A stretch of 64,000 bases of DNA from Candidatus Hydrogenedentota bacterium (GTDB lineage: Bacteria; Hydrogenedentota; Hydrogenedentia; Hydrogenedentales; JAGMZX01): positions 23,076 to 87,075 of the forward strand of contig JAKQEQ010000074.1 of NCBI GenBank assembly GCA_029556545.1, read 5' to 3'. This document shows, one piece after another, positions 1 through 64,000 of the stretch. The position numbers and the translations under genes were made by a program. The notes below the pieces were generated by a model, which ran no database searches, was not told the origin of the DNA, and saw nothing but the letters and a program-made list of their open reading frames with translations. Each line of letters opens with the position of its first letter. Position 1 is the stretch's first letter.

Positions 1-414
1 GGTGCGCCGGAGGAAGTTTTTCACCGACCCGCGACGGAATTCGTCATGAGATTCCTTGGAAACGTGAATCTGTTCCATGGCCGCGTCGAGTCCGGCGATA
101 TCACCTTCGGGCCCTTCGTGCTCGGTCGCGCCGCGCAGCCGGTGCCCGACGGCAAGGAGGCGCACGCCTTCGTGCGCCCTTACGATCTCGAAATCCGTCG
201 CGACCGCGCCGGCGGTCCCGCCCTCGATGCGCGCGTCGCGCGCGTCCTTTCCGCCGGACCCGTTGTGAAGGTCGAACTCAAGACCGACAACGACAAGTCG
301 CTATTTGTCGAGGTGCCCCATGACCGCTACCGCGCCCTCAACCTCGCGCGCGACGAGCGCGTGTTTGTCAGCGTGCGCGACGCCCGCGTATTTGTCGAGG
401 ACTATGTCATATAG
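1..414 (+). CDS. cysA: Sulfate/thiosulfate ABC transporter ATP-binding protein, C-terminal fragment
   Basis: Only the 3' end lies in the window. The frame is open from base 1, so the ATG at 46 is an internal methionine. The visible 137 residues begin GAPEEVFHRPATEFV and continue FLGNVNLFHGRV, which is the junction between the nucleotide-binding domain and the TOBE-type regulatory domain of CysA-like ATPases. Later residues (HAFVRPYDLEI, VKVELKTD) fit the TOBE barrel. In the family this subunit sits on the inner face of the membrane and powers sulfate or thiosulfate uptake with CysT/CysW and a periplasmic binding protein; none of these partners is visible here. The ATPase motifs lie upstream of the window, so the substrate rests on C-terminal resemblance alone. 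Confidence 0.82.
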   Translation, partial: GAPEEVFHRPATEFVMRFLGNVNLFHGRVESGDITFGPFVLGRAAQPVPDGKEAHAFVRPYDLEIRRDRAGGPALDARVARVLSAGPVVKVELKTDNDKSLFVEVPHDRYRALNLARDERVFVSVRDARVFVEDYVI

Positions 415-422
415 GGAGGGGT

Positions 423-462
423 GGGGAAGGGCGGCGAGAGATGGAGAGGGCCGCCCTTCCCC
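423..462. terminator. Bidirectional hairpin terminator
   Basis: A perfect 13-bp inverted repeat (GGGGAAGGGCGGC and its complement) with a 14-nt loop lies between the convergent cysA-like gene and the calcium-binding protein gene. There is no clear T tract, so termination is inferred from stem strength and position. Confidence 0.6.
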
Positions 463-486
463 GGGTCCGATAGCGTGTGGGGTGTC

Positions 487-1725
487 CTAAACGGTGTAAT
501 TCAGGAGCGCGTCTGCGGCGCGCCCGACGCGGCCGTCCGTGAAGGTGAACGCCGCGATTTGCGCGATGCGGTTGCCGCCGGACGCGGCCTGATCCACGTT
601 CTGGTAGCCAAGACTGATGGACGCGATGCCCGCCTGCCCCAAGGTCAACAGTTCGCCCGGTTCCGAGATGCCGTTCCCGTTATCGCGCCACAACAGGAGC
701 TTGTCGAAGTCCCGGTCAAGGCGGTCGATGACGCCGTCGCCGTTCGAGTCGAGCTTGCGCAGCTCCTCGAAGCCGTTCGTTGCGCCGTTCTGCTCCCCGA
801 AAAGTTCGCGCCCGTTCGTAATGCGACCGTCGCCGTCGCGATCAATAGCCAGGAAAGCGTCGCCGCCGGTGACAAGCGCCGTACGCACGGACTGGGCGTT
901 TCCCATCAAGTCGAACCGCGCGCCGGCCGTGTATCGGGTCAGTTCGATGCCGTCGCCATCGAGGTCGAGCACGAGTGGATCGCCTTGCTGCACCTCGCCC
1001 TGCGTCACCGAGACCTCGAGGCTCATCTCGAAGCTGAATCGAAATTCGAGCTGGACCTGCCCGCCGGTCGCCGGCGCGCCGCCTCCTTGACCGCCGAACA
1101 AGTCCGCAAGCAGGTTGTCGAGCAACTGCCGGGCCATGTCGTTGAAATCGCGGCTCTCGGGTCCGCCCCGGAAGAACGCGCCGAGGTACTCGAAGACCTC
1201 GCTGAACATCTCCCCGGCCAGTTCCATGAGCCGCTGCGTCAGGTCCGAAAAACGTTGAAGCAGGTCGCTGTGGTTGCCTGCGGCCTCCGTGGTCGAGGCG
1301 AATCCCCCAAGCGCCGACACCGAAACGGACATCGAGACCTGGAACCGCGCAGCCACTTCGCGGCTCAGTTCGACGAGCGTCGCCTGCTCAGCGTCGGGGA
1401 GTCCTTGCGCCGTCGCGGCCATGCGCTGCTGAAAGAGTACGAGCGCCTCGGCCCGCGCGTCGAAGACGAAATCGAATTCGAGTTGCTGCGCCGCGCCGGG
1501 AGACGGGCCGGTCTTTTGGCCGAGCGGGCGATAGACCATGGCGTCAAAGGCGCGCGCAATCGCCGCTTCCCGGTTGCGGCCGAGACTCGGAGCGGGCGGA
1601 GGCGCGGTTCTTGCGGGATTTGCGTGCCGACTGAGGCCCGGTGCATATGTGGTTGCGGTGCGGCCGCCCGCGCCAAGAACCCCCGAATGCGCCTGCGCGT
1701 GCGCCGAAAGCGGAGAAATGCCCAT
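487..1725 (-). CDS. Calcium-binding EF-hand/hemolysin-type repeat protein
   Basis: 412 residues from the ATG at 1725, chosen because GGAGG lies 8 nt upstream; the frame could extend to 1782 but that part has no ribosome site. The N-terminal half is low-complexity and rich in Phe/Glu/Gln with no catalytic motif that I recognise. The C-terminal third holds acidic loops of calcium-binding type: VLDLDGDGIEL, AIDRDGDGRITNGRELFGE, LDSNGDGVID and WRDNGNGISEPGEL. This arrangement is common at the C-terminus of secreted RTX-like or cell-surface proteins. No signal peptide is visible, so any export would have to use a C-terminal or type I signal. Function unknown. Confidence 0.7.
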   Translation of the reverse strand: MGISPLSAHAQAHSGVLGAGGRTATTYAPGLSRHANPARTAPPPAPSLGRNREAAIARAFDAMVYRPLGQKTGPSPGAAQQLEFDFVFDARAEALVLFQQRMAATAQGLPDAEQATLVELSREVAARFQVSMSVSVSALGGFASTTEAAGNHSDLLQRFSDLTQRLMELAGEMFSEVFEYLGAFFRGGPESRDFNDMARQLLDNLLADLFGGQGGGAPATGGQVQLEFRFSFEMSLEVSVTQGEVQQGDPLVLDLDGDGIELTRYTAGARFDLMGNAQSVRTALVTGGDAFLAIDRDGDGRITNGRELFGEQNGATNGFEELRKLDSNGDGVIDRLDRDFDKLLLWRDNGNGISEPGELLTLGQAGIASISLGYQNVDQAASGGNRIAQIAAFTFTDGRVGRAADALLNYTV

Positions 1726-1875
1726 CGTTGCCCCTCCGGGCCATTTAAGGCCCACAGACCTAATCCGTCGTATCCCTCTCATCGGCAGGTTCCGGGCAAA
1801 TCTTTAGCGTCGCCCGTCGCGCTAGTCAGACGGGTCAGACCGTTGGAAGCGGCCGCGGGCGGTGCCCGCGCGACG

Positions 1876-1905
1876 TTGCATCACGCGCTTCGGCTTGGCT
1901 ACAAT
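1876..1905 (+). promoter_or_regulatory. Putative sigma-70 promoter of zinc-ribbon gene
   Basis: TTGCAT, an 18-nt spacer and TACAAT lie about 50 nt upstream of the zinc-ribbon gene start. The -10 box is good and the -35 box weak. Confidence 0.4.
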
Positions 1906-1957
1906 AACGCACGAGGTTAGGCCTCGTGCAGAAGCAGCGACGGGGAAGAACGGCGCC

Positions 1958-2386
1958 ATGAATTCGGTTGTGTGTCCGCATTGCAGAGCCCACCGGATCG
2001 TTACTACCAATGTGCCGCGCGACGTCGTTGTGATTATGCCTTGCCCCGCCTGCGGCGAACTCACGGTCCTCTTCCGAAACAAGGCCATCCCGCTCGACCG
2101 ACGCGTCCTCGAGCGCGGCTCCCGCAAGGAGCGCATCGAACACTGCGCGCGCGTCATCACCGAGTTCCTCGAAGCGGGCATGTTCCCGCCCGACTTCTCC
2201 GGCGGCCCCCGGCCGCGTCGCAGGCGGCGCCGTCCGTCCCCCGAGGCGGCGATGCGGGAAGACGCGCCCGGGCCCTGCGATGTCCGGCCCGACCCCGGCA
2301 TTACGGACGCCGACCTCAATCACTTCGTCAACGTCGAGTTGGGCCAACTCGACGATCCCGAGTGCTTCCGCAAACTCTTCGGCTGA
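1958..2386 (+). CDS. Small zinc-ribbon protein
   Basis: 142 residues. The ATG at 1958 follows GGGGAAG by about 9 nt; an upstream extension to 1862 lacks a ribosome site. Two Cys pairs, C6-x2-C9 (CPHC) and C29-x2-C32 (CPAC), form a rubredoxin-like zinc knuckle at the N-terminus. A basic run of arginines follows around residue 86 and an acidic tail ends ELGQLDDPECFRKLFG. It could bind nucleic acid or act as an adaptor; I do not recognise a named family. Confidence 0.75.
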   Translation: MNSVVCPHCRAHRIVTTNVPRDVVVIMPCPACGELTVLFRNKAIPLDRRVLERGSRKERIEHCARVITEFLEAGMFPPDFSGGPRPRRRRRRPSPEAAMREDAPGPCDVRPDPGITDADLNHFVNVELGQLDDPECFRKLFG

Positions 2387-2396
2387 CCCGCGATGA

Positions 2397-2418
2397 AACG
2401 CCCGGCGCGCCGGGCGTT
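2397..2418. terminator. Palindromic bidirectional terminator
   Basis: A perfect 22-bp palindrome beginning AACGCCCGGCG lies between the convergent zinc-ribbon gene and the last Hsp20 gene. The A-rich start and T-rich end would act in both directions. Confidence 0.6.
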
Positions 2419-2446
2419 CGGCCCGAGGCGCCGGGCGACATAAACA

Positions 2447-2920
2447 TCAGTTTACTGTAATACGCTTGCGCCGCGCCTTCGCCGCATCCGACTTGGGCAG
2501 GCGCACGCGAAGGACGCCGTGCCGGTAACGCGCGTTCGCCTTATCCGGTTCAATCTCGCAGGGCAGCGGACCCGCGCGGTAGAAACCGCCGTAGCTGCGC
2601 TCGCTGTAATACCGGCCGTCGCGTCGCTCTTCGCGCTCCGCTTTCTTTTCGCCCCGCAATACGAGACGCCGCTCCTCGACCTCGACCTTGAAATCCTTCT
2701 CGTCGAGACCCGGCAGTTCCGCCGTGACCAGCACCTCGTCGTCCGTCTCCGCGAGGTCCACCGCCGGTCCGCCGAGGTCCAGAACCGAGACCGGCCAATA
2801 GTCGCCGTTCCCGCCGTTCGGCCTGGTCCGGCGCGGCTGCCACCGGTCGAAGACGCGCAATACACGGTCGCGCAACCCTTCGAGCGAGTCTTTCCACGTC
2901 ATGGGAACCAGGCTGCTCAT
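2447..2920 (-). CDS. Hsp20/alpha-crystallin small heat-shock protein (third of operon)
   Basis: 157 residues, an ATP-independent holdase that keeps unfolded proteins soluble. The alpha-crystallin domain spans about residues 50-155, with AVDLAETDDEVLVTAELPGL opening it, the ERRLVLRGEK strand, and GVLRVRLPK near the end (the usual G-V-L-x-[IV]-x-[LI]-P signature). An AGGAGGT ribosome site precedes the ATG. It is the last of three Hsp20 genes on this strand, 43 nt after the second. Its loop carries a charged stretch (KKAEREERRDGRYY) typical of class A Hsp20s. Confidence 0.93.
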   Translation of the reverse strand: MSSLVPMTWKDSLEGLRDRVLRVFDRWQPRRTRPNGGNGDYWPVSVLDLGGPAVDLAETDDEVLVTAELPGLDEKDFKVEVEERRLVLRGEKKAEREERRDGRYYSERSYGGFYRAGPLPCEIEPDKANARYRHGVLRVRLPKSDAAKARRKRITVN

Positions 2921-2963
2921 GGTCCGTCACCTCCTTTGTCGTCATCAGACGCGGCCCCGTCGA

Positions 2964-3356
2964 TTACGAGGCCACGTCCACCTTGATCTTCTTCGGCTGC
3001 TTCGCGGCCACTTTCGGCAAGTGGACCGTCAACACGCCGTACTTCATCTCGGCGCGAATCTTCTCCTGGTCCACCGCGTCGCTGAGTTGGAACTGCCGGA
3101 AATACGGTCGCAGCTCAAACTCGCGAAGCAGCGCGTCGCCGTTCGCGCCCGCCTCCGGCGTGGCCTTGATCGTCAGCACGTCGTCGTGGACGTCAATGGC
3201 GACGCCCTCTTTGTCCACGCCGGGCAGGTCCACCACGACGGCGAGGCCTTCCTTCATCTCGAAGATGTCCACCGCCGGAATCAGCGTGCGCGCTTCCTCG
3301 CGCGTATCCGGCGCCGTCTGCTGTTCCGCCTTCATCGGTACGGTCTTCTCTTTCAT
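2964..3356 (-). CDS. Hsp20/alpha-crystallin small heat-shock protein (second of operon)
   Basis: 130 residues from the ATG at 3356, which has AGGAGG at 8 nt spacing; an in-frame GTG at 3365 overlaps that ribosome site and is not the start. The alpha-crystallin domain covers about residues 28-128 (ALVVDLPGVDKEG region and GVLTVHLPK). The end is rich in lysine (KQPKKIKVDVAS), as in archaeal/bacterial Hsp20s. The three paralogues differ clearly in sequence, so they are an old family expansion and could form mixed oligomers. Confidence 0.92.
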   Translation of the reverse strand: MKEKTVPMKAEQQTAPDTREEARTLIPAVDIFEMKEGLAVVVDLPGVDKEGVAIDVHDDVLTIKATPEAGANGDALLREFELRPYFRQFQLSDAVDQEKIRAEMKYGVLTVHLPKVAAKQPKKIKVDVAS

Positions 3357-3398
3357 GGGTAGCACCTCCTTCGTTCGTTCTCGTTTGACCGCCGCCGC

Positions 3399-3863
3399 TT
3401 ATTGCACCGCCACCGCGATCTGCTTCGGTTTCGCCTTCTCATGCTTCGGCAGCGTGAGCCGCAAGACGCCGTTCTTATACGCCGCCTGGACTTTGTCGCC
3501 GTCCACCTCGACCGGCAGCGTCAGCGTCCGCACGAACCGGCCCGCGCCCCGCTCGTTCCGGTGATACGCCTCCGGCTTCACGTCCGCGTTGATCGGCGAC
3601 TTTTCGCCCGATACCCGCAGCGTGTCCCGGAGCACCGAAATGTCCAGCGACTCGGGATCAAGCCCCGGCGCCAGCGCCTCGACGTATACGTTGTCTTTGT
3701 CCTCCCTGACGTTCATCAGGGGATAGGCCCGCGCCGCCGCGCCCGGCAGGAACGCGCTCCGCCACGTCGGCCAGCGGTTGCCGCCGAAGTCCTCGAAGGC
3801 GCGCTCCACCTCGCGACGCAAGGCGTCCAACTCGCGAAATGGGTCCCACGTCCTCAGTGTCAT
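3399..3863 (-). CDS. Hsp20/alpha-crystallin small heat-shock protein (first of operon)
   Basis: 154 residues from the ATG at 3863 (AGGAGG at 8 nt spacing). The open frame extends to 4094 but that stretch is leader DNA. It begins MTLRTWDPFRELDALRREVE, the usual Hsp20 N-terminal helix with WDPFREL. The alpha-crystallin domain ends GVLRLTLPKHEKAKPKQI. First gene of a three-gene Hsp20 operon whose spacings are about 42 nt. The leader carries a sigma-54-type element, so control may be by an enhancer-binding activator rather than by sigma-32. Confidence 0.93.
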   Translation of the reverse strand: MTLRTWDPFRELDALRREVERAFEDFGGNRWPTWRSAFLPGAAARAYPLMNVREDKDNVYVEALAPGLDPESLDISVLRDTLRVSGEKSPINADVKPEAYHRNERGAGRFVRTLTLPVEVDGDKVQAAYKNGVLRLTLPKHEKAKPKQIAVAVQ

Positions 3864-3941
3864 AGCCCAGTCCTCCTTTCTCTTCGCGCCGGGCCTCGCA
3901 CGCGCCCGGCGGTTGATCCATTGGTTGCCACGCTTGGGAAA

Positions 3942-3957
3942 AGCAAGCGCAATGCCA
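3942..3957 (-). promoter_or_regulatory. Putative sigma-54 (-24/-12) promoter of hsp20 operon
   Basis: On the minus strand TGGCATTGCGCTTGCT has the invariant GG and GC separated by exactly 10 nt, and ends TTGCT as in the sigma-54 consensus. It lies about 80 nt upstream of the first hsp20 start codon. No enhancer-binding protein gene is seen nearby. Confidence 0.5.
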
Positions 3958-4373
3958 GGGAAGAAGTGGGAGCATGGCTTGCAGCGCAACCCCTTGCGAA
4001 TAAAGGATTTATGGGCATTGATGGGCGAACCGCCGCCCCCGATGGCATCCTCGACCTCAAACCAGAGCCGTTTCGTCTTAGAACAGCAGGACAAAAGCGC
4101 TCTACTTTGAAGCGTTAGATGTTGATTGTGGGAGGGCTCACCCTCTTATTTGAAAAGGGGCAGTTGGAATCCCGCCTGCTCGAAGTGGCGGTCCGTCCCG
4201 AGGGCGTCGGTAACCCCCTGTTGCTCCATGACAACAAAGGAGATACAGTCCGTGAGGGACCATTCCTTGTCGTTGCGCCCGGCGAATAGCGCAAAGCCCG
4301 CGTCGAAGAGTTCGGACGAAGCCGGGATGATCTCTGTGTCAGGGTCGGAACGAAGCTGGCGTATGAGTTCGAC

Positions 4374-4382
4374 AAAGAGAGG
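4374..4382. repeat. Target-site duplication, left copy (AAAGAGAGG)
   Basis: Identical to the 9 bp at 4736-4744. If the element's terminal repeat is taken to start with AGGGTGC, the duplication is 6 bp (AAAGAG) and the remaining AGG is shared with the terminal repeat. Confidence 0.8.
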
Positions 4383-4735
4383 GTGCTGTTCTGCAATTAC
4401 CGCTGGAATGCCGGACTCTTGGCGGAGTCGCGGTCGAATCGTGACCTATGTTGCGGATAGCGCGGACGACTTGTTAGCGCGCTTTAGCGCGCTCCTCTTT
4501 GCACCCTGCTTTAGCAGGGGTGTAGGGGAATAGCCTTTCTCGCCGATAGGGCGCTTCAGCGTCGCTTTCCAGATGGCTTCAGCGCTGAAGCACTTGAAAA
4601 GCCGCGCTGAAGCGGGCTTTGGCGCAGGAGAGTCCTCGTTTCACCCCGCATGAATGCGGGTGCAAAGAGGAGCCCGCCGAGGCGGGCTAATCAGCCCCTG
4701 AGACGCCGCAGTCGGTAATAGCGGACCTGCACCCT
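4380..4735. mobile_element. MITE-like non-coding inverted-repeat element inside PIN toxin gene
   Basis: About 356 bp bounded by imperfect terminal inverted repeats of 23 bp. Left starts AGGGTGCTGTTCTGC and right (reverse complement) AGGGTGCAGGTCCGC; both end TTACCG and 19 of 23 positions match. A 6-9 bp direct duplication of toxin-gene sequence flanks it. It has no transposase or credible ORF, so it would need a transposase in trans. The centre is packed with GC-rich hairpins and a second set of inverted arms (4474-4690). Size, terminal repeats, duplication and lack of coding fit a miniature inverted-repeat transposable element; the parent IS family cannot be named from the ends. Confidence 0.8.
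4474..4690. repeat. Nested inverted arms with covarying hairpins
   Basis: Two 49-bp arms (4474-4522 and 4642-4690 reversed) each contain hairpin, CTCCTCTTTGCACCC, hairpin, GTG. The 15-bp core is identical in inverse orientation at 4492-4506 and 4658-4672. The flanking stems differ in sequence but stay paired: AGCGCGC/GCGCGCT versus AGCCCGCC/GGCGGGCT, and CCCTGC/GCAGGG versus CCCGCAT/ATGCGGG. Such compensation suggests selection on the folded form. It may be an element nested in the larger one, or its functional core. Confidence 0.7.
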
Positions 4736-4744
4736 AAAGAGAGG
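4736..4744. repeat. Target-site duplication, right copy (AAAGAGAGG)
   Basis: Second copy of the 9 bp found at 4374-4382, on the toxin 5'-half side of the inserted element. Confidence 0.8.
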
Positions 4745-4908
4745 TCGCATCCTCGCGCGCGCCAGAAGTGCGCCGAGTTCCACCAGAACATATTCCGTTG
4801 TGACAATCTCTTCGTCGTAGAGCCGGCCGAAATCCAACGCGCGCCCATGTCACCTATCCCGCGGATTGAGCATTGCCTGATAGAAGGACGTGTCCGCGAA
4901 AACGCCGC

Positions 4909-5142
4909 TCATTTCCCGTGCTCTTCCCGGAGATAGGCGTCATGGTTTTCCGACCAGTCCTCGGGCAGGTCTTCGGCCTTCCCGATGACGGAGGCGAGCC
5001 GATCGGCGAGGGGGATGCGCTTCCTTGCGGAGTCTGTCTTGGGGCTTGCGACGATCTCGACCCGGACCCGCGTCCCGTCCTCCAGGGGCGCTGGCTGGCC
5101 CAGAACGACAACCCCGTTCACCACGTGTCCTTCGTAGGGCAT
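4909..5142 (-). CDS. Antitoxin of a PIN-domain toxin pair (VapB/DUF104-like)
   Basis: 77 residues from the ATG at 5142, with GGAG 8 nt upstream; a GTG at 5157 would add five residues. It starts MPYEGHVVNGVVVLGQ, a beta-rich N-terminus like that of small antitoxins of the DUF104/AF2212 type, with a charged C-terminal tail (EDLPEDWSENHDAYLREEHG) that would wrap the toxin. Its TGA overlaps the toxin ATG as ATGA, the usual translational coupling of such pairs. The antitoxin frame is intact although the toxin is destroyed, so it is now an orphan. Confidence 0.75.
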   Translation of the reverse strand: MPYEGHVVNGVVVLGQPAPLEDGTRVRVEIVASPKTDSARKRIPLADRLASVIGKAEDLPEDWSENHDAYLREEHGK

Positions 5143-5165
5143 TCGTCTATACTCCACGATTTATA

Positions 5166-5182
5166 GCGTGATTATAACACGC
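5166..5182 (-). promoter_or_regulatory. -10 element inside an inverted repeat (antitoxin promoter/operator)
   Basis: Upstream of the antitoxin start the minus strand reads GCGTGTTATAATCACGC: a TATAAT hexamer framed by the inverted repeat GCGTG/CACGC. A repressor binding this site would cover the -10 box, as in autoregulated toxin-antitoxin operons. No clear -35 box is seen. Confidence 0.45.
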
Positions 5183-5481
5183 TTGGAACCCCTACGCGGC
5201 GACGTCCGCGGCAGAAGGGAAGCCATCGAGGCGGAACGATGATACGCCCCAGGCGATTGACGCACTGAGGCGGTATTCCTCGTTATGTCGCTCCCGCGGT
5301 GCAACGCATAATCAGGCGCTCCGCGCCGGTGAAGTTTCGGGCCGGGCTTACGGTAGTGAAAATTCACCGCCAGGCAGCGCGTAATGCGCTTTCCGCCGAT
5401 GGTGGACGGACCCCGCGTAATAAGACCTGTTTCCCAACAATGGTACTTGAAGTCCGGTTCGCCTCGACGTAAGAAGGCCCT
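5183..5481. other. Intergenic stretch without a credible gene
   Basis: Apart from the 29-bp repeat at 5301-5329 I find no ORF with a family resemblance on either strand and no RNA gene. The frame spanning it on the minus strand is antisense to the DUF4160 gene and unconvincing. Confidence 0.5.
5301..5329. repeat. Short dispersed repeat, copy 1
   Basis: GCAACGCATAATCAGG followed by GCGCTCCGCGCCGG; 26 of 29 positions match the copy at 6060-6088. The GGCGCT..GCGCC part can form a hairpin. The two copies bracket the DUF4160/DUF2442 pair. Confidence 0.55.
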
Positions 5482-5742
5482 ATGCCAATTGTGAGTAGGT
5501 TTTTCGGGATCGCGATAGCGTTTTATTGGGAAGACCACCTTCCGCCGCCCTTTCACGCGAAATACAGCGGCGAGGAGGCGATGATCGATGTCTGTACCGG
5601 AACCGTGCTTCGCGGGAATCTGCCGCGTCGAGCACTCGGGCTGGTGAACGAGTGGCGCGTCTTGCACGAGGACCAGCTTCTCGATAACTAGGAGTGCGCA
5701 CGGCGGCGAGCGCCCTTGGTCTATATCGACCCGCTGGAGTAG
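5482..5742 (+). pseudogene. DUF4160 protein with in-frame amber codon
   Basis: The frame encodes MPIVSRFFGIAIAFYWEDHL, then PPFHAKYSGEEAMID and VLRGNLPRRALGLVNEW, the DUF4160 signature (conserved PPHFHA-like motif and LP.RAL..V.EW). A TAG at 5689-5691 interrupts LLDN-*-ECARRRAPLVYIDPLE. Family members usually have a tryptophan (TGG) at that place, so a single G-to-A change explains the stop, and the 17 codons beyond are still open to the TAG at 5740. The protein would be 69 residues instead of 86. DUF4160 proteins usually sit next to DUF2442 proteins in toxin-antitoxin-like pairs, as here. It may still be functional, since only the tail is lost. Confidence 0.75.
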
Positions 5743-5746
5743 ACCC

Positions 5747-6019
5747 ATGATACTGCACGTAGTCGAGGCGAGTTACGAACGCGATTACATCATCCGGCTC
5801 CGGTTCAACGATGGCGCGGAAGGGTATGTGGACCTCGCTGATGAATTGTACGGCGAAATGTTCGAACCCCTGAAGGACCCGGAGAAGTTCCGCGTCTTCC
5901 GGGTTGATCCCGAACTCAACACGATTGTCTGGCACAACGGCGCGGACCTCGCCCCCGAGTTCCTGCATGATCGCCTGCTGGTCCCGTTCCATACGTCCAT
6001 ACCGCCGGAACGGGCGTAG
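5747..6019 (+). CDS. DUF2442 domain protein
   Basis: 90 residues; the ATG follows GGAG with 7 nt spacing, 4 nt after the original end of the DUF4160 frame. Motifs YIIRLRFNDGAEGYVDLADE, FRVFRVDPELNTIVWHNGAD and LAPEFLH match the DUF2442 family (strand-rich fold ending in 'W.NG.D..P..L'). Members are usually the partner of DUF4160 in small mobile gene pairs that behave like toxin-antitoxin modules. The biochemical role is not known to me. Confidence 0.85.
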   Translation: MILHVVEASYERDYIIRLRFNDGAEGYVDLADELYGEMFEPLKDPEKFRVFRVDPELNTIVWHNGADLAPEFLHDRLLVPFHTSIPPERA

Positions 6020-6059
6020 GCGGTCCTTCCCCTTCGCCTCGTTGCGCCGCACCCGCTAC

Positions 6060-6088
6060 GCAACGCACCATCAGGCGCTTCGCGCCGG
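6060..6088. repeat. Short dispersed repeat, copy 2
   Basis: GCAACGCACCATCAGG followed by GCGCTTCGCGCCGG, near-identical to 5301-5329. It fills the gap between the DUF2442 gene and the convergent glycosyltransferase. Confidence 0.55.
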
Positions 6089-6106
6089 GCCGGTCGTGCA
6101 TTCTCC

Positions 6107-7240
6107 CTACAGCGCCGTGAAGACGTCGCGGAGGCGCGCTTCCTCGCGCTCCCAGTTGTATTTGGTCTCGACGATGCGGCGGCCGTTGCCGCCGAGGCGC
6201 GCGGCCTCGGCGGGGTCGCGCAGGAGGCGCAGGACGGCGTCGGCGATGGCCTCGGGGCGGGTGACGTCGACGAGGAGGCCGGCATCGGCCTCGCGGACGA
6301 TGCGCGCAACCTCGACGGCGAAGTCGGGCGCGACGACGGGCTTGCCTTCGCGCAGGTAGTCGAAGAGTTTGTGCGGCATGGCGAGGGTGTGGTTGACGAG
6401 GCCCGGTTGAAAGAGGATAAGCCCGACGCGGGACACGGCGATGTGCGCGGGCACGGCCTCGTAGGGCACAACGCCGAGGATGTCAAAGTGCGCGTCGAGT
6501 CCGGCCTCGCGGATGGCCCCGCGGTAGTCGTCGAGGCTGCCGTAGACGTAGCCGCCGAGGAGGACGCACTTGATGTCCGGGACTTCGCGCGCGATACGCT
6601 TCATAGCGTCAAGAAGTTGGTACGCGCCGCGCACGTCGCCGAACACGCCCTGGTGGATGATGGTGGGGCGGTCGGCGTAGCGCGCGCGCAGTTCCTCGGG
6701 GATATCGGCGCACGGGGGCTGCAAGTGATTCGTGTTGATGATGGTCGTGCGCGGCACCGTCAGCCCCGCCCACTCGGCCTCGAAGCTGTCGCGCGTCAGG
6801 ATCACGTGGTCGGTGCACCGCGCGAAGAGGCGCATGAACCGGATGGTCAGCCATGTCACGAACGGTTGCAGGAAACGCGGGAAGAACTTCGCGAACTCAG
6901 TGGGCACGTGTTCGTGCATGTCGAAGACGACCTTGCCGCCCGCGACGCCCTTGAGGATCAGCGCGGCCACCCACGACTCCGGCTCGACGGCGAGGTAGGC
7001 GTCGGCCCGTTCGCGGCGGCCAAGCCGCACAAGCCGCGCGAGCGCGATGAGCCGCCGCCGCTTCGACGGCGGCGTTGGAATGCGCACGAAGCGGATGCCG
7101 CCGGCTTCGTCCGGCAAGGGCGCGTCGCTCGGGCAAATCGAAACGACCTCGTGGCCCGCGGCGTGCAGGCTGCGTGCGACCTTCTGGTAGACACGCTTGT
7201 CGTAAGGCTCGTGCAGGACGCTGAGAATGCAGATTTTCAC
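6107..7240 (-). CDS. Glycosyltransferase family 4-like protein
   Basis: 377 residues. The N-terminus MKICILSVLHEPYDKRVYQK is the acceptor-side Rossmann fold of GT4 enzymes. The donor-binding half includes IIHQGVFGDVRGAYQLLDAM, VLLGGYVYGS and the late MPHKLFDYLREGKPVVAPDF loop, where GT4 enzymes hold the sugar nucleotide. Likely a retaining, nucleotide-sugar-dependent transferase of surface-glycan synthesis at the cytoplasmic membrane. Its ATG overlaps the stop of the upstream bi-domain oxidoreductase by 4 nt, so the two are translationally coupled, a pairing common in exopolysaccharide loci. Acceptor and donor cannot be told from sequence. Confidence 0.88.
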   Translation of the reverse strand: MKICILSVLHEPYDKRVYQKVARSLHAAGHEVVSICPSDAPLPDEAGGIRFVRIPTPPSKRRRLIALARLVRLGRRERADAYLAVEPESWVAALILKGVAGGKVVFDMHEHVPTEFAKFFPRFLQPFVTWLTIRFMRLFARCTDHVILTRDSFEAEWAGLTVPRTTIINTNHLQPPCADIPEELRARYADRPTIIHQGVFGDVRGAYQLLDAMKRIAREVPDIKCVLLGGYVYGSLDDYRGAIREAGLDAHFDILGVVPYEAVPAHIAVSRVGLILFQPGLVNHTLAMPHKLFDYLREGKPVVAPDFAVEVARIVREADAGLLVDVTRPEAIADAVLRLLRDPAEAARLGGNGRRIVETKYNWEREEARLRDVFTAL

Positions 7241-9438
7241 GGCTGCGCGTCCGCAGATTTCGTTGTGGCCGGTCTCCCGACCGTGCCACCTCCCGACCGA
7301 AGGTCTCCACTCGATTCACCCCGCGCGTCCGCCAGCGCCTCGTGGGCGATGCGTGTCGCGCGCAGGCCGTCCGACGCGGTCACCTCGAGCGCCGCCTCGC
7401 CCCGCACCGCGCGGATGAAGTTTTCGAGCAGGCCGTACATGCCCTTGTCCGCCCGACCCGGCTTAACGCTCCTGCCCGGCGCGCCCGCGCAGGTGATGTC
7501 CCGAAAGTCGTCGATAATGATCCCCGCGCCGGCCCCGTAGATTTCGATGCGCTCCTTCGGCAGGCCCTCGCTTCCCACGCCGCAATAGACGACCGTGGCT
7601 ACCGATCCGTCCGGAAACCGCAACAGGACCGAGAGATTATCTTCACCCGCGCCCGCGCCGCCGCGCAGGCTCTCCGCGCGCACGGAAGCCGGGTCCCCAT
7701 CGACAAGCCAGCAAACGAAGTCGAAAAAGTGCACCGCCTCGCCCAGGATGCGCCCGCCGCCCTGCACGGGGTCGAGCGCCCAATGCCCCGGCGGCAACGG
7801 CCCCGCGTTGCAGCGGTAGAGGACCGTCTTCGGCCCCGGCATCCCGCGCAACGCCGCCTTGGCCTCTTGCGCGAACCGCGAGAAACGGCGATTGAAGCCC
7901 ACGGTCAGCAGCAGGCCCGTCTCGGCCACTGCGTCGCGCACCGCCTCCGCGTCCGCGACCGTAAGCGCCAGCGGCTTCTCGACAAAAACGTGCTTGCCCG
8001 CGCGCAGCGCCTCGATAGCCATCGCCGCGTGCGTGTCGTGCCGCGTGGCAACCAGGACGGCCTGCACGGCTGGGTCCGCCAGCGCCTCGCGGTAGTCCGT
8101 GCCGCACGACCGCGCGCCGAAACGTTGCGCCGTCTCCTTTGCGACGTGCCCCTGCAGATCGATGACGCTCTCGACGCCACAGCCGGGAATCTTCGCGAGG
8201 TTTGGCAGATGATTCGCCCGCGCCATGCTGCCCGCGCCGATTACCGCGACGCCGACGCTGCCCGAGACAGGCTGCGCCGCCTTCAGTTCGAGGCGCGTAG
8301 CAGCGGGCGCGGCCATGTCGGGCGCGGCGCCGTGGTCGATGAGCGCGGCGATCACCTCGGCGGGCCGATCGCGCAGCGCGGCGTAAGCTTCGGCGGCCAG
8401 ATCGACGGGCTGCACGAGGCTGATGAGCGGCCGCACGCGCACCCGACCCTCGGCCAGCATGCGCAGGAACGCGCTCATGTTTCGCCCTTCTGTCCACCGC
8501 ACGTAGCCTATCGGGTAATCGACGCCCGATTCCTCGTATTGCGGGTCGTAGCGGCCCGGCCCGTACGATCGCGACAAGCGGAACTCGACCTCTTTCGCGT
8601 AGAGGCCCTCCCGCTTCAGGTCCATGCCCACGTCGCCGACCACCACCACGCGCCCGCGCGGGCGGCACAGGTCTATGGCGACGTTCGCGAGGGCGCTCTC
8701 GCGCGAGGCCGCGCACACAAGAACGCCGTCCACGCCGTGCCCCGCGCTCGCTTCGCGCGCCGCCGCATCGAGTTCCTCCGGCGCGCAGGCCGCGTCCGCG
8801 CCCAGTTCCCGCGCGAGGTCGCGCCGCGCGGCTATCGGATCGGAACCCAGGACGTGGCAGCCCGCCGCGCGCAACAATTGCACCGCGAGCAACCCGACCA
8901 AGCCAAGCCCCATAACGACGAAGGTCTCGCCCAGCGCCGCCTCGGCGCGGCGTACCCCGTGCAACGCGACCGCGCCCAACGCGACAAATGCCGCCTCCTC
9001 GAAGGCCACGCCGTCGGGAATCGGCGTGAGCAGGTATTGCGGCACAACGACGTACTCGGCGTGGCTCGCATGGCCGACGCCCGCGCACGCAACGCGGTCG
9101 CCGACCGCGTACCCGTGCAAGTCCGCGCCGCACGCGGTCACCACGCCCGCCGCGCTGTATCCTGGGGCCGTGGCCGCGCCGAGCTTGTCCCGCACCGCCT
9201 CGAATGCGCTGCGCACGCCGACCGTGGCCAGCTTGCGCTTGAGTTTCTCGATGTTCAGCGGGTCCCGCGCCTTCCGCAGGAGGTACGCCGCCGTCCCGCC
9301 CTCGGACACCGCCGCCGCCTCCGTGCCCGTGCTGATCAGGGAGCGGCTCAGCCGCACCAGCGCCGTCTTCGGTCCCGCGCACGGGCGCGGCACGTCCTCG
9401 ACAAGCACCTGTCCGCCTCGCAGCAATACTTGTTTCAT
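7237..9438 (-). CDS. Bi-domain oxidoreductase (zinc-type alcohol dehydrogenase + Gfo/Idh/MocA)
   Basis: 733 residues. Residues 1-355 are a medium-chain dehydrogenase/reductase (MKQVLLRGGQVLVEDVP start, VVMGLGLVGLLAVQLLRAAG nucleotide site). Residues from about 395 are a Gfo/Idh/MocA domain (GVAVIGAGSMARANHLPNL Rossmann motif, VFVEKPLALT with the family's catalytic EKP). Such fusions usually lie in polysaccharide loci and probably act in nucleotide-sugar oxidation or rearrangement. The 4-nt overlap with the glycosyltransferase supports this. The last residues (GDLRSGGGTVGRPATTKS) are encoded by a dispersed repeat at 7262-7308, so the C-terminal tail is unlike other family members. Confidence 0.9.
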   Translation of the reverse strand: MKQVLLRGGQVLVEDVPRPCAGPKTALVRLSRSLISTGTEAAAVSEGGTAAYLLRKARDPLNIEKLKRKLATVGVRSAFEAVRDKLGAATAPGYSAAGVVTACGADLHGYAVGDRVACAGVGHASHAEYVVVPQYLLTPIPDGVAFEEAAFVALGAVALHGVRRAEAALGETFVVMGLGLVGLLAVQLLRAAGCHVLGSDPIAARRDLARELGADAACAPEELDAAAREASAGHGVDGVLVCAASRESALANVAIDLCRPRGRVVVVGDVGMDLKREGLYAKEVEFRLSRSYGPGRYDPQYEESGVDYPIGYVRWTEGRNMSAFLRMLAEGRVRVRPLISLVQPVDLAAEAYAALRDRPAEVIAALIDHGAAPDMAAPAATRLELKAAQPVSGSVGVAVIGAGSMARANHLPNLAKIPGCGVESVIDLQGHVAKETAQRFGARSCGTDYREALADPAVQAVLVATRHDTHAAMAIEALRAGKHVFVEKPLALTVADAEAVRDAVAETGLLLTVGFNRRFSRFAQEAKAALRGMPGPKTVLYRCNAGPLPPGHWALDPVQGGGRILGEAVHFFDFVCWLVDGDPASVRAESLRGGAGAGEDNLSVLLRFPDGSVATVVYCGVGSEGLPKERIEIYGAGAGIIIDDFRDITCAGAPGRSVKPGRADKGMYGLLENFIRAVRGEAALEVTASDGLRATRIAHEALADARGESSGDLRSGGGTVGRPATTKSADAQP
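7262..7308. repeat. 47-bp dispersed repeat, copy 1 (within the 3' end of a CDS)
   Basis: GTTGTGGCCGGTCTCCCGAC followed by CGTGCCACC, TCCCGACCGAAGGTCTCC. It matches 9551-9598 except for a few bases in the middle. It is translated on the minus strand as the C-terminal tail of the bi-domain oxidoreductase. Confidence 0.85.
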
Positions 9439-9550
9439 TGCCTATCTCGCTATGTAATCGTGGCGCATAGTTCTGGCGTTTCGCGTTCCTGCCCCGCGCC
9501 GCCCCGTCCCTCGTGCGGGCAAGCGATACTCTAGCACAAACAAACGCCTT

Positions 9551-9598
9551 GTTGTGGCCGGTCTCCCGACCGCGCCACCGGCTCGACCGAAGGTCTCC
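9551..9598. repeat. 48-bp dispersed repeat, copy 2 (intergenic)
   Basis: Same unit as 7262-7308 in the same orientation, starting GTTGTGGCCGGTCTCCCGAC and ending CGACCGAAGGTCTCC. The two copies bracket the oxidoreductase gene. Confidence 0.85.
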
Positions 9599-9618
9599 CT
9601 ATTCAACTCTCACCCCGA

Positions 9619-9638
9619 CCCTCTCCTCGGGGAGAGGG
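9619..9638. repeat. REP-like hairpin CCCTCTCC/GGAGAGGG
   Basis: An 8-bp stem with a TCGG loop following CTCACCCCGA; of the type scattered between genes in many GC-rich genomes. It may also act as a terminator. Confidence 0.5.
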
Positions 9639-9724
9639 AGAACGAATATGACGGGCTTGGGGCACCTGAAACGCTTCTTCGCCGCTTCTGGTCCAATGGG
9701 GCATAGCAGCCGGGAGGAAAGGCC

Positions 9725-12262
9725 ATGAAACCGAGTCCCTTCGAGTCTATTGCCGTTGTGTGTGTTGCATTGTGCTTGACGGGCGGCGCGGCGGAAGGAA
9801 ACGACGCGTTCCTCTTCGACGGAGGCGGGAGTCGCTACAGCATCGTAATCGGCGCGGCCGCAAGCCCCTCCGAGGAATACGCGGCCCAGGAACTGCAAAC
9901 CCACTTCCATGCGTGTACCGGCGCGCAATTGCCCATCCTTCGCGAAGCGCCGCCCGCCGACGCGCCCATGATCGTGCTGGGTTGTGGCCGGGTCGCCGAG
10001 GCGCTCGGCGTTGACCCGCAACCCGAAGCGCTCGGCGAACAAGGCTACGTGATACGCACGGTCGCGTCGCATCTGGTGATCGCCGGCACGCCCGCCGCGG
10101 GAACGCTCTACGGCGTCTACGACTTCCTCGAAGACCATCTGGGCGTGCGCTGGCACGCGCCCGGCATCGTCAAGACGCCGCGCATCGATCGGCTGCCGCT
10201 GCCCGCGGAGGACCGGCTGGTCCGGCCCGCGTTTGCGTGGCGGCACGCGAGCTACGCCTGGCCCGGCGGCGACGCGGCGTTCCGCGCGCGCCAGCGCGAT
10301 AATGCCGGCGGGGGCGGCGCGGACCACGTCTACGGCGTACAATACGCCTTCGACGGCACCTGCCACAGCTATTTCCGCTTTGTTTCGCCCGGCGAATTCT
10401 TCGAGACGCACCCCGAGTATTTCTCCGAGATCGGCGGCGTGCGCCGCAGCCACGAGACGCAACTGTGTCTCACAAACCCGGACGTGCTCGAAGTCGTCAC
10501 GGAGCGCATGCTCGCGCGGATGGCCGACATGCCCGGCGTGCGCCAGCACAATTTCTCGCAGATGGACTACTACAATTATTGCGAATGCGCCCGCTGCGCG
10601 GAAATCAATGAGCGCTACGGTACGATGGGCGGCACGCAGTATTGGTTTCTGAACCAACTGGCGGCACGCACCGCGGAAGTCCACCCGGACAAACTCATCG
10701 GTACGCTCGCCTACATGTATACCGAAGAGCCGCCCAAGGGCCTGGAAATGCATCCGAACATCGCCGTCTGGCTCTGTCACATGTTTCCCTCGTGCGACAG
10801 CCATCCCATCGCGACGTGCCCCCTGAACGCGGACTATATGCGCCGCGCGCTGGCGTGGTCGAAGCTGGTCAAGCACCTTTACATCTGGCACTACATCGTC
10901 GATTTTGCCCATTACTACAACCCCTTCCCGAACCTGCGCGCCATGGCCGCCGACCTGCGGTTCTACCGCGACATCAGCGTCGAGGGCATTTACCTTCAGG
11001 GCATGGGACACGGCGGCGGCGGCGGCGAATTCAGCCTGCTACGGCCTTACTATGGCGTGAAGCTGCTCTGGAATCCCGACCAGGACGCTGAGGCGTTGAT
11101 CGCCGATTTCGTCGAGGGGTACTACGCCGCGGCGGCCCGGCCCATCCTCGAATACATCGCGCTCCTGCACGACAAGGTCGAGCGCGAGAACATCCACATG
11201 CACCTGTACACGAACCCCGCGCAGGGGTATCTGCCGGACGATGTTATCGCGCGGGCCATGACCCTGTTCGACGAGGCGGAGCAGGCAGTCGCGGAGGACC
11301 CCGAACTACTCGAACGGGTGAGGGTCGCGCGGATGCCGCTGACGTATGCGCGCGTGTTCCCGCGCAACGGGTATGTCATCGAGGGCAACCGGCTGAATTT
11401 CCAGGGGCCCTTCGCGCAACTGCCCGAGGTCACCGAGTTCGTCGACCGCATGCAGCGGCATGGCTTTCAGAGTCTTCGGGAAATGGAAGGCGACCCGCGG
11501 CAGATGCCCATGCTTTGCCTCGCCCTGAACGCGCCGATGGAAGTCGTTTCCATCGCGAACGAGCATCTCGCGATCGACGTCGTGCCCTTCCTCGGCGGGC
11601 GCGCGCTGCGTATCATCCACCGCGAGTCCGGCCAATGCATTACCTCCCACAACACGACGCGCAGCCTGTTCTTCCCGTTCTGCGGCGGCGAGGAGACCCG
11701 CGTCGGCGGCATCTTCTTCCCGATCAACGGCATGTTTGAGCTCTTCTCGGTCAAGGAACGCTCCGAAGATGCCGTGGCGCTGCATTCCAAACTGGGCGAG
11801 ATTGACGTGACCCGCGAAATCCGCCTGCGACCCGGCAAACCCATCGCGGAGTTCGTGGTTACCGCGCTGAACGGCACGGACCAGCCCCGAGAGACGACCT
11901 TGCGCAGTCATCTGGAACTTGATCTAGGTGTGTTGCGCGACACGCGCGTCCGCTTCACTGATCGAACCGGCGCGGAAATCGCGCGCAACATGGAACCCAT
12001 CATCGCCGGACTGCGTGAAGGCGAACACTACCTCGATCAACGCGCGCCCAAGGGCGCCTGGACCTTTACGGGAAGCAAAGGCCTCGAAGTTACCCAGACC
12101 TTTGACGACGAACCGCTCGATTTCGCGTGGCTTTACGCTTACCCCGACTACCTGAACAACCTCGAGGCGGAAATCTGGCTCAAGCGGCTTACCCTCGCCC
12201 CCGGCGAAAGCATCATCCTGCGCCACACGCTCGAAGTGCGCCCCGCTCAGGTCACGCGATAG
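9725..12262 (+). CDS. Secreted DUF4838 protein (carbohydrate-active-enzyme-like)
   Basis: 845 residues with a signal peptide (IAVVCVALCLTGGAAEG, cleavage near residue 25) and an AGGAAAGG ribosome site. Residues 40-160 resemble the N-terminal domain of alpha-glucuronidases and GH20 enzymes (SEEYAAQELQTHFHACTGAQ, GTLYGVYDFLEDHLGVRW). The middle (about 190-560) is the DUF4838 barrel with aromatic, His and acidic clusters (NFSQMDYYNYCECARC, WLCHMFPSCDSHP). The last part is beta-sandwich. The family is common in Planctomycetes, Hydrogenedentes and Bacteroidetes and probably acts on polysaccharides in the periplasm or outside the cell. Substrate and catalytic residues are not established. Confidence 0.85.
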   Translation: MKPSPFESIAVVCVALCLTGGAAEGNDAFLFDGGGSRYSIVIGAAASPSEEYAAQELQTHFHACTGAQLPILREAPPADAPMIVLGCGRVAEALGVDPQPEALGEQGYVIRTVASHLVIAGTPAAGTLYGVYDFLEDHLGVRWHAPGIVKTPRIDRLPLPAEDRLVRPAFAWRHASYAWPGGDAAFRARQRDNAGGGGADHVYGVQYAFDGTCHSYFRFVSPGEFFETHPEYFSEIGGVRRSHETQLCLTNPDVLEVVTERMLARMADMPGVRQHNFSQMDYYNYCECARCAEINERYGTMGGTQYWFLNQLAARTAEVHPDKLIGTLAYMYTEEPPKGLEMHPNIAVWLCHMFPSCDSHPIATCPLNADYMRRALAWSKLVKHLYIWHYIVDFAHYYNPFPNLRAMAADLRFYRDISVEGIYLQGMGHGGGGGEFSLLRPYYGVKLLWNPDQDAEALIADFVEGYYAAAARPILEYIALLHDKVERENIHMHLYTNPAQGYLPDDVIARAMTLFDEAEQAVAEDPELLERVRVARMPLTYARVFPRNGYVIEGNRLNFQGPFAQLPEVTEFVDRMQRHGFQSLREMEGDPRQMPMLCLALNAPMEVVSIANEHLAIDVVPFLGGRALRIIHRESGQCITSHNTTRSLFFPFCGGEETRVGGIFFPINGMFELFSVKERSEDAVALHSKLGEIDVTREIRLRPGKPIAEFVVTALNGTDQPRETTLRSHLELDLGVLRDTRVRFTDRTGAEIARNMEPIIAGLREGEHYLDQRAPKGAWTFTGSKGLEVTQTFDDEPLDFAWLYAYPDYLNNLEAEIWLKRLTLAPGESIILRHTLEVRPAQVTR

Positions 12263-12362
12263 ACGCCGGTTGACAAAAGCCCTCTGTCCCTTGGGTCGTT
12301 CTCGTCTCTTATGTCCTTCTCGCTTGGCTGTTGAAGGGCCGATTACGAGCGCGAGACGACGC

Positions 12363-13694
12363 CTACTTTCCCTGGAGGCTCACGAGGAATGTGTTTGTTC
12401 CAGGCGTGAGGTCGTAGCGGAGGAAGAGGAGCTCGCGAGGGAGTATCTTGCCTTCGATCAGCCCCGGCGCTTCGGCGATCTGGTACAGGCTGTAGTCGCC
12501 CCAAAGCGTGACGCCGTAGGGCATGGCGGCGGGGCTTTCGACCGTGATCTCGATCTCGCGACGCCAGGCGTATTGTGTGTTCCGCATCAGGCGCGCGCGG
12601 GGAATGATCGGCTCGGCGTAATAGGTCCGCGCGTCCCACGGACGTCGGTAATTGCGGATGCAGACGGGCTCGACCTTGCCGTCCACGAACATCATCTGCG
12701 CACCCCGGTCGTAATGCAGGAACGTGCGGGGCCACGGCCCGGGACAGGTGCTCCAGGCGTAGTCGGGGTTGGGCCGGGGATGGGGCGTGTCTTCCCAGAG
12801 CATATACGATGACGCCGTGTGCGGATTGCGCTCCCGATAGGCGCGAACGGCTTCGGCCAGGGTCATGACGCGGGCGCGGGGCGTCACGTAGCGCGCGAAC
12901 GCATCGAGCATGACGGCGGCCTCACGGATATCCTCCTCGGTGTAACAGAGCCAGCCCTCGCCCCGCTCCATCTCGTGCGCTTCCTGGTGCTGCAAGAGAA
13001 AGACCTGGTCGTTCCAGCGCGTATTTCGGAAATAGTTATCGGCCAGTCCCTTCCAATAGTCGATGTTTTCCCAGGAACAAAGCCCGCCGCGCGCGACATC
13101 ATTCGGGTCCGTCGAATACAGGCACGGATTACCGCTGTGAAACGACTTGAGCAGGTCGCGGGCGGTCCATTCCATTGCGACGACGCCCCGGTCTTTCGCC
13201 GGGCGCAGCCGGTCGTCCGGGTCCATGTAGTAGAAGTCCCAGGGACAACCCCGATCCGTGATCGCGTCCACCTCGATCTGTTCCCAGCAGAAGCCCCAGA
13301 GTCCCTCGAACCCGAGCGCCTCCAGCAGCCGCACAATCTCGGGGTCTTGATGATTGCCCGCCGCGACAACCAGCTCCGCCCACGGCAACACGCGCTGCAC
13401 GGCGTCCCGCGCGGCGGCCAATTGCGTCTTCTTCGCGTCAAACGCGCCGCTCAACCGCGCCTGAGCGCCCAGGGTGAGGTCCGGCGTTGCCAACGCCACG
13501 TCGTCCCCGAAGCGCTCATGCCAAGCCGTCAGTTGCGGCGCGGCTATGCTCGCGGATTCCGGGCTGACGAGCCACGTGACGCGCACGCCGTACGGGTGGA
13601 GCGTATCGGCGAGCAGCCGCATCCCGTCGAGGCAGGTCGCGCCGTCGCGATGCCGCGCCGCCGTCGCGGCGAAGGTGTAGACGAGCTCGCCCAT
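12363..13694 (-). CDS. Hypothetical protein, deacetylase/glycosidase-like barrel
   Basis: 443 residues starting MGELVYTFAATAARHRDGAT; the ATG overlaps the TGA of the upstream lipoprotein (ATGA), which sets this start although the frame runs on to 14336. No signal peptide is visible. Motifs YGVRVTWLVSPESASIAAPQ, HERFGDDVALATPDLTLGAQ and VAAGNHQDPEIVRLLEALGF suggest a beta/alpha barrel like that of polysaccharide deacetylases, and the second half is beta-rich. It resembles barrel proteins of unknown function from Planctomycetes (I suspect the DUF3863 group, not certain). It shares an operon with the Mla genes but an outer-membrane lipid role is not implied by its sequence. Confidence 0.65.
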   Translation of the reverse strand: MGELVYTFAATAARHRDGATCLDGMRLLADTLHPYGVRVTWLVSPESASIAAPQLTAWHERFGDDVALATPDLTLGAQARLSGAFDAKKTQLAAARDAVQRVLPWAELVVAAGNHQDPEIVRLLEALGFEGLWGFCWEQIEVDAITDRGCPWDFYYMDPDDRLRPAKDRGVVAMEWTARDLLKSFHSGNPCLYSTDPNDVARGGLCSWENIDYWKGLADNYFRNTRWNDQVFLLQHQEAHEMERGEGWLCYTEEDIREAAVMLDAFARYVTPRARVMTLAEAVRAYRERNPHTASSYMLWEDTPHPRPNPDYAWSTCPGPWPRTFLHYDRGAQMMFVDGKVEPVCIRNYRRPWDARTYYAEPIIPRARLMRNTQYAWRREIEITVESPAAMPYGVTLWGDYSLYQIAEAPGLIEGKILPRELLFLRYDLTPGTNTFLVSLQGK

Positions 13695-14362
13695 CAGGAG
13701 GCCGTCGGAATCGCGACGCCCGCCAGGATGCGCGCCGCGTCCTCCGCGATGCGGGCGACAGCGTCGCTCATGGCGGCGGCCAACGCGCCGGGCGTCGCCT
13801 CGTGCACCGGCCCAGATGCGCGGAGCAGGCCCGACCAGACCAGGCGCACACCGCGCGCCTCGCGCACCTCGATATGCACGGCGACTTCGGCCATCGGCGG
13901 CGTGACCGTGCGGTTCTCGAGGAACCGGCGCACCTCGCCTGTGAGGATGAGGTCCGGTCGGGCCATATCGGCGGCGTCGCCCACGTCCTGAAACCGGCCC
14001 ATGCCGGCGAGGGCGTCGCGGACGGCCCGGGTGATTACGTCGGCGGGCGGTTCCGCCCATTCGAGGCGGTCGCGAAACACGAGTTCCTGATCCTCGCCGA
14101 GATACGTGATCGGCTGCGTATAGGGTTTCGCCGTCATGAACGGGCGGACGCCGAGGGTGAACGGCAGCGGTTCGGGAGAAGGCATGTCTGTCGATGTGGT
14201 CTCCGGTTGCGCGGCGTCCGTATCCGTGCGAATGACGCTGGGAATAGCCGACGCAGGAGGCGCGGTGGCGGGCTCGACCAGGAAGTAGCGCGTCGGCGCG
14301 ACCTTGTGCGTGAGGCATCCTGCCATCGCCGCACAACTAAGGGCCAACAACCAATATCGCAT
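13694..14362 (-). CDS. ABC transport auxiliary lipoprotein (Mla/MCE system)
   Basis: 222 residues from the ATG at 14362, with GAGGAGAGG upstream that is also the tail of the MCE gene. The signal peptide MRYWLLALSCAAMAGC ends in a lipobox, so the mature protein is lipid-anchored. After THKVAPTRYFLVEP the fold is like the ABC_trans_aux/PqiC-YmbA family (TLGVRPFMTAKPYTQPITYL, VFRDRLEWAEPPADVITRAV). In such systems this lipoprotein works in the periplasm with the MCE protein to move phospholipids between membranes. It follows the MCE gene by 4 nt, closing the transporter gene set. Confidence 0.82.
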   Translation of the reverse strand: MRYWLLALSCAAMAGCLTHKVAPTRYFLVEPATAPPASAIPSVIRTDTDAAQPETTSTDMPSPEPLPFTLGVRPFMTAKPYTQPITYLGEDQELVFRDRLEWAEPPADVITRAVRDALAGMGRFQDVGDAADMARPDLILTGEVRRFLENRTVTPPMAEVAVHIEVREARGVRLVWSGLLRASGPVHEATPGALAAAMSDAVARIAEDAARILAGVAIPTAS

Positions 14363-14366
14363 ACTA

Positions 14367-15332
14367 TTACCTCTCCTCAACGGGGGCATGTCCGCGCACC
14401 AGCGACGCCGGGTCATCGCGCAGTTGATTGCTTAAGCGGCGCAACGACGCCAGCGTGTCGTTCAGTTCACGCAGGCTCGCGCGCAAGGCAAACTCGACGT
14501 TATCCGCCTCGTGCGTCACATTCGCGAACACATTGTCCAGACCCGAGGCGGTGTGTTCGAGCTGGGCCGTGAGTCTGGCGGCGTTATCCAGCACCCGCTC
14601 GAGGCCGGCCTCGATTTCCTTGAGATCTACTGGCTCGATCTTGGCCTGAAGCGTGCCGGCAAGGTCCTTCGCGCTGTCCGCAAACGTCTTTATGCTATCG
14701 GCAACCTCGAGAATCCGCTCCACCGCGCCGCTCGTCTCCTCGCGCACGTACTTGAGGGTCTCGGTAGCCTCCTGGACCATCACCCGCGCGTCCTCCACCA
14801 ACCTGCCGGATTCCTCGACGACCTTGGTCAAGCCGCCTTCCTCGAGTCCCTCGAGTCCGGTCGCCACACGGTCCGAAATGTCCGCGAACGTGTCCATCAA
14901 CTCCTCGAGCTGTCCGCCGATAGCCGTTAACGCCGAGACTTTCGAGGGGATGATGCTGTTCGGGGGCAGTTCGCCGGCGGCATGATTGCCGCCGCTCAGC
15001 GACACCGCCAGCGTGCCCGCGGCGAAGCTCGAAATGACGAGCTGGGCCTCGACACCGTTATAGAGGGTCGCTTTCCTTGAGTCCACCACTATCTCGACGC
15101 TGACCAGGTTCAGGCGGGTGACCGAAATGTTGCGCACCTTCCCGATGGGCACGCCCAGGTACTCGACGATGCCGCCCTCGTAGAGCCCGAGGACGGATTC
15201 CTCGAAAATAATCCAGTGGTGGATGCCGCGGTCCTCGATCAGGCCGGCCACGAGCGTGATCCCGATCGCCGTGAGGGCGAAACAGACAAAGAGGAATACG
15301 CCCACTCTGACCTTCTGTTTGCGTGTCGCCAA
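14367..15332 (-). CDS. mlaD: MCE/MlaD family lipid-transport substrate-binding protein
   Basis: 321 residues. One N-terminal membrane anchor (VGVFLFVCFALTAIGITLVA), then the MCE domain at about 38-120 (ESVLGLYEGGIVEYLGVPIG with the typical V.Y.G..VG-like motif; SVEIVVDSRKATLY). A long helical region follows (about 150-310), rich in Glu/Leu/Thr heptads, likely forming the tunnel or needle of MCE hexamers. It delivers phospholipid between inner-membrane permease and periplasmic partner. It lies between the ATPase gene and the auxiliary lipoprotein. Confidence 0.88.
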   Translation of the reverse strand: MATRKQKVRVGVFLFVCFALTAIGITLVAGLIEDRGIHHWIIFEESVLGLYEGGIVEYLGVPIGKVRNISVTRLNLVSVEIVVDSRKATLYNGVEAQLVISSFAAGTLAVSLSGGNHAAGELPPNSIIPSKVSALTAIGGQLEELMDTFADISDRVATGLEGLEEGGLTKVVEESGRLVEDARVMVQEATETLKYVREETSGAVERILEVADSIKTFADSAKDLAGTLQAKIEPVDLKEIEAGLERVLDNAARLTAQLEHTASGLDNVFANVTHEADNVEFALRASLRELNDTLASLRRLSNQLRDDPASLVRGHAPVEER

Positions 15333-15350
15333 CCCGTGTTCCTTCCGCTC

Positions 15351-16124
15351 CTAAACGTTGCGTTGCGTGATGTAGGCGTCGGGCCGCCGCTCGAAGAACT
15401 GCCGCACGCGCTCCACGTCCGTCCGCTCCACATCCTCGAGGGTCCCGGAAAACACCGCGCGGCCTTCATCGAGCATAAGTATACGGTCCGCAATCTTACG
15501 AATCGACTGGAGCTCATGCGTAACAATTACGAACGTGATCCCGAGCACCCGTTTCAATTTCAGGATAACTTCGTCGAGGCCAGAGGCCATTATCGGATCG
15601 AGGCCCGCCGACGGCTCGTCGAAGTAGACCAGAGGCGGGTCGAGCGCGATGGCCCGGGCGAGCCCGGCGCGCTTGCGCATACCGCCGGACAACTCGTCCG
15701 GCATCAGGTCCTCGGCGCCGGCCAGTCCCACAAGACTCAGCTTCATCCGCACAATGGCGTTAATGAGACGCTTGTCGCAGGTCCCGTACTCACGAAGGGG
15801 CAGCGCCACGTTGTCGCCGACCGTCATCGAGTTGAGGAGCCCGCTCGATTGAAACGCAATGCCGATATCCCGTTGCATCCGGGCCATTTCGTCCTCGTCC
15901 AGGACGGCAATGTCGCGGCCGTCGTGGATAATCCTCCCGGCAGTCGGTTTGAGCAGGCCGCACATGTGCTTCAACAGCGTGGTCTTGCCGCAGCCGCTGC
16001 CCCCGATGACGAGCGAAATCTCGCCCGCCGGCACGGCGAACGAGACCCCGTCGAGAATCTTCTTCTCGCCGTAATGCGTCACCAGGTTCTCGACCTCGAT
16101 AATAGCTCCAGCCATGTTCCTCAT
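15351..16124 (-). CDS. mlaF: Mla-type ABC transporter ATP-binding protein
   Basis: 257 residues (the ATG at 16115 is an equally good start). Walker A is VIGGSGCGKTTLLKHM, the ABC signature LSGGMRKRAGLARAI, Walker B LVYFDEPSAGLDPI, and the switch histidine VIVTHELQSI. The sequence around the signature (DELSGGMRKRAGLARAIALD) is diagnostic for the MlaF/Ttg2A branch. Peripheral inner-membrane ATPase driving phospholipid movement with the MlaE-type permease encoded just upstream (34-nt gap) and the MCE protein downstream. Confidence 0.93.
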   Translation of the reverse strand: MRNMAGAIIEVENLVTHYGEKKILDGVSFAVPAGEISLVIGGSGCGKTTLLKHMCGLLKPTAGRIIHDGRDIAVLDEDEMARMQRDIGIAFQSSGLLNSMTVGDNVALPLREYGTCDKRLINAIVRMKLSLVGLAGAEDLMPDELSGGMRKRAGLARAIALDPPLVYFDEPSAGLDPIMASGLDEVILKLKRVLGITFVIVTHELQSIRKIADRILMLDEGRAVFSGTLEDVERTDVERVRQFFERRPDAYITQRNV

Positions 16125-16158
16125 AGTCCGCGCCGAATACGCGGCGGTTTCCCACGTC

Positions 16159-19282
<3,124 letters not shown>

Positions 19283-19433
19283 AGAGATTTGGGCCGCCCC
19301 CCGCACAAGCCGGTCCTCCTGCTCGTTTTGGGGGATGGGAAGCATCACCGGCAATCCGAGGCCGTGGCAAAGCACTGCCGACGTCTCCTTGCGGCATGGT
19401 GTCTGGAACTCCCCGCGGCCGGCGCGGAGTAGA

Positions 19434-20411
19434 TTACTTCGCCGACTCTGCCTGGTCGCGTCGCTGCTTCAACTCGCGCCACGTGGTGAGGATAACGCCC
19501 CGCTCGACGATGAAGCGGCGCAGGCGCGGGTCGGTCATGGCGTTCAGGTCGCCCGTGCGGGTGACGGCGCTGCCGGAGAACACGGGGAATTCCTCGGTGA
19601 CCTGCGTGGGGTGGATGACGATCTCGAGGAGACCGGGCGGCATTTCCTCGAGGACCGCGATGAAGCGGTCGGTCTTGTCCTCGGTCTTCCAATCGTAGCT
19701 GGACGCGTGGATATCGTCCAACGCGGGAAGGCCGCCGGACCAGGCCCTCTCGGCCATCTCGCGCAGCCCATCCAGCGGGACCGGCGAGTTCTGGTTCAGA
19801 AAATGCAGGTGGCCGCCCGCGACCAGCACCGGGATTCGCTTCTCGATGCCGAGGTCAATGTAGCGCTCGAAGTAGGCCCTCGAGAAGAACAGCGTGGCCA
19901 TGTGCGAATCGAGGTGGGTGGCTTTGATGCCCATCCGCTCGGCTTTCTCGACCTGCACGCGAAGTTCCGTATCGACTTCCTGGGGTGTCGCGTGCGTGAC
20001 TACCTGCATCACGTCGCCCCAGAGGTAGCCGTCGGGATCAACCAAACCGGGAACCGCTGGGGCTCCCGCTACCGGCCCCCAGCGATAACGGTCCCATTCG
20101 GAGGTTAGAGTCAAGTGCAGACCCGCATCACAGTCGGGATGCGTCTTGAGATAGTCCCGGAATTCGGGAACCCACGAACACGGCATCATGATGCTGGTTG
20201 ACGTGGCTACACCGTCCTCGATCGCTTTGATAGTCCCCAGATTCGAGGCGTGGGACATGCCCGCATCGTCGATGTGAAAGACAACAACTTTGTCCTCGGG
20301 ACCCCACCCCAACCGCTCGGCATAAGAAGGCGACTCCGCGCCTCGGGCCGCCGCCGCCGCAAAAAGCCACACCGTGACCAAGAACGTCTGCACGAGAGAA
20401 TGCCGTTCCAT
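19434..20411 (-). CDS. Secreted YdjC/ChbG-type carbohydrate deacetylase
   Basis: 325 residues with a signal peptide (VTVWLFAAAAARGAESP). The metal-binding motif is FHIDDAGMS (HADDFG-like), followed by GLHLTLTSEW and HLDSHMATLF, the His and Asp ligands of the ChbG/HpnK/YdjC family that removes acetyl groups from chito-oligosaccharides or related sugars. The C-terminal strand LEIVIHPTQVTEE carries the family's late His. The signal peptide is atypical for ChbG, which is cytoplasmic, and points to action on extracellular glycans. Confidence 0.87.
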   Translation of the reverse strand: MERHSLVQTFLVTVWLFAAAAARGAESPSYAERLGWGPEDKVVVFHIDDAGMSHASNLGTIKAIEDGVATSTSIMMPCSWVPEFRDYLKTHPDCDAGLHLTLTSEWDRYRWGPVAGAPAVPGLVDPDGYLWGDVMQVVTHATPQEVDTELRVQVEKAERMGIKATHLDSHMATLFFSRAYFERYIDLGIEKRIPVLVAGGHLHFLNQNSPVPLDGLREMAERAWSGGLPALDDIHASSYDWKTEDKTDRFIAVLEEMPPGLLEIVIHPTQVTEEFPVFSGSAVTRTGDLNAMTDPRLRRFIVERGVILTTWRELKQRRDQAESAK

Positions 20412-20682
20412 GTATTGGACTCCTACTATCCTGGAAACAGTTCATGCGGCGGTCGGTTCTGTTGCTGCCGACACAGCGGCGCCCAACTCTCGCGACGCAC
20501 CGGACGCCGCATACCGGGTGCCCCGAATTATTTTTCTTGACGCCTCGTGGAACATATGATAGAAGAAAGGGCGCAGGGAAGACGAGTAATCCAGTTGCGC
20601 TTTGTCATGCCCGCGGTATATTCTGGACACGCGGGGCGCAAAGTGCTAAGGATGCGCCGTAAGGTAAAGTCAGGTTTGTATT

Positions 20683-21441
20683 ATGGGTATGCGACCCCCA
20701 ACAGTGCGCGTGGACGCGGACGCGGTGTGTGCGCAATGCGGCACGGTAAACCCGGAAGATACGCTGATCTGCAAGGTGTGCGGGAATAACCTGCGCGACC
20801 AGCGGGCCGCTCGATTGGTTGGCGGCGGGGTGGTCGAGGCCCCGCCCGAGGTGACGGAGCGGCGGCGTTGGCTTGGGGGCGTTCTGGCGGTCATCGGGCT
20901 GATCCTTGTCGCAGTGGTGCTGATGAACCTGCGAACCATTGAAGAGGGGTTGGTCGAGATCTTGGCGGGACCCACCGGTCCCGACTTGGGGCTGTGGAGC
21001 GGCGCGCCGGGGGCGGTGCTCGATGACTTGGCGGAGGAACTGGCCTCGTCGCCCTTGGCCGAGGATGAGCGGCACGATGCGGTAATGCAACCGATCGGTT
21101 CGACCGGATATGTGGGGCGCTTTGTACTGGCCATTGAAGACCCGGAAGTGGGCTTGCACCCAATCGGGGAAGCCGTGGTCCGGCTTGAGGACGGCGTCTA
21201 CTATTTCGTGGGGCGTGCGGGGGCGACAGAGGTGCGCGGCACGGCATACGAGAACAACAACGGTTTTCTCGTCGCTGACTGGGGCTGCGCGGGATTCCGC
21301 ATCGGGGCCCAAGAGCATGAGGTGCGCGGGGCGGCGGGTCCGCGTGATGGCGGCGGCTTCGCGTGCTACGGCGAAAGCGACGAATTCGAACACGGCTTCA
21401 ATTTCCTTGCATTCTCCGTATTGCGTTCGCCTGTTTCCTGA
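20683..21441 (+). CDS. Zinc-ribbon membrane protein of unknown function
   Basis: 252 residues. N-terminal zinc ribbon with two Cys pairs (CAQCGTVNPEDTLICKVCGN), a basic/Pro linker, then one membrane helix (LGGVLAVIGLILVAVVLMNL at about 65-85) and an extracytoplasmic domain of about 165 residues with no recognised motif (VGRFVLAIEDPEVG and ADWGCAGFRIGAQEHEVRG). Zinc-ribbon plus single-span proteins are frequent in this type of genome. The leader contains a hairpin (GGCGCA/TGCGCC at about 20636-20659). Confidence 0.7.
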   Translation: MGMRPPTVRVDADAVCAQCGTVNPEDTLICKVCGNNLRDQRAARLVGGGVVEAPPEVTERRRWLGGVLAVIGLILVAVVLMNLRTIEEGLVEILAGPTGPDLGLWSGAPGAVLDDLAEELASSPLAEDERHDAVMQPIGSTGYVGRFVLAIEDPEVGLHPIGEAVVRLEDGVYYFVGRAGATEVRGTAYENNNGFLVADWGCAGFRIGAQEHEVRGAAGPRDGGGFACYGESDEFEHGFNFLAFSVLRSPVS

Positions 21442-21531
21442 ACGAGGCGCTTAATCGGTGCATGGCTTGGCTCCGGGGGGGCTTTGTCGCGCCGCATAAT
21501 GAGGTCCGGGACAAGTCAAGGAAGCAAGAAC

Positions 21532-22455
21532 ATGGCAAGGACGGGTTTCTTCGGGCGGTTGCGCGAAGGACTGACGAAAGCGCGTGGCGGTCTCGTCGAC
21601 CGGGTAAAGGACGTATTTCGCGGCAGGCTGCGCATTGATACGGCAGTGTTCGCGGACCTCGAGGAGGTGCTTATCGAGGCGGACCTCGGCGTCGAGACGA
21701 CGCTGCGCATCCTCGAACAGATGCGCGCAACGGCGACGGAGCAGCGGCTTGAGAATCCCGAGGACCTGTACCGCCTGCTGGAAGACGAACTGGGGCGGCT
21801 GCTCGAGCAGGGCGACCACGCCGCCGCGTTCGCTGCCCCGTCCGGGCCGCATGTCACGCTGATCGCCGGCGTGAACGGGACGGGCAAGACGACAACGGCT
21901 GGCAAGCTTGCCGCGCGGCTTATCGGCGAGGGCAAAAAGGTTATTCTCGGCGCGGCGGACACGTTTCGCGCGGCCGCGACCGAACAACTCACGGTCTGGA
22001 GCGAACGCACGGGCGCGGCAATCGTCAAGCACGCCGAGGGCGCGGACCCCGCCGCGGTGGCCTATGACGCCGTGGACGCGGCCCTGGCGCGCGGCGTGGA
22101 CTGTGTGCTCATCGACACGGCGGGGCGCTTGCACACGAAGGTCAACCTCATGGAGGAGCTGCGGAAAATCCAGCGCGTGGTCAAGAAGCGCATTCCGGAG
22201 GCGCCGCACGAGGTGTTGCTGGTGCTGGACGCCACCACGGGGCAGAACGGGCTGCAGCAGGCGCGCATCTTCACCGAGGCGCTGCAGGTCACGGGCATCG
22301 TGTTGACGAAGCTCGACGGCACGGCCAAGGGCGGTATCGTGGTCGCCATTCAAAAGGAACTGGGGATTCCCATCAAGTTCATCGGTGTCGGCGAGCAAGT
22401 GGACGACCTGCAGCCCTTCGATGCGAAGGAGTTCGTCGAGGCCCTCTTCGAGTAG
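21532..22455 (+). CDS. ftsY: Signal recognition particle receptor FtsY
   Basis: 307 residues from the ATG at 21532, where family similarity begins (MARTGFFGRLREGLTKARGG). N domain to about 95, then the SRP-type GTPase G domain: P loop GVNGTGKTTTAGKLA, DTFRAAATEQL, DTAGRLHTK and TKLDGTAKGG. It ends with the family's FIGVGEQVDDLQPFDAKEFV. It has no acidic A domain, so it is the short form that binds the membrane through its N-terminal helix. It receives ribosome-SRP complexes at the translocon. Confidence 0.96.
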   Translation: MARTGFFGRLREGLTKARGGLVDRVKDVFRGRLRIDTAVFADLEEVLIEADLGVETTLRILEQMRATATEQRLENPEDLYRLLEDELGRLLEQGDHAAAFAAPSGPHVTLIAGVNGTGKTTTAGKLAARLIGEGKKVILGAADTFRAAATEQLTVWSERTGAAIVKHAEGADPAAVAYDAVDAALARGVDCVLIDTAGRLHTKVNLMEELRKIQRVVKKRIPEAPHEVLLVLDATTGQNGLQQARIFTEALQVTGIVLTKLDGTAKGGIVVAIQKELGIPIKFIGVGEQVDDLQPFDAKEFVEALFE

Positions 22456-22499
22456 CGCCGCGAGCCGCTGTGCCGTCCGGCGGGACCGTGGCCGATCGG

Positions 22500-24197
22500 T
22501 CAGAATTCCATGCGTTCGAGGTTGCGCAGGCCCATGCGCATCGGGGCGAACGTGCAGAAGGCGCTCAGGCACGTGATGAATACGACCGCGACGGCCAAAG
22601 CGACCCAGAACACGCCCGGGCTCGTGAACCGTTCGAGGACACGCCATTGCAGAATGACCGTTTGCGCGGCCACGACCAACGCGATGTAGCCGACGCTGAG
22701 CAGGAGGTTGAGCGTGCCACCGAGGCCGGAGACGATGCGCGCCGGGTTGTCTTCGGTGAAGGTCGGATACAGCGCGCCGAGCCCGACGGCAAGGCCCGAG
22801 AGGCCGAAGTTCGTGATGACGACGCTGTAGACAGTCAGCCAGAAATAGATGGGTTCGAGCTTCAGCATCAGGCCGGAGAGCACGGCAAGCAACACGGTAA
22901 ACGACGACGTGGTGGCGACGCTGAGCCAGAACTTCTGCCAGAGAAGCCGCCTGAGAGACAACGGCGCGAGGCCGAGAATCCAGAAACGGCGGCCCTCGAG
23001 GCTGATGAGCGGAAACACGAAACGGCTCGTCAAGGTGGCGAGGATCAGGGTTACGGCCCCGACGTTCAAGCACGCAATCCAGCTCCGCCAGAATTCCTGC
23101 TCATAATACCGCGAGGTATTGCGCAGGTTCGCGAAGTAGATGGCCATAATCCCGAAAAAGATCACGAACTGCGACCATTGCGTCGGGTCGCGCCAGAAGA
23201 GCTTCACGTCTTTGATGGTCAGCGCCCGCTCCGGATTGCACACGAAGCGAAGCGCCGTGTCAAGCTGTCCGAGGACGCCGCGGCCCTCGGGCTTGATGCG
23301 CTGGCGGTCCTGGCCGTGTAGCGCGGACCAACCGGGATAGAAGACGCGCTGGGCGACCTCGCCCGCGAGCCACAGGAGCATCATCGCGTTCGCGAGCAGG
23401 AGCAGAAAGTAGTAGCTGCCGCGCGCCACGTTGGCCTTCGCGAGGGCAAGCACGCCCTGCGCGGCCCAGTGGCTAGGAAGAAAGGGCGACTGCACCCGGG
23501 CGGTCGCATCGAGGAAGAACGCCGGGAGCAAGGCGTCGTCCCGGATTTCCGTGCGCGCCAGGACCGACCGCACGTACAGGAACAGGAGCGTGACGGCGAC
23601 GGCGCCCAATAGGAACATGGTCCGGGTCTTCAGGCGTGGGAAGATGCGCGTGAGGAACAGGGTAATCAGGGAGCCGAGCGCCGCGGGCACGATAATGAAG
23701 GGGAGGTAGAACACGAGGAGGGCCACGTAGAACAGGGGGGAGGCGCCCGTGTGCAGGCCGTATGCCAGCAGCAGCGGCGAGCCCAGAAACGCCAGGGCCC
23801 ACGAACTGAAGACGAGACACTCGATGTAGCGCGCGTGGAAGAACTGGCGGAACGAGATCGGCGCTTGCAGCAGATACGCGACTTCATGGGATCGATACAG
23901 CGTCGAGAAGGACACCAGCACGTTCGAGAAGATCAGGAGCAGGAACACGGACAACGCGAACAGGCCCAGCAACCGCACCATGAGGATGTCGGCGAAGCCG
24001 TATTCGGCCCCGAGGGTGCGGTCGAAGTTGGATATCCACCGGAAGCCCTCCGCGAAGAAGACGTAAGCGCCCACCCACAAGCCGAGGGCGGACACGGTGA
24101 TCACGCCGATCTTCAGCTTGGATTCGTGGCGCACGGACGCGACCTGGTGGCGCGCGATGCGCAGTTTGGCGCGGAGGATGCTTCGGAACTGGCTCAT
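22500..24197 (-). CDS. ABC transporter permease (putative ABC exporter)
   Basis: 565 residues with about 10-12 predicted membrane helices, for instance ISALGLWVGAYVFF-like first span, LLGLFALSVFLLLIFSNVLV and FLGSPLLLAYGLHTG. It overlaps the ATPase stop by 4 nt, so it is the membrane subunit of an exporter. The length and the single large permease resemble the ABC_export/ABC-2 group. The long hydrophilic loop after helix 6 (about 290-330) is typical. Substrate unknown. Confidence 0.85.
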   Translation of the reverse strand: MSQFRSILRAKLRIARHQVASVRHESKLKIGVITVSALGLWVGAYVFFAEGFRWISNFDRTLGAEYGFADILMVRLLGLFALSVFLLLIFSNVLVSFSTLYRSHEVAYLLQAPISFRQFFHARYIECLVFSSWALAFLGSPLLLAYGLHTGASPLFYVALLVFYLPFIIVPAALGSLITLFLTRIFPRLKTRTMFLLGAVAVTLLFLYVRSVLARTEIRDDALLPAFFLDATARVQSPFLPSHWAAQGVLALAKANVARGSYYFLLLLANAMMLLWLAGEVAQRVFYPGWSALHGQDRQRIKPEGRGVLGQLDTALRFVCNPERALTIKDVKLFWRDPTQWSQFVIFFGIMAIYFANLRNTSRYYEQEFWRSWIACLNVGAVTLILATLTSRFVFPLISLEGRRFWILGLAPLSLRRLLWQKFWLSVATTSSFTVLLAVLSGLMLKLEPIYFWLTVYSVVITNFGLSGLAVGLGALYPTFTEDNPARIVSGLGGTLNLLLSVGYIALVVAAQTVILQWRVLERFTSPGVFWVALAVAVVFITCLSAFCTFAPMRMGLRNLERMEF

Positions 24198-24937
24198 ACC
24201 GCGGCCGCTTCGTCCGTGGCTTGGGTCAGTTCAAGGAACACATCTTCGAGCGTGCCCGGGCGGTCCTGCAGGGCCTTGATCTCGGCAATCGTTCCCAAGT
24301 GCAGGAGCCTGCCGTTGTGGATGATGCCGATCCGGTCCGCGATCTCCTCGGCGATGCTCAGCGTGTGCGTGGACATGAACACGGTCAGCCCTTCGTTTCG
24401 CGTCTTCTCCTTCAGGAAATTCTTGACGAAACGGATGTTCTTCGGGTCGAGGCCGACCCACGGCTCGTCCACGATGACGATGCGCGGCTCGTGCAGGAAG
24501 CACGCGGCGAACGAGAGCTTCTGCCGCATGCCGTGGCTGTAGTCCTCGATGAGCTGGTCCGCGACCTTGTCCACCTCGAACAACGCGAGCAGGGAGTCGC
24601 AGCGCGCGCGGTATTCGCCCTCGGGCATCTGGTACAGCCCCGCGACAAAACGCATGAACTCGCGGCCGGTCAACTTGTCGTAGAGGAAGGGCGCGTCCGG
24701 CACGTAACCCAGCAGCCGCTTCGCGGCGACGGGGTCCCGCTGGATATCGATGCCGCCGAGCACCGCGCGCCCGGCGGTCGGCTTGAGCAGCCCCGTGAGC
24801 ATCTTGATGGTCGTGGTCTTGCCCGCGCCGTTCGGGCCGAGAAAGCAAAAGAACGTGCCGGGCTCGATGCGCAGATCGAGCGCGTCGACGGCGGTCTTTT
24901 CGCCGAATCGCTTGGTCAATGCCTCGGTAACGATCAT
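24194..24937 (-). CDS. ABC transporter ATP-binding protein of exporter
   Basis: 247 residues from the ATG at 24937 (MIVTEALTKRFGEKTAVDAL); the frame runs on to 24961. Walker A FLGPNGAGKTTTIKML, signature DYSHGMRQKLSFAACFLHEP (a YSHGM variant), Walker B IVIVDEPWVGLDPKNIRFVK with switch His in FMSTHTLSIAEEI. The 'YSHGM' signature and DEPWVGLDP belong to the EcsA/YtrB-like exporters. Partner of the permease immediately downstream. Confidence 0.9.
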   Translation of the reverse strand: MIVTEALTKRFGEKTAVDALDLRIEPGTFFCFLGPNGAGKTTTIKMLTGLLKPTAGRAVLGGIDIQRDPVAAKRLLGYVPDAPFLYDKLTGREFMRFVAGLYQMPEGEYRARCDSLLALFEVDKVADQLIEDYSHGMRQKLSFAACFLHEPRIVIVDEPWVGLDPKNIRFVKNFLKEKTRNEGLTVFMSTHTLSIAEEIADRIGIIHNGRLLHLGTIAEIKALQDRPGTLEDVFLELTQATDEAAAV

Positions 24938-25004
24938 GCCCTGCACCTCGGGCCGCGCCACATGCGTGGACAGGGCGCGCAGTGCCGGGTTCGGTCGCGC
25001 CTCG

Positions 25005-25643
25005 TCATTTGCCCTCGGCGAGGCGCCAGTCGTACCAGACCACGTCCGCCGCGCTTTCGGCGCGGGACAGGACCAGCGCGCGCCCGCCGCGCGCCGGGGT
25101 GAAGGTCCGCTCGTAGCGCTTGCAGACGCCCTCCGACGGCAATAGCGTGATGCGGGCCGCGTCCTCGGCGGCGGGCGCGCCGTCCGCGCCCAGTTCCCGC
25201 ACGCCGACCGACACGCCGCGGCCGGCCCGGAGTTCGGCGGTCACGCTCAGCGCGTAGGCGGTGTCCGGTTCGAGGACGACTTCCGCGCTGAAATGCCGGT
25301 CGGGCGTGGCGGCGGCGTCGCCCTCGTTCCAGACCTGGCGCGCGGCGAAGTTCGAGCCGCTCAGCCCGACCATGCGCGCGAGGCGCGAGGACCGGGGATC
25401 GGGAGGCTGGAACTCTTCGGGCGTGGCGGCGCCGGCCCACCACGTCTTGAAGTCGCCGTTTGGCACGAGGTTATGGCGTGGCGAACGCACGTCAATCGGG
25501 GTGACGGCCACGACTTTCATAGCGCCGGGGGGCGGCGCGTCGTCTTGGGCGGGGCGCTGGCCGCACGACAAACCGACACAAACACACAATAGCGCGATCG
25601 CGATCGGGGCGCGGTTTATGGTTATTTCAGTCAGTTTGCACAA
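25005..25643 (-). CDS. Lipoprotein with carbohydrate-binding-like domain
   Basis: 212 residues if the TTG at 25643 starts it; no ATG lies near. The signal peptide IAIALLCVCVGLSC ends in a lipobox. The mature part opens NLVPNGDFKTWWAG, as in CBM4/9-like jelly-roll modules, and ends RALVLSRAESAADVVWYDWR. It shares this style with the 31471-32067 protein. It may hold surface glycans or be anchored in the outer membrane. Start codon uncertain. Confidence 0.65.
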   Translation of the reverse strand: MCKLTEITINRAPIAIALLCVCVGLSCGQRPAQDDAPPPGAMKVVAVTPIDVRSPRHNLVPNGDFKTWWAGAATPEEFQPPDPRSSRLARMVGLSGSNFAARQVWNEGDAAATPDRHFSAEVVLEPDTAYALSVTAELRAGRGVSVGVRELGADGAPAAEDAARITLLPSEGVCKRYERTFTPARGGRALVLSRAESAADVVWYDWRLAEGK

Positions 25644-25738
25644 GGGGATTGGTGTTTTTCGTATGTTTTCGATGGCAAGGATCGAGGTTCTTCATGACTT
25701 TATGAAGTATTGTATGTGGAGCGGGATGTTTTCAAGTC

Positions 25739-25803
25739 GTGGCACAGTCGTGGCACGGGCGTCTCGCTTGTGGTGTTGAGGAACATGGGCAGGATGCCTA
25801 TGC
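25739..25803. repeat. Dispersed repeat of the 'GTGGCACGGGCGTC' type
   Basis: GTGGCACAGTCGTGGCACGG then GCGTCTCGC ... GGGCAGGATGCCTATGCCAC. Such units, with GTGGCAC and TGCCAC as inverted ends, are of a type often scattered in Hydrogenedentes/Planctomycete genomes. Only this copy is in the window, so repeat status rests on general familiarity. Confidence 0.35.
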
Positions 25804-25821
25804 CACGCGAGGCCGCACCTT

Positions 25822-25850
25822 GAAAATCCCGCATTGAGCGCGGGATTTTC
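25822..25850. terminator. Bidirectional terminator hairpin
   Basis: GAAAATCCCGC and GCGGGATTTTC form a perfect 11-bp stem with a 7-nt loop. A-rich and T-rich stem ends allow action in both directions. The -35 box of the downstream promoter lies in its loop. Confidence 0.65.
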
Positions 25851-25862
25851 ATGGTATATAAT
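25834..25862 (+). promoter_or_regulatory. Sigma-70 promoter of wzm/wzt operon
   Basis: TTGAGC, 17 nt and a perfect TATAAT. The -35 hexamer sits in the loop and right stem of the hairpin at 25822-25850. Transcription would start near 25870, about 115 nt before the ATG at 25984. Confidence 0.6.
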
Positions 25863-25983
25863 CGCGGCGCATTCGTTCGCCCGACTGGGTATGCGTCAGG
25901 TCTGAGGCCGGGGCTTCGGCGCTTGGGAGTACGAGGAACGCGTGTGGAGCGCGGGCGTCCCGCGCGGGGTAACGACATCGAAC

Positions 25984-26763
25984 ATGCAGGCATCGTTTGA
26001 CATCTGGCCGTACCGGCATCTGATCGCGCATAAGGCGTGGGCCGATTTCCGGGCCGACAGCCAGCGGAATTACCTGGGCGTGGCGTGGTGGCTGCTGGAT
26101 CCGATCATCAACACGTTCATTTACTATCTGGTTTTCGGGGTGTTCATGCGGCGGGGGGAGCCGGATTTCGTGCCGTATCTGGTGACGGGGATCATCGGGT
26201 GGTTCTGGTTTTTTCAGGGGGTGGTGGGCGGTTCGGGCGCCATCTACAGCAGCGTGAACCTGCTGCGGCAGGTGGCGATCAACCGGGCGGTGTTCCCGTT
26301 GAGCCGGGTAATCACGGCGACGTACAAGTTCGGGTTCTCGCTGATCGTGCTGTTCGGCGCGCTGCTCATCTACGGCTATCACCCGACGGTGTGGTGGCTG
26401 CTGCTGCCGGTGATCATGGTTGTCGAGTTCATGCTTATCGCGGCGGTGAGCCTGCTGCTGGCGTCGGTGGTGCCGTTTGTGCCGGACCTGTCGAGCTTCA
26501 TTCCGTACGCGCTGCGGCTCGGGTTCTTCCTCTCGTGCGTGATGTACAAGCTCGAATGGCTCTCGCCGAGGTCCCAGTTCTACCTGAAGCTGAACCCGAT
26601 GGTGCACGTGCTGAACAGCTACCGCAACGTGCTGATGTACGAACAGGCCCCGCACTGGGGCGTACTGGCGGGGCTGGCGGCGGCGGCGGTCGTCGTCGGC
26701 GCGGCGGGCATGGGGCTTATCATCCGGCTGTCGGGCCTGTACGCGAAACGGATCATGCAATGA
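25984..26763 (+). CDS. wzm: Polysaccharide export ABC permease (Wzm-like)
   Basis: 259 residues from the ATG at 25984; a GTG at 25942 with a fair ribosome site is the alternative. Starts MQASFDIWPYRHLIAHKAWA and DFRADSQRNYLGVAWWLLDP, the amphipathic lead and gate helix of Wzm/KpsM proteins, then six membrane helices (FIYYLVFGVFM, VTGIIGWFWFFQGVVGG). It forms the inner-membrane channel that exports a complete lipid-linked polysaccharide. Stop and start of the ATPase gene overlap (ATGA). Confidence 0.9.
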   Translation: MQASFDIWPYRHLIAHKAWADFRADSQRNYLGVAWWLLDPIINTFIYYLVFGVFMRRGEPDFVPYLVTGIIGWFWFFQGVVGGSGAIYSSVNLLRQVAINRAVFPLSRVITATYKFGFSLIVLFGALLIYGYHPTVWWLLLPVIMVVEFMLIAAVSLLLASVVPFVPDLSSFIPYALRLGFFLSCVMYKLEWLSPRSQFYLKLNPMVHVLNSYRNVLMYEQAPHWGVLAGLAAAAVVVGAAGMGLIIRLSGLYAKRIMQ

Positions 26764-27740
26764 TCGACGCGGTCCGCGAGCAGCCCGGCATGCGCGACGC
26801 CGCCCAGGACGGCGACGGGGGCGAAGCGCTGTTGTCCCTGCGGGGCGTGTCGCTGGCGTACTGGCTGAAGAAGGGCTTCCTCCGGCGGAAGAAGCTGTAT
26901 GCGCTCCGCGACGTGTCGTTCGACCTGCGCCGGGGCGACTCGCTCGGCGTGATTGGCCGGAACGGCAGCGGGAAAAGCACGCTGCTGCGGCTGATCGCGG
27001 GGGTCATGACGCCGGACGGCGGCGAGATCGTCAAGCGGCCTGGGCTCCGCGTCTCGCTGCTTTCCCTGCAACTCGGGTTCATCGACTACCTGACCGGGCG
27101 CGAGAACGCCATCCTCAGCGGCATGTTCCTCGGCATGTCCAAGCGAGAGATACTCGACCGGATCGACCCCATCATCGAATTCGCCGAACTCGGCGAATTC
27201 ATCGATCAGCCCCTCGCCTCGTACTCGTCCGGCATGCGCGCGCGCCTCGGCTTCGCCGTCGCGTTCCAACTCGACCCCGATATCCTGCTCATCGACGAGG
27301 TGCTCGGCGTCGGGGACGCGGAGTTTCAGGAGCGGTCCTTCAGCGTGCTCAAGGAGCGGGTCCGGTCCGCCGACAGCACCGTCGTCTTCGTCTCCCACTC
27401 CGCGAACAACGTGCGCGGGCTCTGCAACCGCGCCGTATGGCTCGACGAGGGCCAAGTCCGCGCCGCGGGGGATAGCGGCGACGTCCTCCGCGCCTACGAA
27501 GACAGCATCACGACCAAGCACTTCGAGGACGTCAAGAGCCGCGTGGAGGGCCAACTGCGCACCTTCGTCCGCGTCGCTGGGGAGCAAACCGTGTACGTGG
27601 TCGAGCAGGGGCGATTTCAGCCCCTGAAGTCGTGGAACGAATTCGTTTCCGTGCGAGGGCGTCCAGAGGACATCCGTGTGCTGGAGCGGGAACAGTTCGA
27701 AAAACTCAGGAAGGCCGTCGAACGTAACACCGCATCCTGA
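26760..27740 (+). CDS. wzt: Polysaccharide export ATPase (Wzt-like)
   Basis: 326 residues; the ATG at 26760 overlaps the permease stop. Walker A IGRNGSGKSTLLRLIAG, signature LASYSSGMRARLGFAVAFQL, Walker B ILLIDEVLGVGDAEFQERSF and the switch VVFVSHSANNVRGLCNRAVW are all typical of Wzt/KpsT. The C-terminal 80 residues lack the large glycan-binding immunoglobulin domain of O9a Wzt and end in a short charged region (VRGRPEDIRVLEREQFEKLR), so chain-end recognition by Wzt is unlikely or differs. Confidence 0.92.
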   Translation: MIDAVREQPGMRDAAQDGDGGEALLSLRGVSLAYWLKKGFLRRKKLYALRDVSFDLRRGDSLGVIGRNGSGKSTLLRLIAGVMTPDGGEIVKRPGLRVSLLSLQLGFIDYLTGRENAILSGMFLGMSKREILDRIDPIIEFAELGEFIDQPLASYSSGMRARLGFAVAFQLDPDILLIDEVLGVGDAEFQERSFSVLKERVRSADSTVVFVSHSANNVRGLCNRAVWLDEGQVRAAGDSGDVLRAYEDSITTKHFEDVKSRVEGQLRTFVRVAGEQTVYVVEQGRFQPLKSWNEFVSVRGRPEDIRVLEREQFEKLRKAVERNTAS

Positions 27741-27816
27741 CGCCACAGTTGTGCAGTCTCGCGCTATGCCCTTGCCTGCGGAATTCCGACAGCGGACACA
27801 TTACGCTGTCACACGA

Positions 27817-29697
27817 TTACGGCATCGAGAGCGCCAATTCCGGTGGCAGTTCACCGTTGAGTATCTGCGCGCGAAGTTCCGCAAGCCGCCCACCATACGA
27901 TGCCGCGAGGCGCGAACGCGCTCTTGAAATATCAATCACGAAATACTCTCTTGACGGAGAATAATACGCGACAGCATCCGGCACGCCAGCGAACACTTCC
28001 CCAACTTCGGTTCTCTGTTGTTGCTCATAAGCACGAAGATCAATCCATACAGCGTCAAATCCAACTGCCATGATTACGGCAGGCAGTACATGCATTGGAA
28101 GAGTCCTAATCCACTTGAACCATACCTCTGCCTCGTCCACCCGCATCAATGGCGCGTAGCTCCAGCGCAGAGAACGTGATATTGTCCATGGACGCAAGTG
28201 GTCATACTTAATAGAATCTACCGGCATTTGCCAGACAGAAGCCCCAGGCTCCAGCCTCTGCTCTAAGAATGTCACTGCCTGCGCGACCTCATCGTATTGC
28301 CTCATGTTTTCGCGATTCACCCATACGCGTGAAGGGAATTGCCCCTTCTGGTCGTAGACTGTGCCGACGAACATGACCGCGATAGCAGGGAGCACCAGCA
28401 GATACGCTACAGCGGCATTACGGGCGATACTGCGACGCCACAACTCATCAAGGAGAACTGCGGATGCTGCAAAGGAGAAGAACGTAATGAATGCCGTCAC
28501 TCTCGAGTAATTTCGAAGTTGGGCAGTGATAAAGGTGCCCACGTAATTGCTTAATCCATGCGGAACAGCAAGAAGTATAAGACACACCGTTGGGAAAGCA
28601 AGAGGGAGAACTCGCCTCACCCAGGAGGGTGTTCTCTCTCTTGCTGCATATCCTCCTGAGGCAAGTGCCAAGAATATTGCTATAAGACCACATAATCCAA
28701 GAATGCCCAGTGGCGTTGATTCCGTGCGTGGCCCCCAGTGCTTGTCCTCCGTCGCCCGGTCCATACTTTGTGTTAGGAATCCAAGAGGTTGAATAGGATG
28801 AAACTCAGTGAAGCCAACCAATCTACGAATACGCAAGCCATTCTCGTTAAGGACGGGTACCCGATTCCGCATCGCTTCGTACGAGGCCGCCGCTCTCGGA
28901 TTATGCGCTCTCGCAATCACACCGGGAAGACAAGCGGCTAAAGCTGAGGCAATAATCAGGAGTGTAGCCAGGCCTATGGCCGCCACGTTACGCATGGGCT
29001 GACGCCGAGCCAGCATGGCAACGCCTCCGACGGCAAATAGGAAGCAGGTAAAGAAGGCCTCGTAGGGGCCGTTCAGGCCAATGGCAAGACAAAAGAGAAA
29101 AGCCGCCGCTTTCTGTGTTCTAGACCAAGATAGGAAGTCGCTTTGTACAAAGCCCAGGTACAGAAGACAAGCAGGCGGTATGAAATATAGAGACAAGTTG
29201 TAGTGAAAGACATTCCTGAAAAGAGCATAGGGTGAAAGGCTGAACAGGATTCCAGTTACTAGTGCCGGCAGCGGCGTGACCCGCATACGCCGTAAGACCC
29301 ATGTCATGCTAAGACCCGTTATCGCGGTCTTCAGTAACCAACCAACATTGATTGCGGTGCCATTGTCGCCCAAGAAGAGTCCGGGGATGATAGCGAGCAA
29401 GAAATCCAGATAAGAGTTTTGACCATAAATATATGCATTATGATGGAATGGTGCAGACAAAGAAGTGATATTAGCGGGGGTGTAACCTTCAAGAAACGGC
29501 TTGATAAACATTTGCTGAAAGCTTGTGTCGGAGCCGAAGATGAAGGGGACCTCGATGCGAAATAGTTCCGTGGGAAACCCCAAGAAGCACATCAGGATCA
29601 GAGGGGACAAGAACGTGGCCAGAATAAGCGCTATGCCCTCTTGAACGCGCCACCAGGACACGGCATTACCATCCCCATTGTCTGCTAGGTTACGCAT
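27817..29697 (-). CDS. Multi-spanning membrane protein, GT-C/YfhO-like
   Basis: 626 residues with about 11-13 predicted membrane helices and an extracytoplasmic tail of about 200 residues. An early loop (ELFRIEVPFIFGSDTSFQQM) between helices 1 and 2 carries acidic residues, as in GT-C enzymes, and the layout recalls YfhO-like proteins that glycosylate teichoic acids or lipids. The GC content is visibly lower than in the flanks (many A/T-rich codons), a sign of transfer. Its start overlaps the end of the methyltransferase gene by 8 nt. Family assignment by layout only. Confidence 0.7.
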   Translation of the reverse strand: MRNLADNGDGNAVSWWRVQEGIALILATFLSPLILMCFLGFPTELFRIEVPFIFGSDTSFQQMFIKPFLEGYTPANITSLSAPFHHNAYIYGQNSYLDFLLAIIPGLFLGDNGTAINVGWLLKTAITGLSMTWVLRRMRVTPLPALVTGILFSLSPYALFRNVFHYNLSLYFIPPACLLYLGFVQSDFLSWSRTQKAAAFLFCLAIGLNGPYEAFFTCFLFAVGGVAMLARRQPMRNVAAIGLATLLIIASALAACLPGVIARAHNPRAAASYEAMRNRVPVLNENGLRIRRLVGFTEFHPIQPLGFLTQSMDRATEDKHWGPRTESTPLGILGLCGLIAIFLALASGGYAARERTPSWVRRVLPLAFPTVCLILLAVPHGLSNYVGTFITAQLRNYSRVTAFITFFSFAASAVLLDELWRRSIARNAAVAYLLVLPAIAVMFVGTVYDQKGQFPSRVWVNRENMRQYDEVAQAVTFLEQRLEPGASVWQMPVDSIKYDHLRPWTISRSLRWSYAPLMRVDEAEVWFKWIRTLPMHVLPAVIMAVGFDAVWIDLRAYEQQQRTEVGEVFAGVPDAVAYYSPSREYFVIDISRARSRLAASYGGRLAELRAQILNGELPPELALSMP

Positions 29698-30481
29698 TGT
29701 TTCTCCTCAACACGGCTACGATAATCGAGCCCGGGATGAGCGTTGTCTTGGCTTCTATAGAATACAACTGCCGCGCAGTATTCCAGCTTAACGGAGCGAT
29801 CCAGGGGGATAGGAAGAGGATAGTTCGGATGTCCTGAATCTCCCAGCCGCCCTCGATGGCAAGCTTGGCAAGTCGCGTCCGGGTATAGTGGAAGACATGT
29901 TGATGGGCGTCCAGCGTCGGGGCGTCGGTGCAGTGGTCCATGAACCACTCGATGAGTGGCCAGAGGCTGCGGTAGTTGGGCGTGGTAAGGAGCAGTTTGG
30001 CATCCTGGGCGGCGATTCTTCGCAGGTTTTTCAGGAGGGCGACAGCCTGTTCGAAATAGACATGCTCGACGAGTTCGAGACAGTAAAGCTTTTGGGGCGG
30101 CGCCTCGATGTCGAATGCGTCGTCAACCAAGGTGTGTTGAAAGGCGACATTGTGGGTTGTGAAGTGCTCGCGGGCGTAGGCGATTGCGTCGGGGTTGCCG
30201 TCGATGCCTCGTGCGTGGGCGGCGTGTTCGCCGAGGAAACTGGTGATGACACCGGAGCCGCAACCGATGTCGAGTACGGCGTCGTCGGCTGTGGGCGGAA
30301 GCATATCGGCAATTACAAACTTCTTGGCATGGTGCCAGAAGCGCTGTACGGCGTTGGGGGAGTGCATGGCGCGGTGCTGATAGCCGCCGTCAATGGTCAC
30401 AGTGTCGCCGGTTCGTCTACGGTTTTCCGGCAGTTCGGAAAGGTGCTGTTCCGCCGGAGGGGTTGCTTTTCTTTCGGTCAT
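29690..30481 (-). CDS. Class I SAM-dependent methyltransferase
   Basis: 263 residues from the ATG at 30481, which overlaps the GT2 stop (ATGA); the longer frame to 30898 is antisense noise. The SAM motif is VLDIGCGSGVITSFLGEHAA with the acidic RGIDGNPDAIAYAREHF, post-motif YCLELVEHVYFEQA and LLLTTPNYRSLWPLIEWFMD. This UbiG/COQ3-like type is common in glycan loci, where it methylates sugars or lipid carriers. Lies between GT2 and the membrane protein in one operon. Confidence 0.87.
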   Translation of the reverse strand: MTERKATPPAEQHLSELPENRRRTGDTVTIDGGYQHRAMHSPNAVQRFWHHAKKFVIADMLPPTADDAVLDIGCGSGVITSFLGEHAAHARGIDGNPDAIAYAREHFTTHNVAFQHTLVDDAFDIEAPPQKLYCLELVEHVYFEQAVALLKNLRRIAAQDAKLLLTTPNYRSLWPLIEWFMDHCTDAPTLDAHQHVFHYTRTRLAKLAIEGGWEIQDIRTILFLSPWIAPLSWNTARQLYSIEAKTTLIPGSIIVAVLRRNNA

Positions 30482-31446
30482 TCCGTTTGGTCTCGAATGA
30501 TGTACCTTGGGCGCCGCTTCACTTCCTGAAAGATGGTGGCGATGTACTCTCCGACAATTCCCAAGGCGACCATTATACAGCCGCCTATGATGAGTTGGAG
30601 CAGAATGACGGTTGCGAAGCCCTCCAGAGAGTAGCCCCGGAGCCATTGACCCAGCGTATAGAGGCCGAATAGGAAGGCTGAAAGGACGAAAAGCGCGCCC
30701 AGTGCGGTCGTCAGGTGGAGGGCGCTGGTGCTGAAGGCGGTCATTGCCGTGGTGGCGAGGCGTACGAGCCGCGCGAGATTCCATCGCGACATACCGGCGG
30801 CCCGGGGCGCCACGCTCATTGGGAGTTGCATATGGCGAAAGCCGAGCCACTCCGTCATGGCCCGGTAGAAGGTAACCCGTTCCTTCATGGCCAACCACGC
30901 GGTGACAACATTTCTATCGAGAAGCTTGAAGTCGCTCGACCCGCGCATATCAAAGCCGGAAACACTGCAAAGCGCGGCAGTGAAAAGGGCCACCGAGAGC
31001 CTGTAGAGCATGGTCTCTTTCCCTCGATCTTGCTTGACGGCATCGACGATATCAAAGGCTTCCTCGCGCCAGAGCCGCACCATTTCGGGAATGAGGTGCG
31101 GGGGATGTTGCAGGTCGGCATCCATCACGATAACAGCGTCTCCCTCGGCGTGCTCGAGGCCTGCGGCAATGGCGGCTTCCTTGCCGAAATTACGACTGAA
31201 TCGCAGTGCTCGGACCCGGCTATCCGCTGCGGCAATAGACTGGATTTCCTCCCAGGACTGATCAGTGGACCCGTCGTCAACGAGCAGGAATGCATAATTG
31301 ATTCCATCGATGATCTGTAGGGACTTATCGATCACGGCGAGATTGGATCGAATGCTTGCCGCCTCGCAGTATACGGGAATAACAACAGCGATGAGCGGGC
31401 GCTCGGGCCGCGCGACGGTATCCCGGTATTTTTCTGCCGTGATCAA
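30478..31446 (-). CDS. Glycosyltransferase family 2 with two C-terminal membrane helices (GtrB/DPM1-like)
   Basis: 322 residues; the only plausible start is TTG at 31446. The GT-A domain has VVIPVYCEAASIRSNL, the DD motif LLVDDGSTDQSWEEI and the DxD site VIVMDADLQHPPHLI with MVRLWREEAFDIVDAVKQDR. Two helices at the end (LGALFVLSAFLFGLYTL, LLQLIIGGCIMVALGIVGEY) make it a polyprenyl-phosphate sugar transferase like GtrB/ArnC. It would charge undecaprenyl phosphate with a sugar for use by the GT-C-like membrane protein two genes later. Confidence 0.88.
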   Translation of the reverse strand: MITAEKYRDTVARPERPLIAVVIPVYCEAASIRSNLAVIDKSLQIIDGINYAFLLVDDGSTDQSWEEIQSIAAADSRVRALRFSRNFGKEAAIAAGLEHAEGDAVIVMDADLQHPPHLIPEMVRLWREEAFDIVDAVKQDRGKETMLYRLSVALFTAALCSVSGFDMRGSSDFKLLDRNVVTAWLAMKERVTFYRAMTEWLGFRHMQLPMSVAPRAAGMSRWNLARLVRLATTAMTAFSTSALHLTTALGALFVLSAFLFGLYTLGQWLRGYSLEGFATVILLQLIIGGCIMVALGIVGEYIATIFQEVKRRPRYIIRDQTE

Positions 31447-31470
31447 TTCTGCAAAACCGTGTTGTCCTGT

Positions 31471-32067
31471 CTAGGGCACACTGGGAATGACCCACGCTTG
31501 AATGTTGCGGACTTCGACGGGCGCGGCAGCCTCGGGTCCCACCCGAACCCCGACGACAAGCCGTGCGACGCCGGAGTCGGGGACAGGCGCCAAGAGGGTT
31601 ACGGTCTCCCATTCTCCGGCGCGCGCGTTGGGTTGGTTTCCACCTGCGTCCTTGCCTTCCTGACGGGCGTACAATCGCAGCAAAACGAGCACGTCACGGG
31701 GCGCCATGCAGCGCACCTCGGCTCGTACAAGGACACTTTCGCCCTGTCGGAGGTCCGGTTCGTTAATGGCTTGTGCGAGATCGACGAATTGATCGTCCGG
31801 GCGCGTTATGCGCAGCCTGGCGGGTTGCCCCGGCTCGGCGCGGGTCAAGGAACTGCCCGGCAACGGCTTCCAGCTCCAGGCGAGGGGCCATTCGTTGCGC
31901 CAGTCGGCGAAGTCCGCATTCGTAAGGAGTTGCCCGGTGGGCGAGTGCCCCTGGGGCGACTCGCCGTCGTGGGGTTGGGCGAGCGCTGGACATATAATGA
32001 CGCCCACGGCGACGACTGCCGCCGTTACCATCGCCATGGTCAGTGCGGATATTCTGCGTTTCTTCAT
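31471..32067 (-). CDS. Secreted protein with jelly-roll carbohydrate-binding-like domain
   Basis: 198 residues with a signal peptide (MAMVTAAVVAVGVIICPALA, cleavage after Ala-30). The mature part contains LLTNADFADWRNEWPLAWSW, like the opening of CBM4/9 and other jelly rolls, then alternating strands (RLRITRPDDQFVDLAQAI; LVRAEVRCMAPRDVLVLLRL). It is similar in plan to the 25005-25643 lipoprotein, but has no lipobox. It sits 24 nt before the GT2 gene, so it may help the same pathway. Function unknown. Confidence 0.6.
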   Translation of the reverse strand: MKKRRISALTMAMVTAAVVAVGVIICPALAQPHDGESPQGHSPTGQLLTNADFADWRNEWPLAWSWKPLPGSSLTRAEPGQPARLRITRPDDQFVDLAQAINEPDLRQGESVLVRAEVRCMAPRDVLVLLRLYARQEGKDAGGNQPNARAGEWETVTLLAPVPDSGVARLVVGVRVGPEAAAPVEVRNIQAWVIPSVP

Positions 32068-32164
32068 TGGCCGTTACGATCGCCCGATTGGTCTATCTCG
32101 CTTTGGAGAAGTATAGCCTTCGCTTAGCGAGCGGGGCAAGAGGGCGATGCCCTAATTGCGTTGG

Positions 32165-33028
32165 CTATGCGACACCGACGCGTTGTTCGAGGGTTTCGAT
32201 GCGTTCGAGGAGTTCGAGGATGGCGGCGGAATTGACGACGATCTGTTTGCCGAGGTCGCGGCCACGTTCGGTGCGGGCTTGGCCGGTTTCCTGGTCGCGG
32301 ACTTGGCGTTGTACTGCGATGGGGCCGAGGGATTCGTGATCGACTTGGTCGAATTCGGACTGATCGCCCTGGCCTTCGCGGGGCGGTTGGGATTGGGCGG
32401 GTCGGATTGCGCGGAGGATTTCGAGGGCGCGCGCGCCGCGGTAGATGGGGCTGCGGTCGGTGAAGCTGTCGGCGGAACAGTTATTGGATATCCATACGTC
32501 GCCGGCCTTGGCGTTGATGTGAAAAGCCTGGGCGCTGGAGCCGGGGGAGTAGACAATGAGGTAGGTATCGCCCGCAGATGCGTTGGAATTGCGGAAGATG
32601 CGGGCTGTCTGCGCGTCGCTGCCGTTGGGCATGTTGACGTCGAGGTCCACGAAGTTGCCGCCGTTGTTGTTGAGGCGAAGGGTTCCGCCGCCGGTGTATT
32701 CGATCTTCGCGACGCTGGCGCCCGCGGCGGTGAGGGTAAGGCGGCCCATGGAATAGACGGCGGCGCTGTCGAGTTTGGACGGCGCTACGGTTGCGGGTTG
32801 TATGCGTGCGCCGTCGAGTTGTCCGTCGGCGTTGGTGATTGCGGTGGGGGTGGCCCCGGCGAAGAGTTGGCCTTTGACGGTGACGTCGCCGTTGGTGGCG
32901 AGGTTTCCGGCGGGGTCGATGTCGAGGCCGCCGGCGGGGGATGCGCCCTGTTCGGGGGCGTCGTAGCCGCCGCCGATGCGGAGGGCTTCTCGGGTGGTTG
33001 GTTTGGCGGGCATGGACGGTGTGCTCAT
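32165..33028 (-). CDS. Tail-fibre-like/adhesin-like beta-helical protein
   Basis: 287 residues; GGAG lies 8 nt before the ATG. Start MSTPSMPAKPTTREALRIGG has no signal peptide. Middle repeats are Asn/Gly/Asp-rich strands (LRLNNNGGNFVDLDVNMPNG, DTYLIVYSPGSSAQAFHINA, SADSFTDRSPIYRGARALEI), as in phage tail fibres that end in an S74-like region. A C-terminal helix (ILELLERIETLEQRV) would trimerise it. No phage structural gene is nearby, so a cell-surface or glycan-binding role is possible. I cannot assign a family with confidence. Confidence 0.55.
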   Translation of the reverse strand: MSTPSMPAKPTTREALRIGGGYDAPEQGASPAGGLDIDPAGNLATNGDVTVKGQLFAGATPTAITNADGQLDGARIQPATVAPSKLDSAAVYSMGRLTLTAAGASVAKIEYTGGGTLRLNNNGGNFVDLDVNMPNGSDAQTARIFRNSNASAGDTYLIVYSPGSSAQAFHINAKAGDVWISNNCSADSFTDRSPIYRGARALEILRAIRPAQSQPPREGQGDQSEFDQVDHESLGPIAVQRQVRDQETGQARTERGRDLGKQIVVNSAAILELLERIETLEQRVGVA

Positions 33029-33075
33029 GGTTCGGGTCTCCGTGGCGCGGCGGTGTCTTGCGCCGGTTGCGTTGC

Positions 33076-33090
33076 ATAGGGGTCCCCTAT
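33076..33090. repeat. 15-bp palindrome ATAGGGG-T-CCCCTAT
   Basis: Perfect inverted repeat with a one-base centre in the gap between divergent genes; may be an operator or part of the adjacent dispersed repeat. Confidence 0.4.
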
Positions 33091-33136
33091 TGGATCATGG
33101 CATTTGTTGCATCGGGGCGCGGAAACGCGCCGTTCC

Positions 33137-33193
33137 GGCAAGCGCGGCTTGCCGGTGAAGAGCGCAAGCAAGCTTGCGTAGTCCACAGGGGGC
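33137..33193. repeat. 57-bp direct repeat, copy 1 (upstream of sulfotransferase)
   Basis: GGCAAGCGCGGCTTGCCGGT then GAAGAGCGCAAGCAAGCTTG, CGTAGTCCACAGGGGGC. 55 of 57 positions match 34197-34253. It contains two small palindromes (CAAGCGCGGCTTG and CGCAAGCAAGCTTGCG). Followed by CCCTGTTCGCCGAA, which also follows copy 2 after about 36 extra nt. Confidence 0.9.
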
Positions 33194-33263
33194 CCCTGTT
33201 CGCCGAAGGGGGCGCGGTGGCGGCAATTGCTATACTGGGGGACATCGTAATAGCGGAGGCGAG

Positions 33264-34196
33264 ATGGCGATGCAACTTGTGGTGCTGGGGATGCGGTCGG
33301 GCAGTTCCGTACTGACACGTCTCGTGAACATGTCGGGCGCGTCGGTGGGGCCGCGCGAAGAGCTGATGAAAGCAAACGCACAGAACCCGAAGGGGTTCTG
33401 GGAGGACGAGCGGGTCGTCGCGCTGAATAACGCGCTGCTGAAGGCGCAGGGGTGCGGCTGGAACCAGGTCGGCAAGTTGACGCCGGAAGCGATTACGCCG
33501 GAAGCGTTCCCGGCGGAAGCCGAGCGGGCGCGGGGCATTATCCGCGATCTGGACGTGTCGCGTCCGTGGGTGCTGAAGGACCCGCGGATGTGCCTGTTGC
33601 TGCCGTTCTGGAAGCCGCTGCTGGCGGCGCCGGTGTTCGTGATTATCCATCGGGCGCCGCTCGAGGTTGCCCATTCGCTGCGCACGCACCATGAGATGCC
33701 GCTGGCGTGCGGGTTGGCGTTGTGGGACTATTACATGCGCACGATATTGCGGCACACGAGCGGGCAACGCCGGGCGCTGGTGTCTTACGGCGGCTTGATG
33801 GCCGATCCGGTGGGCGTGATGGCGGGGCTGCTCGAAAGATTGCGGGGATGGGGCGTGCAGGGCCTGGGCATGCCCGAGACCGGGGCGATCACGGAGTTTG
33901 TGGATCCGGCGCTTTACCGGGAGAAGGTCGCCGACCCGACTGAGATGTCGCTCGTGACCGGGGATCAACGGGACCTGCACCAAGCGATCGAAGACGGCGG
34001 CGTGCTTGGCTGGAGCGATGTGCCGCCGCCGTCATTCCATACCCTCGAACTGCTGCGGGTCAATGACGAATTACAGTTCCGCCGTTGGAATGAGAAGGTA
34101 TTGCGCCGGCGCGTCGAGGAGACGAAGCGGGCGTGTGAAGCGAAGATCGCCGAGTTGGAGGCAAGCCTCGCCCGGCTTAGCGGAGCGGGGCAGTAA
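33264..34196 (+). CDS. Sulfotransferase family protein
   Basis: 310 residues from the ATG at 33264 (GGAGG 4 nt upstream; a second ATG 6 nt further on is also possible). N-terminal PAPS-binding loop VVLGMRSGSSVLTRLVNMSG corresponds to the GMHRSGTS motif of the family, with a later 3'-phosphate-site region WVLKDPRMCLLLPFWKPLL. The C-terminus is a charged helix (RRRVEETKRACEAKIAELEA). It probably sulfates a surface glycan or lipid. It is the only plus-strand gene in an otherwise minus-strand stretch and is bracketed by 57-bp direct repeats. Confidence 0.8.
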   Translation: MAMQLVVLGMRSGSSVLTRLVNMSGASVGPREELMKANAQNPKGFWEDERVVALNNALLKAQGCGWNQVGKLTPEAITPEAFPAEAERARGIIRDLDVSRPWVLKDPRMCLLLPFWKPLLAAPVFVIIHRAPLEVAHSLRTHHEMPLACGLALWDYYMRTILRHTSGQRRALVSYGGLMADPVGVMAGLLERLRGWGVQGLGMPETGAITEFVDPALYREKVADPTEMSLVTGDQRDLHQAIEDGGVLGWSDVPPPSFHTLELLRVNDELQFRRWNEKVLRRRVEETKRACEAKIAELEASLARLSGAGQ

Positions 34197-34253
34197 GGCA
34201 AGCGCGGCTTGTCGGTGAAGAGCGCAAGCAAGCTTGCGCAGTCCACAGGGGGC
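34197..34253. repeat. 57-bp direct repeat, copy 2 (downstream of sulfotransferase)
   Basis: Starts at the base after the sulfotransferase TAA. Sequence as copy 1 with T for C and C for T at two positions. About 36 nt after it the CCCCTGTTCGCCGAA tail encodes the last residues (FGEQG) of the opposite-strand 1372-residue protein. Confidence 0.9.
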
Positions 34254-34271
34254 GGCATACGAAGCCCGCGA

Positions 34272-37200
34272 CTACGCGCGGCCTGGGAGCCCCTGTTCGC
34301 CGAAAGCTGCGCGGCGTCGCTGTTCGAATTGCAGCACGGGATCGGGGATGTAGCGGAGGTCGTCCGGGGGGCGGTATCCGGGTTCGGTGAGGAAGCGGAT
34401 GAGTTGTTCGCGGAAGACGTCGGGCTGCCAGGTCCAGAGCCAGAGGTCGCGGTCGCGACGGACGTTTTCCTTGAACCGGGCGATTTGGCGGGGGTCTTCG
34501 CAGAGCGCGCGGATGGCGGCGGCGAGTTGGTCCTCGTCGACGTAGACTTCGGGCAGGAACATGCGGCCGGATTCGGGGCGGGCGGGTACGACGAGGCCGT
34601 GTTCGCCGGGGATTATCCATTGCTTCATCATGTATCCGTCGCTGATGAGCGCGGGGAGGCCGCAGGCGAGGGCTTCGGTGATGGGGAGGCCGAGTCCTTC
34701 GCGTTTGGAGGGCCATAGGAGCATGTCCTTGTCGCGGTAGGCGTCGAAGATGTCGGGTATGGTGCCTTGGTGGACGCGGAAGCGTTGGGTGTCGCGGAGG
34801 AGGGCGGCGCAATCGTTGCCGTATTGGTCGATGGGGGCCTGGGTGTGGAAATGGAGGACGGCGTTGTTCGGGGCGGCTTTCGCGAAGGCGCGCACGAGGG
34901 TGTCGGTGTTTTTTCGGTTGTTGTAGCCGCCCCATCCGGCGACGTGGATGAAGTGGAGGCGGTCGTCTTCGCGGTTGACGGGTGCGGGGACCGCCTCGGG
35001 CGGAATTCCCCAGGGTATGAGGAGGAACGGCATGTTCGGGAAGTGTTCTCGAAAGACGTCGCGGGTGTGGAAGGTGACGCCGAGGGCGGCGTCGAAGCGG
35101 GCGTACTTGTCGATGTGTTCCCAGCGCATGACGTCGAGGTGCTCGTAGACCATGACGCGAATGCCCGCCGCCTGGAGGGCGTCGACGCGTTTCCAGTCCT
35201 TGGGGTGGGCCTCGAAGAAGATGACGAGGTCGAGGGCGTTTGCGCGTGCCCATGCGACGGTTTCTTTTGGGGTGGGGTCGTCGCCGCCGTTGGTGACTCG
35301 CGGGTGGGCGATGGGCCCGGAGTTGTCGAAGCGGTGGCTCTCCCATCGGGCGAGCACGTGGGTGCGGATGGCGTCGCTTTCGAGGGCGCGGGCCAATTGG
35401 CCAGCGACGAAGGTCACGCCGCGGACGTACCAGATGGAGACGATGCCGACGTTGAGGGTGCGGGCGGGGTCCAGTGGGGGCGGCGGTGCCGCCGTGGGAC
35501 CGGCCTCGGCGCGGGCACGGAGTTCGGGCACATAGGCGGCGGTCTCGCCGTCGGGTTCGCGGCCCGGCTTGAAGTATTCGGCGACCTCGAAGCCGTCTTC
35601 GGCGTAGAGGCGCGCGTCGTCGGGATCGACCTGGGGGCCCCAGCGTCCGACGAAGGTGGCGCGGTTGTAGAGGATGGCGCGGTTGCGGCCTTCGGTCTTG
35701 CCTTCGTGGTGGTATACGACGGATGCGGGGGCGTAGAGGAGGCGTTTGCCGCGATTGAAGCGGAGTGCGAAACAGAAGTCGAGGTCTTCGCAGCCGTTGG
35801 CGTAGACGGGGTCGAGGCCGCGCAGGGCGATGAAGTCGGCGGCGCGTACGGCGAGGCAGGCGCCGGTCAGGGCCTGGAAACCGCGGGGCTTGTTGACGTA
35901 GGGGGCGTCCGCCGGGGCGTTTCGGTAGACGTGGTAGGGGATTTTGCTGCGGTCGGAGAAGACGAAGCCGGCGGCCTGGACCGTGCCGTCGGCGTAGAGG
36001 AGCTTCGGTCCGACGGCGCCGACGTCGGGGTCGGATTCGAGGGGCGCGATGAGGGGTTCGAGCCAGCGCGGCGTGACCTCGGTGTCGTTGTTGAGGAGGA
36101 CGATGTATTCGCCGGTGGTGTTTGCGACGCCGATGTTGTTGCCGAGTGCGAACCAGTAGTTCTCGTAGTTGGTGACGATGCGGAGTTGGGGGTAGTCGCG
36201 CGCGAGGGCGTCGAGGCCGCGCTTGGTGTCGTCGTCGCTGCCGTTGTCGACGAGGACGGCCTCGAAGGGCCGTCCGGCGTCGGTGTTGAAGAGGGAGCGC
36301 ATGCAGGCGCGGGTGAGATCGAGTTGGTTGAATACGGGGATGACGACGGAGACGAGTCGCGGGGTGCGGTTCGGGAGTTCGGCTTCGAGGCGGGGCCAGT
36401 CGATGAGGTGCTTGTTGAGGACCTTGAACTTGTAGGCCTGGGGCTCGTCGAGGGTGATCTGGTTGAGTTTCTTCTGGCGGTTGTATACGGCGCCGACGAG
36501 CGGTACGGCGACGGGGTCGTAGTGGGAGACGTAGCGGAGTATGAGGTCCCAGTCGACCCAGCGGCGGAGATCGCGGTCGAAGCCGCCGAGTTCGTCGAAG
36601 AGGCGGCGGTGGTGCATGAAGATGTTGATGTCGATGAAGTTGTTGCGTTGCAGGGCTTCGAGGTTGAAGTTGCGGCGGCGGAGATAGGCTTTGCCGGCGT
36701 CGTCGTGGTCGATGATCCGGAGGGCGGCATAGGCGCAGGGGGCGGCGGTGGTCTTGAGCGCGTGGACCATGAAGAGGAGGTAGTCGTCGAGCCAGTGGTT
36801 GTCCGAATCGAGATAGGCGATGAGATCGCCCTTCGCGGCGTGGAGTGCGGTGTCGCGGGCGGCGGATACGCCCTCGTGCTCGATGCGGTGGTAGTGGATG
36901 TTGGGGTGCTTTTCCTGGTACGCGGCGACGACCTCGCGCGTGTTGTCCGTGCCGCCGTCGTCTACGATGAGGAGTTCCCAGTTCTTGTAGTCCTGGCGCA
37001 GGACGCTTTCGATGGGCTCGTTGATCTTCGCGCCGCGGTTGTAGGTGGGCATGATGACGCTGACGAGCGTGTCCTGGGGCCGGCGGCGTAGTTCGTCGCG
37101 CAGGCGCGCGCGCGCCGTGTCGGGCAAGAGGGCCATGCTCTTGGCGCGGGCGCGGTTGGCGCGGGTGCGATCGAGGACCTGCTCGAAGGAGAGTCGGTCC

Positions 37201-38390
37201 GCGTCGTCGAGGGTATCGGTGCGGGTCTCATCCTCGCCGTCGGCGGCGGACGGGGCGGCGGAACGCGCGCGGCGCTTGCGGCGGCCATGGCCGAGGCCGA
37301 AGAGGCCGAGCAGCTTGAGGCCGAGGGTGTTGAAGCGCATGAGGCGGCGGACCGCGGGGTCGTTGCGAAGCGCCTCGATTTCGCGGCGCAGGTCGACGCG
37401 CGCGCGGCGGTGTTCCTGGTGGAGGTCATGGACTTGCTTCTCGAAATAGCGCTGCTGGCGCTGTAATTCGGCGACCGCGTCCTGTTGCTGGGCGCGCGCC
37501 TGCTCCAATTGCCCCCGCAGGCGGGCGGTCTCCTGGCGCTCGATGGTCAGCGCGTCCTGCGAGTCTTTGATGCGCTGGTTCATGGTGTCGAGTTGTTTGC
37601 GCAGGGCGTCGATACGCTCGGCCTTGGCGGCCTGGTCCGCGCGGAGTTCCTGGAGCTTGGACTGGGCGACCTTGAGGTGGGCGTCGCCGGTGATGAGGCT
37701 GCTTGCGAGAACCGGCAGGGGCGCTTCGCGGTTCGAGCAGAGGGCCAGGAAGTACTTGGTCGTTTCCGGGCCGTGCATGCGCCAGGGGAGGGGCGTCATG
37801 GGCGCGCCGGGCTCGTAACCGACGGTGCTGCACAGGTGCACCTGTTGCCCCGCGACTTGCACGTGGCGGAACCGGGCTTCGAGCAGTTGGCGGAAATCGT
37901 CCAGGGTGTACTCGATGACGTGATGGGGATTGACCTTGTCGGCGTCATAGGGGAAATCGATGTTCGGGGTGCTCACCAGCAGGACGCCGTCGGGTTCGAG
38001 GAGTTCGCGGACGGCATCGAGCATCTTGAGGGGTTCGGCGATGTGTTCGAGGACCTCGAAACAGGTTACGCAGCCGAATGGGGCGGGGTGCGCGGCCCGG
38101 ACGCGGTCGACGAGGTCGTCGGCGCAGAGGTCGCCCACGACAAACTGGAGATTGGCGGGCCCGTAGGCGCTTTGGGCGAAGGCGACGGCCTCCTCCGACA
38201 CGTCCACGCCTACGACTGTGGCCGCGACCTCGGCCAGAAGCGCGGCGCCGTAGCCCGCGCCTGAGCCGAGATCGAGGGCGGCGCGGCCTTGGGCGAACTC
38301 GCGCGCGAGCATGTATCGCGTGCGGTGCTCGAGTTCGAGCAGTTCGAGCCCCTTTTTCCCCGGTATGAGGCGCTCACCCGTGTATTCCAT
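34272..38390 (-). CDS. Multidomain methyltransferase-GT2-GT2-GT4 protein
   Basis: 1372 residues, complete. Residues 1-230: class I SAM methyltransferase (RAALDLGSGAGYGAALLAEV, CFEVLEHIAEPLKMLDAVRE). Residues 235-345: long coiled coil (LRKQLDTMNQRIKDSQDALT). Residues about 441-660: GT2 (VSVIMPTYNRGAKINEPIES, LIAYLDSDNHWLDDY). Residues about 677-910: second GT2 (VSVVIPVFNQLDLTRACMRS, YIVLLNNDTEVTPRWLEPLI). Residues about 977-1345: GT4 (LNVGIVSIWYVRG, EGLGLPITEALACGLPALIS). Such chains assemble several linkages of one glycan repeat on a single protein, with the methyltransferase perhaps capping the chain end. Overall order known in O-antigen chain-length regulators such as WbdA/WbdD is similar in spirit. 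C-terminal FGEQG derives from a dispersed repeat. Confidence 0.87.
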   Translation of the reverse strand: MEYTGERLIPGKKGLELLELEHRTRYMLAREFAQGRAALDLGSGAGYGAALLAEVAATVVGVDVSEEAVAFAQSAYGPANLQFVVGDLCADDLVDRVRAAHPAPFGCVTCFEVLEHIAEPLKMLDAVRELLEPDGVLLVSTPNIDFPYDADKVNPHHVIEYTLDDFRQLLEARFRHVQVAGQQVHLCSTVGYEPGAPMTPLPWRMHGPETTKYFLALCSNREAPLPVLASSLITGDAHLKVAQSKLQELRADQAAKAERIDALRKQLDTMNQRIKDSQDALTIERQETARLRGQLEQARAQQQDAVAELQRQQRYFEKQVHDLHQEHRRARVDLRREIEALRNDPAVRRLMRFNTLGLKLLGLFGLGHGRRKRRARSAAPSAADGEDETRTDTLDDADRLSFEQVLDRTRANRARAKSMALLPDTARARLRDELRRRPQDTLVSVIMPTYNRGAKINEPIESVLRQDYKNWELLIVDDGGTDNTREVVAAYQEKHPNIHYHRIEHEGVSAARDTALHAAKGDLIAYLDSDNHWLDDYLLFMVHALKTTAAPCAYAALRIIDHDDAGKAYLRRRNFNLEALQRNNFIDINIFMHHRRLFDELGGFDRDLRRWVDWDLILRYVSHYDPVAVPLVGAVYNRQKKLNQITLDEPQAYKFKVLNKHLIDWPRLEAELPNRTPRLVSVVIPVFNQLDLTRACMRSLFNTDAGRPFEAVLVDNGSDDDTKRGLDALARDYPQLRIVTNYENYWFALGNNIGVANTTGEYIVLLNNDTEVTPRWLEPLIAPLESDPDVGAVGPKLLYADGTVQAAGFVFSDRSKIPYHVYRNAPADAPYVNKPRGFQALTGACLAVRAADFIALRGLDPVYANGCEDLDFCFALRFNRGKRLLYAPASVVYHHEGKTEGRNRAILYNRATFVGRWGPQVDPDDARLYAEDGFEVAEYFKPGREPDGETAAYVPELRARAEAGPTAAPPPPLDPARTLNVGIVSIWYVRGVTFVAGQLARALESDAIRTHVLARWESHRFDNSGPIAHPRVTNGGDDPTPKETVAWARANALDLVIFFEAHPKDWKRVDALQAAGIRVMVYEHLDVMRWEHIDKYARFDAALGVTFHTRDVFREHFPNMPFLLIPWGIPPEAVPAPVNREDDRLHFIHVAGWGGYNNRKNTDTLVRAFAKAAPNNAVLHFHTQAPIDQYGNDCAALLRDTQRFRVHQGTIPDIFDAYRDKDMLLWPSKREGLGLPITEALACGLPALISDGYMMKQWIIPGEHGLVVPARPESGRMFLPEVYVDEDQLAAAIRALCEDPRQIARFKENVRRDRDLWLWTWQPDVFREQLIRFLTEPGYRPPDDLRYIPDPVLQFEQRRRAAFGEQGLPGRA

Positions 38391-38505
38391 CTTTCGGAGC
38401 TCCCTGCTTGTCGGCGGTAGCGGAAAAGCAACCCTGCGATTCGAGTACTCTATCGTATCGCGGCGCGGGCCCTCCAGTCACGGAACCGGGCCGTCTCGCG
38501 GGGTG

Positions 38506-40824
38506 TCAGCGGGTCTTGCCGCCCAGCAGCGCATGGTACGCGAGTTCGAGCCGATCGCACAGGGCCGCCGGACTGAAGCGGCGGAGGTAGAGGCGGCGCG
38601 CCGCCTCGCCGTGGACGGCGTCGGATGCGCGGAGGCAGCCCAGCGCTCGGGCCACGGTCTCGGCGCGCGCCAGATCCACCGGCAGCACGGCGCGGTCGCG
38701 CGCGAATTCGGCGAATATGCCCTTTGGCGCCGCGAGCACCGGTACGCCCGCCGCGAGGAAATGCACGAGCGCCGGGGGGATGGCCGCGTATCGGGCGGTG
38801 TGGTCGTCGTTTCCGGCGTAAAGCACGGCGTCCGCGATTGCCGCGGCCTCGATGGTGTCCCTGGGGGTCAGGACTTTCCATCCCGCGTTTGTCGTGGTTG
38901 AGAGCGGACCCGTAAGTGACGATGAATCAGAGTCGTTCGTGAGTACCGCGAGGACGCGGTCGCGGCTGCGGAATCCCGCGCGCGCGCGAAGTGATGCGCG
39001 TTGCCGGAGCGTTTCGGAGACGGACTCGGTATCCACCGGAAAGCCGCTGTCGAACGGCGCGACGCGGCGGTCCGCGCCGCCGGTCGTGTGGCGTGGGGAA
39101 CACCTGTCGGGTGAGGGCGGGGATTGCTCCCATAGCACCGGCAGATCGGGCGACGCCTCGGTCGCGATCATGCAGGCGCGGTCACCGAGGGCAAGTGCGA
39201 AATCCGCGTCGTGAAGCGCCTCGGTGGCGGCGGGCCGCGCTTCTTCTTCGCCGCCCGGCAAGAGGACTGCTTGGCCGCTCTTGCCGTGGGCGGACCACGC
39301 GCGGACCACCGCGTACGCCTTTTGGGCCGCGTCCTTGTCCGAAGCGAAGGCGAGCACCGCGAGTGCGCGGTCTTCCCGGCGGTCGTGGCGCGCGACAGCT
39401 GCGTCATAACAGGCGCGCCGTCTCGCGCGGATGGATGCCGTGGTTCGCGCGTTGAGGCGGCGCTGTTGCGAGATTTGGGCCACGGCGGGGTTGCGGACAT
39501 AGAGGGCGAGGGGCAAGTCCACGAAAATGGGCGATTCCCGGAAGAGGTAACGGAGCAGCAGGTCCCAATCCTGCAACTTCGGCAGGTCCGCCGTGAAGCT
39601 ACCCAAGGTCTCGGTTAGTGCAAGGCGATGGAAGAACGTGTTGAGGTCAATGAAATTGTGGCGCGCCAGGCGCTCGTAACTGAAGGCGCGCGGGGGCCAT
39701 GGCCGGAGGCGCGGTCCCGCCTCGCCGCCGAGGGTCACGTCCGTATAGTCCGCATAGGCGGCCATCGCGGCGGGGCGGTCCGCCATGACGTTGCACATGA
39801 CTTCGAGATACGCCGGGTGCCACAGGTTGTCGGAATCGAGGTAGGCCACGTACTCGCCGTGCGCCCGCGCAAGACCCGCATTGCGCGCCGCGGCCGCGCC
39901 TTCGTGCCGTAACGAAATCCACCGCACCCGTGGATCGCCGATGGCCGCCACGACCGCCGCGCTGTCATCCGTGCCGCCATCGTCGCAGACGAGCAGTTCC
40001 CAGTGGGGCCACGTCTGATCTCGCACGGAGCGCACCGCGTCCGGCAGAAGGGCCGCTCTGTTGAACGTGGGCATAATGACGCTCACAAGGGGTTCGGCGC
40101 CGGGCGTCCACGTTCTCGCCATCAAGGGGGCCAGCACGCCGGGCGTCGCGTCCAGCCGTGCGCGCAGCGCCACGGAATTCGTGCGGGCGGCAATGTCCGA
40201 GAGACGTTCGGCGAAGAGCGTGTCGCGGCAGTGTGCTTGGAATCTGGTCAGCGCCGCCGCCGCGCCGTCTTGCCAACCGGCGGCTGCAAGGTCCTCCACG
40301 GCCACGCAGTCCCAGAGGGCGGCCTCGTCCAGCACGACCCGGGCATCCTCGGACGGCAGGTGGAATTCCGCCTTTGCGAGCCGCAGTCGCCCGGCGACGC
40401 GGCGCAACATTACCCCGAGCCGCCACCAGGGGCCGCGATCCCAAGCGTCAAGGCACGCCCCGAACAGCGTCAGGCATTCCCGGGCTGAGGCGGTCACCGC
40501 CGCATCGCCGGCGTCCAAATCCGCGGCGTCTTGTGTGGGCTTCGCGAGGTCTTGCGCGAGGGCGGACTCGAAGCGCGCGAATGCCGCGCGGGCGTTGTTC
40601 AGCGCGTCGGTACGGGGCATCATGCGCAGGGAGAAGCCCAGTCGCGCCCAACGGTGTTGCTCGAAGGCGGTCATGGCCGCGGCCAGTGCTTCGAGCCAAG
40701 CCGCATAGCGGGCGCGGTCGAGGGCATGCCGGACCGCCGCGGCGCGGTCCTGGTTTGTGGTGTGCGCCCTGCTCAAGAAATCGACTGTGGGCATGGTCGA
40801 CCCGGCAACACCGCTTCCGATCAT
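38506..40824 (-). CDS. Glycosyltransferase (GT2) with N-terminal helical and C-terminal GT-like domains
   Basis: 772 residues from the ATG at 40824 (GGAG upstream). Residues 1-240 are helical and rich in Ala/Arg, with no recognised family. The GT2 core at about 245-480 has LVSVIMPTFNRAALLPDAVR, LVCDDGGTDDSAAVV and YVAYLDSDNLWHPAYLEVMC (DxD site). The C-terminal region (about 560-772) ends IPPALVHFLAAGVPVLAAPK, like the donor half of GT4 or CgeB-like enzymes. It precedes the giant multidomain transferase, and both GT2 modules share the 'DSDN.W' variant, suggesting a common origin. Confidence 0.8.
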   Translation of the reverse strand: MIGSGVAGSTMPTVDFLSRAHTTNQDRAAAVRHALDRARYAAWLEALAAAMTAFEQHRWARLGFSLRMMPRTDALNNARAAFARFESALAQDLAKPTQDAADLDAGDAAVTASARECLTLFGACLDAWDRGPWWRLGVMLRRVAGRLRLAKAEFHLPSEDARVVLDEAALWDCVAVEDLAAAGWQDGAAAALTRFQAHCRDTLFAERLSDIAARTNSVALRARLDATPGVLAPLMARTWTPGAEPLVSVIMPTFNRAALLPDAVRSVRDQTWPHWELLVCDDGGTDDSAAVVAAIGDPRVRWISLRHEGAAAARNAGLARAHGEYVAYLDSDNLWHPAYLEVMCNVMADRPAAMAAYADYTDVTLGGEAGPRLRPWPPRAFSYERLARHNFIDLNTFFHRLALTETLGSFTADLPKLQDWDLLLRYLFRESPIFVDLPLALYVRNPAVAQISQQRRLNARTTASIRARRRACYDAAVARHDRREDRALAVLAFASDKDAAQKAYAVVRAWSAHGKSGQAVLLPGGEEEARPAATEALHDADFALALGDRACMIATEASPDLPVLWEQSPPSPDRCSPRHTTGGADRRVAPFDSGFPVDTESVSETLRQRASLRARAGFRSRDRVLAVLTNDSDSSSLTGPLSTTTNAGWKVLTPRDTIEAAAIADAVLYAGNDDHTARYAAIPPALVHFLAAGVPVLAAPKGIFAEFARDRAVLPVDLARAETVARALGCLRASDAVHGEAARRLYLRRFSPAALCDRLELAYHALLGGKTR

Positions 40825-40892
40825 TCTGGGGAACTCCGTACCGCGGCCCCGTTACGCATCATTGCCGCACATCACGCCTCCGGGCGGCGCGT

Positions 40893-41810
40893 CTAGGGTT
40901 CGCACACCACCCGAAAACCGACGCGGGGACTCGAGGTGTTCTCGGATAGTCCCGCGCGGAACGCGCACCGCAGCGACATGGCCGTCGAGTTCGCGGAACC
41001 GCCGCGAATGACGCGGTAGCCGATGGTCGGCGTCCGTTCCGCCTCGCCGTAGGGGGCATAGAGATCGTCGCACCATTCCCACACGTTGCCGAGCATGTCG
41101 TGGAGGCCCCAAGGATTTAGCGCAAGCTGGCCCACGGCGCGCGGGAGACCGTCCGGCACGTTCGCGCGACACCAACTGTGCTCCGTCAGCGCGGCTGGGG
41201 CCTCGCCGAAATAGAACGTCGAATCCGTTCCCGCGCGGCACGCGTACTCCCACTCGGCTTCCGTCGGGAGGCGACAGCGCATGCCCGCGCGAACGCTGAG
41301 ATTCTTCAGGAACCCCTGGCATTCCTCCCAAGTCATCGACGCGGCTGGTTTTGCCATTTCCTCGGCGCCCAGTTCGCTGGTCCGCGCCGTGGCGCCCTGC
41401 ACGTCGATCCACTGTCCCCACGTTACCTCGGTCTTGCTCATCCAGAACCCGCTGTGAAAACGGCGCTCGACCACGGGCTGCTCATCGGCGAACCACTCGG
41501 GTAAGCCTCCCAGTCGCGCCGCCGTCTCTTCGGCGTTCGTCGTCGAGCCTTGCATGTAAGCGCCCGGCGGAATCCAGACGAAATCGATGCCGCCCAGGGT
41601 TTGTGTGGCGCCCGGCGCGGGCGAGTCGGCCCGAGCCGAGGGGCGCGTCTCGGTCGCGTCGGGGCCGGTCTCGGTCGCGTGCCGCCCCCGGTCGCCGCAC
41701 GATCCGGCAACCAGCGCCGCCGCCACGGCAAGCAGATACAGCGCTTGCGCGCGTCCGCCGCGGAACGGCGAAGCCGGCCTCCAGGTCTCGCTGTTGTTCA
41801 TGCGGTGCAT
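40893..41810 (-). CDS. SUMF1/FGE-like lipoprotein without catalytic cysteines
   Basis: 305 residues from the ATG at 41810 (41801 is also possible). Lipoprotein signal QALYLLAVAAALVAGSC. The formylglycine-generating-enzyme fold is clear: IPPGAYMQGSTTNAEE, FHSGFWMSKTEVTWGQWIDV, CRLPTEAEWEYACRAGTD, LGNVWEWCDDLYAPYGEAER and VIRGGSANSTAMSLRCAFRA then GFRVVC. True FGEs carry two Cys in the 'RGGSY.C....C' segment; here they are replaced by Asn/Ser/Thr, so it should not oxidise sulfatase cysteines. Probably a sugar-, peptide- or cell-wall-binding use of the C-lectin-like fold. Confidence 0.85.
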   Translation of the reverse strand: MHRMNNSETWRPASPFRGGRAQALYLLAVAAALVAGSCGDRGRHATETGPDATETRPSARADSPAPGATQTLGGIDFVWIPPGAYMQGSTTNAEETAARLGGLPEWFADEQPVVERRFHSGFWMSKTEVTWGQWIDVQGATARTSELGAEEMAKPAASMTWEECQGFLKNLSVRAGMRCRLPTEAEWEYACRAGTDSTFYFGEAPAALTEHSWCRANVPDGLPRAVGQLALNPWGLHDMLGNVWEWCDDLYAPYGEAERTPTIGYRVIRGGSANSTAMSLRCAFRAGLSENTSSPRVGFRVVCEP

Positions 41811-41824
41811 AAGGCGCCTTATGT
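41809..41824. promoter_or_regulatory. 16-bp palindrome at a start codon
   Basis: CATAAGGCGCCTTATG is a perfect palindrome that includes the ATG and ribosome site (AAGG) of the SUMF1-like gene. It could be an operator or an mRNA hairpin hiding the start. Confidence 0.4.
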
Positions 41825-42030
41825 AAAGGACATACCCATACGGCGCCGTGGGTATGCTCAACCCACGTGCGTATCCGAAAAAGCGGGAATCTTGTGCCCG
41901 CCAGCCGTGCCAACATGTTCGATCATGGCATGAAACCCTCGGATAGTGCAATGGGCCGCGATGACTGCGGTATCGCCCTCGATTGTCTCCTCGGTACGTT
42001 CGGCGAGCGCCGCGCCGCGGCAGTCGCGCG

Positions 42031-42059
42031 GTGACGGCCCGCGTGGATTCCTGTACAAT
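42031..42059 (+). promoter_or_regulatory. Sigma-70 promoter of M23 peptidase gene
   Basis: GTGACG, 17 nt, TACAAT, ending 30 nt before the GTG at 42089. Both boxes match 4-5 of 6 consensus positions. Confidence 0.5.
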
Positions 42060-42088
42060 CCCGCTGGTTCGGATGAGGAACGCGGAAG

Positions 42089-42604
42089 GTGGGAACATAC
42101 GACGCATGGATGCGCGCGGGGCGGTTCGCGCTGATCGCGCTGGTTCTATGGTTCGGGGCGGGTTGTGCGCGGTCGCGCCCCGAGCACGCGCCGCCGGTGC
42201 CGCCCGTGCCCGTGTACGCGCCGCCCAACATGTGGCCGGTGCCGGTTGTGGGGCCGCGCGTCACGTCCGAGTTTGGCGACCCGCGGGGCGGCGGCCGTTT
42301 CCACGCGGGCATCGACATCGGCGTGCCGCTGGATACGCCCGTGATGGCGACGGCGGACGGCGTGGTGACGTTCGCCGGGACGCAGGGCAGTTACGGGACC
42401 CTCGTGGTTCTGCGGCATCGCGCGCCATTCGATACGGCCTACGCGCATTTGAGCGCGGCGGTGGTCTGCGTGGGACAGCAGGTATTGCGCGGTCAGGTGA
42501 TTGCGCGGTCGGGATGCAGCGGGAACGCCACGGGGCCGCACCTGCATTATGAGGTCCGCGTCGACGGCAGGGCGGTGAATCCGCGGCCGTACCTGCCGCG
42601 ATAG
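42089..42604 (+). CDS. M23 family peptidase (LysM-less lytic endopeptidase), lipoprotein
   Basis: 171 residues from a GTG at 42089, or 164 from the ATG at 42110. Signal and lipobox LIALVLWFGAGC, then a Pro-rich spacer and the M23 domain: FHAGIDIGVPL (first zinc His and Asp), YGTLVVLRHRAPFDTAYAHL (second region) and GNATGPHLHYEVRVDGRAVN (HxH zinc ligand). It likely cuts peptidoglycan cross-bridges in the periplasm or serves as a NlpD-like amidase activator, though here the zinc ligands are intact so it may be active. Confidence 0.88.
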   Translation: MGTYDAWMRAGRFALIALVLWFGAGCARSRPEHAPPVPPVPVYAPPNMWPVPVVGPRVTSEFGDPRGGGRFHAGIDIGVPLDTPVMATADGVVTFAGTQGSYGTLVVLRHRAPFDTAYAHLSAAVVCVGQQVLRGQVIARSGCSGNATGPHLHYEVRVDGRAVNPRPYLPR

Positions 42605-42627
42605 GCCGAACTGTGGAGAGAGATCGT

Positions 42628-42999
42628 ATGGCATCGGAGCCGGAACAGGAACTGATCGAGACGCAGCGGGCGCTCGAAGGCCGCTGGGGCGTGAAACCGC
42701 CGCTCGTGACGGACGAGGCCTTGAATCGCCGGTTGCTGCTCGAAGCGTTGGCCGAACGCATCCGCTACCTGTTCGAGCACGATTACAACCGCCTGCTCAC
42801 GGGGTTATACCTGCTGGACGTGAACGAGTCGCAGTACCAGGCCGCGTTGGCGCGGCCCGACCTCGATGCGAAGGCGTTCGCGCTGGCGGAGATGATTCTC
42901 GAACGCGAGACGCGCCGGGTGCTCACGTGGTTGAAGTATGCCTCGAAGCGCGCGGCCGATGCCGCGCCGCCGATGCTCGAGGAGCACGACGACCGCTGA
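42628..42999 (+). CDS. Conserved hypothetical helical protein
   Basis: 123 residues from the ATG at 42628 (GGAG 12 nt upstream; GTG 42613 also possible). Almost entirely helical and acidic (ETQRALEGRWGVKPPLVTDE, AERIRYLFEHDYNRLLTGLY, LDVNESQYQAALARPDLDAK). No motif known to me; the gene directly follows the M23 gene and likely shares its transcript, which ends at the hairpin 43015-43040. Confidence 0.6.
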   Translation: MASEPEQELIETQRALEGRWGVKPPLVTDEALNRRLLLEALAERIRYLFEHDYNRLLTGLYLLDVNESQYQAALARPDLDAKAFALAEMILERETRRVLTWLKYASKRAADAAPPMLEEHDDR

Positions 43000-43014
43000 G
43001 CGAGGGAAAATGAA

Positions 43015-43040
43015 AAGGCCCCCGTCGCGGCGGGGGCCTT
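43015..43040. terminator. Bidirectional terminator hairpin
   Basis: AAGGCCCCCG and CGGGGGCCTT pair over 10 bp with a 6-nt loop, located between the convergent hypothetical gene and the porin gene. A-rich and T-rich sides make it work both ways. Confidence 0.7.
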
Positions 43041-43061
43041 CCCGGGTTACTCGGCTCGAAA

Positions 43062-44666
43062 TCAGAACTTGATCTGCGTGTCGAAGTAGATGTAGTCCAT
43101 GTCGTCGTCATCGGTGCCGGCGAGCAATTCGTGGCCGTTCTTGAGCACGAAGCTGCCGTCGCGGACGCCGTCGCCGGTGAAGAGACGCTCCCAGCCGATA
43201 CGGACCCACCAGTCTTTCGAGTACTTGTAGAGCAGCCAGGCGTGGGCCATGTAGCCGATGTCGTCCGCGGCCTCTTCCGTCCAGAAGCTGAGGGTGGGCG
43301 CATAGGGCACGTGATAGCCGCCGAGGCGGAAGCCGGCGGGCCAGTGGAACGGGTCGTTTATGCCGAAATAGGCGAGGTTGAGTCCGAGCGTAACGGCGTC
43401 GGTGATTTGGGCCGTGGCGCCGGCGCGCACTTGGTGGAAGTTGGTCATGGCCGACGCGCCGCCGAGGATGTCGATGTTGGCGCTGTACCAGACGCCGGAG
43501 AAGATGCGGTTGAAGGCGAGGCTCGTTTCGGGCTTGTCGAAGGGGTTCAGCCAGTCCCAGAACGAGATATCGCGGTTGTCGTCGCCGGAGAAATACGCGC
43601 CGCCGACGTAGACCCGGGGCTTCATCTTCGTGTCGGCGAAGGTGTAGCCGACCTCGAAGTCGGCGCCCCAGGCGTCATAGTTGGCGCGGTTGTCGGCGTA
43701 GAAGGTGAACGGCGTCTGGGTATAGAGCGTGAAGACGCCCGTGGTCGGGTTGAAGAGGTAAGGCATCGCGCGGCCCCACTGATAGGCAAGTTGCAGGTCG
43801 TAATCGAAGTTGCCGGCCTTGCCGTCGAGGTGGAGGCCCAACGTTTGCAGGTAGGTCGAATCGTAATCGTCGAGGCCGACTACGCCTTCGACCCATTCCC
43901 AGAACAGGCCGCGGTTGGTGAGGCGGATGTCCGTGCCGTCGTGCAGCAGCAAGTAGTATAGTTCGATGGTAAGATTATCGATTCCCTTGTACGCGCCCCA
44001 GACGCCGTAGAAGTCGATGTCGTCATCGCCGAAGGCGGTGAAACGCTCGGCGAGCTTGGTCCACCACGCATCGACCGTGAAATCCTCGTGAGCGTAAGTG
44101 GCGCGGACGCCGTCGTAGGAAATGCCGAGGGTGGGCGAAACGCGGCTGCCGACGAGCCAGCTCTCGCCGAAGATCAGTTCCTGCCGGCCCACGCGCAGCG
44201 AGACCGGGTAGCCGAACATCTCCTTGGCCTCGATATAGGCCTGGAACACCTCGACGTCGTCGCCGGTCCAGGCGCGGCTGTCGACGCCGGTGATGTAGTT
44301 CGAGCGGAACTCATTGCCGAGGGCGTTGGTCTCGCCCCAGAGGCCCCAGGACTCGAACTCGATGAAGGCCGTGACCTGGTCCGTGAAGTCCGCCGTGATG
44401 TTCAGCGTCGTGCGTTGCTCGACGAAGGTGCGGTCGGAGCCGCGATTGTCCGCGTCGTAAACACTGGTCAGGCCGAACAAGCCGAGTGCGCGTTCGGGTA
44501 CGGTTGCGGTGGGAAACCGCAACTCGCGTCCGATGCCGGTAGTTACGCCGTTGCCGAAGTAGCGGCCCCGAATGCGGATTTCGCCACCGATGTCGACATT
44601 CTGCAAGTCGGCGAGGGCCGATGCCATGAGTGTGAGTGCAAGTGCACCAATGATAAGTCCGCGCAT
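43062..44666 (-). CDS. Outer-membrane beta-barrel porin (alginate export-like)
   Basis: 534 residues from the ATG at 44666 (GGAGGGAACC upstream). Signal peptide MRGLIIGALALTLMASALA. The mature part is alternating amphipathic strands with Gly/Asn/Asp turns and aromatic girdles (IRIRGRYFGNG, FQAYIEAKEMFGYPVSLRVG, RQELIFGESWLVGS) and ends YIYFDTQIKF with a C-terminal Phe, the outer-membrane assembly signal. The RxGRQEL motif is typical of alginate_exp/DcaP-like 18-stranded porins. It probably takes up or exports glycans or small solutes. Confidence 0.87.
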   Translation of the reverse strand: MRGLIIGALALTLMASALADLQNVDIGGEIRIRGRYFGNGVTTGIGRELRFPTATVPERALGLFGLTSVYDADNRGSDRTFVEQRTTLNITADFTDQVTAFIEFESWGLWGETNALGNEFRSNYITGVDSRAWTGDDVEVFQAYIEAKEMFGYPVSLRVGRQELIFGESWLVGSRVSPTLGISYDGVRATYAHEDFTVDAWWTKLAERFTAFGDDDIDFYGVWGAYKGIDNLTIELYYLLLHDGTDIRLTNRGLFWEWVEGVVGLDDYDSTYLQTLGLHLDGKAGNFDYDLQLAYQWGRAMPYLFNPTTGVFTLYTQTPFTFYADNRANYDAWGADFEVGYTFADTKMKPRVYVGGAYFSGDDNRDISFWDWLNPFDKPETSLAFNRIFSGVWYSANIDILGGASAMTNFHQVRAGATAQITDAVTLGLNLAYFGINDPFHWPAGFRLGGYHVPYAPTLSFWTEEAADDIGYMAHAWLLYKYSKDWWVRIGWERLFTGDGVRDGSFVLKNGHELLAGTDDDDMDYIYFDTQIKF

Positions 44667-44817
44667 ACTGGTTCCCTCCGGTAACACCCCGATTCTTCCA
44701 AAAACAGCCCCGACCGGCGGGCCTACGCTCCCGCCGACGTTCCTAATCATAGCGAATGACCGACCGGTAAGTAAAGGATCTTAACGGACAGTTGTCAGCT
44801 AGGCCCCGTCGACGCCG

Positions 44818-45747
44818 TTACGAGGCTACTTGATCCAGCAGGCGTTGCACCGCGTCGCGATGCGGCATGGACGGTTGCGCGCCCGGGACGGTGGCGGCAA
44901 GGGCGCCCGCGGCATTGGCGAAACGGAGCGCGGGCCGTTTGGGCAGCGCGTTCCAAGCCAGCGCGAGGGCGGCGGTGAATGCATCGCCCGCAGCGGTGGT
45001 GTCAACAACCTCGACCTTGAAGGCGGTGGCGTAGATTTCCTCGTCGCCGAGGTAAAGCGCGCCGCGCGCGCCGAGTTTCATGACTACCTCGGGGGCGCCC
45101 GCCGCGCGGAGTTGCTCGGCGGCCCTGCGGGCATCGTCCAGCGACGCCACGGCGATTCCGGTCAGGGCCTCGGCCTCGGTTTCGTTCGGCGAGACGAGGT
45201 CGGCCTTCGCGAGCAGGGCCGCCGGAACGGCCTGTGCGGGTCCAGCATCGAGGACCGACAGTACGCTGTGCTTGCGCGCGATATCGAGCGTCTTCTCGAC
45301 GGTGATCAAGGGGATTTCGAGTTGCAGCAGGACGGCGTCCGCGCCGGCGATCAATGGCTCGATCTCGATGATGTCCTCGGGTAGCAGGCCGGAGTTCGCG
45401 GCGGGCGTCACGACGATTGCGTTCTGGCCCTCGTCCGCTACGAGGATAACGGCGGTCCCGGTAGGTTCCGTCGGGTGGGTCTTGAGATAGGTGACGTCCA
45501 CCCCGGCGTCCGCGAGCCCCTGGCGCTGCATGGCGCCGAAGGCGTCGTGGCCTACACATCCGATAAACGTCGTCTTCGCGCCGAGTCGCGCCGCGGCGAC
45601 GGCCTGATTCGCGCCCTTGCCGCCCGTGACGGTCATGAAGGAGCGCCCGATGAGCGACTCGCCGGGCTTGGGGCAGCGATGCACGCGCGTGACAAGGTCG
45701 ATATTGGCGCTGCCAACGACGACGATTTCTCGTTCAGGCAAGTTCAT
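44818..45747 (-). CDS. rbsK: Ribokinase
   Basis: 309 residues from the ATG at 45747 (GAGGACTTCCGC before it). PfkB-family carbohydrate kinase: N-terminal [20 protein letters not shown], the glycine-rich [16 protein letters not shown], the active-site [20 protein letters not shown]. The GGKGAN motif and NID start are those of ribokinases (ATP + D-ribose to ribose 5-phosphate). Other sugars are possible since no rbs transport genes lie beside it. Confidence 0.92.
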
Positions 45748-45916
45748 GCGGAAGTCCTCGATGTACCGACCGCTTTCTCCGGCCACGACGCATAGTACAC
45801 CCTTCGCGGAGGCTTTCCGAAATTCGCGGCGATACGTTCTTGTGGGACGCTCCTCGGAAGTGCTAAAAGAAGACTTTGGATTACGTCAGCGTCCTGATGA
45901 GTCGGGGGACATTGCC

Positions 45917-46852
45917 ATGAAGCGCGTAAGCAGTACGGCGCGAGGGTTCACGCTAATCGAGTTGTTGGTGGTGATCGCCATTATCGGAATTTTGGCGGCG
46001 ATATTGCTTCCGGCGCTGGGCCGCGCGCGGGAAGCGGCCCGGCGGGCCTCGTGCGCGAATAACCTGAAGCAGATCGGCATCGCCCTGAAGATGTATGCGA
46101 GCGAAGAACCGAGCCGGCGGTTTCCGCCCCGGATGATCCGCGATGTATTCGGTCGACTCTCGGACACAATGATTTTCAACGGGCCTTCATTGAGTCCCGA
46201 GTACCTTACCGATCTCAACGTAGTCTGGTGCCCGTCCTGGTATGGTGACGGCAGCGTGACCCCGCTGCAACGCTATGACGAGGGCACGCGCAAGGATGGC
46301 GCACTCCTCGGCAATCGCAACGGGCTCATCGAGCCCGCGGAGTTGGTGAAAGCGCCATACAACTACACGGGCTGGCTGTTTATGGATTCCGTGAATATCC
46401 TTGGGCCGAAAGCGGGCGCCGCGGGAACCGGCCCGGGCGGACGGTTCGAGAAGCCGGATTACAAGAACACGCCGCTCGGCGAGCTTGCGCAGGCCAATAT
46501 CGACACGGACGGCGCGGCCTCGGACGAAGACTTCGTGGTTTCCGCCGCCCTGGCGGGGACGCAAGTGGGCGACGGCGACACGATCTACCGGCTTCGCGAG
46601 GGCATCGAGCGGTTCATGATTACGGACGTAAACAATCCGGGCGCCACCGCGATTGCGCAAAGCCTTGTGCCCATGATGTGGGACCACCTCACGCCCCAGA
46701 TCGCGGGATCGGGCCACGTGCCTGCGGGAATGAACGTGCTGTACATGGACGGCCACGTCCGCTGGGCGGCGTATCCTTCCGATACGCCGTGGATGGTCAC
46801 GATTGACGGGCCGCGCATCCTCGGGCGCTATGACCGCCCCTTCGTGCCGTGA
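45917..46852 (+). CDS. DUF1559 type II pseudopilin-like protein
   Basis: 312 residues from the ATG at 45917; the track-length frame to 45617 overlaps ribokinase. Prepilin leader [20 protein letters not shown] (cleavage before F, then the hydrophobic helix) and the DUF1559 H-x9-DG signature [13 protein letters not shown] near the C-terminus. These proteins are expanded in Planctomycetes and relatives and are probably cell-surface or secretion pilins. Here it stands alone, between ribokinase and the regulatory-repeat protein. Confidence 0.92.
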
Positions 46853-46862
46853 AGCGGCCCAA

Positions 46863-48506
46863 TTACGGGTGCAGCGCGGCCAGGATTTCGGGAAGTCGTT
46901 CCGCGGCTTTGGTGGACACGACGAGAGCGACCGTCGCTTCCGTCCGCCCGCCGAGGCTGGCCCAGTCGGTCAGTGCGCTGACCTGCACGCCGGTCGAGGC
47001 GTAGGCCCGAAACCGCCAGTCGCGCGGAACCTCTTCGAGGGTGAATTGCCCCGAAGCGTCGGTCAGCGCCGCGCCCCGCAGCACGTCCGCCCCGTCTTCG
47101 CCCTCGACCGGCTCGACGACGTAGAAGACGGCGGCTCCTTCGAGAGGGCGTCTGTCCGCGGCGACCGCGTGGAAGGTAACGCGGCCCTTGCCCGCGCCGG
47201 GTCTCAGGACAAAGTTGGGGCCGACGGCGTCGCGGTCCGGCTGCACCGCCAGTACTGGCGCGGGAACGGCCTCGATGGCGAAACCCGCCGCGTCGCGCAC
47301 CGCGACGCGGTATTGCCCCGGAACGAGCCCGCGCAACTGGTAATACCCGGCGTAATCCGTCTTGGCTTGAATGCTCGAGGCGGCGGTCCGGGCCATGACC
47401 GTAACGTTGGGGACGCCGGCGCCGGTCTCGTCGGTCACCCGGCCGCGGGCGAACTCGGCGCGCATCACCTCGAGGGTCTGTCGCGCGACGCCGCCCGCGC
47501 CGGCGCGCATTTCGATGCACGGCGATCCGGAGGCAAAGGCGAAGCGGTCGGTGTCCAGCGCGACGCGATACACGCCGGCGGGCAGGTTCGCGAACGTGAA
47601 CTCGCCGTTAATGTCGGTCTTGGTCCGCCGTGTCATCAGCGGATAGGTGATGGCCTCGAGCCGGACCGGCAAGTTGGCGGCGGGGCGGTCTTCCTGGACA
47701 TGCGACAGTACGCCCGCCACCCCCCCGCTTGGTTCGACGGAGATAACGGCGTTCGTCGTTCCCGCGTGGATGGCCTGGGAAACCCAGGCGCCGTAGCCGG
47801 GGGCGTTCACGATGAATTTGCAGGTATCCGGCACGTGCGTAAAGAGAAACCGGCCTGTGGCGTCGGTTGTCTCGGGTAGAAACGAGAGCCAGGAAGCGGA
47901 CGTAGTATCGACGGGGCACGGGAACACCATCGCGTCGGCGATGGGCGCGCCTTCCGCATCGACGATGGCGCCGCCGAGCACCTGCGCGGGCCGCAACTCG
48001 AGCACGCCGTCCCAGACCAGGTGTGTCTCGTCGAAGAGCACGGCGGTGATCGCGAGTTGCTGCGCGCTCCATGCCCGCACGATGAAGTCGCTTTTCGGCA
48101 GGTGCTTGAACTCGAAATAGCCACGATCGTCGGTCTGTGCGCGCCAAGGCGTAACCGGCCAGGGCAACGAAGGGTAGCCGTCGAGATTGACGCCGTCCGC
48201 CAGGGGGCGCAAATCAAGCGAGACGGCTACGCCGGGAGCGGGTCGCCCGCCCTTGGTGACGACGCCACGGACCATGCGAATCCCGAGGTCCGGCATTGGG
48301 ACCTGCGCGGAGCGGGCCTCCTCGAGGGCGCGCGCGCGGGCCGCAAGTTGATCGCCGATGGTGAGATCGCCTTGCTCGAGTCTTGCGAGCGCGCTGGCGC
48401 GTGCGCTCGGGTCGATTTCGAACGGCACGTCATGGTTGATGCGAAAGGCAGCCCACACTTCGATGACCAAGGCCGCCACAAGCACGACGATCACCCAGCT
48501 TCGCAT
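46863..48506 (-). CDS. Carboxypeptidase-regulatory-like (CarbReg) repeat protein
   Basis: 547 residues. One N-terminal membrane anchor (VIVVLVAALVIEVWAAF), then about five Ig-like carboxypeptidase D regulatory-like modules, each opening with a RGVV-type strand and ending in a YxxxxxLPxGxY-like strand: GVVTKGGRPAPGVAVSLDLR, GGAIVDAEGAPIADAMVFPC, GEFTFANLPAGVYRVALDTD, GRVTDETGAGVPNVTVMART, GYYQLRGLVPGQYRVAVRD. It is likely anchored to the inner membrane with the repeats in the periplasm, or exported. Function unknown; such repeats bind carbohydrates or other proteins. Confidence 0.82.
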   Translation of the reverse strand: MRSWVIVVLVAALVIEVWAAFRINHDVPFEIDPSARASALARLEQGDLTIGDQLAARARALEEARSAQVPMPDLGIRMVRGVVTKGGRPAPGVAVSLDLRPLADGVNLDGYPSLPWPVTPWRAQTDDRGYFEFKHLPKSDFIVRAWSAQQLAITAVLFDETHLVWDGVLELRPAQVLGGAIVDAEGAPIADAMVFPCPVDTTSASWLSFLPETTDATGRFLFTHVPDTCKFIVNAPGYGAWVSQAIHAGTTNAVISVEPSGGVAGVLSHVQEDRPAANLPVRLEAITYPLMTRRTKTDINGEFTFANLPAGVYRVALDTDRFAFASGSPCIEMRAGAGGVARQTLEVMRAEFARGRVTDETGAGVPNVTVMARTAASSIQAKTDYAGYYQLRGLVPGQYRVAVRDAAGFAIEAVPAPVLAVQPDRDAVGPNFVLRPGAGKGRVTFHAVAADRRPLEGAAVFYVVEPVEGEDGADVLRGAALTDASGQFTLEEVPRDWRFRAYASTGVQVSALTDWASLGGRTEATVALVVSTKAAERLPEILAALHP

Positions 48507-48690
48507 ACCCTAACCCTTTCACCTCAAGACGCGGCGTCGTTATACCGCGCCGTCCGGCCCGGCATCAAACACGCCCGAACCGCGCCGCGCGCGCCGTTGC
48601 GCGACCGCGCCGCTAACCGTTTATTCCCGAGAACACCCTTCGCGTTCAGAGACACCATAATACCATGTTCCGGGCTGATTGCGCGCCGGG

Positions 48691-48719
48691 TTGACAGGCC
48701 GTCAGCGCCCGTCTACCAT
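48691..48719 (+). promoter_or_regulatory. Sigma-70 promoter of symporter gene
   Basis: Perfect TTGACA, 17-nt spacer and TACCAT; the start codon lies about 46 nt beyond the -10 box. Confidence 0.6.
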
Positions 48720-48764
48720 GCGGAGACCCATCGGGAGCGTCGCGCTGGCAGAGGGAATCCGTAT

Positions 48765-50459
48765 ATGTTGGGAATTGGTCTTTGGGACTGGCTGGCCTTG
48801 GCTGCATATTTGGTCGGCATCACCCTGCTCGGGGTCTGGACCGCCAGAAAAGTCCGGGACACCTCGGATTTCTTCATCGCGGGCCGCCGATTCGGCAAAA
48901 CCTTCATGGTCTTTTTCAGTTTCGGCGCGGGCACGAGCGGCAATGACGCCGTCGGCGTATCCTCGAAGACGTTTACAAACGGGATTTCGGGCATCTGGTA
49001 TCAATGGCTTTGGCTGTTCTGCACGCCGTTCTATTGGATTATCGCGCCGGTGTTCCGGCGGATGCGCGCGTTGACGACGGGCGACTATTTCGACGCCCGC
49101 TACGACGGCGGCGTGGCCGGGCTATACACCGTGGTGGGCATCCTGACATTGACGGTGAACATCGGCGTGGTCAGCCTGGGCGCGGGCGCAATGATCGAGG
49201 CGTTGACCGGCGGGGCGATCCCGCGCTTCGCGGGCATTCTTGGGATGACCGCCCTGTACGTGACCTACGGCATGGCGGGGGGGCTGGGCGCGGCCATCGT
49301 CACCGACTTCATCCAGGGCATGCTCACGATTGTGCTTTCCTTCATCCTGCTGCCGTTCGCGCTGCATGTGGTTGGCGGCTTCACGGGCTTGCGCGAGCGC
49401 ATCGCCGATCCGGAAATGTTCAGCCTGGTGGCTCCGGGCGAGATCAACGGGTTTCACGTGACGCTGTTTGCCATAAACGCCCTGATCGGCATCGTCACGC
49501 AGCCGCACATCATGGGCGTGTGCGCGGCGGGTCGCAACGAGATGGACGGGCGGGTCGGTTTCGCGGGCGGCAACCTGCTCAAGCGGCTCTGCACGGTGGC
49601 CTGGATGCTGGTGGGTCTCTGCGCGGTCGCCATGCCGGCCATGGCGACGACCGACCCCGATCTTGTTTACGGCAACATGGCGCGGGAGTTACTCCCTCGG
49701 GTCATGCCGGGCTTGATCGGCCTCTTCCTGGCGGCGTTGCTGGCGTCGGTCATGTCCTCGTGCGACGCCTTCATGGTGTCCACCTCGGGCCTGTTTACCC
49801 AGAACCTGTATCGCCGTTTCCTGGTCCGAGACCGCCCCGAGAGCCACTATGTCACGGTGGGGCGCATCGCGTCGTTGTGTATCGTCGCGTGCAGCATCGC
49901 CTTCGCCGTGATGGTCTCGGACGTGCCCTCCGGCCTCGAATGGTTTTTCAGGCTTCAGGCCATGATGGGCGCGGCGTTCTGGCTCGGGCTGTTCTGGCGG
50001 CGGACCACCGTGGCCGGGGCCTGGGCCGCCACGCTGACCAGCTTTGCGGTGCTGGTCGCGACGAGTCTGCCGGCTTTCAACAGATGGGCCGTCACGCATC
50101 TTCCGGAATACATGATTTGGGACGGGCAGTTCCGCGTGGCGTGGCAGATGTGCGCGTATCTCGTCGGCGGCTTCGGCATGGGTATCGCGGTGAGTCTGGT
50201 CACGCCGCGCGTGCCGGCGCACAAGCTCGATCGGTTGTATGCCTGCCTGCGCACGCCGGTCCAGGAGAATGAGCCGCACACCGCCGAGCCGTTCACGTTG
50301 CCGCCCGGGGTGACGCCCCCCGCGCCGCGCAAGCTCATCCCGCACCCGGACCTCGAGATTCCCGTGCCGACAAAGATCGGGCTAGCCGGATTCGCGTTCT
50401 TCTGGGTGTGCGTATTCGCGCTCATCTGGTTTGTGCGGTGGATGGCCACGTGGGGGTGA
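48765..50459 (+). CDS. Sodium:solute symporter (SSS family)
   Basis: 564 residues from the ATG at 48765 (AGAGGGAATCC before it); a much longer frame to 48021 crosses the opposite gene. About 13 membrane helices; SSS signatures GRRFGKTFMVFFSFGAGTSG, TGDYFDARYDGGVAGLYTVV and TPFYWIIAPVFRRMRALTTG. It uses the Na+ gradient to import a solute, most often a sugar, amino acid or carboxylate; the exact one is open. The C-terminal extension (residues 470-530) is Pro-rich and cytoplasmic. Confidence 0.9.
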   Translation: MLGIGLWDWLALAAYLVGITLLGVWTARKVRDTSDFFIAGRRFGKTFMVFFSFGAGTSGNDAVGVSSKTFTNGISGIWYQWLWLFCTPFYWIIAPVFRRMRALTTGDYFDARYDGGVAGLYTVVGILTLTVNIGVVSLGAGAMIEALTGGAIPRFAGILGMTALYVTYGMAGGLGAAIVTDFIQGMLTIVLSFILLPFALHVVGGFTGLRERIADPEMFSLVAPGEINGFHVTLFAINALIGIVTQPHIMGVCAAGRNEMDGRVGFAGGNLLKRLCTVAWMLVGLCAVAMPAMATTDPDLVYGNMARELLPRVMPGLIGLFLAALLASVMSSCDAFMVSTSGLFTQNLYRRFLVRDRPESHYVTVGRIASLCIVACSIAFAVMVSDVPSGLEWFFRLQAMMGAAFWLGLFWRRTTVAGAWAATLTSFAVLVATSLPAFNRWAVTHLPEYMIWDGQFRVAWQMCAYLVGGFGMGIAVSLVTPRVPAHKLDRLYACLRTPVQENEPHTAEPFTLPPGVTPPAPRKLIPHPDLEIPVPTKIGLAGFAFFWVCVFALIWFVRWMATWG

Positions 50460-50470
50460 AGCGGTGTGGT

Positions 50471-50552
50471 GTTTGGAGCGCGCCCTTCAGGGCGCAGGAC
50501 ACGGGCTGAAGCCCGCACTCCGAACGGGTTTGGAGCGCGCCCTTCAGGGCGC
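50471..50552. repeat. Tandem hairpin repeat (GTTTGGAGCGCGCCCTTCAG)
   Basis: Two exact 25-bp copies at 50471-50495 and 50528-50552, starting GTTTGGAGCGCGCCCTTCAG and ending GGCGC. GCGCCCTTCAGGGCGC is a palindrome in each, with GGGCTGAAGCCC between them. Such palindromic clusters are dispersed in GC-rich genomes. May end the symporter transcript. Confidence 0.75.
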
Positions 50553-50697
50553 GAGCGCGTGCATGCCTGGAATTGCCAAACCCGTGGCGGGGGTGCTAGC
50601 ATGCGTGCTTTGGGGTGAGCGCTCGGACGTTGTGTTTCCCGCGTGCGTCGAGCCCGTCGCTGGATTCTGAAGCAGCTTGTGTTAGAGGAGCCGTGTC

Positions 50698-53600
50698 ATG
50701 GAGCCGGAGGGCCGAATCTCGAAGACGCATCGCTGGTTTCGCTGCGCCATCGCGGCGTATCTCTTTGTGCTTGTGCTGGCGCTGACGCCGTGGACCCCGG
50801 ATCCCGCGGGCGATATCAAGCGGTTATTGCTGGCGCTGTTCAGCGCATCGCTGGCGGTGGCGTGGCTGGCCACGACGTGGCGCTTCGGCGTGCCGGTGCG
50901 CCGCCCGCGCATCGCCCTCGAGGTGCTCCTGGGCATGCTCATCTGCTACGGCGCGGCCACGCTGCGTTCTCCTTATCCGGGCTACAGCGTCACCGAACTC
51001 GCGTTCTTCGGCGCGCTCTTCCTGCTCTATTTCGTAGCGACGCAGGTGTATACGCTCGAGTCGGAAGTGCTCGCGCTCATGCGCGTACTCTGTATTGCAG
51101 TGGCGCTGGCCGCCGTGTACGGGCTGTGTCAGAAGTTCGGCCTGGATCCATTCCCGTGGACGGACCGCGACCTGGACATCTACACGAATCTGCCCAGCAC
51201 CTTCGGCAATCCGAATTACGCGGCGCATACGCTGGTGCTGGCGCTTATCATGGCGGTGGCGCTCGGACTACAGCGGGGAGGGCGATGGACGTGGGCGCTG
51301 GCCGCGTTGTTCGCGGTGCACCTCTACTTCACGGGGCAGCGCGGCGGCATCATCGGGCTTGCCGCCGCTGTGCTCCTGCTGCTGGTTGCGCGCGGGACCG
51401 GTCTGGTCTTCTCGAGCGCGATCAAGCGCGTGGTGACAGCCATCGTGGTGACGGCAATCGTGGGCGTCGCGGCGGGCGGGCTTTACATGGCGCAGAACAA
51501 GGCGCGCAACGGCGTGGCATTGCCGCTCGACAGTTCGCTGCTCCTGCGGTATAACGGGTACCTGAACGCGGCCGCAATGGTCCGCGAGCATCCATTACTG
51601 GGCCACGGGCCGGGCGTATTCGCCATCACGACGCCGAAGTACTGGACAACGTTCGAGCAGCAATGGTTCGCTCAGGAACAGCGGCTGAACGCGCATGTCC
51701 ATAACGATATCTTCGAGGTCGCGGTGGATGCCGGGCTGCCCGCGGCCGGGTTCTACCTCGCGGTGCTCCTGCTGGCGACGTGCTTTGGACTTCTGACGGC
51801 CTTTACCGCGGCGACTCGGACGCGACGGCGTCTCGGCTATGCCTTTGCCGCGCTCTTCCTGACCTTTCTGGTGGACGGGCTGTTTGGATTCAACCTGCGC
51901 GTGCCCGTCTCGGCGTCGATTTTGTTTCTGATGTTGGGCGCGCTCGAGGGACTCTGGGCGCGCGCGCCGGCCGCGGCGGCGCCGGGCCGTGTGCCCGCGC
52001 TCGCCGGCACGGCGTGGCGGCTGGGCGTGGCGGCGTCCGCGGTCCTTATCGTGCTGTGGGGCGGGCGCGGCTTCCTTGCGGAGTTGCAGAACCAGCGCGG
52101 GTTGAAGCACCACTACAAGTTGTTGCAGGTGTTGAGCGCCCCGCCCGAGGAACAGCGAGAGATGGATCCGCAGAAGGCGGCGGCCTACGTGACGGCGCAG
52201 CGGGACGCCGCCGTGTCCGCCTTTCTGTGGGGCGAAGGGCTTACGCCGTGGAATCATCAGTTCGCCGGGCGGATCGGGGCGACGCTGGCAGCCGTGCAGG
52301 ACTACGACGAGGCCGTGCGGCATCTCGAGCGCGCCCTCGAGCGCAATCCCTATCACGTGCCGACGCTTGCCCGTCTCGTCGGGACCCGGCTTGCGCAGGC
52401 GGAGGCGGAGATGAATCAGGAGCCGGGAGAAGCCGCGCCGACGGCGAACCCGGACCGATTGCTCGATGATGCGACCCGTCACGCCGATCGCATGATCGCA
52501 TTGTGTCCGTACTTCCCGATTGCGGAGGAACTGAAAGCGCGCATCCTGTGTCTGCGCGCCCAGAGCCTGGCGCGTCGCGACCCGCCCGCGGACCGCGTCG
52601 AAATCGAGGAGCAGTGGCGCGCCGCCGAGGCCCATTTCGAGCGCGCCATCGAACTCGGCGCGAAGAACCACATCGAACTGTACCGATTCCTGGCGCAGGT
52701 GCGCGACGTCCTCGGCGACCTCGAGGGCGAGGAGGAGGCGCTCGTGCGCGCGGCGCAGGCCAATCCGGGCGATGGGGCGCTGTGGAATGTGTTCTTCGAC
52801 TTCGCCATGCGCGCCGAACCGTCGGAGCGCCTCCAAAGCACGCTTACGATGATGATAGCGCACATCGCCAACCTCGACCCGCCGCGCCATGACGCCGTCG
52901 CCAAGGGCTACATGGCGCTGGCCAGACTCGCGACCGAGAGCAGGGATTTCCCGCGGGCCGAGGCCGCCTTCGCGAACGCGGCGCGCTATGGAACCGAGGA
53001 AGCTTCCGTATGGACGGCGTTCGCGCAATACGCGCACCGTCGCAAACGGCTCGCGTTTTTCGAGGAGTGCCTGGGCGAGGCCGTGCGGCGCGTCAAGGAG
53101 ACCGGCGTCTTGACGCATCCTGCGCTGGCCGTGGCGCATCTTCTGCTTGCGGAAATTCAGGAGTCCCAGCAGCCGCCGGTGGACCCGGCGATCATCGACG
53201 CCGCGTATCAGCAAGCGGTGCAATTTGCCCCGGACCGCCCGGACGTCTGGTCCAATTACGCGAATTTCGCTCGGAAGCAGGATCGCATGGACGCGCTCAA
53301 GGAAACGGTGACGACGTCTTGTCGGGCCGCGCTCGAGAACGGGCTGACGCCGCTGGCTTACGTGCGCGCGGTCAATGACGTTCTTGAAGAGGGTCCCGTT
53401 GCGCTCGAAGTCGCGACGGAAACGCTCCTGCGCCAGTTCCGCGAGTACCCGCCCGATAACGCGCGCCTCGCCGCGGTGCATCTGACTTGGGCCGCACAGC
53501 TTCTCCTCGAGGCTGCCGTGGCCGCGCAGGACGGCGATGTCCCGCTGTGCATGACGTGGCTCAACCTGGCCATCGTACTGGCCGGCATCGAGCAGTACCC

Positions 53601-53919
53601 CGTCGCCGAAGGGTTGTATCCCCGCGCCATGCAATGCCTCGAGGGCGAGAACGTCGCCGTCGGCGGGATGCAGTGGGCCGACACCCTCCAGCGGATGGGC
53701 CGTATGCCGGAGGCCATCAACCTTCTGCGCGACCTGCTGGTCCGATTCCCCGACATGCCCGATGTGCGGCACGCCTGCGCGCAGGCGCTCGCACGGAACC
53801 GCCAGATTCCCGAGGCGCTCCAGGAATACGACGTCCTCCTCGACGTGCCTTACCTGCCCCCGAACATCGTCCAACAACTCGAGGCGGAACGCGAAGCCCT
53901 CCTGCAACAGCAACCGTGA
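50698..53919 (+). CDS. O-antigen ligase/polymerase (Wzy_C) fused to TPR domain
   Basis: 1073 residues. N-terminal membrane part (residues 15-460, about 11-12 helices) with the Wzy_C/WaaL core FYLAVLLLATCFGLLTAFTA and the periplasmic loop NKARNGVALPLDSSLLLRYN and HPLLGHGPGVFAITTPKYW (H, R and G residues used by ligases). From about 480 on are at least eight TPR-type helices (VRHLERALERNPYHVPTLAR; LGDLEGEEEALVRAAQANPG). The gene is in the same region as the export and transferase genes, so it could join or polymerise the surface glycan. TPRs may assemble the machinery. Confidence 0.87.
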   Translation: MEPEGRISKTHRWFRCAIAAYLFVLVLALTPWTPDPAGDIKRLLLALFSASLAVAWLATTWRFGVPVRRPRIALEVLLGMLICYGAATLRSPYPGYSVTELAFFGALFLLYFVATQVYTLESEVLALMRVLCIAVALAAVYGLCQKFGLDPFPWTDRDLDIYTNLPSTFGNPNYAAHTLVLALIMAVALGLQRGGRWTWALAALFAVHLYFTGQRGGIIGLAAAVLLLLVARGTGLVFSSAIKRVVTAIVVTAIVGVAAGGLYMAQNKARNGVALPLDSSLLLRYNGYLNAAAMVREHPLLGHGPGVFAITTPKYWTTFEQQWFAQEQRLNAHVHNDIFEVAVDAGLPAAGFYLAVLLLATCFGLLTAFTAATRTRRRLGYAFAALFLTFLVDGLFGFNLRVPVSASILFLMLGALEGLWARAPAAAAPGRVPALAGTAWRLGVAASAVLIVLWGGRGFLAELQNQRGLKHHYKLLQVLSAPPEEQREMDPQKAAAYVTAQRDAAVSAFLWGEGLTPWNHQFAGRIGATLAAVQDYDEAVRHLERALERNPYHVPTLARLVGTRLAQAEAEMNQEPGEAAPTANPDRLLDDATRHADRMIALCPYFPIAEELKARILCLRAQSLARRDPPADRVEIEEQWRAAEAHFERAIELGAKNHIELYRFLAQVRDVLGDLEGEEEALVRAAQANPGDGALWNVFFDFAMRAEPSERLQSTLTMMIAHIANLDPPRHDAVAKGYMALARLATESRDFPRAEAAFANAARYGTEEASVWTAFAQYAHRRKRLAFFEECLGEAVRRVKETGVLTHPALAVAHLLLAEIQESQQPPVDPAIIDAAYQQAVQFAPDRPDVWSNYANFARKQDRMDALKETVTTSCRAALENGLTPLAYVRAVNDVLEEGPVALEVATETLLRQFREYPPDNARLAAVHLTWAAQLLLEAAVAAQDGDVPLCMTWLNLAIVLAGIEQYPVAEGLYPRAMQCLEGENVAVGGMQWADTLQRMGRMPEAINLLRDLLVRFPDMPDVRHACAQALARNRQIPEALQEYDVLLDVPYLPPNIVQQLEAEREALLQQQP

Positions 53920-54061
53920 CCGCGCGGTCGGCGTGACCGCAATGCGCTTCGCCGCGCTTTCGGGGCTATCGCATGTGCAACCCGACGCACAGGGCGCCGG
54001 CGTGGACATCCCGCCCGTGCTCCTTCCATTGGCCGGGCCGGGATGCCCTCACGCCGCGCCT

Positions 54062-57000
54062 TTACTCCACCACCAGCGTGACCGGCTGGGCGTCCGCGGC
54101 TACCTCCGGGTTGTAGTACTGATATGCCCGCGACGGCGGCGTCTGGGCGCGCAGCGGGAACTTCGCGCGAATCGTGTAGCTGAATTCGAGCGTGGCGTCG
54201 CCCGCGATCTTCTCGAAGTAGGTGATGATCTGCCGCCCCGTCAACTCGTACTTCTGCATGACCTTGTCGGCGACGAGTTTTTCGAGGTCGGGCGTCATTA
54301 CCTGGAATCCCGGCGGCACGCCGAGGTCGACGATGACCATGTTCGCGGTCTCCGGCCCGTTGTTCGTCACGTTGACCGAAACGGTGACCGTGTCGTCGAC
54401 GGCGAGCGCGGTCTTGTCATAGGTCACGTCGATCTTCAGCACGTCCCGCACCAGGGGCTTGGCGCTCCAGGGGGTGTAGTAACGGCCCACGATCTGATAC
54501 AGCATCGCGCCCTCGCCCGAGAACGCCAGGTTCACGGTGTTCTCTCCGGCGCGCGTTTGTTCGCCGAGGTCCACGAGCCGCATGACGTCGCAGTCCGCGG
54601 GCGTCACCCGCAGTTGCGCGACTTCGTCGCCGTTGATCGCCACGGCGATGGTTGCGTCCGCCTTCTGAGTCTGGCTGCCGAGCGAGACCGTCAGCGCCTT
54701 GAGCGCGAGGATGGTGGCCTGGGTCGAGCCCCAGCGCCCGTTCGCGTCCTTCTTCTGGATCAGATACGTCAGCGCCTTCGTCGTCGTCTCGGGATATTTG
54801 CCCGCGCGCAGGAAGGCCAGCGTGGCCAAGGCCGTCGCCTCGATATTCGCCGCGTCGCCGTGCGAGAAGGTGACCGTCTTCACGTCGCTTTCCCAGTGGG
54901 CCGTCTTGTCGTCTTCCTTGCGCAGGCCGTGCAGCGTTTCGAGCACCTGCGCGGTGAAGGCGTCCTTCGCGTTCCACGCCGCGAGCGCGTTGGCCACGAG
55001 ACCAAGCGTGTAGGGGTCCTTCGTATCCTTCCAGTTGGCGCGCAGATGCCCGATGGCCTTATCCGCCCGCGCGTCGGGATCGCCGCTGGTCAGCAGCGCC
55101 TCGATGATGTAGGCCGTCACCAGCAGCGTGCTGCCCTGGATGTCTTGCCACGACTCCGCGTGCAGGTAGCTCTCGTCCGGTTTCCACGAGCCGTCGTCCT
55201 GTTGCTGCCGCAGCAGCCACTCGCGCGTGCGCCGGATCACCTCTGGGTCCACCTCGTGGACCTGCGCCATGTCGTAGAACTGCTTCACGCCCAAGGCGGT
55301 GAGCGCCTTGTTCGCGGGCGCGTCGCCGAACCACGAGAAGCCGCCGCCGTCCACCTCGTAGGCCAGGAGCCGCTGGTAGCCCGCGTTGATGAAGCCCTCG
55401 GCCTTCATCTGGATTTCGGGGTTGATCTGCTCCGTGGCCTTCAGGTACTGCAGGATGAGAATGTTTGGATAGGTGACGGCAGTCGTCTGCTCGAAGCAGC
55501 CGAAGGGCATCTGGAGCATGCTGTCTAGGCCGTCCACGATCTGTGTGAACACGCCGGGATACACCCGCACCAGAATCTTGCTCGCGCCGGGCACGGCGTC
55601 CGCCGGAATCGCGATGGTCCGCGTCACCGCGCCGTCAAGCCGGTCGCTGAAGCTCACTTCCTGCTTCTCGCCGTCCGGCAGCACCTCGATTTCACGGCGG
55701 ATGGCGTCGCTCAGCTTCGATCCGTGGGCGTGGACCGTCATCTTGTGTTTGCCCAGTTCGACGACCTCGATGGGGAAATACCGCGACGTGACCTCGCCGG
55801 GGGCGAGGCGGATGGTCTGCTCGGCGGGGCCGTCGAGCTTGAACCACGGCGCGGCCTCGAAGGCGAGGCGAATGTCCTGCGCCGTTTCAAGATAGTTGTA
55901 GAGCGCGACGGGGATCGATATGCGGTCGTTCTGCGTGAGCGCGACGGGCAGGTCGATATCGACAAAGAAATCCTGGAACACACGGATGGGCGCGTCCATG
56001 CTGCCGAGGGCGCCGTTCGCCGCGTTGGCCATCGAGGTCATGCGCCATGTTGTGATGCTGTCCGCCAGCGTGAGCGGCAGCGTGGCGCGGCCCCGCGCGT
56101 CGGTGATCAGGGCGGGCTCGAAGAGCAGCGTTTCGGGGAAGTACTCGCGCACGCGCACCGGCGCGCCCGGCGCGGCCTCCGGAATGCCGAGTGCGTCGGC
56201 TCCGTCGAGCGCAGCGGCCGTTTCGGCCATCATGGGCGCGGGTATGGGTTCCGCGGCGAACATCTTCATTTGACGCACGGCCATGGGCCGGCCCACCATC
56301 AGGTCCGCGCCGCCGCGCCCAACCCCGTTGAGGTCGAGCAACTCCCGTCCCCACGCCGTCTCGGGGCCGATGTCGTCCGCGGTGCCTTTTACGCCGTCCG
56401 GGCCGTAGGACAGCATGGTGAAATGACCGCCCCATTCCTGTACGCCGCTGAAGTCGAATTCGTAGCGGTTGCCCCAGGGATCGAGCAACTCGTTTTCGCG
56501 CACGAGCCGTTTGCGCAACAGGGTCTTCAAAATGTCCTTCGGTGCGCCCTTTTCATCATCGATCAGCTTCGTGACGGCTTTCTGGATGTGCTCGACGTCC
56601 TTGCGGATGCGCTCGGCGATGGCGCGGTTGGCCGCGGCCTCTTTTTCCGCGAAGGTGTTGACCCGGACCGGGGGCGGGGGCAGGTCGGGAGCGGAGGCGA
56701 GAAGCACGCGCGCGGCCTGCTGTTGCTCGGGACGCCACGCGGCGGGCTCCTTGATCAGCGTGTCCAGCTCGAATCCGTGGATTTCGTAGCGCGGCTTCAT
56801 GATCTCGCGTTCGAGCGTGAAATAAATCTTCTCGAGGCCCGGGTGAATTTCCTGCAACGCGAAGACGCTCTCATCTACAATCGAGATGCCCAGCGCCGCG
56901 GCAGCGCCGCGTCCGGCGTCGTCGGTCACGGTGAATTGAAGCGTCGCCTCTTGGCCGGGCCGGTACGTCTCCGCGTCCAACGCGACGGCGATCCGCAGCG

Positions 57001-58915
57001 CGTCCGCCGGGTTCACGTACACGCGCCGCGCGTCGCGCAGGAGGTCGGTGCCGGGCGTGAACGTGTACGCCTGCAGGACGACGCTGCCCGACAGCGTCGC
57101 GTCGAGGTCCAGTTCGAGTGTCGCGCGGCCGGCGTCGAGGTCCGCCGCGCGGGTCATCATGGTCTGTCCGTCGCGAATCAGGTCGAAATAGACCGTGCCG
57201 GACGGTTTCGTCGCGAAGACGTCCGCGCGAAGGGTGTCGCCTACGTTGTACAACGCCTGATCGGTCCGCAGCAGCAGGCTGTCCACGCCGCGCGCGACGT
57301 CGAAGGTAAAGGTGTGATCCGCCGCGCGGCCCTCGCGGTCGCGGACCTGCACCGGCGTCATGGCCTTGTGCGCGTCGCGCGGCGTGACGGTGAACATGGC
57401 CGTTCCCACGGCGTCCGTCTGGAGGTTTACGGGCGCGGCCGCGCCGGGCGCGTGTACCGTGACGGCGGCGCCCTGCGCCGGGGACCCGTCGGGGTACGTC
57501 ACGAGCAGGTAGACGCGGTTCTCGAGGTTCGGGCGCAGCGCGCCGCCCTCGGGCACGGCATGGATGTTGAGCGCGGCGGCGGCGACCGACTTCATGACCA
57601 CCTTTTCCTCGCGATGGTCCGCCGTGTCCACGACGACGGCTTCGAGCCGCACGGAGGCCTGGCCCTGCTCGATGGGCGTGCCCGCGAAGTACGTCGGGAT
57701 CTTCGTCTCGAAGGTCCAATGCCCGTTCTCGTCAAGCATGCCTTCGAGCGTCGCGAAATCGGTGAATTCGATCTCGAATTTCGACGCCGTGACGGTCACC
57801 TTCCCGCGCGCCACCGGTTTGCCGAAGAAGTAGTCGGCCTGCACCTCGCCCTTGAGCGTGTCGCCCGGGAGGTAGTACGCGCGGTCCGTCGAGACCTTGA
57901 CCTCGAACTTGGGCAGCACATACCGATCGACGGTGACCTGTTTCTCCGTCGTGACGTCGTCGAGCAGCGCGCGCACGATGTACGGCCCGAGGTTTACCTC
58001 GGTCGCAAGCTGGAAATCGGCGAATCCGATGCCGTAGGCGTCCGTTTGCACCGGCTTCTTGAAGACCTTGTTGCCCTTCGCGTCCATGACCTCGAAAACC
58101 AGATCGCGATCGGCCACCGGTCTTCCCACGGCCATGTCGAGGCTGAGGGCGCGCAGATGGATCGTCTGCCCCGGCTGATACAGCGGCTTGTCGGTCGTCA
58201 GCAGTATCTTCGTTTTGCGCTGGATGGTAACGGCCTGCGTGATCGCATCCTCGCCGAGGCCGGGGGCCGCGACCCGCGCGATGAGTTCCGCGCGGCCCTG
58301 CATATCGCCGGGGACCTCGAAGCGTTCTTCGAGTGTGCCCTGCGCGTCGGTCGTTGCGGTGAGCAACTTGCGTTCCCCGGCGTCGTTCTTGAGATGCAAC
58401 TCGACGCGCGCGTTCGCGGCGGGCCGCCCCGTGGCGTGGTTCACCGCGACGATGCGGACCGACGCCCGGCTTCCCGCGAGGAAGTCCCGCGACGCGATCA
58501 GCCGCGTTTCGAGTTGCGGCAGGACGTCGATAAGTCGCATCGCGGCGCGCTCCTCGGCGCCGGGCGCGATGAGACGGTACTCGAGGAAACATTCGGGCAC
58601 GCGCGCCTCGGGCACGGACCCGCGAACGTCGATCACGGCCTCGCTGCGCCCCGGCGGCACGGAAATCCGCGCGGACTTGGCCAGCAACTCGTTGCCGTTC
58701 AAGTCCGCCACGCGAAACCGCAGGTCCCGATCGACCGCGCGGGACCCGGGGCTGGTGATCGCGTAATGCACGCGCATCCCCGTATCCCCGCGCTCGATCC
58801 AGATTCCCTCACGGTCCAGCCAGTGCGTGGGCGACTGGCCCGATACGCCGTCCACGAGACCGCCGAGAATCAGCGCTCCCGCCAGAAATGCCAACAACAG
58901 GTTTTTCTTCGACAT
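54062..58915 (-). CDS. Alpha-2-macroglobulin family thioester protein with pseudopilin-like insert
   Basis: 1617 residues; GAGGAG lies 9 nt upstream of the ATG. Signal peptide MSKKNLLLAFLAGALILG plus GLVDGVSG. Macroglobulin (MG) beta domains fill residues 35-740 (VTIQRKTKILLTTDKPLYQP, TVTASKFEIEF). Residues about 745-855 hold an insert described in the findings. The A2M core has ITDARGRATLPLTLADSITT, VFQDFFVDIDLPVALTQNDR and the thioester GCFEQTTAVTYPNILILQYL near 1139 with WFGDAPANKALTALGVKQF. The C-terminal receptor-like domain ends PVTLVVE. In the family it traps proteases attacking the envelope; the intact C-x-E-Q motif means the bond can form. No pbpC neighbour is seen. Confidence 0.93.
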   Translation of the reverse strand: MSKKNLLLAFLAGALILGGLVDGVSGQSPTHWLDREGIWIERGDTGMRVHYAITSPGSRAVDRDLRFRVADLNGNELLAKSARISVPPGRSEAVIDVRGSVPEARVPECFLEYRLIAPGAEERAAMRLIDVLPQLETRLIASRDFLAGSRASVRIVAVNHATGRPAANARVELHLKNDAGERKLLTATTDAQGTLEERFEVPGDMQGRAELIARVAAPGLGEDAITQAVTIQRKTKILLTTDKPLYQPGQTIHLRALSLDMAVGRPVADRDLVFEVMDAKGNKVFKKPVQTDAYGIGFADFQLATEVNLGPYIVRALLDDVTTEKQVTVDRYVLPKFEVKVSTDRAYYLPGDTLKGEVQADYFFGKPVARGKVTVTASKFEIEFTDFATLEGMLDENGHWTFETKIPTYFAGTPIEQGQASVRLEAVVVDTADHREEKVVMKSVAAAALNIHAVPEGGALRPNLENRVYLLVTYPDGSPAQGAAVTVHAPGAAAPVNLQTDAVGTAMFTVTPRDAHKAMTPVQVRDREGRAADHTFTFDVARGVDSLLLRTDQALYNVGDTLRADVFATKPSGTVYFDLIRDGQTMMTRAADLDAGRATLELDLDATLSGSVVLQAYTFTPGTDLLRDARRVYVNPADALRIAVALDAETYRPGQEATLQFTVTDDAGRGAAAALGISIVDESVFALQEIHPGLEKIYFTLEREIMKPRYEIHGFELDTLIKEPAAWRPEQQQAARVLLASAPDLPPPPVRVNTFAEKEAAANRAIAERIRKDVEHIQKAVTKLIDDEKGAPKDILKTLLRKRLVRENELLDPWGNRYEFDFSGVQEWGGHFTMLSYGPDGVKGTADDIGPETAWGRELLDLNGVGRGGADLMVGRPMAVRQMKMFAAEPIPAPMMAETAAALDGADALGIPEAAPGAPVRVREYFPETLLFEPALITDARGRATLPLTLADSITTWRMTSMANAANGALGSMDAPIRVFQDFFVDIDLPVALTQNDRISIPVALYNYLETAQDIRLAFEAAPWFKLDGPAEQTIRLAPGEVTSRYFPIEVVELGKHKMTVHAHGSKLSDAIRREIEVLPDGEKQEVSFSDRLDGAVTRTIAIPADAVPGASKILVRVYPGVFTQIVDGLDSMLQMPFGCFEQTTAVTYPNILILQYLKATEQINPEIQMKAEGFINAGYQRLLAYEVDGGGFSWFGDAPANKALTALGVKQFYDMAQVHEVDPEVIRRTREWLLRQQQDDGSWKPDESYLHAESWQDIQGSTLLVTAYIIEALLTSGDPDARADKAIGHLRANWKDTKDPYTLGLVANALAAWNAKDAFTAQVLETLHGLRKEDDKTAHWESDVKTVTFSHGDAANIEATALATLAFLRAGKYPETTTKALTYLIQKKDANGRWGSTQATILALKALTVSLGSQTQKADATIAVAINGDEVAQLRVTPADCDVMRLVDLGEQTRAGENTVNLAFSGEGAMLYQIVGRYYTPWSAKPLVRDVLKIDVTYDKTALAVDDTVTVSVNVTNNGPETANMVIVDLGVPPGFQVMTPDLEKLVADKVMQKYELTGRQIITYFEKIAGDATLEFSYTIRAKFPLRAQTPPSRAYQYYNPEVAADAQPVTLVVE

Positions 58916-59098
58916 GGTTCGGTTCTCCTCTCGGGCTCGAACACCCGCTCATTCTCTCTCAGACACCGCTGTGGGTCAAAGGTTCGCGCGAGGCGGACCG
59001 GGTGGACCGCGCGGGCGGGGAACGGTTGCTTCTTGGCCATTCCGTTCCTCTTGTCCATACTGTTAATCCCGTCGATCCCTTCGGTGGAGTCGGAACAT

Positions 59099-59127
59099 TT
59101 GATTTTCTTGAATTCATGGCTTATAGT
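59099..59127 (+). promoter_or_regulatory. Sigma-70 promoter of SGNH hydrolase gene
   Basis: TTGATT, 17 nt, TATAGT, about 58 nt before the ATG at 59185. Both boxes match four to five consensus positions. Confidence 0.5.
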
Positions 59128-59184
59128 GATCCTGCAATACGTTTGGGCGTAGTATTCGGGGGCTCCATCGGCAGGAGAGTTGCC

Positions 59185-61674
59185 ATGCAGTTACGGTCTT
59201 ATGCCCGGTTCATCCTTCCCCTTCTTGCGGTTCTTGCCGTGTCCGCGGTCGCCGAGGCGGGCTACACGCCCGGCATGCCCGTGCCGCGCATCCTGATGGT
59301 GGGTGACAGTTGGGCGGGCTTTGTGCAGGCTCTCAAGTCGTTCGATACGGTAATGCCCGAGTATTCGGGCCTCGATCAGTATGTTCAATTGGGCTACCGG
59401 ACTGCGATTATGGGCGCGCGCACAAACGAGTACCTCGAGACGGGGCTGGCGCTTATCGAGCAGGAACTGCTGGAACACCCGACGGTGGACGTGGTGGCGA
59501 TCAGTCTTGGCGGAAACGATTTTCTGCGCGGCTTGCCCGGCCATGATCGCTGGAAGCCCACGATGTCGCCCGCGCAGGAGCAGGGGCTCTTCACGGCCAT
59601 ACAGACCAACATCGCGCAGGTTGTCGATTTCGTTCTCGCCATGCGGCCGGACATCCGGGTCGCGATCTATAGCTATACGTTCAGCGGGCGCCAGCGCGAC
59701 GACTGCCCGATTGAAGTCGGCCAGATGGCGTTCGTTCGTTTTGAGGCCTACAAGAAGGCGATTGCCGACGCGCGCGACCGCGTCTCTTATGTCCACAATC
59801 TCGGTTTGATGCAGTATCACTTCGGCACGCCCGCCGTGCCCGACGAACAAGGCGGCACGCTGCCCGCGCTGCCGCCGTACACCGTGCCGTATCCCGGCGG
59901 TTATCCCGACTACGATCCCTGGCCGGGCGGCGACCCGCGCTACCTGGCGCCGCCCGAAGCCCTCATCGACGGCGACATTCACCTCACCGAAGTGGGCTAC
60001 GAGCACATCGCCCGGCGCTGCATGGACGAGTTTTTCGCCAAGTGGCTGTCGTGGCCCCGGGCGATCGAGATACTGCCCGTCGGCGGGCCCGCGTCGGAGT
60101 TCGTGTTCAAGGTCACGTTCAGCGAGCCGCTCAGCGGCGTCAATGCAAGCGACTTCTCCGTGTGGGCGGAGAAGCGGCATGCCAAGGGGACGGTGATCGA
60201 TGTGACCGGCGCGGGGGCGGAGTATTTCGTGACGGTGGCTGTCGACGCCGATCCCGAGGCAATACGCCTTGAACTCCTCGACGACGACAGCATCGTGGAT
60301 GGCGAGAGCAATCCGATCGGCGGTCCCGGCGCGGGGAACGGCGTCTTCACGCACAGCGGTCCGTTCGCATACGTGCCGATTGCCGAGCCCGCGGACGACA
60401 ATTTCGATGCGGCGCTCGAATTCTTCGATCTCGTGTCGACGCCGTACCTCAACCAACTCAACAACTTCAGCTTTCATCCCGACCTGTGCGACGCCAACGG
60501 CGGCGAGGTGAATATCGACGACCTCACCATAGGCGGGAACACCATGCTCGAGAGCTGCGAGTTCGGCCTCATAAGGGCCTGTCTGCACAATCCCGACTTG
60601 GACCACAGCGCCCGCGGCGGCGTCTCGCATCAGGCCGCCGTCGAACTCTGGGGGCACAATCTTGGACAGATGAAGGCGGATCTCAGCGGCGACGAGGGGC
60701 TTGCCGCGCGGGTGCTCCCCGGCATGGACACCGTCATGGCGGGCTTCATGACCCTCGGCGATTTCGACTCCGTCATTCTGCCCGTCCTGCTCCTTGCGTT
60801 TATTTCGAGCCAGGAAGATTTTCCCATTGATATCACCATGCCGAATATCATGAACTACGTGCGCCCCGACTACTTCTTCGCATGGTACGGCGACGCGGAC
60901 GCCGACGGTTTCCGCAATCGCACCGAGTACCACGCCTGCCGCGGCAAGGCAAGCCATAAGGAAGACTACCTCGCGGCGGCGCTCGACTCCGAGAATGTTC
61001 CTTCCGACATTGAGCTTATACTCGAGGAGTTGTTGTGGGATTTCGATGTGTCGGATACGAACGGCGACGGCGCGATCAGCCTCGCGGAAGCCCAGGAGAA
61101 GATGCCGAGTCTGACGACTGAAATCTTCGAGTACTTCGACCTCAACAACAACGGCAAACTGAGTCTCGCGGAAATCATGTCGCCCGTGGCCGTCATTCTG
61201 ATCGAAGAGTTCGAGGGATTGGACAGGGACCAGAGCGGCGATCTGACGCTCATGGAGTTGAAACGACGTCCCCTTGGTTTCTCGCAGGAGTTGCTTGACC
61301 GTTTTGACCTGGACGCGAGCGGAACGATTACCGAGGCTGAACTTCTTGCCGCAATCGATATTCCGGGCGAAGGCGAGGGTGAGGGTGAGGGTGAAGGTGA
61401 AGGTGAAGGTGAAGGTGAAGGTGAAGGCGAAGGTGAAGGCGAGGGCGAAGGCGAGGGCGAAGGCGAGGGTGAAGGCGAAGGCGAGGGTGAAGGCGAGGAG
61501 AAGGTGAAGGTGAAGGTGAAGGTGAAGGCGAGGGCGAAGGCGAAGGCGAAGGCGAGGGCGAAGGCGAAGGCGAAGGTGAAGGCGAGGGCGAAGGCGAAGG
61601 TGAGGGCGAGGGTGAGGGCGAAGGTGAAGGGCAGGCCGCAATTCACTCAGCCGACCAGAATGGGGACGGGCTGA
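59185..61674 (+). CDS. Secreted SGNH hydrolase with EF-hands and (GE)n tail, frameshifted
   Basis: 829 residues as read; start ATG 59185 with GCAGGAG upstream. Signal peptide LPLLAVLAVSAVAEAG. SGNH blocks: ILMVGDSWAGFVQ, ISLGGNDFLRG and DIHLTEVGYEHIA (catalytic Ser, oxyanion Asn, Asp-His). Then an immunoglobulin-like module (VTFSEPLSGVNASDFSVWAE, LLDDDSIVDGESNPIGGPGA), a domain with DANGGEVNIDDLTIGGN and YGDADADGFRNRTEYHACR, and four EF-hands (DTNGDGAISL, DLNNNGKLSLAEI, DRDQSGDLTLMEL, DLDASGTITEAEL). A (GE)n tract from residue 728 changes to KVKVKA near 61500 because one base is missing; the C-terminal module then lies in the -1 frame. Esterase of extracellular polysaccharide or lipid by type; substrate unknown. 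Confidence 0.88.
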   Translation: MQLRSYARFILPLLAVLAVSAVAEAGYTPGMPVPRILMVGDSWAGFVQALKSFDTVMPEYSGLDQYVQLGYRTAIMGARTNEYLETGLALIEQELLEHPTVDVVAISLGGNDFLRGLPGHDRWKPTMSPAQEQGLFTAIQTNIAQVVDFVLAMRPDIRVAIYSYTFSGRQRDDCPIEVGQMAFVRFEAYKKAIADARDRVSYVHNLGLMQYHFGTPAVPDEQGGTLPALPPYTVPYPGGYPDYDPWPGGDPRYLAPPEALIDGDIHLTEVGYEHIARRCMDEFFAKWLSWPRAIEILPVGGPASEFVFKVTFSEPLSGVNASDFSVWAEKRHAKGTVIDVTGAGAEYFVTVAVDADPEAIRLELLDDDSIVDGESNPIGGPGAGNGVFTHSGPFAYVPIAEPADDNFDAALEFFDLVSTPYLNQLNNFSFHPDLCDANGGEVNIDDLTIGGNTMLESCEFGLIRACLHNPDLDHSARGGVSHQAAVELWGHNLGQMKADLSGDEGLAARVLPGMDTVMAGFMTLGDFDSVILPVLLLAFISSQEDFPIDITMPNIMNYVRPDYFFAWYGDADADGFRNRTEYHACRGKASHKEDYLAAALDSENVPSDIELILEELLWDFDVSDTNGDGAISLAEAQEKMPSLTTEIFEYFDLNNNGKLSLAEIMSPVAVILIEEFEGLDRDQSGDLTLMELKRRPLGFSQELLDRFDLDASGTITEAELLAAIDIPGEGEGEGEGEGEGEGEGEGEGEGEGEGEGEGEGEGEGEGEGEGEEKVKVKVKVKARAKAKAKARAKAKAKVKARAKAKVRARVRAKVKGRPQFTQPTRMGTG
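61366..61631. repeat. (GGN GAR)n hexanucleotide tract encoding Gly-Glu
   Basis: About 44 tandem GGC/GGT-GAA/GAG units with a one-base deletion at about 61500 (GGCGAG then GA then GAAGGT). The tract links the catalytic part to the C-terminal modules and is prone to slippage. Confidence 0.9.
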
Positions 61675-61949
61675 TCGCGTTGACGGAACTGTTGCGCGTA
61701 ATCCAGTTCTACAACTCGGGCGGGCACCATTGCGCGGACGACCAGGGGGACACGGAAGACGGCTATGTGCCCGGAGCGGGCACGAATCTGTCGTGCCGGC
61801 CCCACAGCAGCGACTACGCGCCGGACGGCCCGGATTGGCGGATTTCGTTGACGGAATTGCTGCGGGTGATCCAGTTCTACAATTCCGGCGGCTACCGCTA
61901 CTGCCTGGAGGAGGGCACGGAGGACGGTTTCTGTCCCGGATTGGCGTAA
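61500..61949 (+). other. C-terminal dockerin-like module of the SGNH protein in the -1 frame
   Basis: The frame beginning at 61500 continues the GEGEGE pattern, then reads HSADQNGDGLIALTELLRVI, QFYNSGGHHCADDQGDTEDG, YVPGAGTNLSCRPHSSDYAP, DGPDWRISLTELLRVIQFYN and SGGYRYCLEEGTEDGFCPGLA-stop at 61949. It holds two copies of the unit [D-loop]-LTELLRVIQFYNSGG-x2-Y/HC..-TEDG-[YF]-.PG. This is a terminal module typical of secreted proteins in this lineage and likely a sorting, anchoring or cohesion signal. It would be joined to the SGNH protein if the missing base were restored. Confidence 0.85.
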
Positions 61950-62036
61950 GTCGCGGTCATTTTCGGGTATACTGTGCCTGCCCTTGATGACGGGGGACGT
62001 CCCGCCGGCGCGCGCGATGGCGCAAGGGAGGCGCGT

Positions 62037-64000
62037 ATGGACATGCGGCTATGCAAGAGCGGCGTGATGCTTCTCGTCGCGGGTTTGGCGTGGGTGGCGC
62101 CGATTATGGACACGGCCCACGCGCAATTGACGGAAGCGCCGATACCGCGGATTCTGTTGGTGGGGGACAGCTACGACGCGTTCATGTGGTGGTTTCGATC
62201 GTTCAAGGCGGTTTTGCCGGAGTTTCCGGGGCTGGATCGCTACATCGAGGTCGGTTCGCGAACCGCCATCATGGGGGTCAAGGCGTTCGAGTACAAGGAG
62301 GCGGAGTTTCTCGCGGACGTGGCGGCGGAACTCGCGCGGTATCCGACGATTGACATCGTGAATGTCGCGCTCGGCCCCAACGACTTCCTATCGGGGACCG
62401 TGAACGTGCTGCCCGGCGAGCCGGACCGCAAGGTGGACTGGGAGGATTTCCTCGACCATCCCGAGTGGGACGAACAGTGGCTCTTCGACGCTGTGGCCGG
62501 GCACATTGCCGTCCTCGTGGACGCGATCCTGGCCATGCGCCCGGACCTCCGCGTGACGCTTTGCGGCACCACTTACGGCAACCTTCCCGATGACATGGCG
62601 GCGGAACTCGGCATCGACCTCCTGCGATTTCAGACGGCGTGGGTGGACCTGTATCGAGCGATCAAGTCCATCGCCGACACGCGGGACCGCGTGTTCTTCG
62701 TACATAATTTCGGACTGCTCCAGCATCTGTACGGCGTGCCGGAGGCGGATCCGCCCGTATCGCCCGGCGTGTTGCCCATGCCGGGGGGCTATCCCGATTA
62801 CGATCCGTTCCCGGGCGGCGACCCGTCGTTGAATTGCCCGCTGGACCTGCTGCTGGACGATTTCGGCCACCCGACCCAACAGGGGTTCCTGGAGATCGCG
62901 CGTCGATGCGTCAGCGAGTTCCACCTGGAATGGCTGTCCTGGCCGCGAGCTCTCGAGATTCGCTTGACGGAAGGGGCCGCGCCGGAATACACGTTCCAGG
63001 TGACTTTCAGCGAGACCGTCACGGGCGTGGACGCGACGGACTTCGCGCTTGCCACCCGCGAATACGGGCCAGCCCCCGGCGCGGTCATCGAGTCGGTGAC
63101 CGGCTCGGACGATGTGCACCTCGTGACGGTGAACATGCATGAGGAGCCCGGATCGCCCCAACTGATCCTGCACGACGACGACAGCATTATCGACGCGGAC
63201 AGCAACCCACTGGGCGGTCCTGGGGCGGGCAACGGCGAGTTTACGGCGAACGGGGTGTTTTCGTTCGAGGACCTTGTCCCGCCCGCGGCGGGGGACTTCG
63301 ACGCCGCCATGCGCTACATGTGGGAAAGCTACTATCCGTATCGGCGTTATGCCGAGGAAGAAGTGGTGGGGTTGTCCTTCGACCCGGCTGAATGCGACCT
63401 GAACGGCCCGGTCAACCTGAGCGGCGAGCCCGTCATTATCGAAGGCAACGGATTCCTCGACGCGGTTGAATTCGCGCTGATATCCGCTTGCGTGAATGAC
63501 CCGAACGTTGATCTCTCCGAGCGCGGCGGCGTAACGCATGAAATCGTCGCGCAGGCGTGGGAAAGCAATCATCAACAGATGGTGGCGAACCTTGGCGGCG
63601 CGGACGGGCTGCCGTTGACGTTGTTGCCCGGCACCGACACCCTGCTCGCCGGATACATGACCCTGGGCGACGAGGTATCCTCGTTCATGCCCATCATTCT
63701 AATCATAATGCTGCGTGAGCAATTCGGCGAGTTCGTGCCCGGTATCACGACCCCAGAGATCGCGAACTACATCCGACTTCCTCAATTTCTCAGCTATCTG
63801 GGCGACGCCGACGCCGACGGATTCAGCAATGGAGAAGAATACCTCTACTTCGTCACCGCCGCCGACTACGAGACGGCCCGCGTGCAGTACCTCGAGGCCG
63901 CCTTGAACCCCGATCGATATCCCGGCGCGGAAGGCGAGGGCGAAGGTGAGGGCGAGGGTGAGGGCGAGGGTGAGGGCGAGGGTGAGGGTGAGGGTGAGGG
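62037..64000 (+). CDS. Secreted SGNH hydrolase paralogue, cut off by window end
   Basis: At least 654 codons from the ATG at 62037 (GGGAGG upstream); the frame stays open to base 64000. Signal peptide VMLLVAGLAWVAPIMDTAHA. SGNH blocks: ILLVGDSYDAFMWWFRSFKA, VALGPNDFLSG (GPND in place of the usual GGND) and DDFGHPTQQGFLEIA. It shares with its upstream neighbour the SEFHLEWLSWPRALEIRL region, the VTFSETVTGVDATDF module, LHDDDSIIDADSNPLGGPGA, YLGDADADGFSNGEEYLYFV and a (GE)n tail (from 63930), but lacks the four EF-hands before the tail. A tandem duplication, spaced 87 nt from the first gene's last stop. Confidence 0.88.
   Translation, partial: MDMRLCKSGVMLLVAGLAWVAPIMDTAHAQLTEAPIPRILLVGDSYDAFMWWFRSFKAVLPEFPGLDRYIEVGSRTAIMGVKAFEYKEAEFLADVAAELARYPTIDIVNVALGPNDFLSGTVNVLPGEPDRKVDWEDFLDHPEWDEQWLFDAVAGHIAVLVDAILAMRPDLRVTLCGTTYGNLPDDMAAELGIDLLRFQTAWVDLYRAIKSIADTRDRVFFVHNFGLLQHLYGVPEADPPVSPGVLPMPGGYPDYDPFPGGDPSLNCPLDLLLDDFGHPTQQGFLEIARRCVSEFHLEWLSWPRALEIRLTEGAAPEYTFQVTFSETVTGVDATDFALATREYGPAPGAVIESVTGSDDVHLVTVNMHEEPGSPQLILHDDDSIIDADSNPLGGPGAGNGEFTANGVFSFEDLVPPAAGDFDAAMRYMWESYYPYRRYAEEEVVGLSFDPAECDLNGPVNLSGEPVIIEGNGFLDAVEFALISACVNDPNVDLSERGGVTHEIVAQAWESNHQQMVANLGGADGLPLTLLPGTDTLLAGYMTLGDEVSSFMPIILIIMLREQFGEFVPGITTPEIANYIRLPQFLSYLGDADADGFSNGEEYLYFVTAADYETARVQYLEAALNPDRYPGAEGEGEGEGEGEGEGEGEGEGEGE
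63930..64000. repeat. (GGN GAR)n tract, start of a (GE)n tail
   Basis: At least 12 tandem Gly-Glu codon pairs at the window edge, matching the tract of the upstream paralogue. Confidence 0.9.

What the first reader, a model, noticed from the sequence alone, without database searches (positions are those of the whole stretch)
4146..4912. PIN toxin split by a MITE-like element with exact frame restoration
The toxin 5' half (4736-4912) and 3' half (4146-4373) join perfectly in frame when the DNA between the two AAAGAGAGG copies is removed with one copy, giving a 134-residue PIN protein with all expected acidic residues. The inserted DNA has 23-bp imperfect terminal inverted repeats (19/23) and no transposase. 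An intact antitoxin is left upstream, so the insertion would silence a toxin while sparing its antidote.
Basis: partly seen in the sequence, partly recalled or inferred. Interest (0 to 1): 0.72.

Follow-up and report, generated by a model that had tools for sequence, protein, structure and literature searches.

The report
Small transposon inside broken VapC-like gene
A short non-coding mobile DNA element, of a kind moved by a known transposase found in related bacteria, has landed inside the toxin gene of a toxin-antitoxin pair; that gene also carries a premature stop, so the toxin is dead twice over while the antitoxin gene stays whole: a tidy but ordinary case of gene decay.

Summary
The insertion is real. 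In 17 of 20 relatives where both halves matched, and in 46 of 55 named database loci, the halves of the window's PIN gene abut exactly, with nothing between. The inserted DNA (core 354 bp) is multicopy: six copies in this genome, three full length. It has imperfect terminal inverted repeats, a near-perfect 8-bp target duplication and no transposase. The same ends bound complete 1.55-kb insertion sequences in relatives, encoding an ISKra4-family transposase, with exact 8-bp target duplications. It is therefore an ISKra4-type MITE. No such transposase was found in the window's own genome, so the copies look orphaned.

Two corrections. Second, the duplication is 8 bp with one mismatch (CAAAGAGA/TAAAGAGA); the exact 9-bp AAAGAGAGG match includes two bases of the element end.

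The toxin belongs to a VapC-like PIN family whose nearest solved relative is VapC20. New member of a known kind; modest interest.

The parts
4909..5157 (-). Antitoxin gene, open, upstream of and overlapping the toxin start; the real start is probably the ATG at 5142-5140 (inferred from the MPY(E/K)GHV motif shared with paralogues)
   Evidence: 82-aa ORF from GTG; 66% identical to the antitoxin next to an intact toxin in relative G009
4736..4912 (-). 5' half of VapC-like PIN toxin gene (59 codons), holding D7 and E45 of the PIN active site, with an in-frame TGA
4850..4852 (-). In-frame TGA stop at codon 21 of the toxin 5' half
   Evidence: intact relatives have a sense codon here
4381..4734 (+). 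MITE core (354 bp), GGGTGC...GCACCC, no transposase
   Evidence: six copies in the genome
4381..4403 (+). Left terminal inverted repeat
   Evidence: 18/23 to the right end; same type as ISKra4-family IS ends in L152, L153, L169
4712..4734 (-). Right terminal inverted repeat
4373..4380 (+). Left copy of the 8-bp target duplication, CAAAGAGA
4735..4742 (+). Right copy of the 8-bp target duplication, TAAAGAGA (7/8 to the left copy)
4474..4522 (+). Inner 49-nt two-hairpin module (left copy), also dispersed in the genome and order without these ends
4642..4690 (-). Inner 49-nt two-hairpin module (inverted right copy)
4146..4373 (-). 3' half of the toxin gene (75 codons plus stop), holding D101 and D120 of the PIN active site

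Best explanation
A non-autonomous element (MITE) with ISKra4-type ends inserted into the vapC-like toxin gene of a vapBC-type operon, duplicating 8 bp of target and shifting the reading frame (362 bp added, not a multiple of 3). Because the antitoxin lies upstream in the operon it stays intact, leaving an orphan antitoxin and a dead toxin. The element was presumably moved in trans by an ISKra4-family transposase, as encoded by full-length ISs with the same ends in relatives; the source is no longer seen in this genome. The toxin gene also has a nonsense codon upstream of the insertion, so it is a pseudogene on two counts, and the insertion may have hit an already dead gene. Shown: insertion, multicopy, ends, duplication, partner IS in relatives, stop codon, open antitoxin. 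Inferred: mobilisation in trans, loss of toxin activity, continued function of the antitoxin.
For: Six copies at different sites. Ends found only at those copies in this genome with up to 3 mismatches to the TIR. Same ends paired around 1549-1553-bp ISs with an ISKra4 transposase (NCBIfam NF033572, E 8e-61, 206.4 bits against cut-off 205) and 8/8 target duplications. Ends strongly enriched over the reversed-pattern control (G005 43+43 against 1+1, G014 24+16 against 0). Halves abut in intact relatives. PIN active-site columns conserved in both halves. Intact relatives match Pfam PIN above cut-off and VapC20 structures (E 2e-17). The element folds far better than shuffles as single-stranded DNA (z -6.4).
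Against: No transposase able to move it was found in the window's own genome or the same-genus genome, so mobilisation is inferred from relatives. Beyond the ~24-bp ends the MITE shares no visible sequence with the ISs. The target duplication is 7/8, not perfect. The genome is a draft in 195 contigs, so a missing IS cannot be excluded.
Confidence: 0.93

Rival explanations
1. The toxin gene was first killed by the nonsense mutation at codon 21 and the MITE is a neutral passenger that landed later in a pseudogene; the insertion did not silence anything. (This is a rival on the order of events, not on what the insert is.)
For: In-frame TGA upstream of the insertion; TGA is a working stop in this genome.
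Against: Apart from the stop, both halves remain 61-63% identical to the nearest intact relative with no frameshift in either half, so decay is not advanced. Nothing here dates the two events relative to each other.
Confidence: 0.45
2. The insert is removed at RNA level or tolerated in frame (an intron, or a Rickettsia-palindromic-element-like in-frame insertion), so a protein is still made.
For: The element is highly structured and register is exact across it.
Against: No Rfam match at gathering threshold, group I and II introns included; 362 bp is not a multiple of 3 and stops follow in the toxin frame inside the insert; the stop at codon 21 lies outside the insert.
Confidence: 0.02
3. The split is an assembly artefact caused by the repeated element.
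For: Draft genome, 195 contigs; the element is a six-copy repeat.
Against: Both flanks belong to the same gene in exact register and carry a target duplication; copies differ by about 8-13%, so they are distinguishable.
Confidence: 0.03

Closest known systems
ISKra4-family insertion sequences (p-MULT 4 transposases of the Mutator superfamily; PMC3942029)
   Same: Terminal repeats starting GGG, 8-bp target duplication; the full ISs with these ends in the same order encode an NF033572 transposase.
   Different: The window element has no transposase and shares only the ~24-bp ends with the ISs; its interior is palindromic repeats. Assignment to the ISAzba1, ISMich2 or ISKra4 subgroup was not tested.
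Prokaryotic MITEs, including cases of genes inactivated by MITE insertion (review PMC10969869)
   Same: Short, multicopy, inverted ends, target duplication, strong secondary structure, insertional inactivation.
   Different: Here the hit gene is a VapC-like toxin with its antitoxin left intact, and the host is probably a Candidatus Hydrogenedentota genome with no source transposase detected.
VapBC type II toxin-antitoxin systems; nearest solved relative VapC20 (23S rRNA endonuclease, 5wz4/5wzf)
   Same: PIN domain with D7, E45, D101, D120 columns; small antitoxin gene upstream overlapping the toxin start.
   Different: The window toxin is a pseudogene; the antitoxin matches no curated family above cut-off.

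Membership tests
MITE | Short, without transposase, multicopy at unrelated sites | tested here: met
   Six copies, three full length (about 350-385 bp)
MITE | Terminal inverted repeats | tested here: met
   18/23 in the window copy, 20/23 in L002
MITE | Target site duplication | tested here: met
   8/8 in L002, 7/8 in window; 7/8 in L003 after shifting its start by 2 bp (read)
MITE | Autonomous element sharing the ends | tested here: met
   1.55-kb ISs in G014, G037, G051; none in the own genome
MITE | Actual mobilisation in trans | not testable with these tools
   needs a transposition assay
ISKra4 family (partner IS) | ISKra4 transposase over the curated cut-off | tested here: met
   L152 206.4 bits against 205; L153 198.5, just below
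ISKra4 family (partner IS) | Ends beginning GGG with 8- or 9-bp duplications in some subgroups (own knowledge of ISfinder, not checked in a source) | tested here: met
   L152, L153, L169 all 8/8
VapC / PIN toxin | PIN domain over Pfam cut-off | tested here: met
   Three of four intact relatives are over the PF01850 cut-off; the window's own halves on their own are not
VapC / PIN toxin | Conserved acidic active-site residues | tested here: met
   D7, E45 in the 5' half; D101, D120 in the 3' half
VapC / PIN toxin | Open reading frame (working toxin gene) | tested here: not met
   In-frame TGA plus insertion: pseudogene of this family, not a working member
VapC / PIN toxin | Endonuclease activity of the family | not testable with these tools
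   needs biochemistry

The most novel reading that the evidence does not exclude
The palindromic interior of this MITE is an independently moving module: the same inverted pair of 49-nt two-hairpin repeats forms the core of a second element family with different ends in the same genome, and occurs without either kind of end across the order. MITEs in this phylum may be assembled by capturing or exchanging such cores, with ISKra4 ends as one of several carriers.
Probability: 0.3. Interest if true: 0.45.

Novelty: new member of a known kind. Interest (0 to 1): 0.25.

Why it matters
It gives a clear, sequence-level example of a toxin-antitoxin operon decaying from the toxin side and leaving an orphan antitoxin, and adds an ISKra4-type MITE family in a poorly studied phylum. 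None of this is surprising in principle.

Tried and rejected
Genetic-code reassignment to explain the TGA: rejected, since TGA ends 16 of 46 long ORFs in the window. Intron or RNA element: no Rfam match. Full IS in the own genome: none by TIR, by transposase or by family profile. Promoter or terminator effect of the insert: scans found no site inside the element. A 6-bp and a 9-bp target duplication were considered; only 8 bp fits the ISs and L002 together. Anti-phage defence library: no match for the intact relatives. Papers holding both 'ISKra4' and 'MITE': two in the held library, neither about this judging by title and counts. L190 has 821 nt between matches to the two halves; not followed up, may be two paralogous genes.

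Full report
What is there. On the minus strand of the window an open antitoxin frame (4909-5157) overlaps the start of a PIN-domain gene. That gene is cut in two: 59 codons at 4912-4736 and 75 codons plus stop at 4373-4146. A profile built from intact relatives hits the two pieces in different frames, positions 1-61 and 53-130 of about 132. Between them lies a 356-bp stretch with inverted ends.

Is it an insertion? Each half was compared separately with intact relatives. Of 20 relatives from the whole-genome search in which both halves matched one reading frame, 17 had exactly 0 residues between the end of the first half and the start of the second; the other three differed by -1, 2 and 4 residues. 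Of 55 named loci from a public genome collection where both halves matched, 46 had a distance of exactly 0 nt, 8 were within 9 nt, and one had 821 nt and was not pursued. No relative examined carries the 356 bp as ordinary coding sequence.

The 5' half has a TGA in frame at codon 21 (4850-4852). Intact relatives have sense codons there. TGA is an ordinary stop in this genome. So register across the insert is intact but the gene would not be open; the '134-residue PIN protein' does not exist as written.

What the insert is. It is multicopy in this genome: three full-length copies (window; C134:37696-38081; C100:56278-56626) and three truncated ones (aligned), 87-92% identical, with unrelated flanks. 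A pattern of its ends, allowing 3 mismatches, hits only these copies in this genome. Across 68 genomes of the phylum a broadened end pattern occurs in 34, strongly enriched over the reversed-pattern control in G005 (43+43), G014 (24+16), G003 (12+11) and G060 (11+8); single hits in other genomes are at the level of the control.

The partner. In G014 and G037 the ends bound 1.55-kb elements with one long ORF; G051 has a third complete one. The G014 protein matches the NCBIfam ISKra4 transposase at 206.4 bits (cut-off 205); the G037 protein reaches 198.5, just under. All three ISs have exact 8-bp duplications if the element begins at GGG. In that frame L002 is 8/8, the window copy 7/8 (CAAAGAGA/TAAAGAGA), L158 and L154 7/8; L003 is 7/8 when its start is shifted by 2 bp (read by eye; the script scored the unshifted frame, 3/8). 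Of 182 mismatched left/right flank pairs none exceeded 6/8. The family is thus ISKra4, described as three lineages (ISAzba1, ISMich2, ISKra4) in PMC3942029. No transposase of this kind was found in the window's genome by protein or family profile, and the same-genus genome lacks both the MITE and the transposase. The copies here look stranded, with the reservation that the genome is a draft.

The toxin family. Intact relatives are PIN proteins over the Pfam cut-off, with invariant or near-invariant D7, E45, D101 and D120, all present in the window's two halves. Their profile finds VapC20, a 23S rRNA endonuclease, at E 2e-17. Two intact paralogues exist in the same genome (C157:8102-8320 and C18:40582-40791).

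How it works. The antitoxin is upstream, so neither lesion touches it. Either lesion alone would end toxin production. Which came first is open: the stop may have made the gene a free landing site, or the insertion may have relieved selection. I put the passenger reading at 0.45. Insertional inactivation by MITEs is well documented (PMC10969869), and toxin-first decay leaving an antitoxin is what the biology of such operons would predict (own knowledge).

The inner repeats. The element's core is an inverted pair of 49-nt two-hairpin modules. The same core, about 75% identical, sits inside a second family of about five elements in this genome whose ends look like GGTCTGTCGATTTA inverted repeats, and single modules are dispersed across genomes of the order. 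This modularity is the least ordinary part of the locus, and it was only partly followed up.

Noticed in passing
window 5482-6019 (+): A second toxin-antitoxin-like pair, DhiT-like DUF4160 and DhiA-like DUF2442, just upstream of the vapBC locus on the other strand; over the Pfam cut-offs but below the NCBIfam DhiT/DhiA cut-offs.
   Followed up: no
L007-L011 (C133, C192, C24, C34, C179): A second MITE-like family in the same genome, ends about GGTCTGTCGATTTA inverted, carrying the same inner palindromic core as the window MITE. In L010 the flanks look palindromic (CCGCTTGC / GCAAGCGG) rather than directly repeated.
   Followed up: partly
window 4474-4522 and 4642-4690; L040-L063: A 49-nt two-hairpin repeat (linker CTCCTCTTTGCACCC) dispersed in several genomes of the order, REP-like; no mobilising enzyme was sought.
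   Followed up: no
G005 (2.8 Mb, 63% complete): 86 matches to the MITE/IS end pattern, the largest expansion seen in the phylum, but no matching transposase found in that incomplete genome.
   Followed up: no
L259 about 934-1250 (G000:C68): Another antitoxin of this family with only the first 30 positions of a toxin detectable next to it; antitoxins in L260, L261 and L263 have no toxin of this family detected beside them. Possible further orphan antitoxins.
   Followed up: partly
window 2447-4094 (-): Three small heat-shock (Hsp20-like) genes in a row next to the locus, judged by sequence only.
   Followed up: no
L068 1082-1105 (G048:C329): An end of the same type lies at the end of an ORF that looks like the N-terminal part of a tyrosine integrase.
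   Followed up: no

Follow-up and report, generated by a model that had tools for sequence, protein, structure and literature searches.

Predicted non-cellulosic cohesin/dockerin assemblies are known from uncultured bacteria, namely the complex of Ca. Stygibacter likened to a cellulosome (PMC8542988) and, in freshwater Planctomycetes, the proposed 'Planctosome' (PMC6461901). Both are predicted to hold peptidases and other exported proteins, like the carriers of the module described here, and both rest on recognisable dockerins. The type I dockerin (PF00404) of non-cellulosomal cohesin-dockerin systems contains two calcium-loop-helix units and is placed at the C-terminus or just behind the signal peptide of many exported proteins. 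A common C-terminal tag on large exported families is also the hallmark of the PEP-CTERM/exosortase system, which occurs in other Hydrogenedentota, while EF-hand domains (PF13405, PF00036) share the 12-residue pattern found in the first loop of our module. Here we describe a different module, found on approximately 100 proteins per genome, which resembles dockerins in anatomy and use, homology to them being weak.

The window analysed (64,000 nucleotides of a contig of Candidatus Hydrogenedentota bacterium, extending to the contig end) contains the following features of relevance:

59185-61949, plus strand: GDSL-type, hydrolase-like exported protein that contains EF hands and a GE linker and ends in the double module (ORFs 58888-61674 and 61680-61949; GDSL and EF-hand Pfam matches)
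61366-61628, plus strand: linker of GE repeats, in which the frame slips by one base at about 61498 (sequence, three-frame translation)
61644-61781, plus strand: Unit 1, comprising the calcium-type loop DQNGDGLIALTE (61653-61688), a helix (61680-61715), a hairpin and TEDGYVPG (translation, alignment, AlphaFold2 model)
61794-61946, plus strand: Unit 2, comprising the loop CxPHSSDY...DWRISLTE, a helix (61848-61883), a hairpin, TEDGFCPG and the protein end (translation, alignment, AlphaFold2 model)
62037-64000, plus strand: second exported GDSL-like protein with a GE linker, open at the contig end inside the linker (ORF 61974-63998)

The GDSL-type protein begins with the signal peptide MQLRSYARFILPLLAVLAVSAVAEA, taken straight from the sequence. 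Three-frame translation revealed that its linker shares the frame of the GDSL ORF (58888-61674) until about 61497 and beyond this point is read in the frame of the module. At the slip site, around position 61498 (61490-61505), the sequence ('ggcgag|ga|gaaggt') is one base short, and from there the upstream frame reads KVKVKAKA and ends at the stop at 61674. Since the GE linker is continuous with the GDSL protein bar this one base, the double module is the C-terminus of the protein encoded at 59185-61949, split by a single frameshift, which is either an assembly error or genuine; no comparable slip was found in the linkers of the other short-headed tagged ORFs inspected.

The whole module, of about 100 residues, occupies positions 61644-61946 (stop codon 61947-61949) and consists of two tandem LTELLRVIQFYNSGG units, the first extending from HSADQNGDGLIALTELLRVIQFYNSGGHHC to TEDGYVPG and the second from CRPHSSDYAPDGPDWRISLTELLRVIQFYNSGGYRYC to TEDGFCPG, immediately before the stop. 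Besides the LTELLRVIQFYNSGG segment, both units contain a Cys and end in TEDG-x-x-PG. The loop of Unit 1 is a canonical 12-residue loop of EF type (D-Q-N-G-D-G-L-I-A-L-T-E); that of Unit 2 follows the same pattern, but is made longer by an insertion. The units always occur as a pair, even in three C-terminal copies with an insertion between them. In an AlphaFold2 model (76 sequences, pLDDT 85) each of them forms a loop-helix (F-hand) unit with a small hairpin behind it, and the entering helix before loop 1 is absent. There is no hydrophobic stretch after the module, and the proteins finish in EDGFCPG, without a basic tail. The earlier note, made from the letters of the window, had proposed a duplicated module, each unit of which has a calcium-type loop, a conserved Cys and a TEDG-x-x-PG end, and these claims have been borne out. 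Its placement of the module behind a GE linker was correct as regards the adjoining repeat; the frame slip had been overlooked, and in some other genera the linker is loose or absent, i.e. common, but not obligatory.

No model of Pfam or NCBIfam matched the module at or above its cut-off, and a sequence search of the PDB returned chance matches only. EF-hand_6 matched 25 of 48 members weakly; those copies that were checked, including that of the window, scored below the curated cut-off. An EF-hand pair was therefore rejected, on account of these sub-threshold matches and of the missing entering helix, by which the module differs from EF-hand domains. Dockerin_1 (PF00404) likewise remained below its cut-off, with matches to 5 of 48 members (best E 0.025) and none to the window copy. 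A Foldseek search yielded nothing significant, its first hit being a dockerin (E 2.1). In the VIA-align results all ten rows were dockerins, at a Z of only 2.4-3.2, a specific but weak signal that makes dockerins the nearest predicted topology. When hhalign was used to compare the module with dockerins, loop 1 and its helix were aligned (P 0.001-0.004, probability 8-17%), the full-length and per-unit comparisons both being weak. The resemblance to dockerins with a different motif, as suggested in the earlier note, is in agreement with these results. Unlike dockerins, the module has longer units with a hairpin of about 20 residues each, conserved cysteines, a Glu at loop position 12, where dockerins have Asp, the LLRxIQFYN helix and an insertion in loop 2. 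It also lacks a Pfam match over cut-off, and cohesin binding is for the module only a candidate property.

A tblastn search of the genome with the window copy gave 113 matches (best other copy E 2e-55), which were merged into 107 distinct modules; this recurrence is far beyond chance. Defining as C-terminal those copies that end within 30 residues of the stop, 94 of the 107 are C-terminal and four internal, the other nine following a signal peptide directly; the 94 and the nine represent the terminal, portable placement on exported proteins that is also typical of dockerins. A crude rule recognised signal peptides in 46 of the 58 closed ORFs that bear the module at the C-terminus. Among the domains of the carriers are beta-helix, PKD, LRR, P-domain, Kelch, BNR, GDSL and EF-hand. 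A total of 20 matches lay within 700 bases of a contig end, against 5 expected, an excess indicating that the GE linkers break the assembly.

Alignments of 48-96 copies contain 9-11 invariant columns. Nine residues (L17, R18, D39, H54, D57, W65, L73, R74 and Q77) never vary in 96 copies, and LLRxIQ is nearly invariant among the copies. The median dN is about 0.26 and dS is about 1.5 or saturated (dN/dS approximately 0.17). Different codons are used at 47% of the residues that are identical between copies, and the invariant residues also have mixed codons. The copies are therefore under strong purifying selection, and their similarity is maintained by selection at the protein level and not by recent gene conversion.

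Profile searches of 386 genomes detected the module in 41 of the 68 Hydrogenedentota; the other genomes (approximately 318) gave no match. The carriers are identified as members of this phylum by the named genome collection, and the module, among the genomes searched, is restricted to Hydrogenedentota, as expected from the lineage-specific docking-type module that had been proposed. Copy numbers range from 1 to well over 76 per genome, the values of 76 and of 76-84 obtained in two of the searches being lower bounds set by a score cap, and a first look at G021 gave 247 module candidates. At the loci read in other genomes nearly all modules end within about 14 residues of the stop. No match was found on plasmids. 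Literature searches for the exact motif, for Hydrogenedentota together with C-terminal and surface, and for Hydrogenedentes together with exosortase found nothing; in the libraries and literature searched the module is undescribed.

Two relatives without the module, G018 and G033, encode 64 and 47 Pfam dockerins, respectively, compared with 0-8 in the module-rich genomes tested. Eleven tagged proteins of this genome match 15 ORFs of these two relatives at E<1e-20, and 14 of the 15 have a double dockerin (DVNxDxxVNAVDVQLVINAALGL type) at the C-terminus. Most of these matches represent homologous domains and not strict orthologues, since many of them involve repeat-rich proteins. A clear-cut pair is provided by a trypsin-like protein with 50% identity over 333 residues between G026, where its C-terminus is the module, and G033, where it is a dockerin. 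Genuine dockerins are also encoded in this genome and have the same two placements as the module, being C-terminal or directly behind a signal peptide. PEP-CTERM counts are small (0-17 per genome) and do not mirror the module numbers; the replacement pattern is therefore observed only with dockerins. The 64 and 47 dockerins of G018 and G033 (L216-L255) are closely similar C-terminal ones (DVQLVINAALGL), and the same genomes encode multi-cohesin proteins of more than 1000 residues, i.e. they possess a large dockerin system of their own.

The module is probably a lineage-specific, dockerin-like docking domain of exported proteins, which plugs into a common extracellular receptor. The two loop-helix units, at least the first with a canonical EF-type calcium loop, would fold as a small two-helix module that presumably binds calcium and may be stapled by pairing of the conserved cysteines. 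Situated at the end, less often the start, of exported proteins, and commonly behind a flexible GE linker, it would dock, by the invariant LLRxIQFYN faces of its helices, into a shared extracellular receptor protein. Approximately 100 diverse adhesin-like and enzymatic proteins could in this way be gathered into one assembly or retained on the cell surface, and the surface display of module-bearing proteins is what we infer; the module would fill the role played in sister genomes by ordinary C-terminal dockerins. The occurrence of dockerins on the same kinds of protein in relatives suggests an undescribed plug for cell-surface protein assembly, which Hydrogenedentota append terminally to as many as a hundred or more exported proteins each. 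A domain that is carried by about 100 exported proteins of a single genome, and by many others in the phylum, but has no Pfam or NCBIfam match over cut-off also implies that the exported proteome of this phylum is poorly annotated. The exchange of module and dockerin on homologous proteins makes a shared receptor directly testable, with five cohesins to be assayed against one 100-residue module, and an added orthogonal docking pair for protein engineering is a possible outcome.

Other explanations have to be weighed against such a docking domain. There is a negligible probability that the module is a repeat without function, arisen by chance or gene conversion: the repetitive DNA of the GE linkers, with its surplus of matches at contig ends, is what such a repeat might leave, but the low dN/dS, the differing codons at about half of the identical residues and the retention of the module in 41 genomes contradict it, and we rejected it on the codon data. 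A structural cap, a calcium-dependent stabiliser or a self-associating domain, each acting without a dedicated receptor, would be consistent with the EF-like loop and with units that are always paired and are found on very different proteins. We consider this unlikely, because LLRxIQFYN faces kept near-invariant at high synonymous divergence suggest one shared partner, and the dockerins in the place of the module in relatives point to docking. The position of 94 of the 107 copies close to the stop, and the even tighter spacing at the loci read in other genomes, would suit a C-terminal sorting signal that is recognised by secretion or transpeptidation machinery, after the manner of PEP-CTERM/exosortase, LPXTG/sortase or the type IX C-terminal domain, and is then removed or covalently attached. 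A cleaved signal of this kind is nevertheless unlikely, and the sorting explanation as a whole very improbable, given the nine copies directly behind a signal peptide and the four internal ones, the missing hydrophobic helix and basic tail, and a genome that lacks sortase, exosortase and SprA. Sortase (PF04203) was found in none of 20 genomes, which led us to reject an LPXTG/sortase substrate. Exosortase (PF09721) is absent from the module-rich genomes G000 (this genome), G001, G006, G013, G019 and G040 and present in several genomes without the module; its absence from this genome, with the lack of a membrane helix and basic tail, was the reason for rejecting a PEP-CTERM/exosortase substrate. 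The module differs from PEP-CTERM tags in being a folded 100-residue domain with N-terminal copies and no membrane helix. As for SprA (PF14349), no match over cut-off was obtained in 20 genomes (a single sub-threshold hit contained five stops), and a type IX secretion C-terminal domain was rejected accordingly. The PEP-CTERM-like or LPXTG-like tag put forward in the earlier note is thus not upheld, and its strictly C-terminal location is refuted, by the note's own test, by the N-terminal and internal copies.

What the receptor of the docking domain might be is a narrower question. The earlier note had suggested looking for a co-occurring transpeptidase or cohesin-like receptor. Of 20 genomes, 18 encode cohesins, regardless of module number. 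They occur with and without the module, and are therefore not specific to it. This genome encodes five cohesin domains, two on C33 and one each on C9, C134 and C116. Docking of the module by the cohesins of these genomes, with a small cohesin-module protein as adaptor and a neighbouring membrane-helix cohesin as anchor, is the cohesin form of our preferred explanation and does not exclude it. Small proteins of about 265-300 residues, composed of a signal peptide, a cohesin and the module, are encoded by five module-rich genomes (G000, G001, G013, G021 and G040), and in G000 and G001 the cohesin-module gene adjoins genes for cohesins anchored by a membrane helix at the C-terminus. Where a genome has just 1-6 modules, the carriers are a trypsin-like protease and one small protein, which Pfam recognises as a cohesin in one of four cases; in the other three it is related to that one. 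The cohesin-module proteins and these low-copy carriers make cohesin a reasonable candidate receptor, to which the proteins of G000 contig 116 and G009 contig 29, joining an N-terminal module to a cohesin, can be added. On the other hand, cohesins are present whether or not a genome has the module, and genes for conventional dockerins, which may be the true clients, adjoin the same cohesin genes; we therefore regard cohesin as perhaps the receptor, and hold the adaptor-anchor arrangement only tentatively. It is more doubtful that Hydrogenedentota have a display system of their own, with a receptor other than cohesin, that arose alongside conventional dockerins and replaced them functionally in some lineages.

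The trypsin-like protease bears the module in several families. No full-length relatives of it were found in G000, G001 and the f6 genomes, and on this ground it was rejected as an obligatory partner.

The protein of G000 contig 116 (L259) and G009 contig 29 (L268), of about 900 residues and conserved in two families, consists of a signal peptide, the N-terminal module, a GE linker, a cohesin and a beta-helix-like region. Contig 33 of G000 (35.4-44.6 kb; L109, L262) carries a cluster in which genes for conventional dockerin proteins are accompanied by one for a cohesin-module protein and by two for cohesin proteins that end in a membrane helix; similar clusters are present in G001, G007, G013 and G015.

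Two neighbours of the GDSL gene in the window also deserve mention. The second GDSL-like protein (61974-64000, plus strand) is a paralogue of the module-bearing one and passes into a GE linker just as the contig stops; since the contig end, which is also the end of the window, cuts this linker, any terminal module there lies out of view. On the other side, the minus strand at 54062-58915 encodes an exported protein of 1617 residues with the appearance of an alpha-2-macroglobulin and a thioester-like GCFEQ motif.
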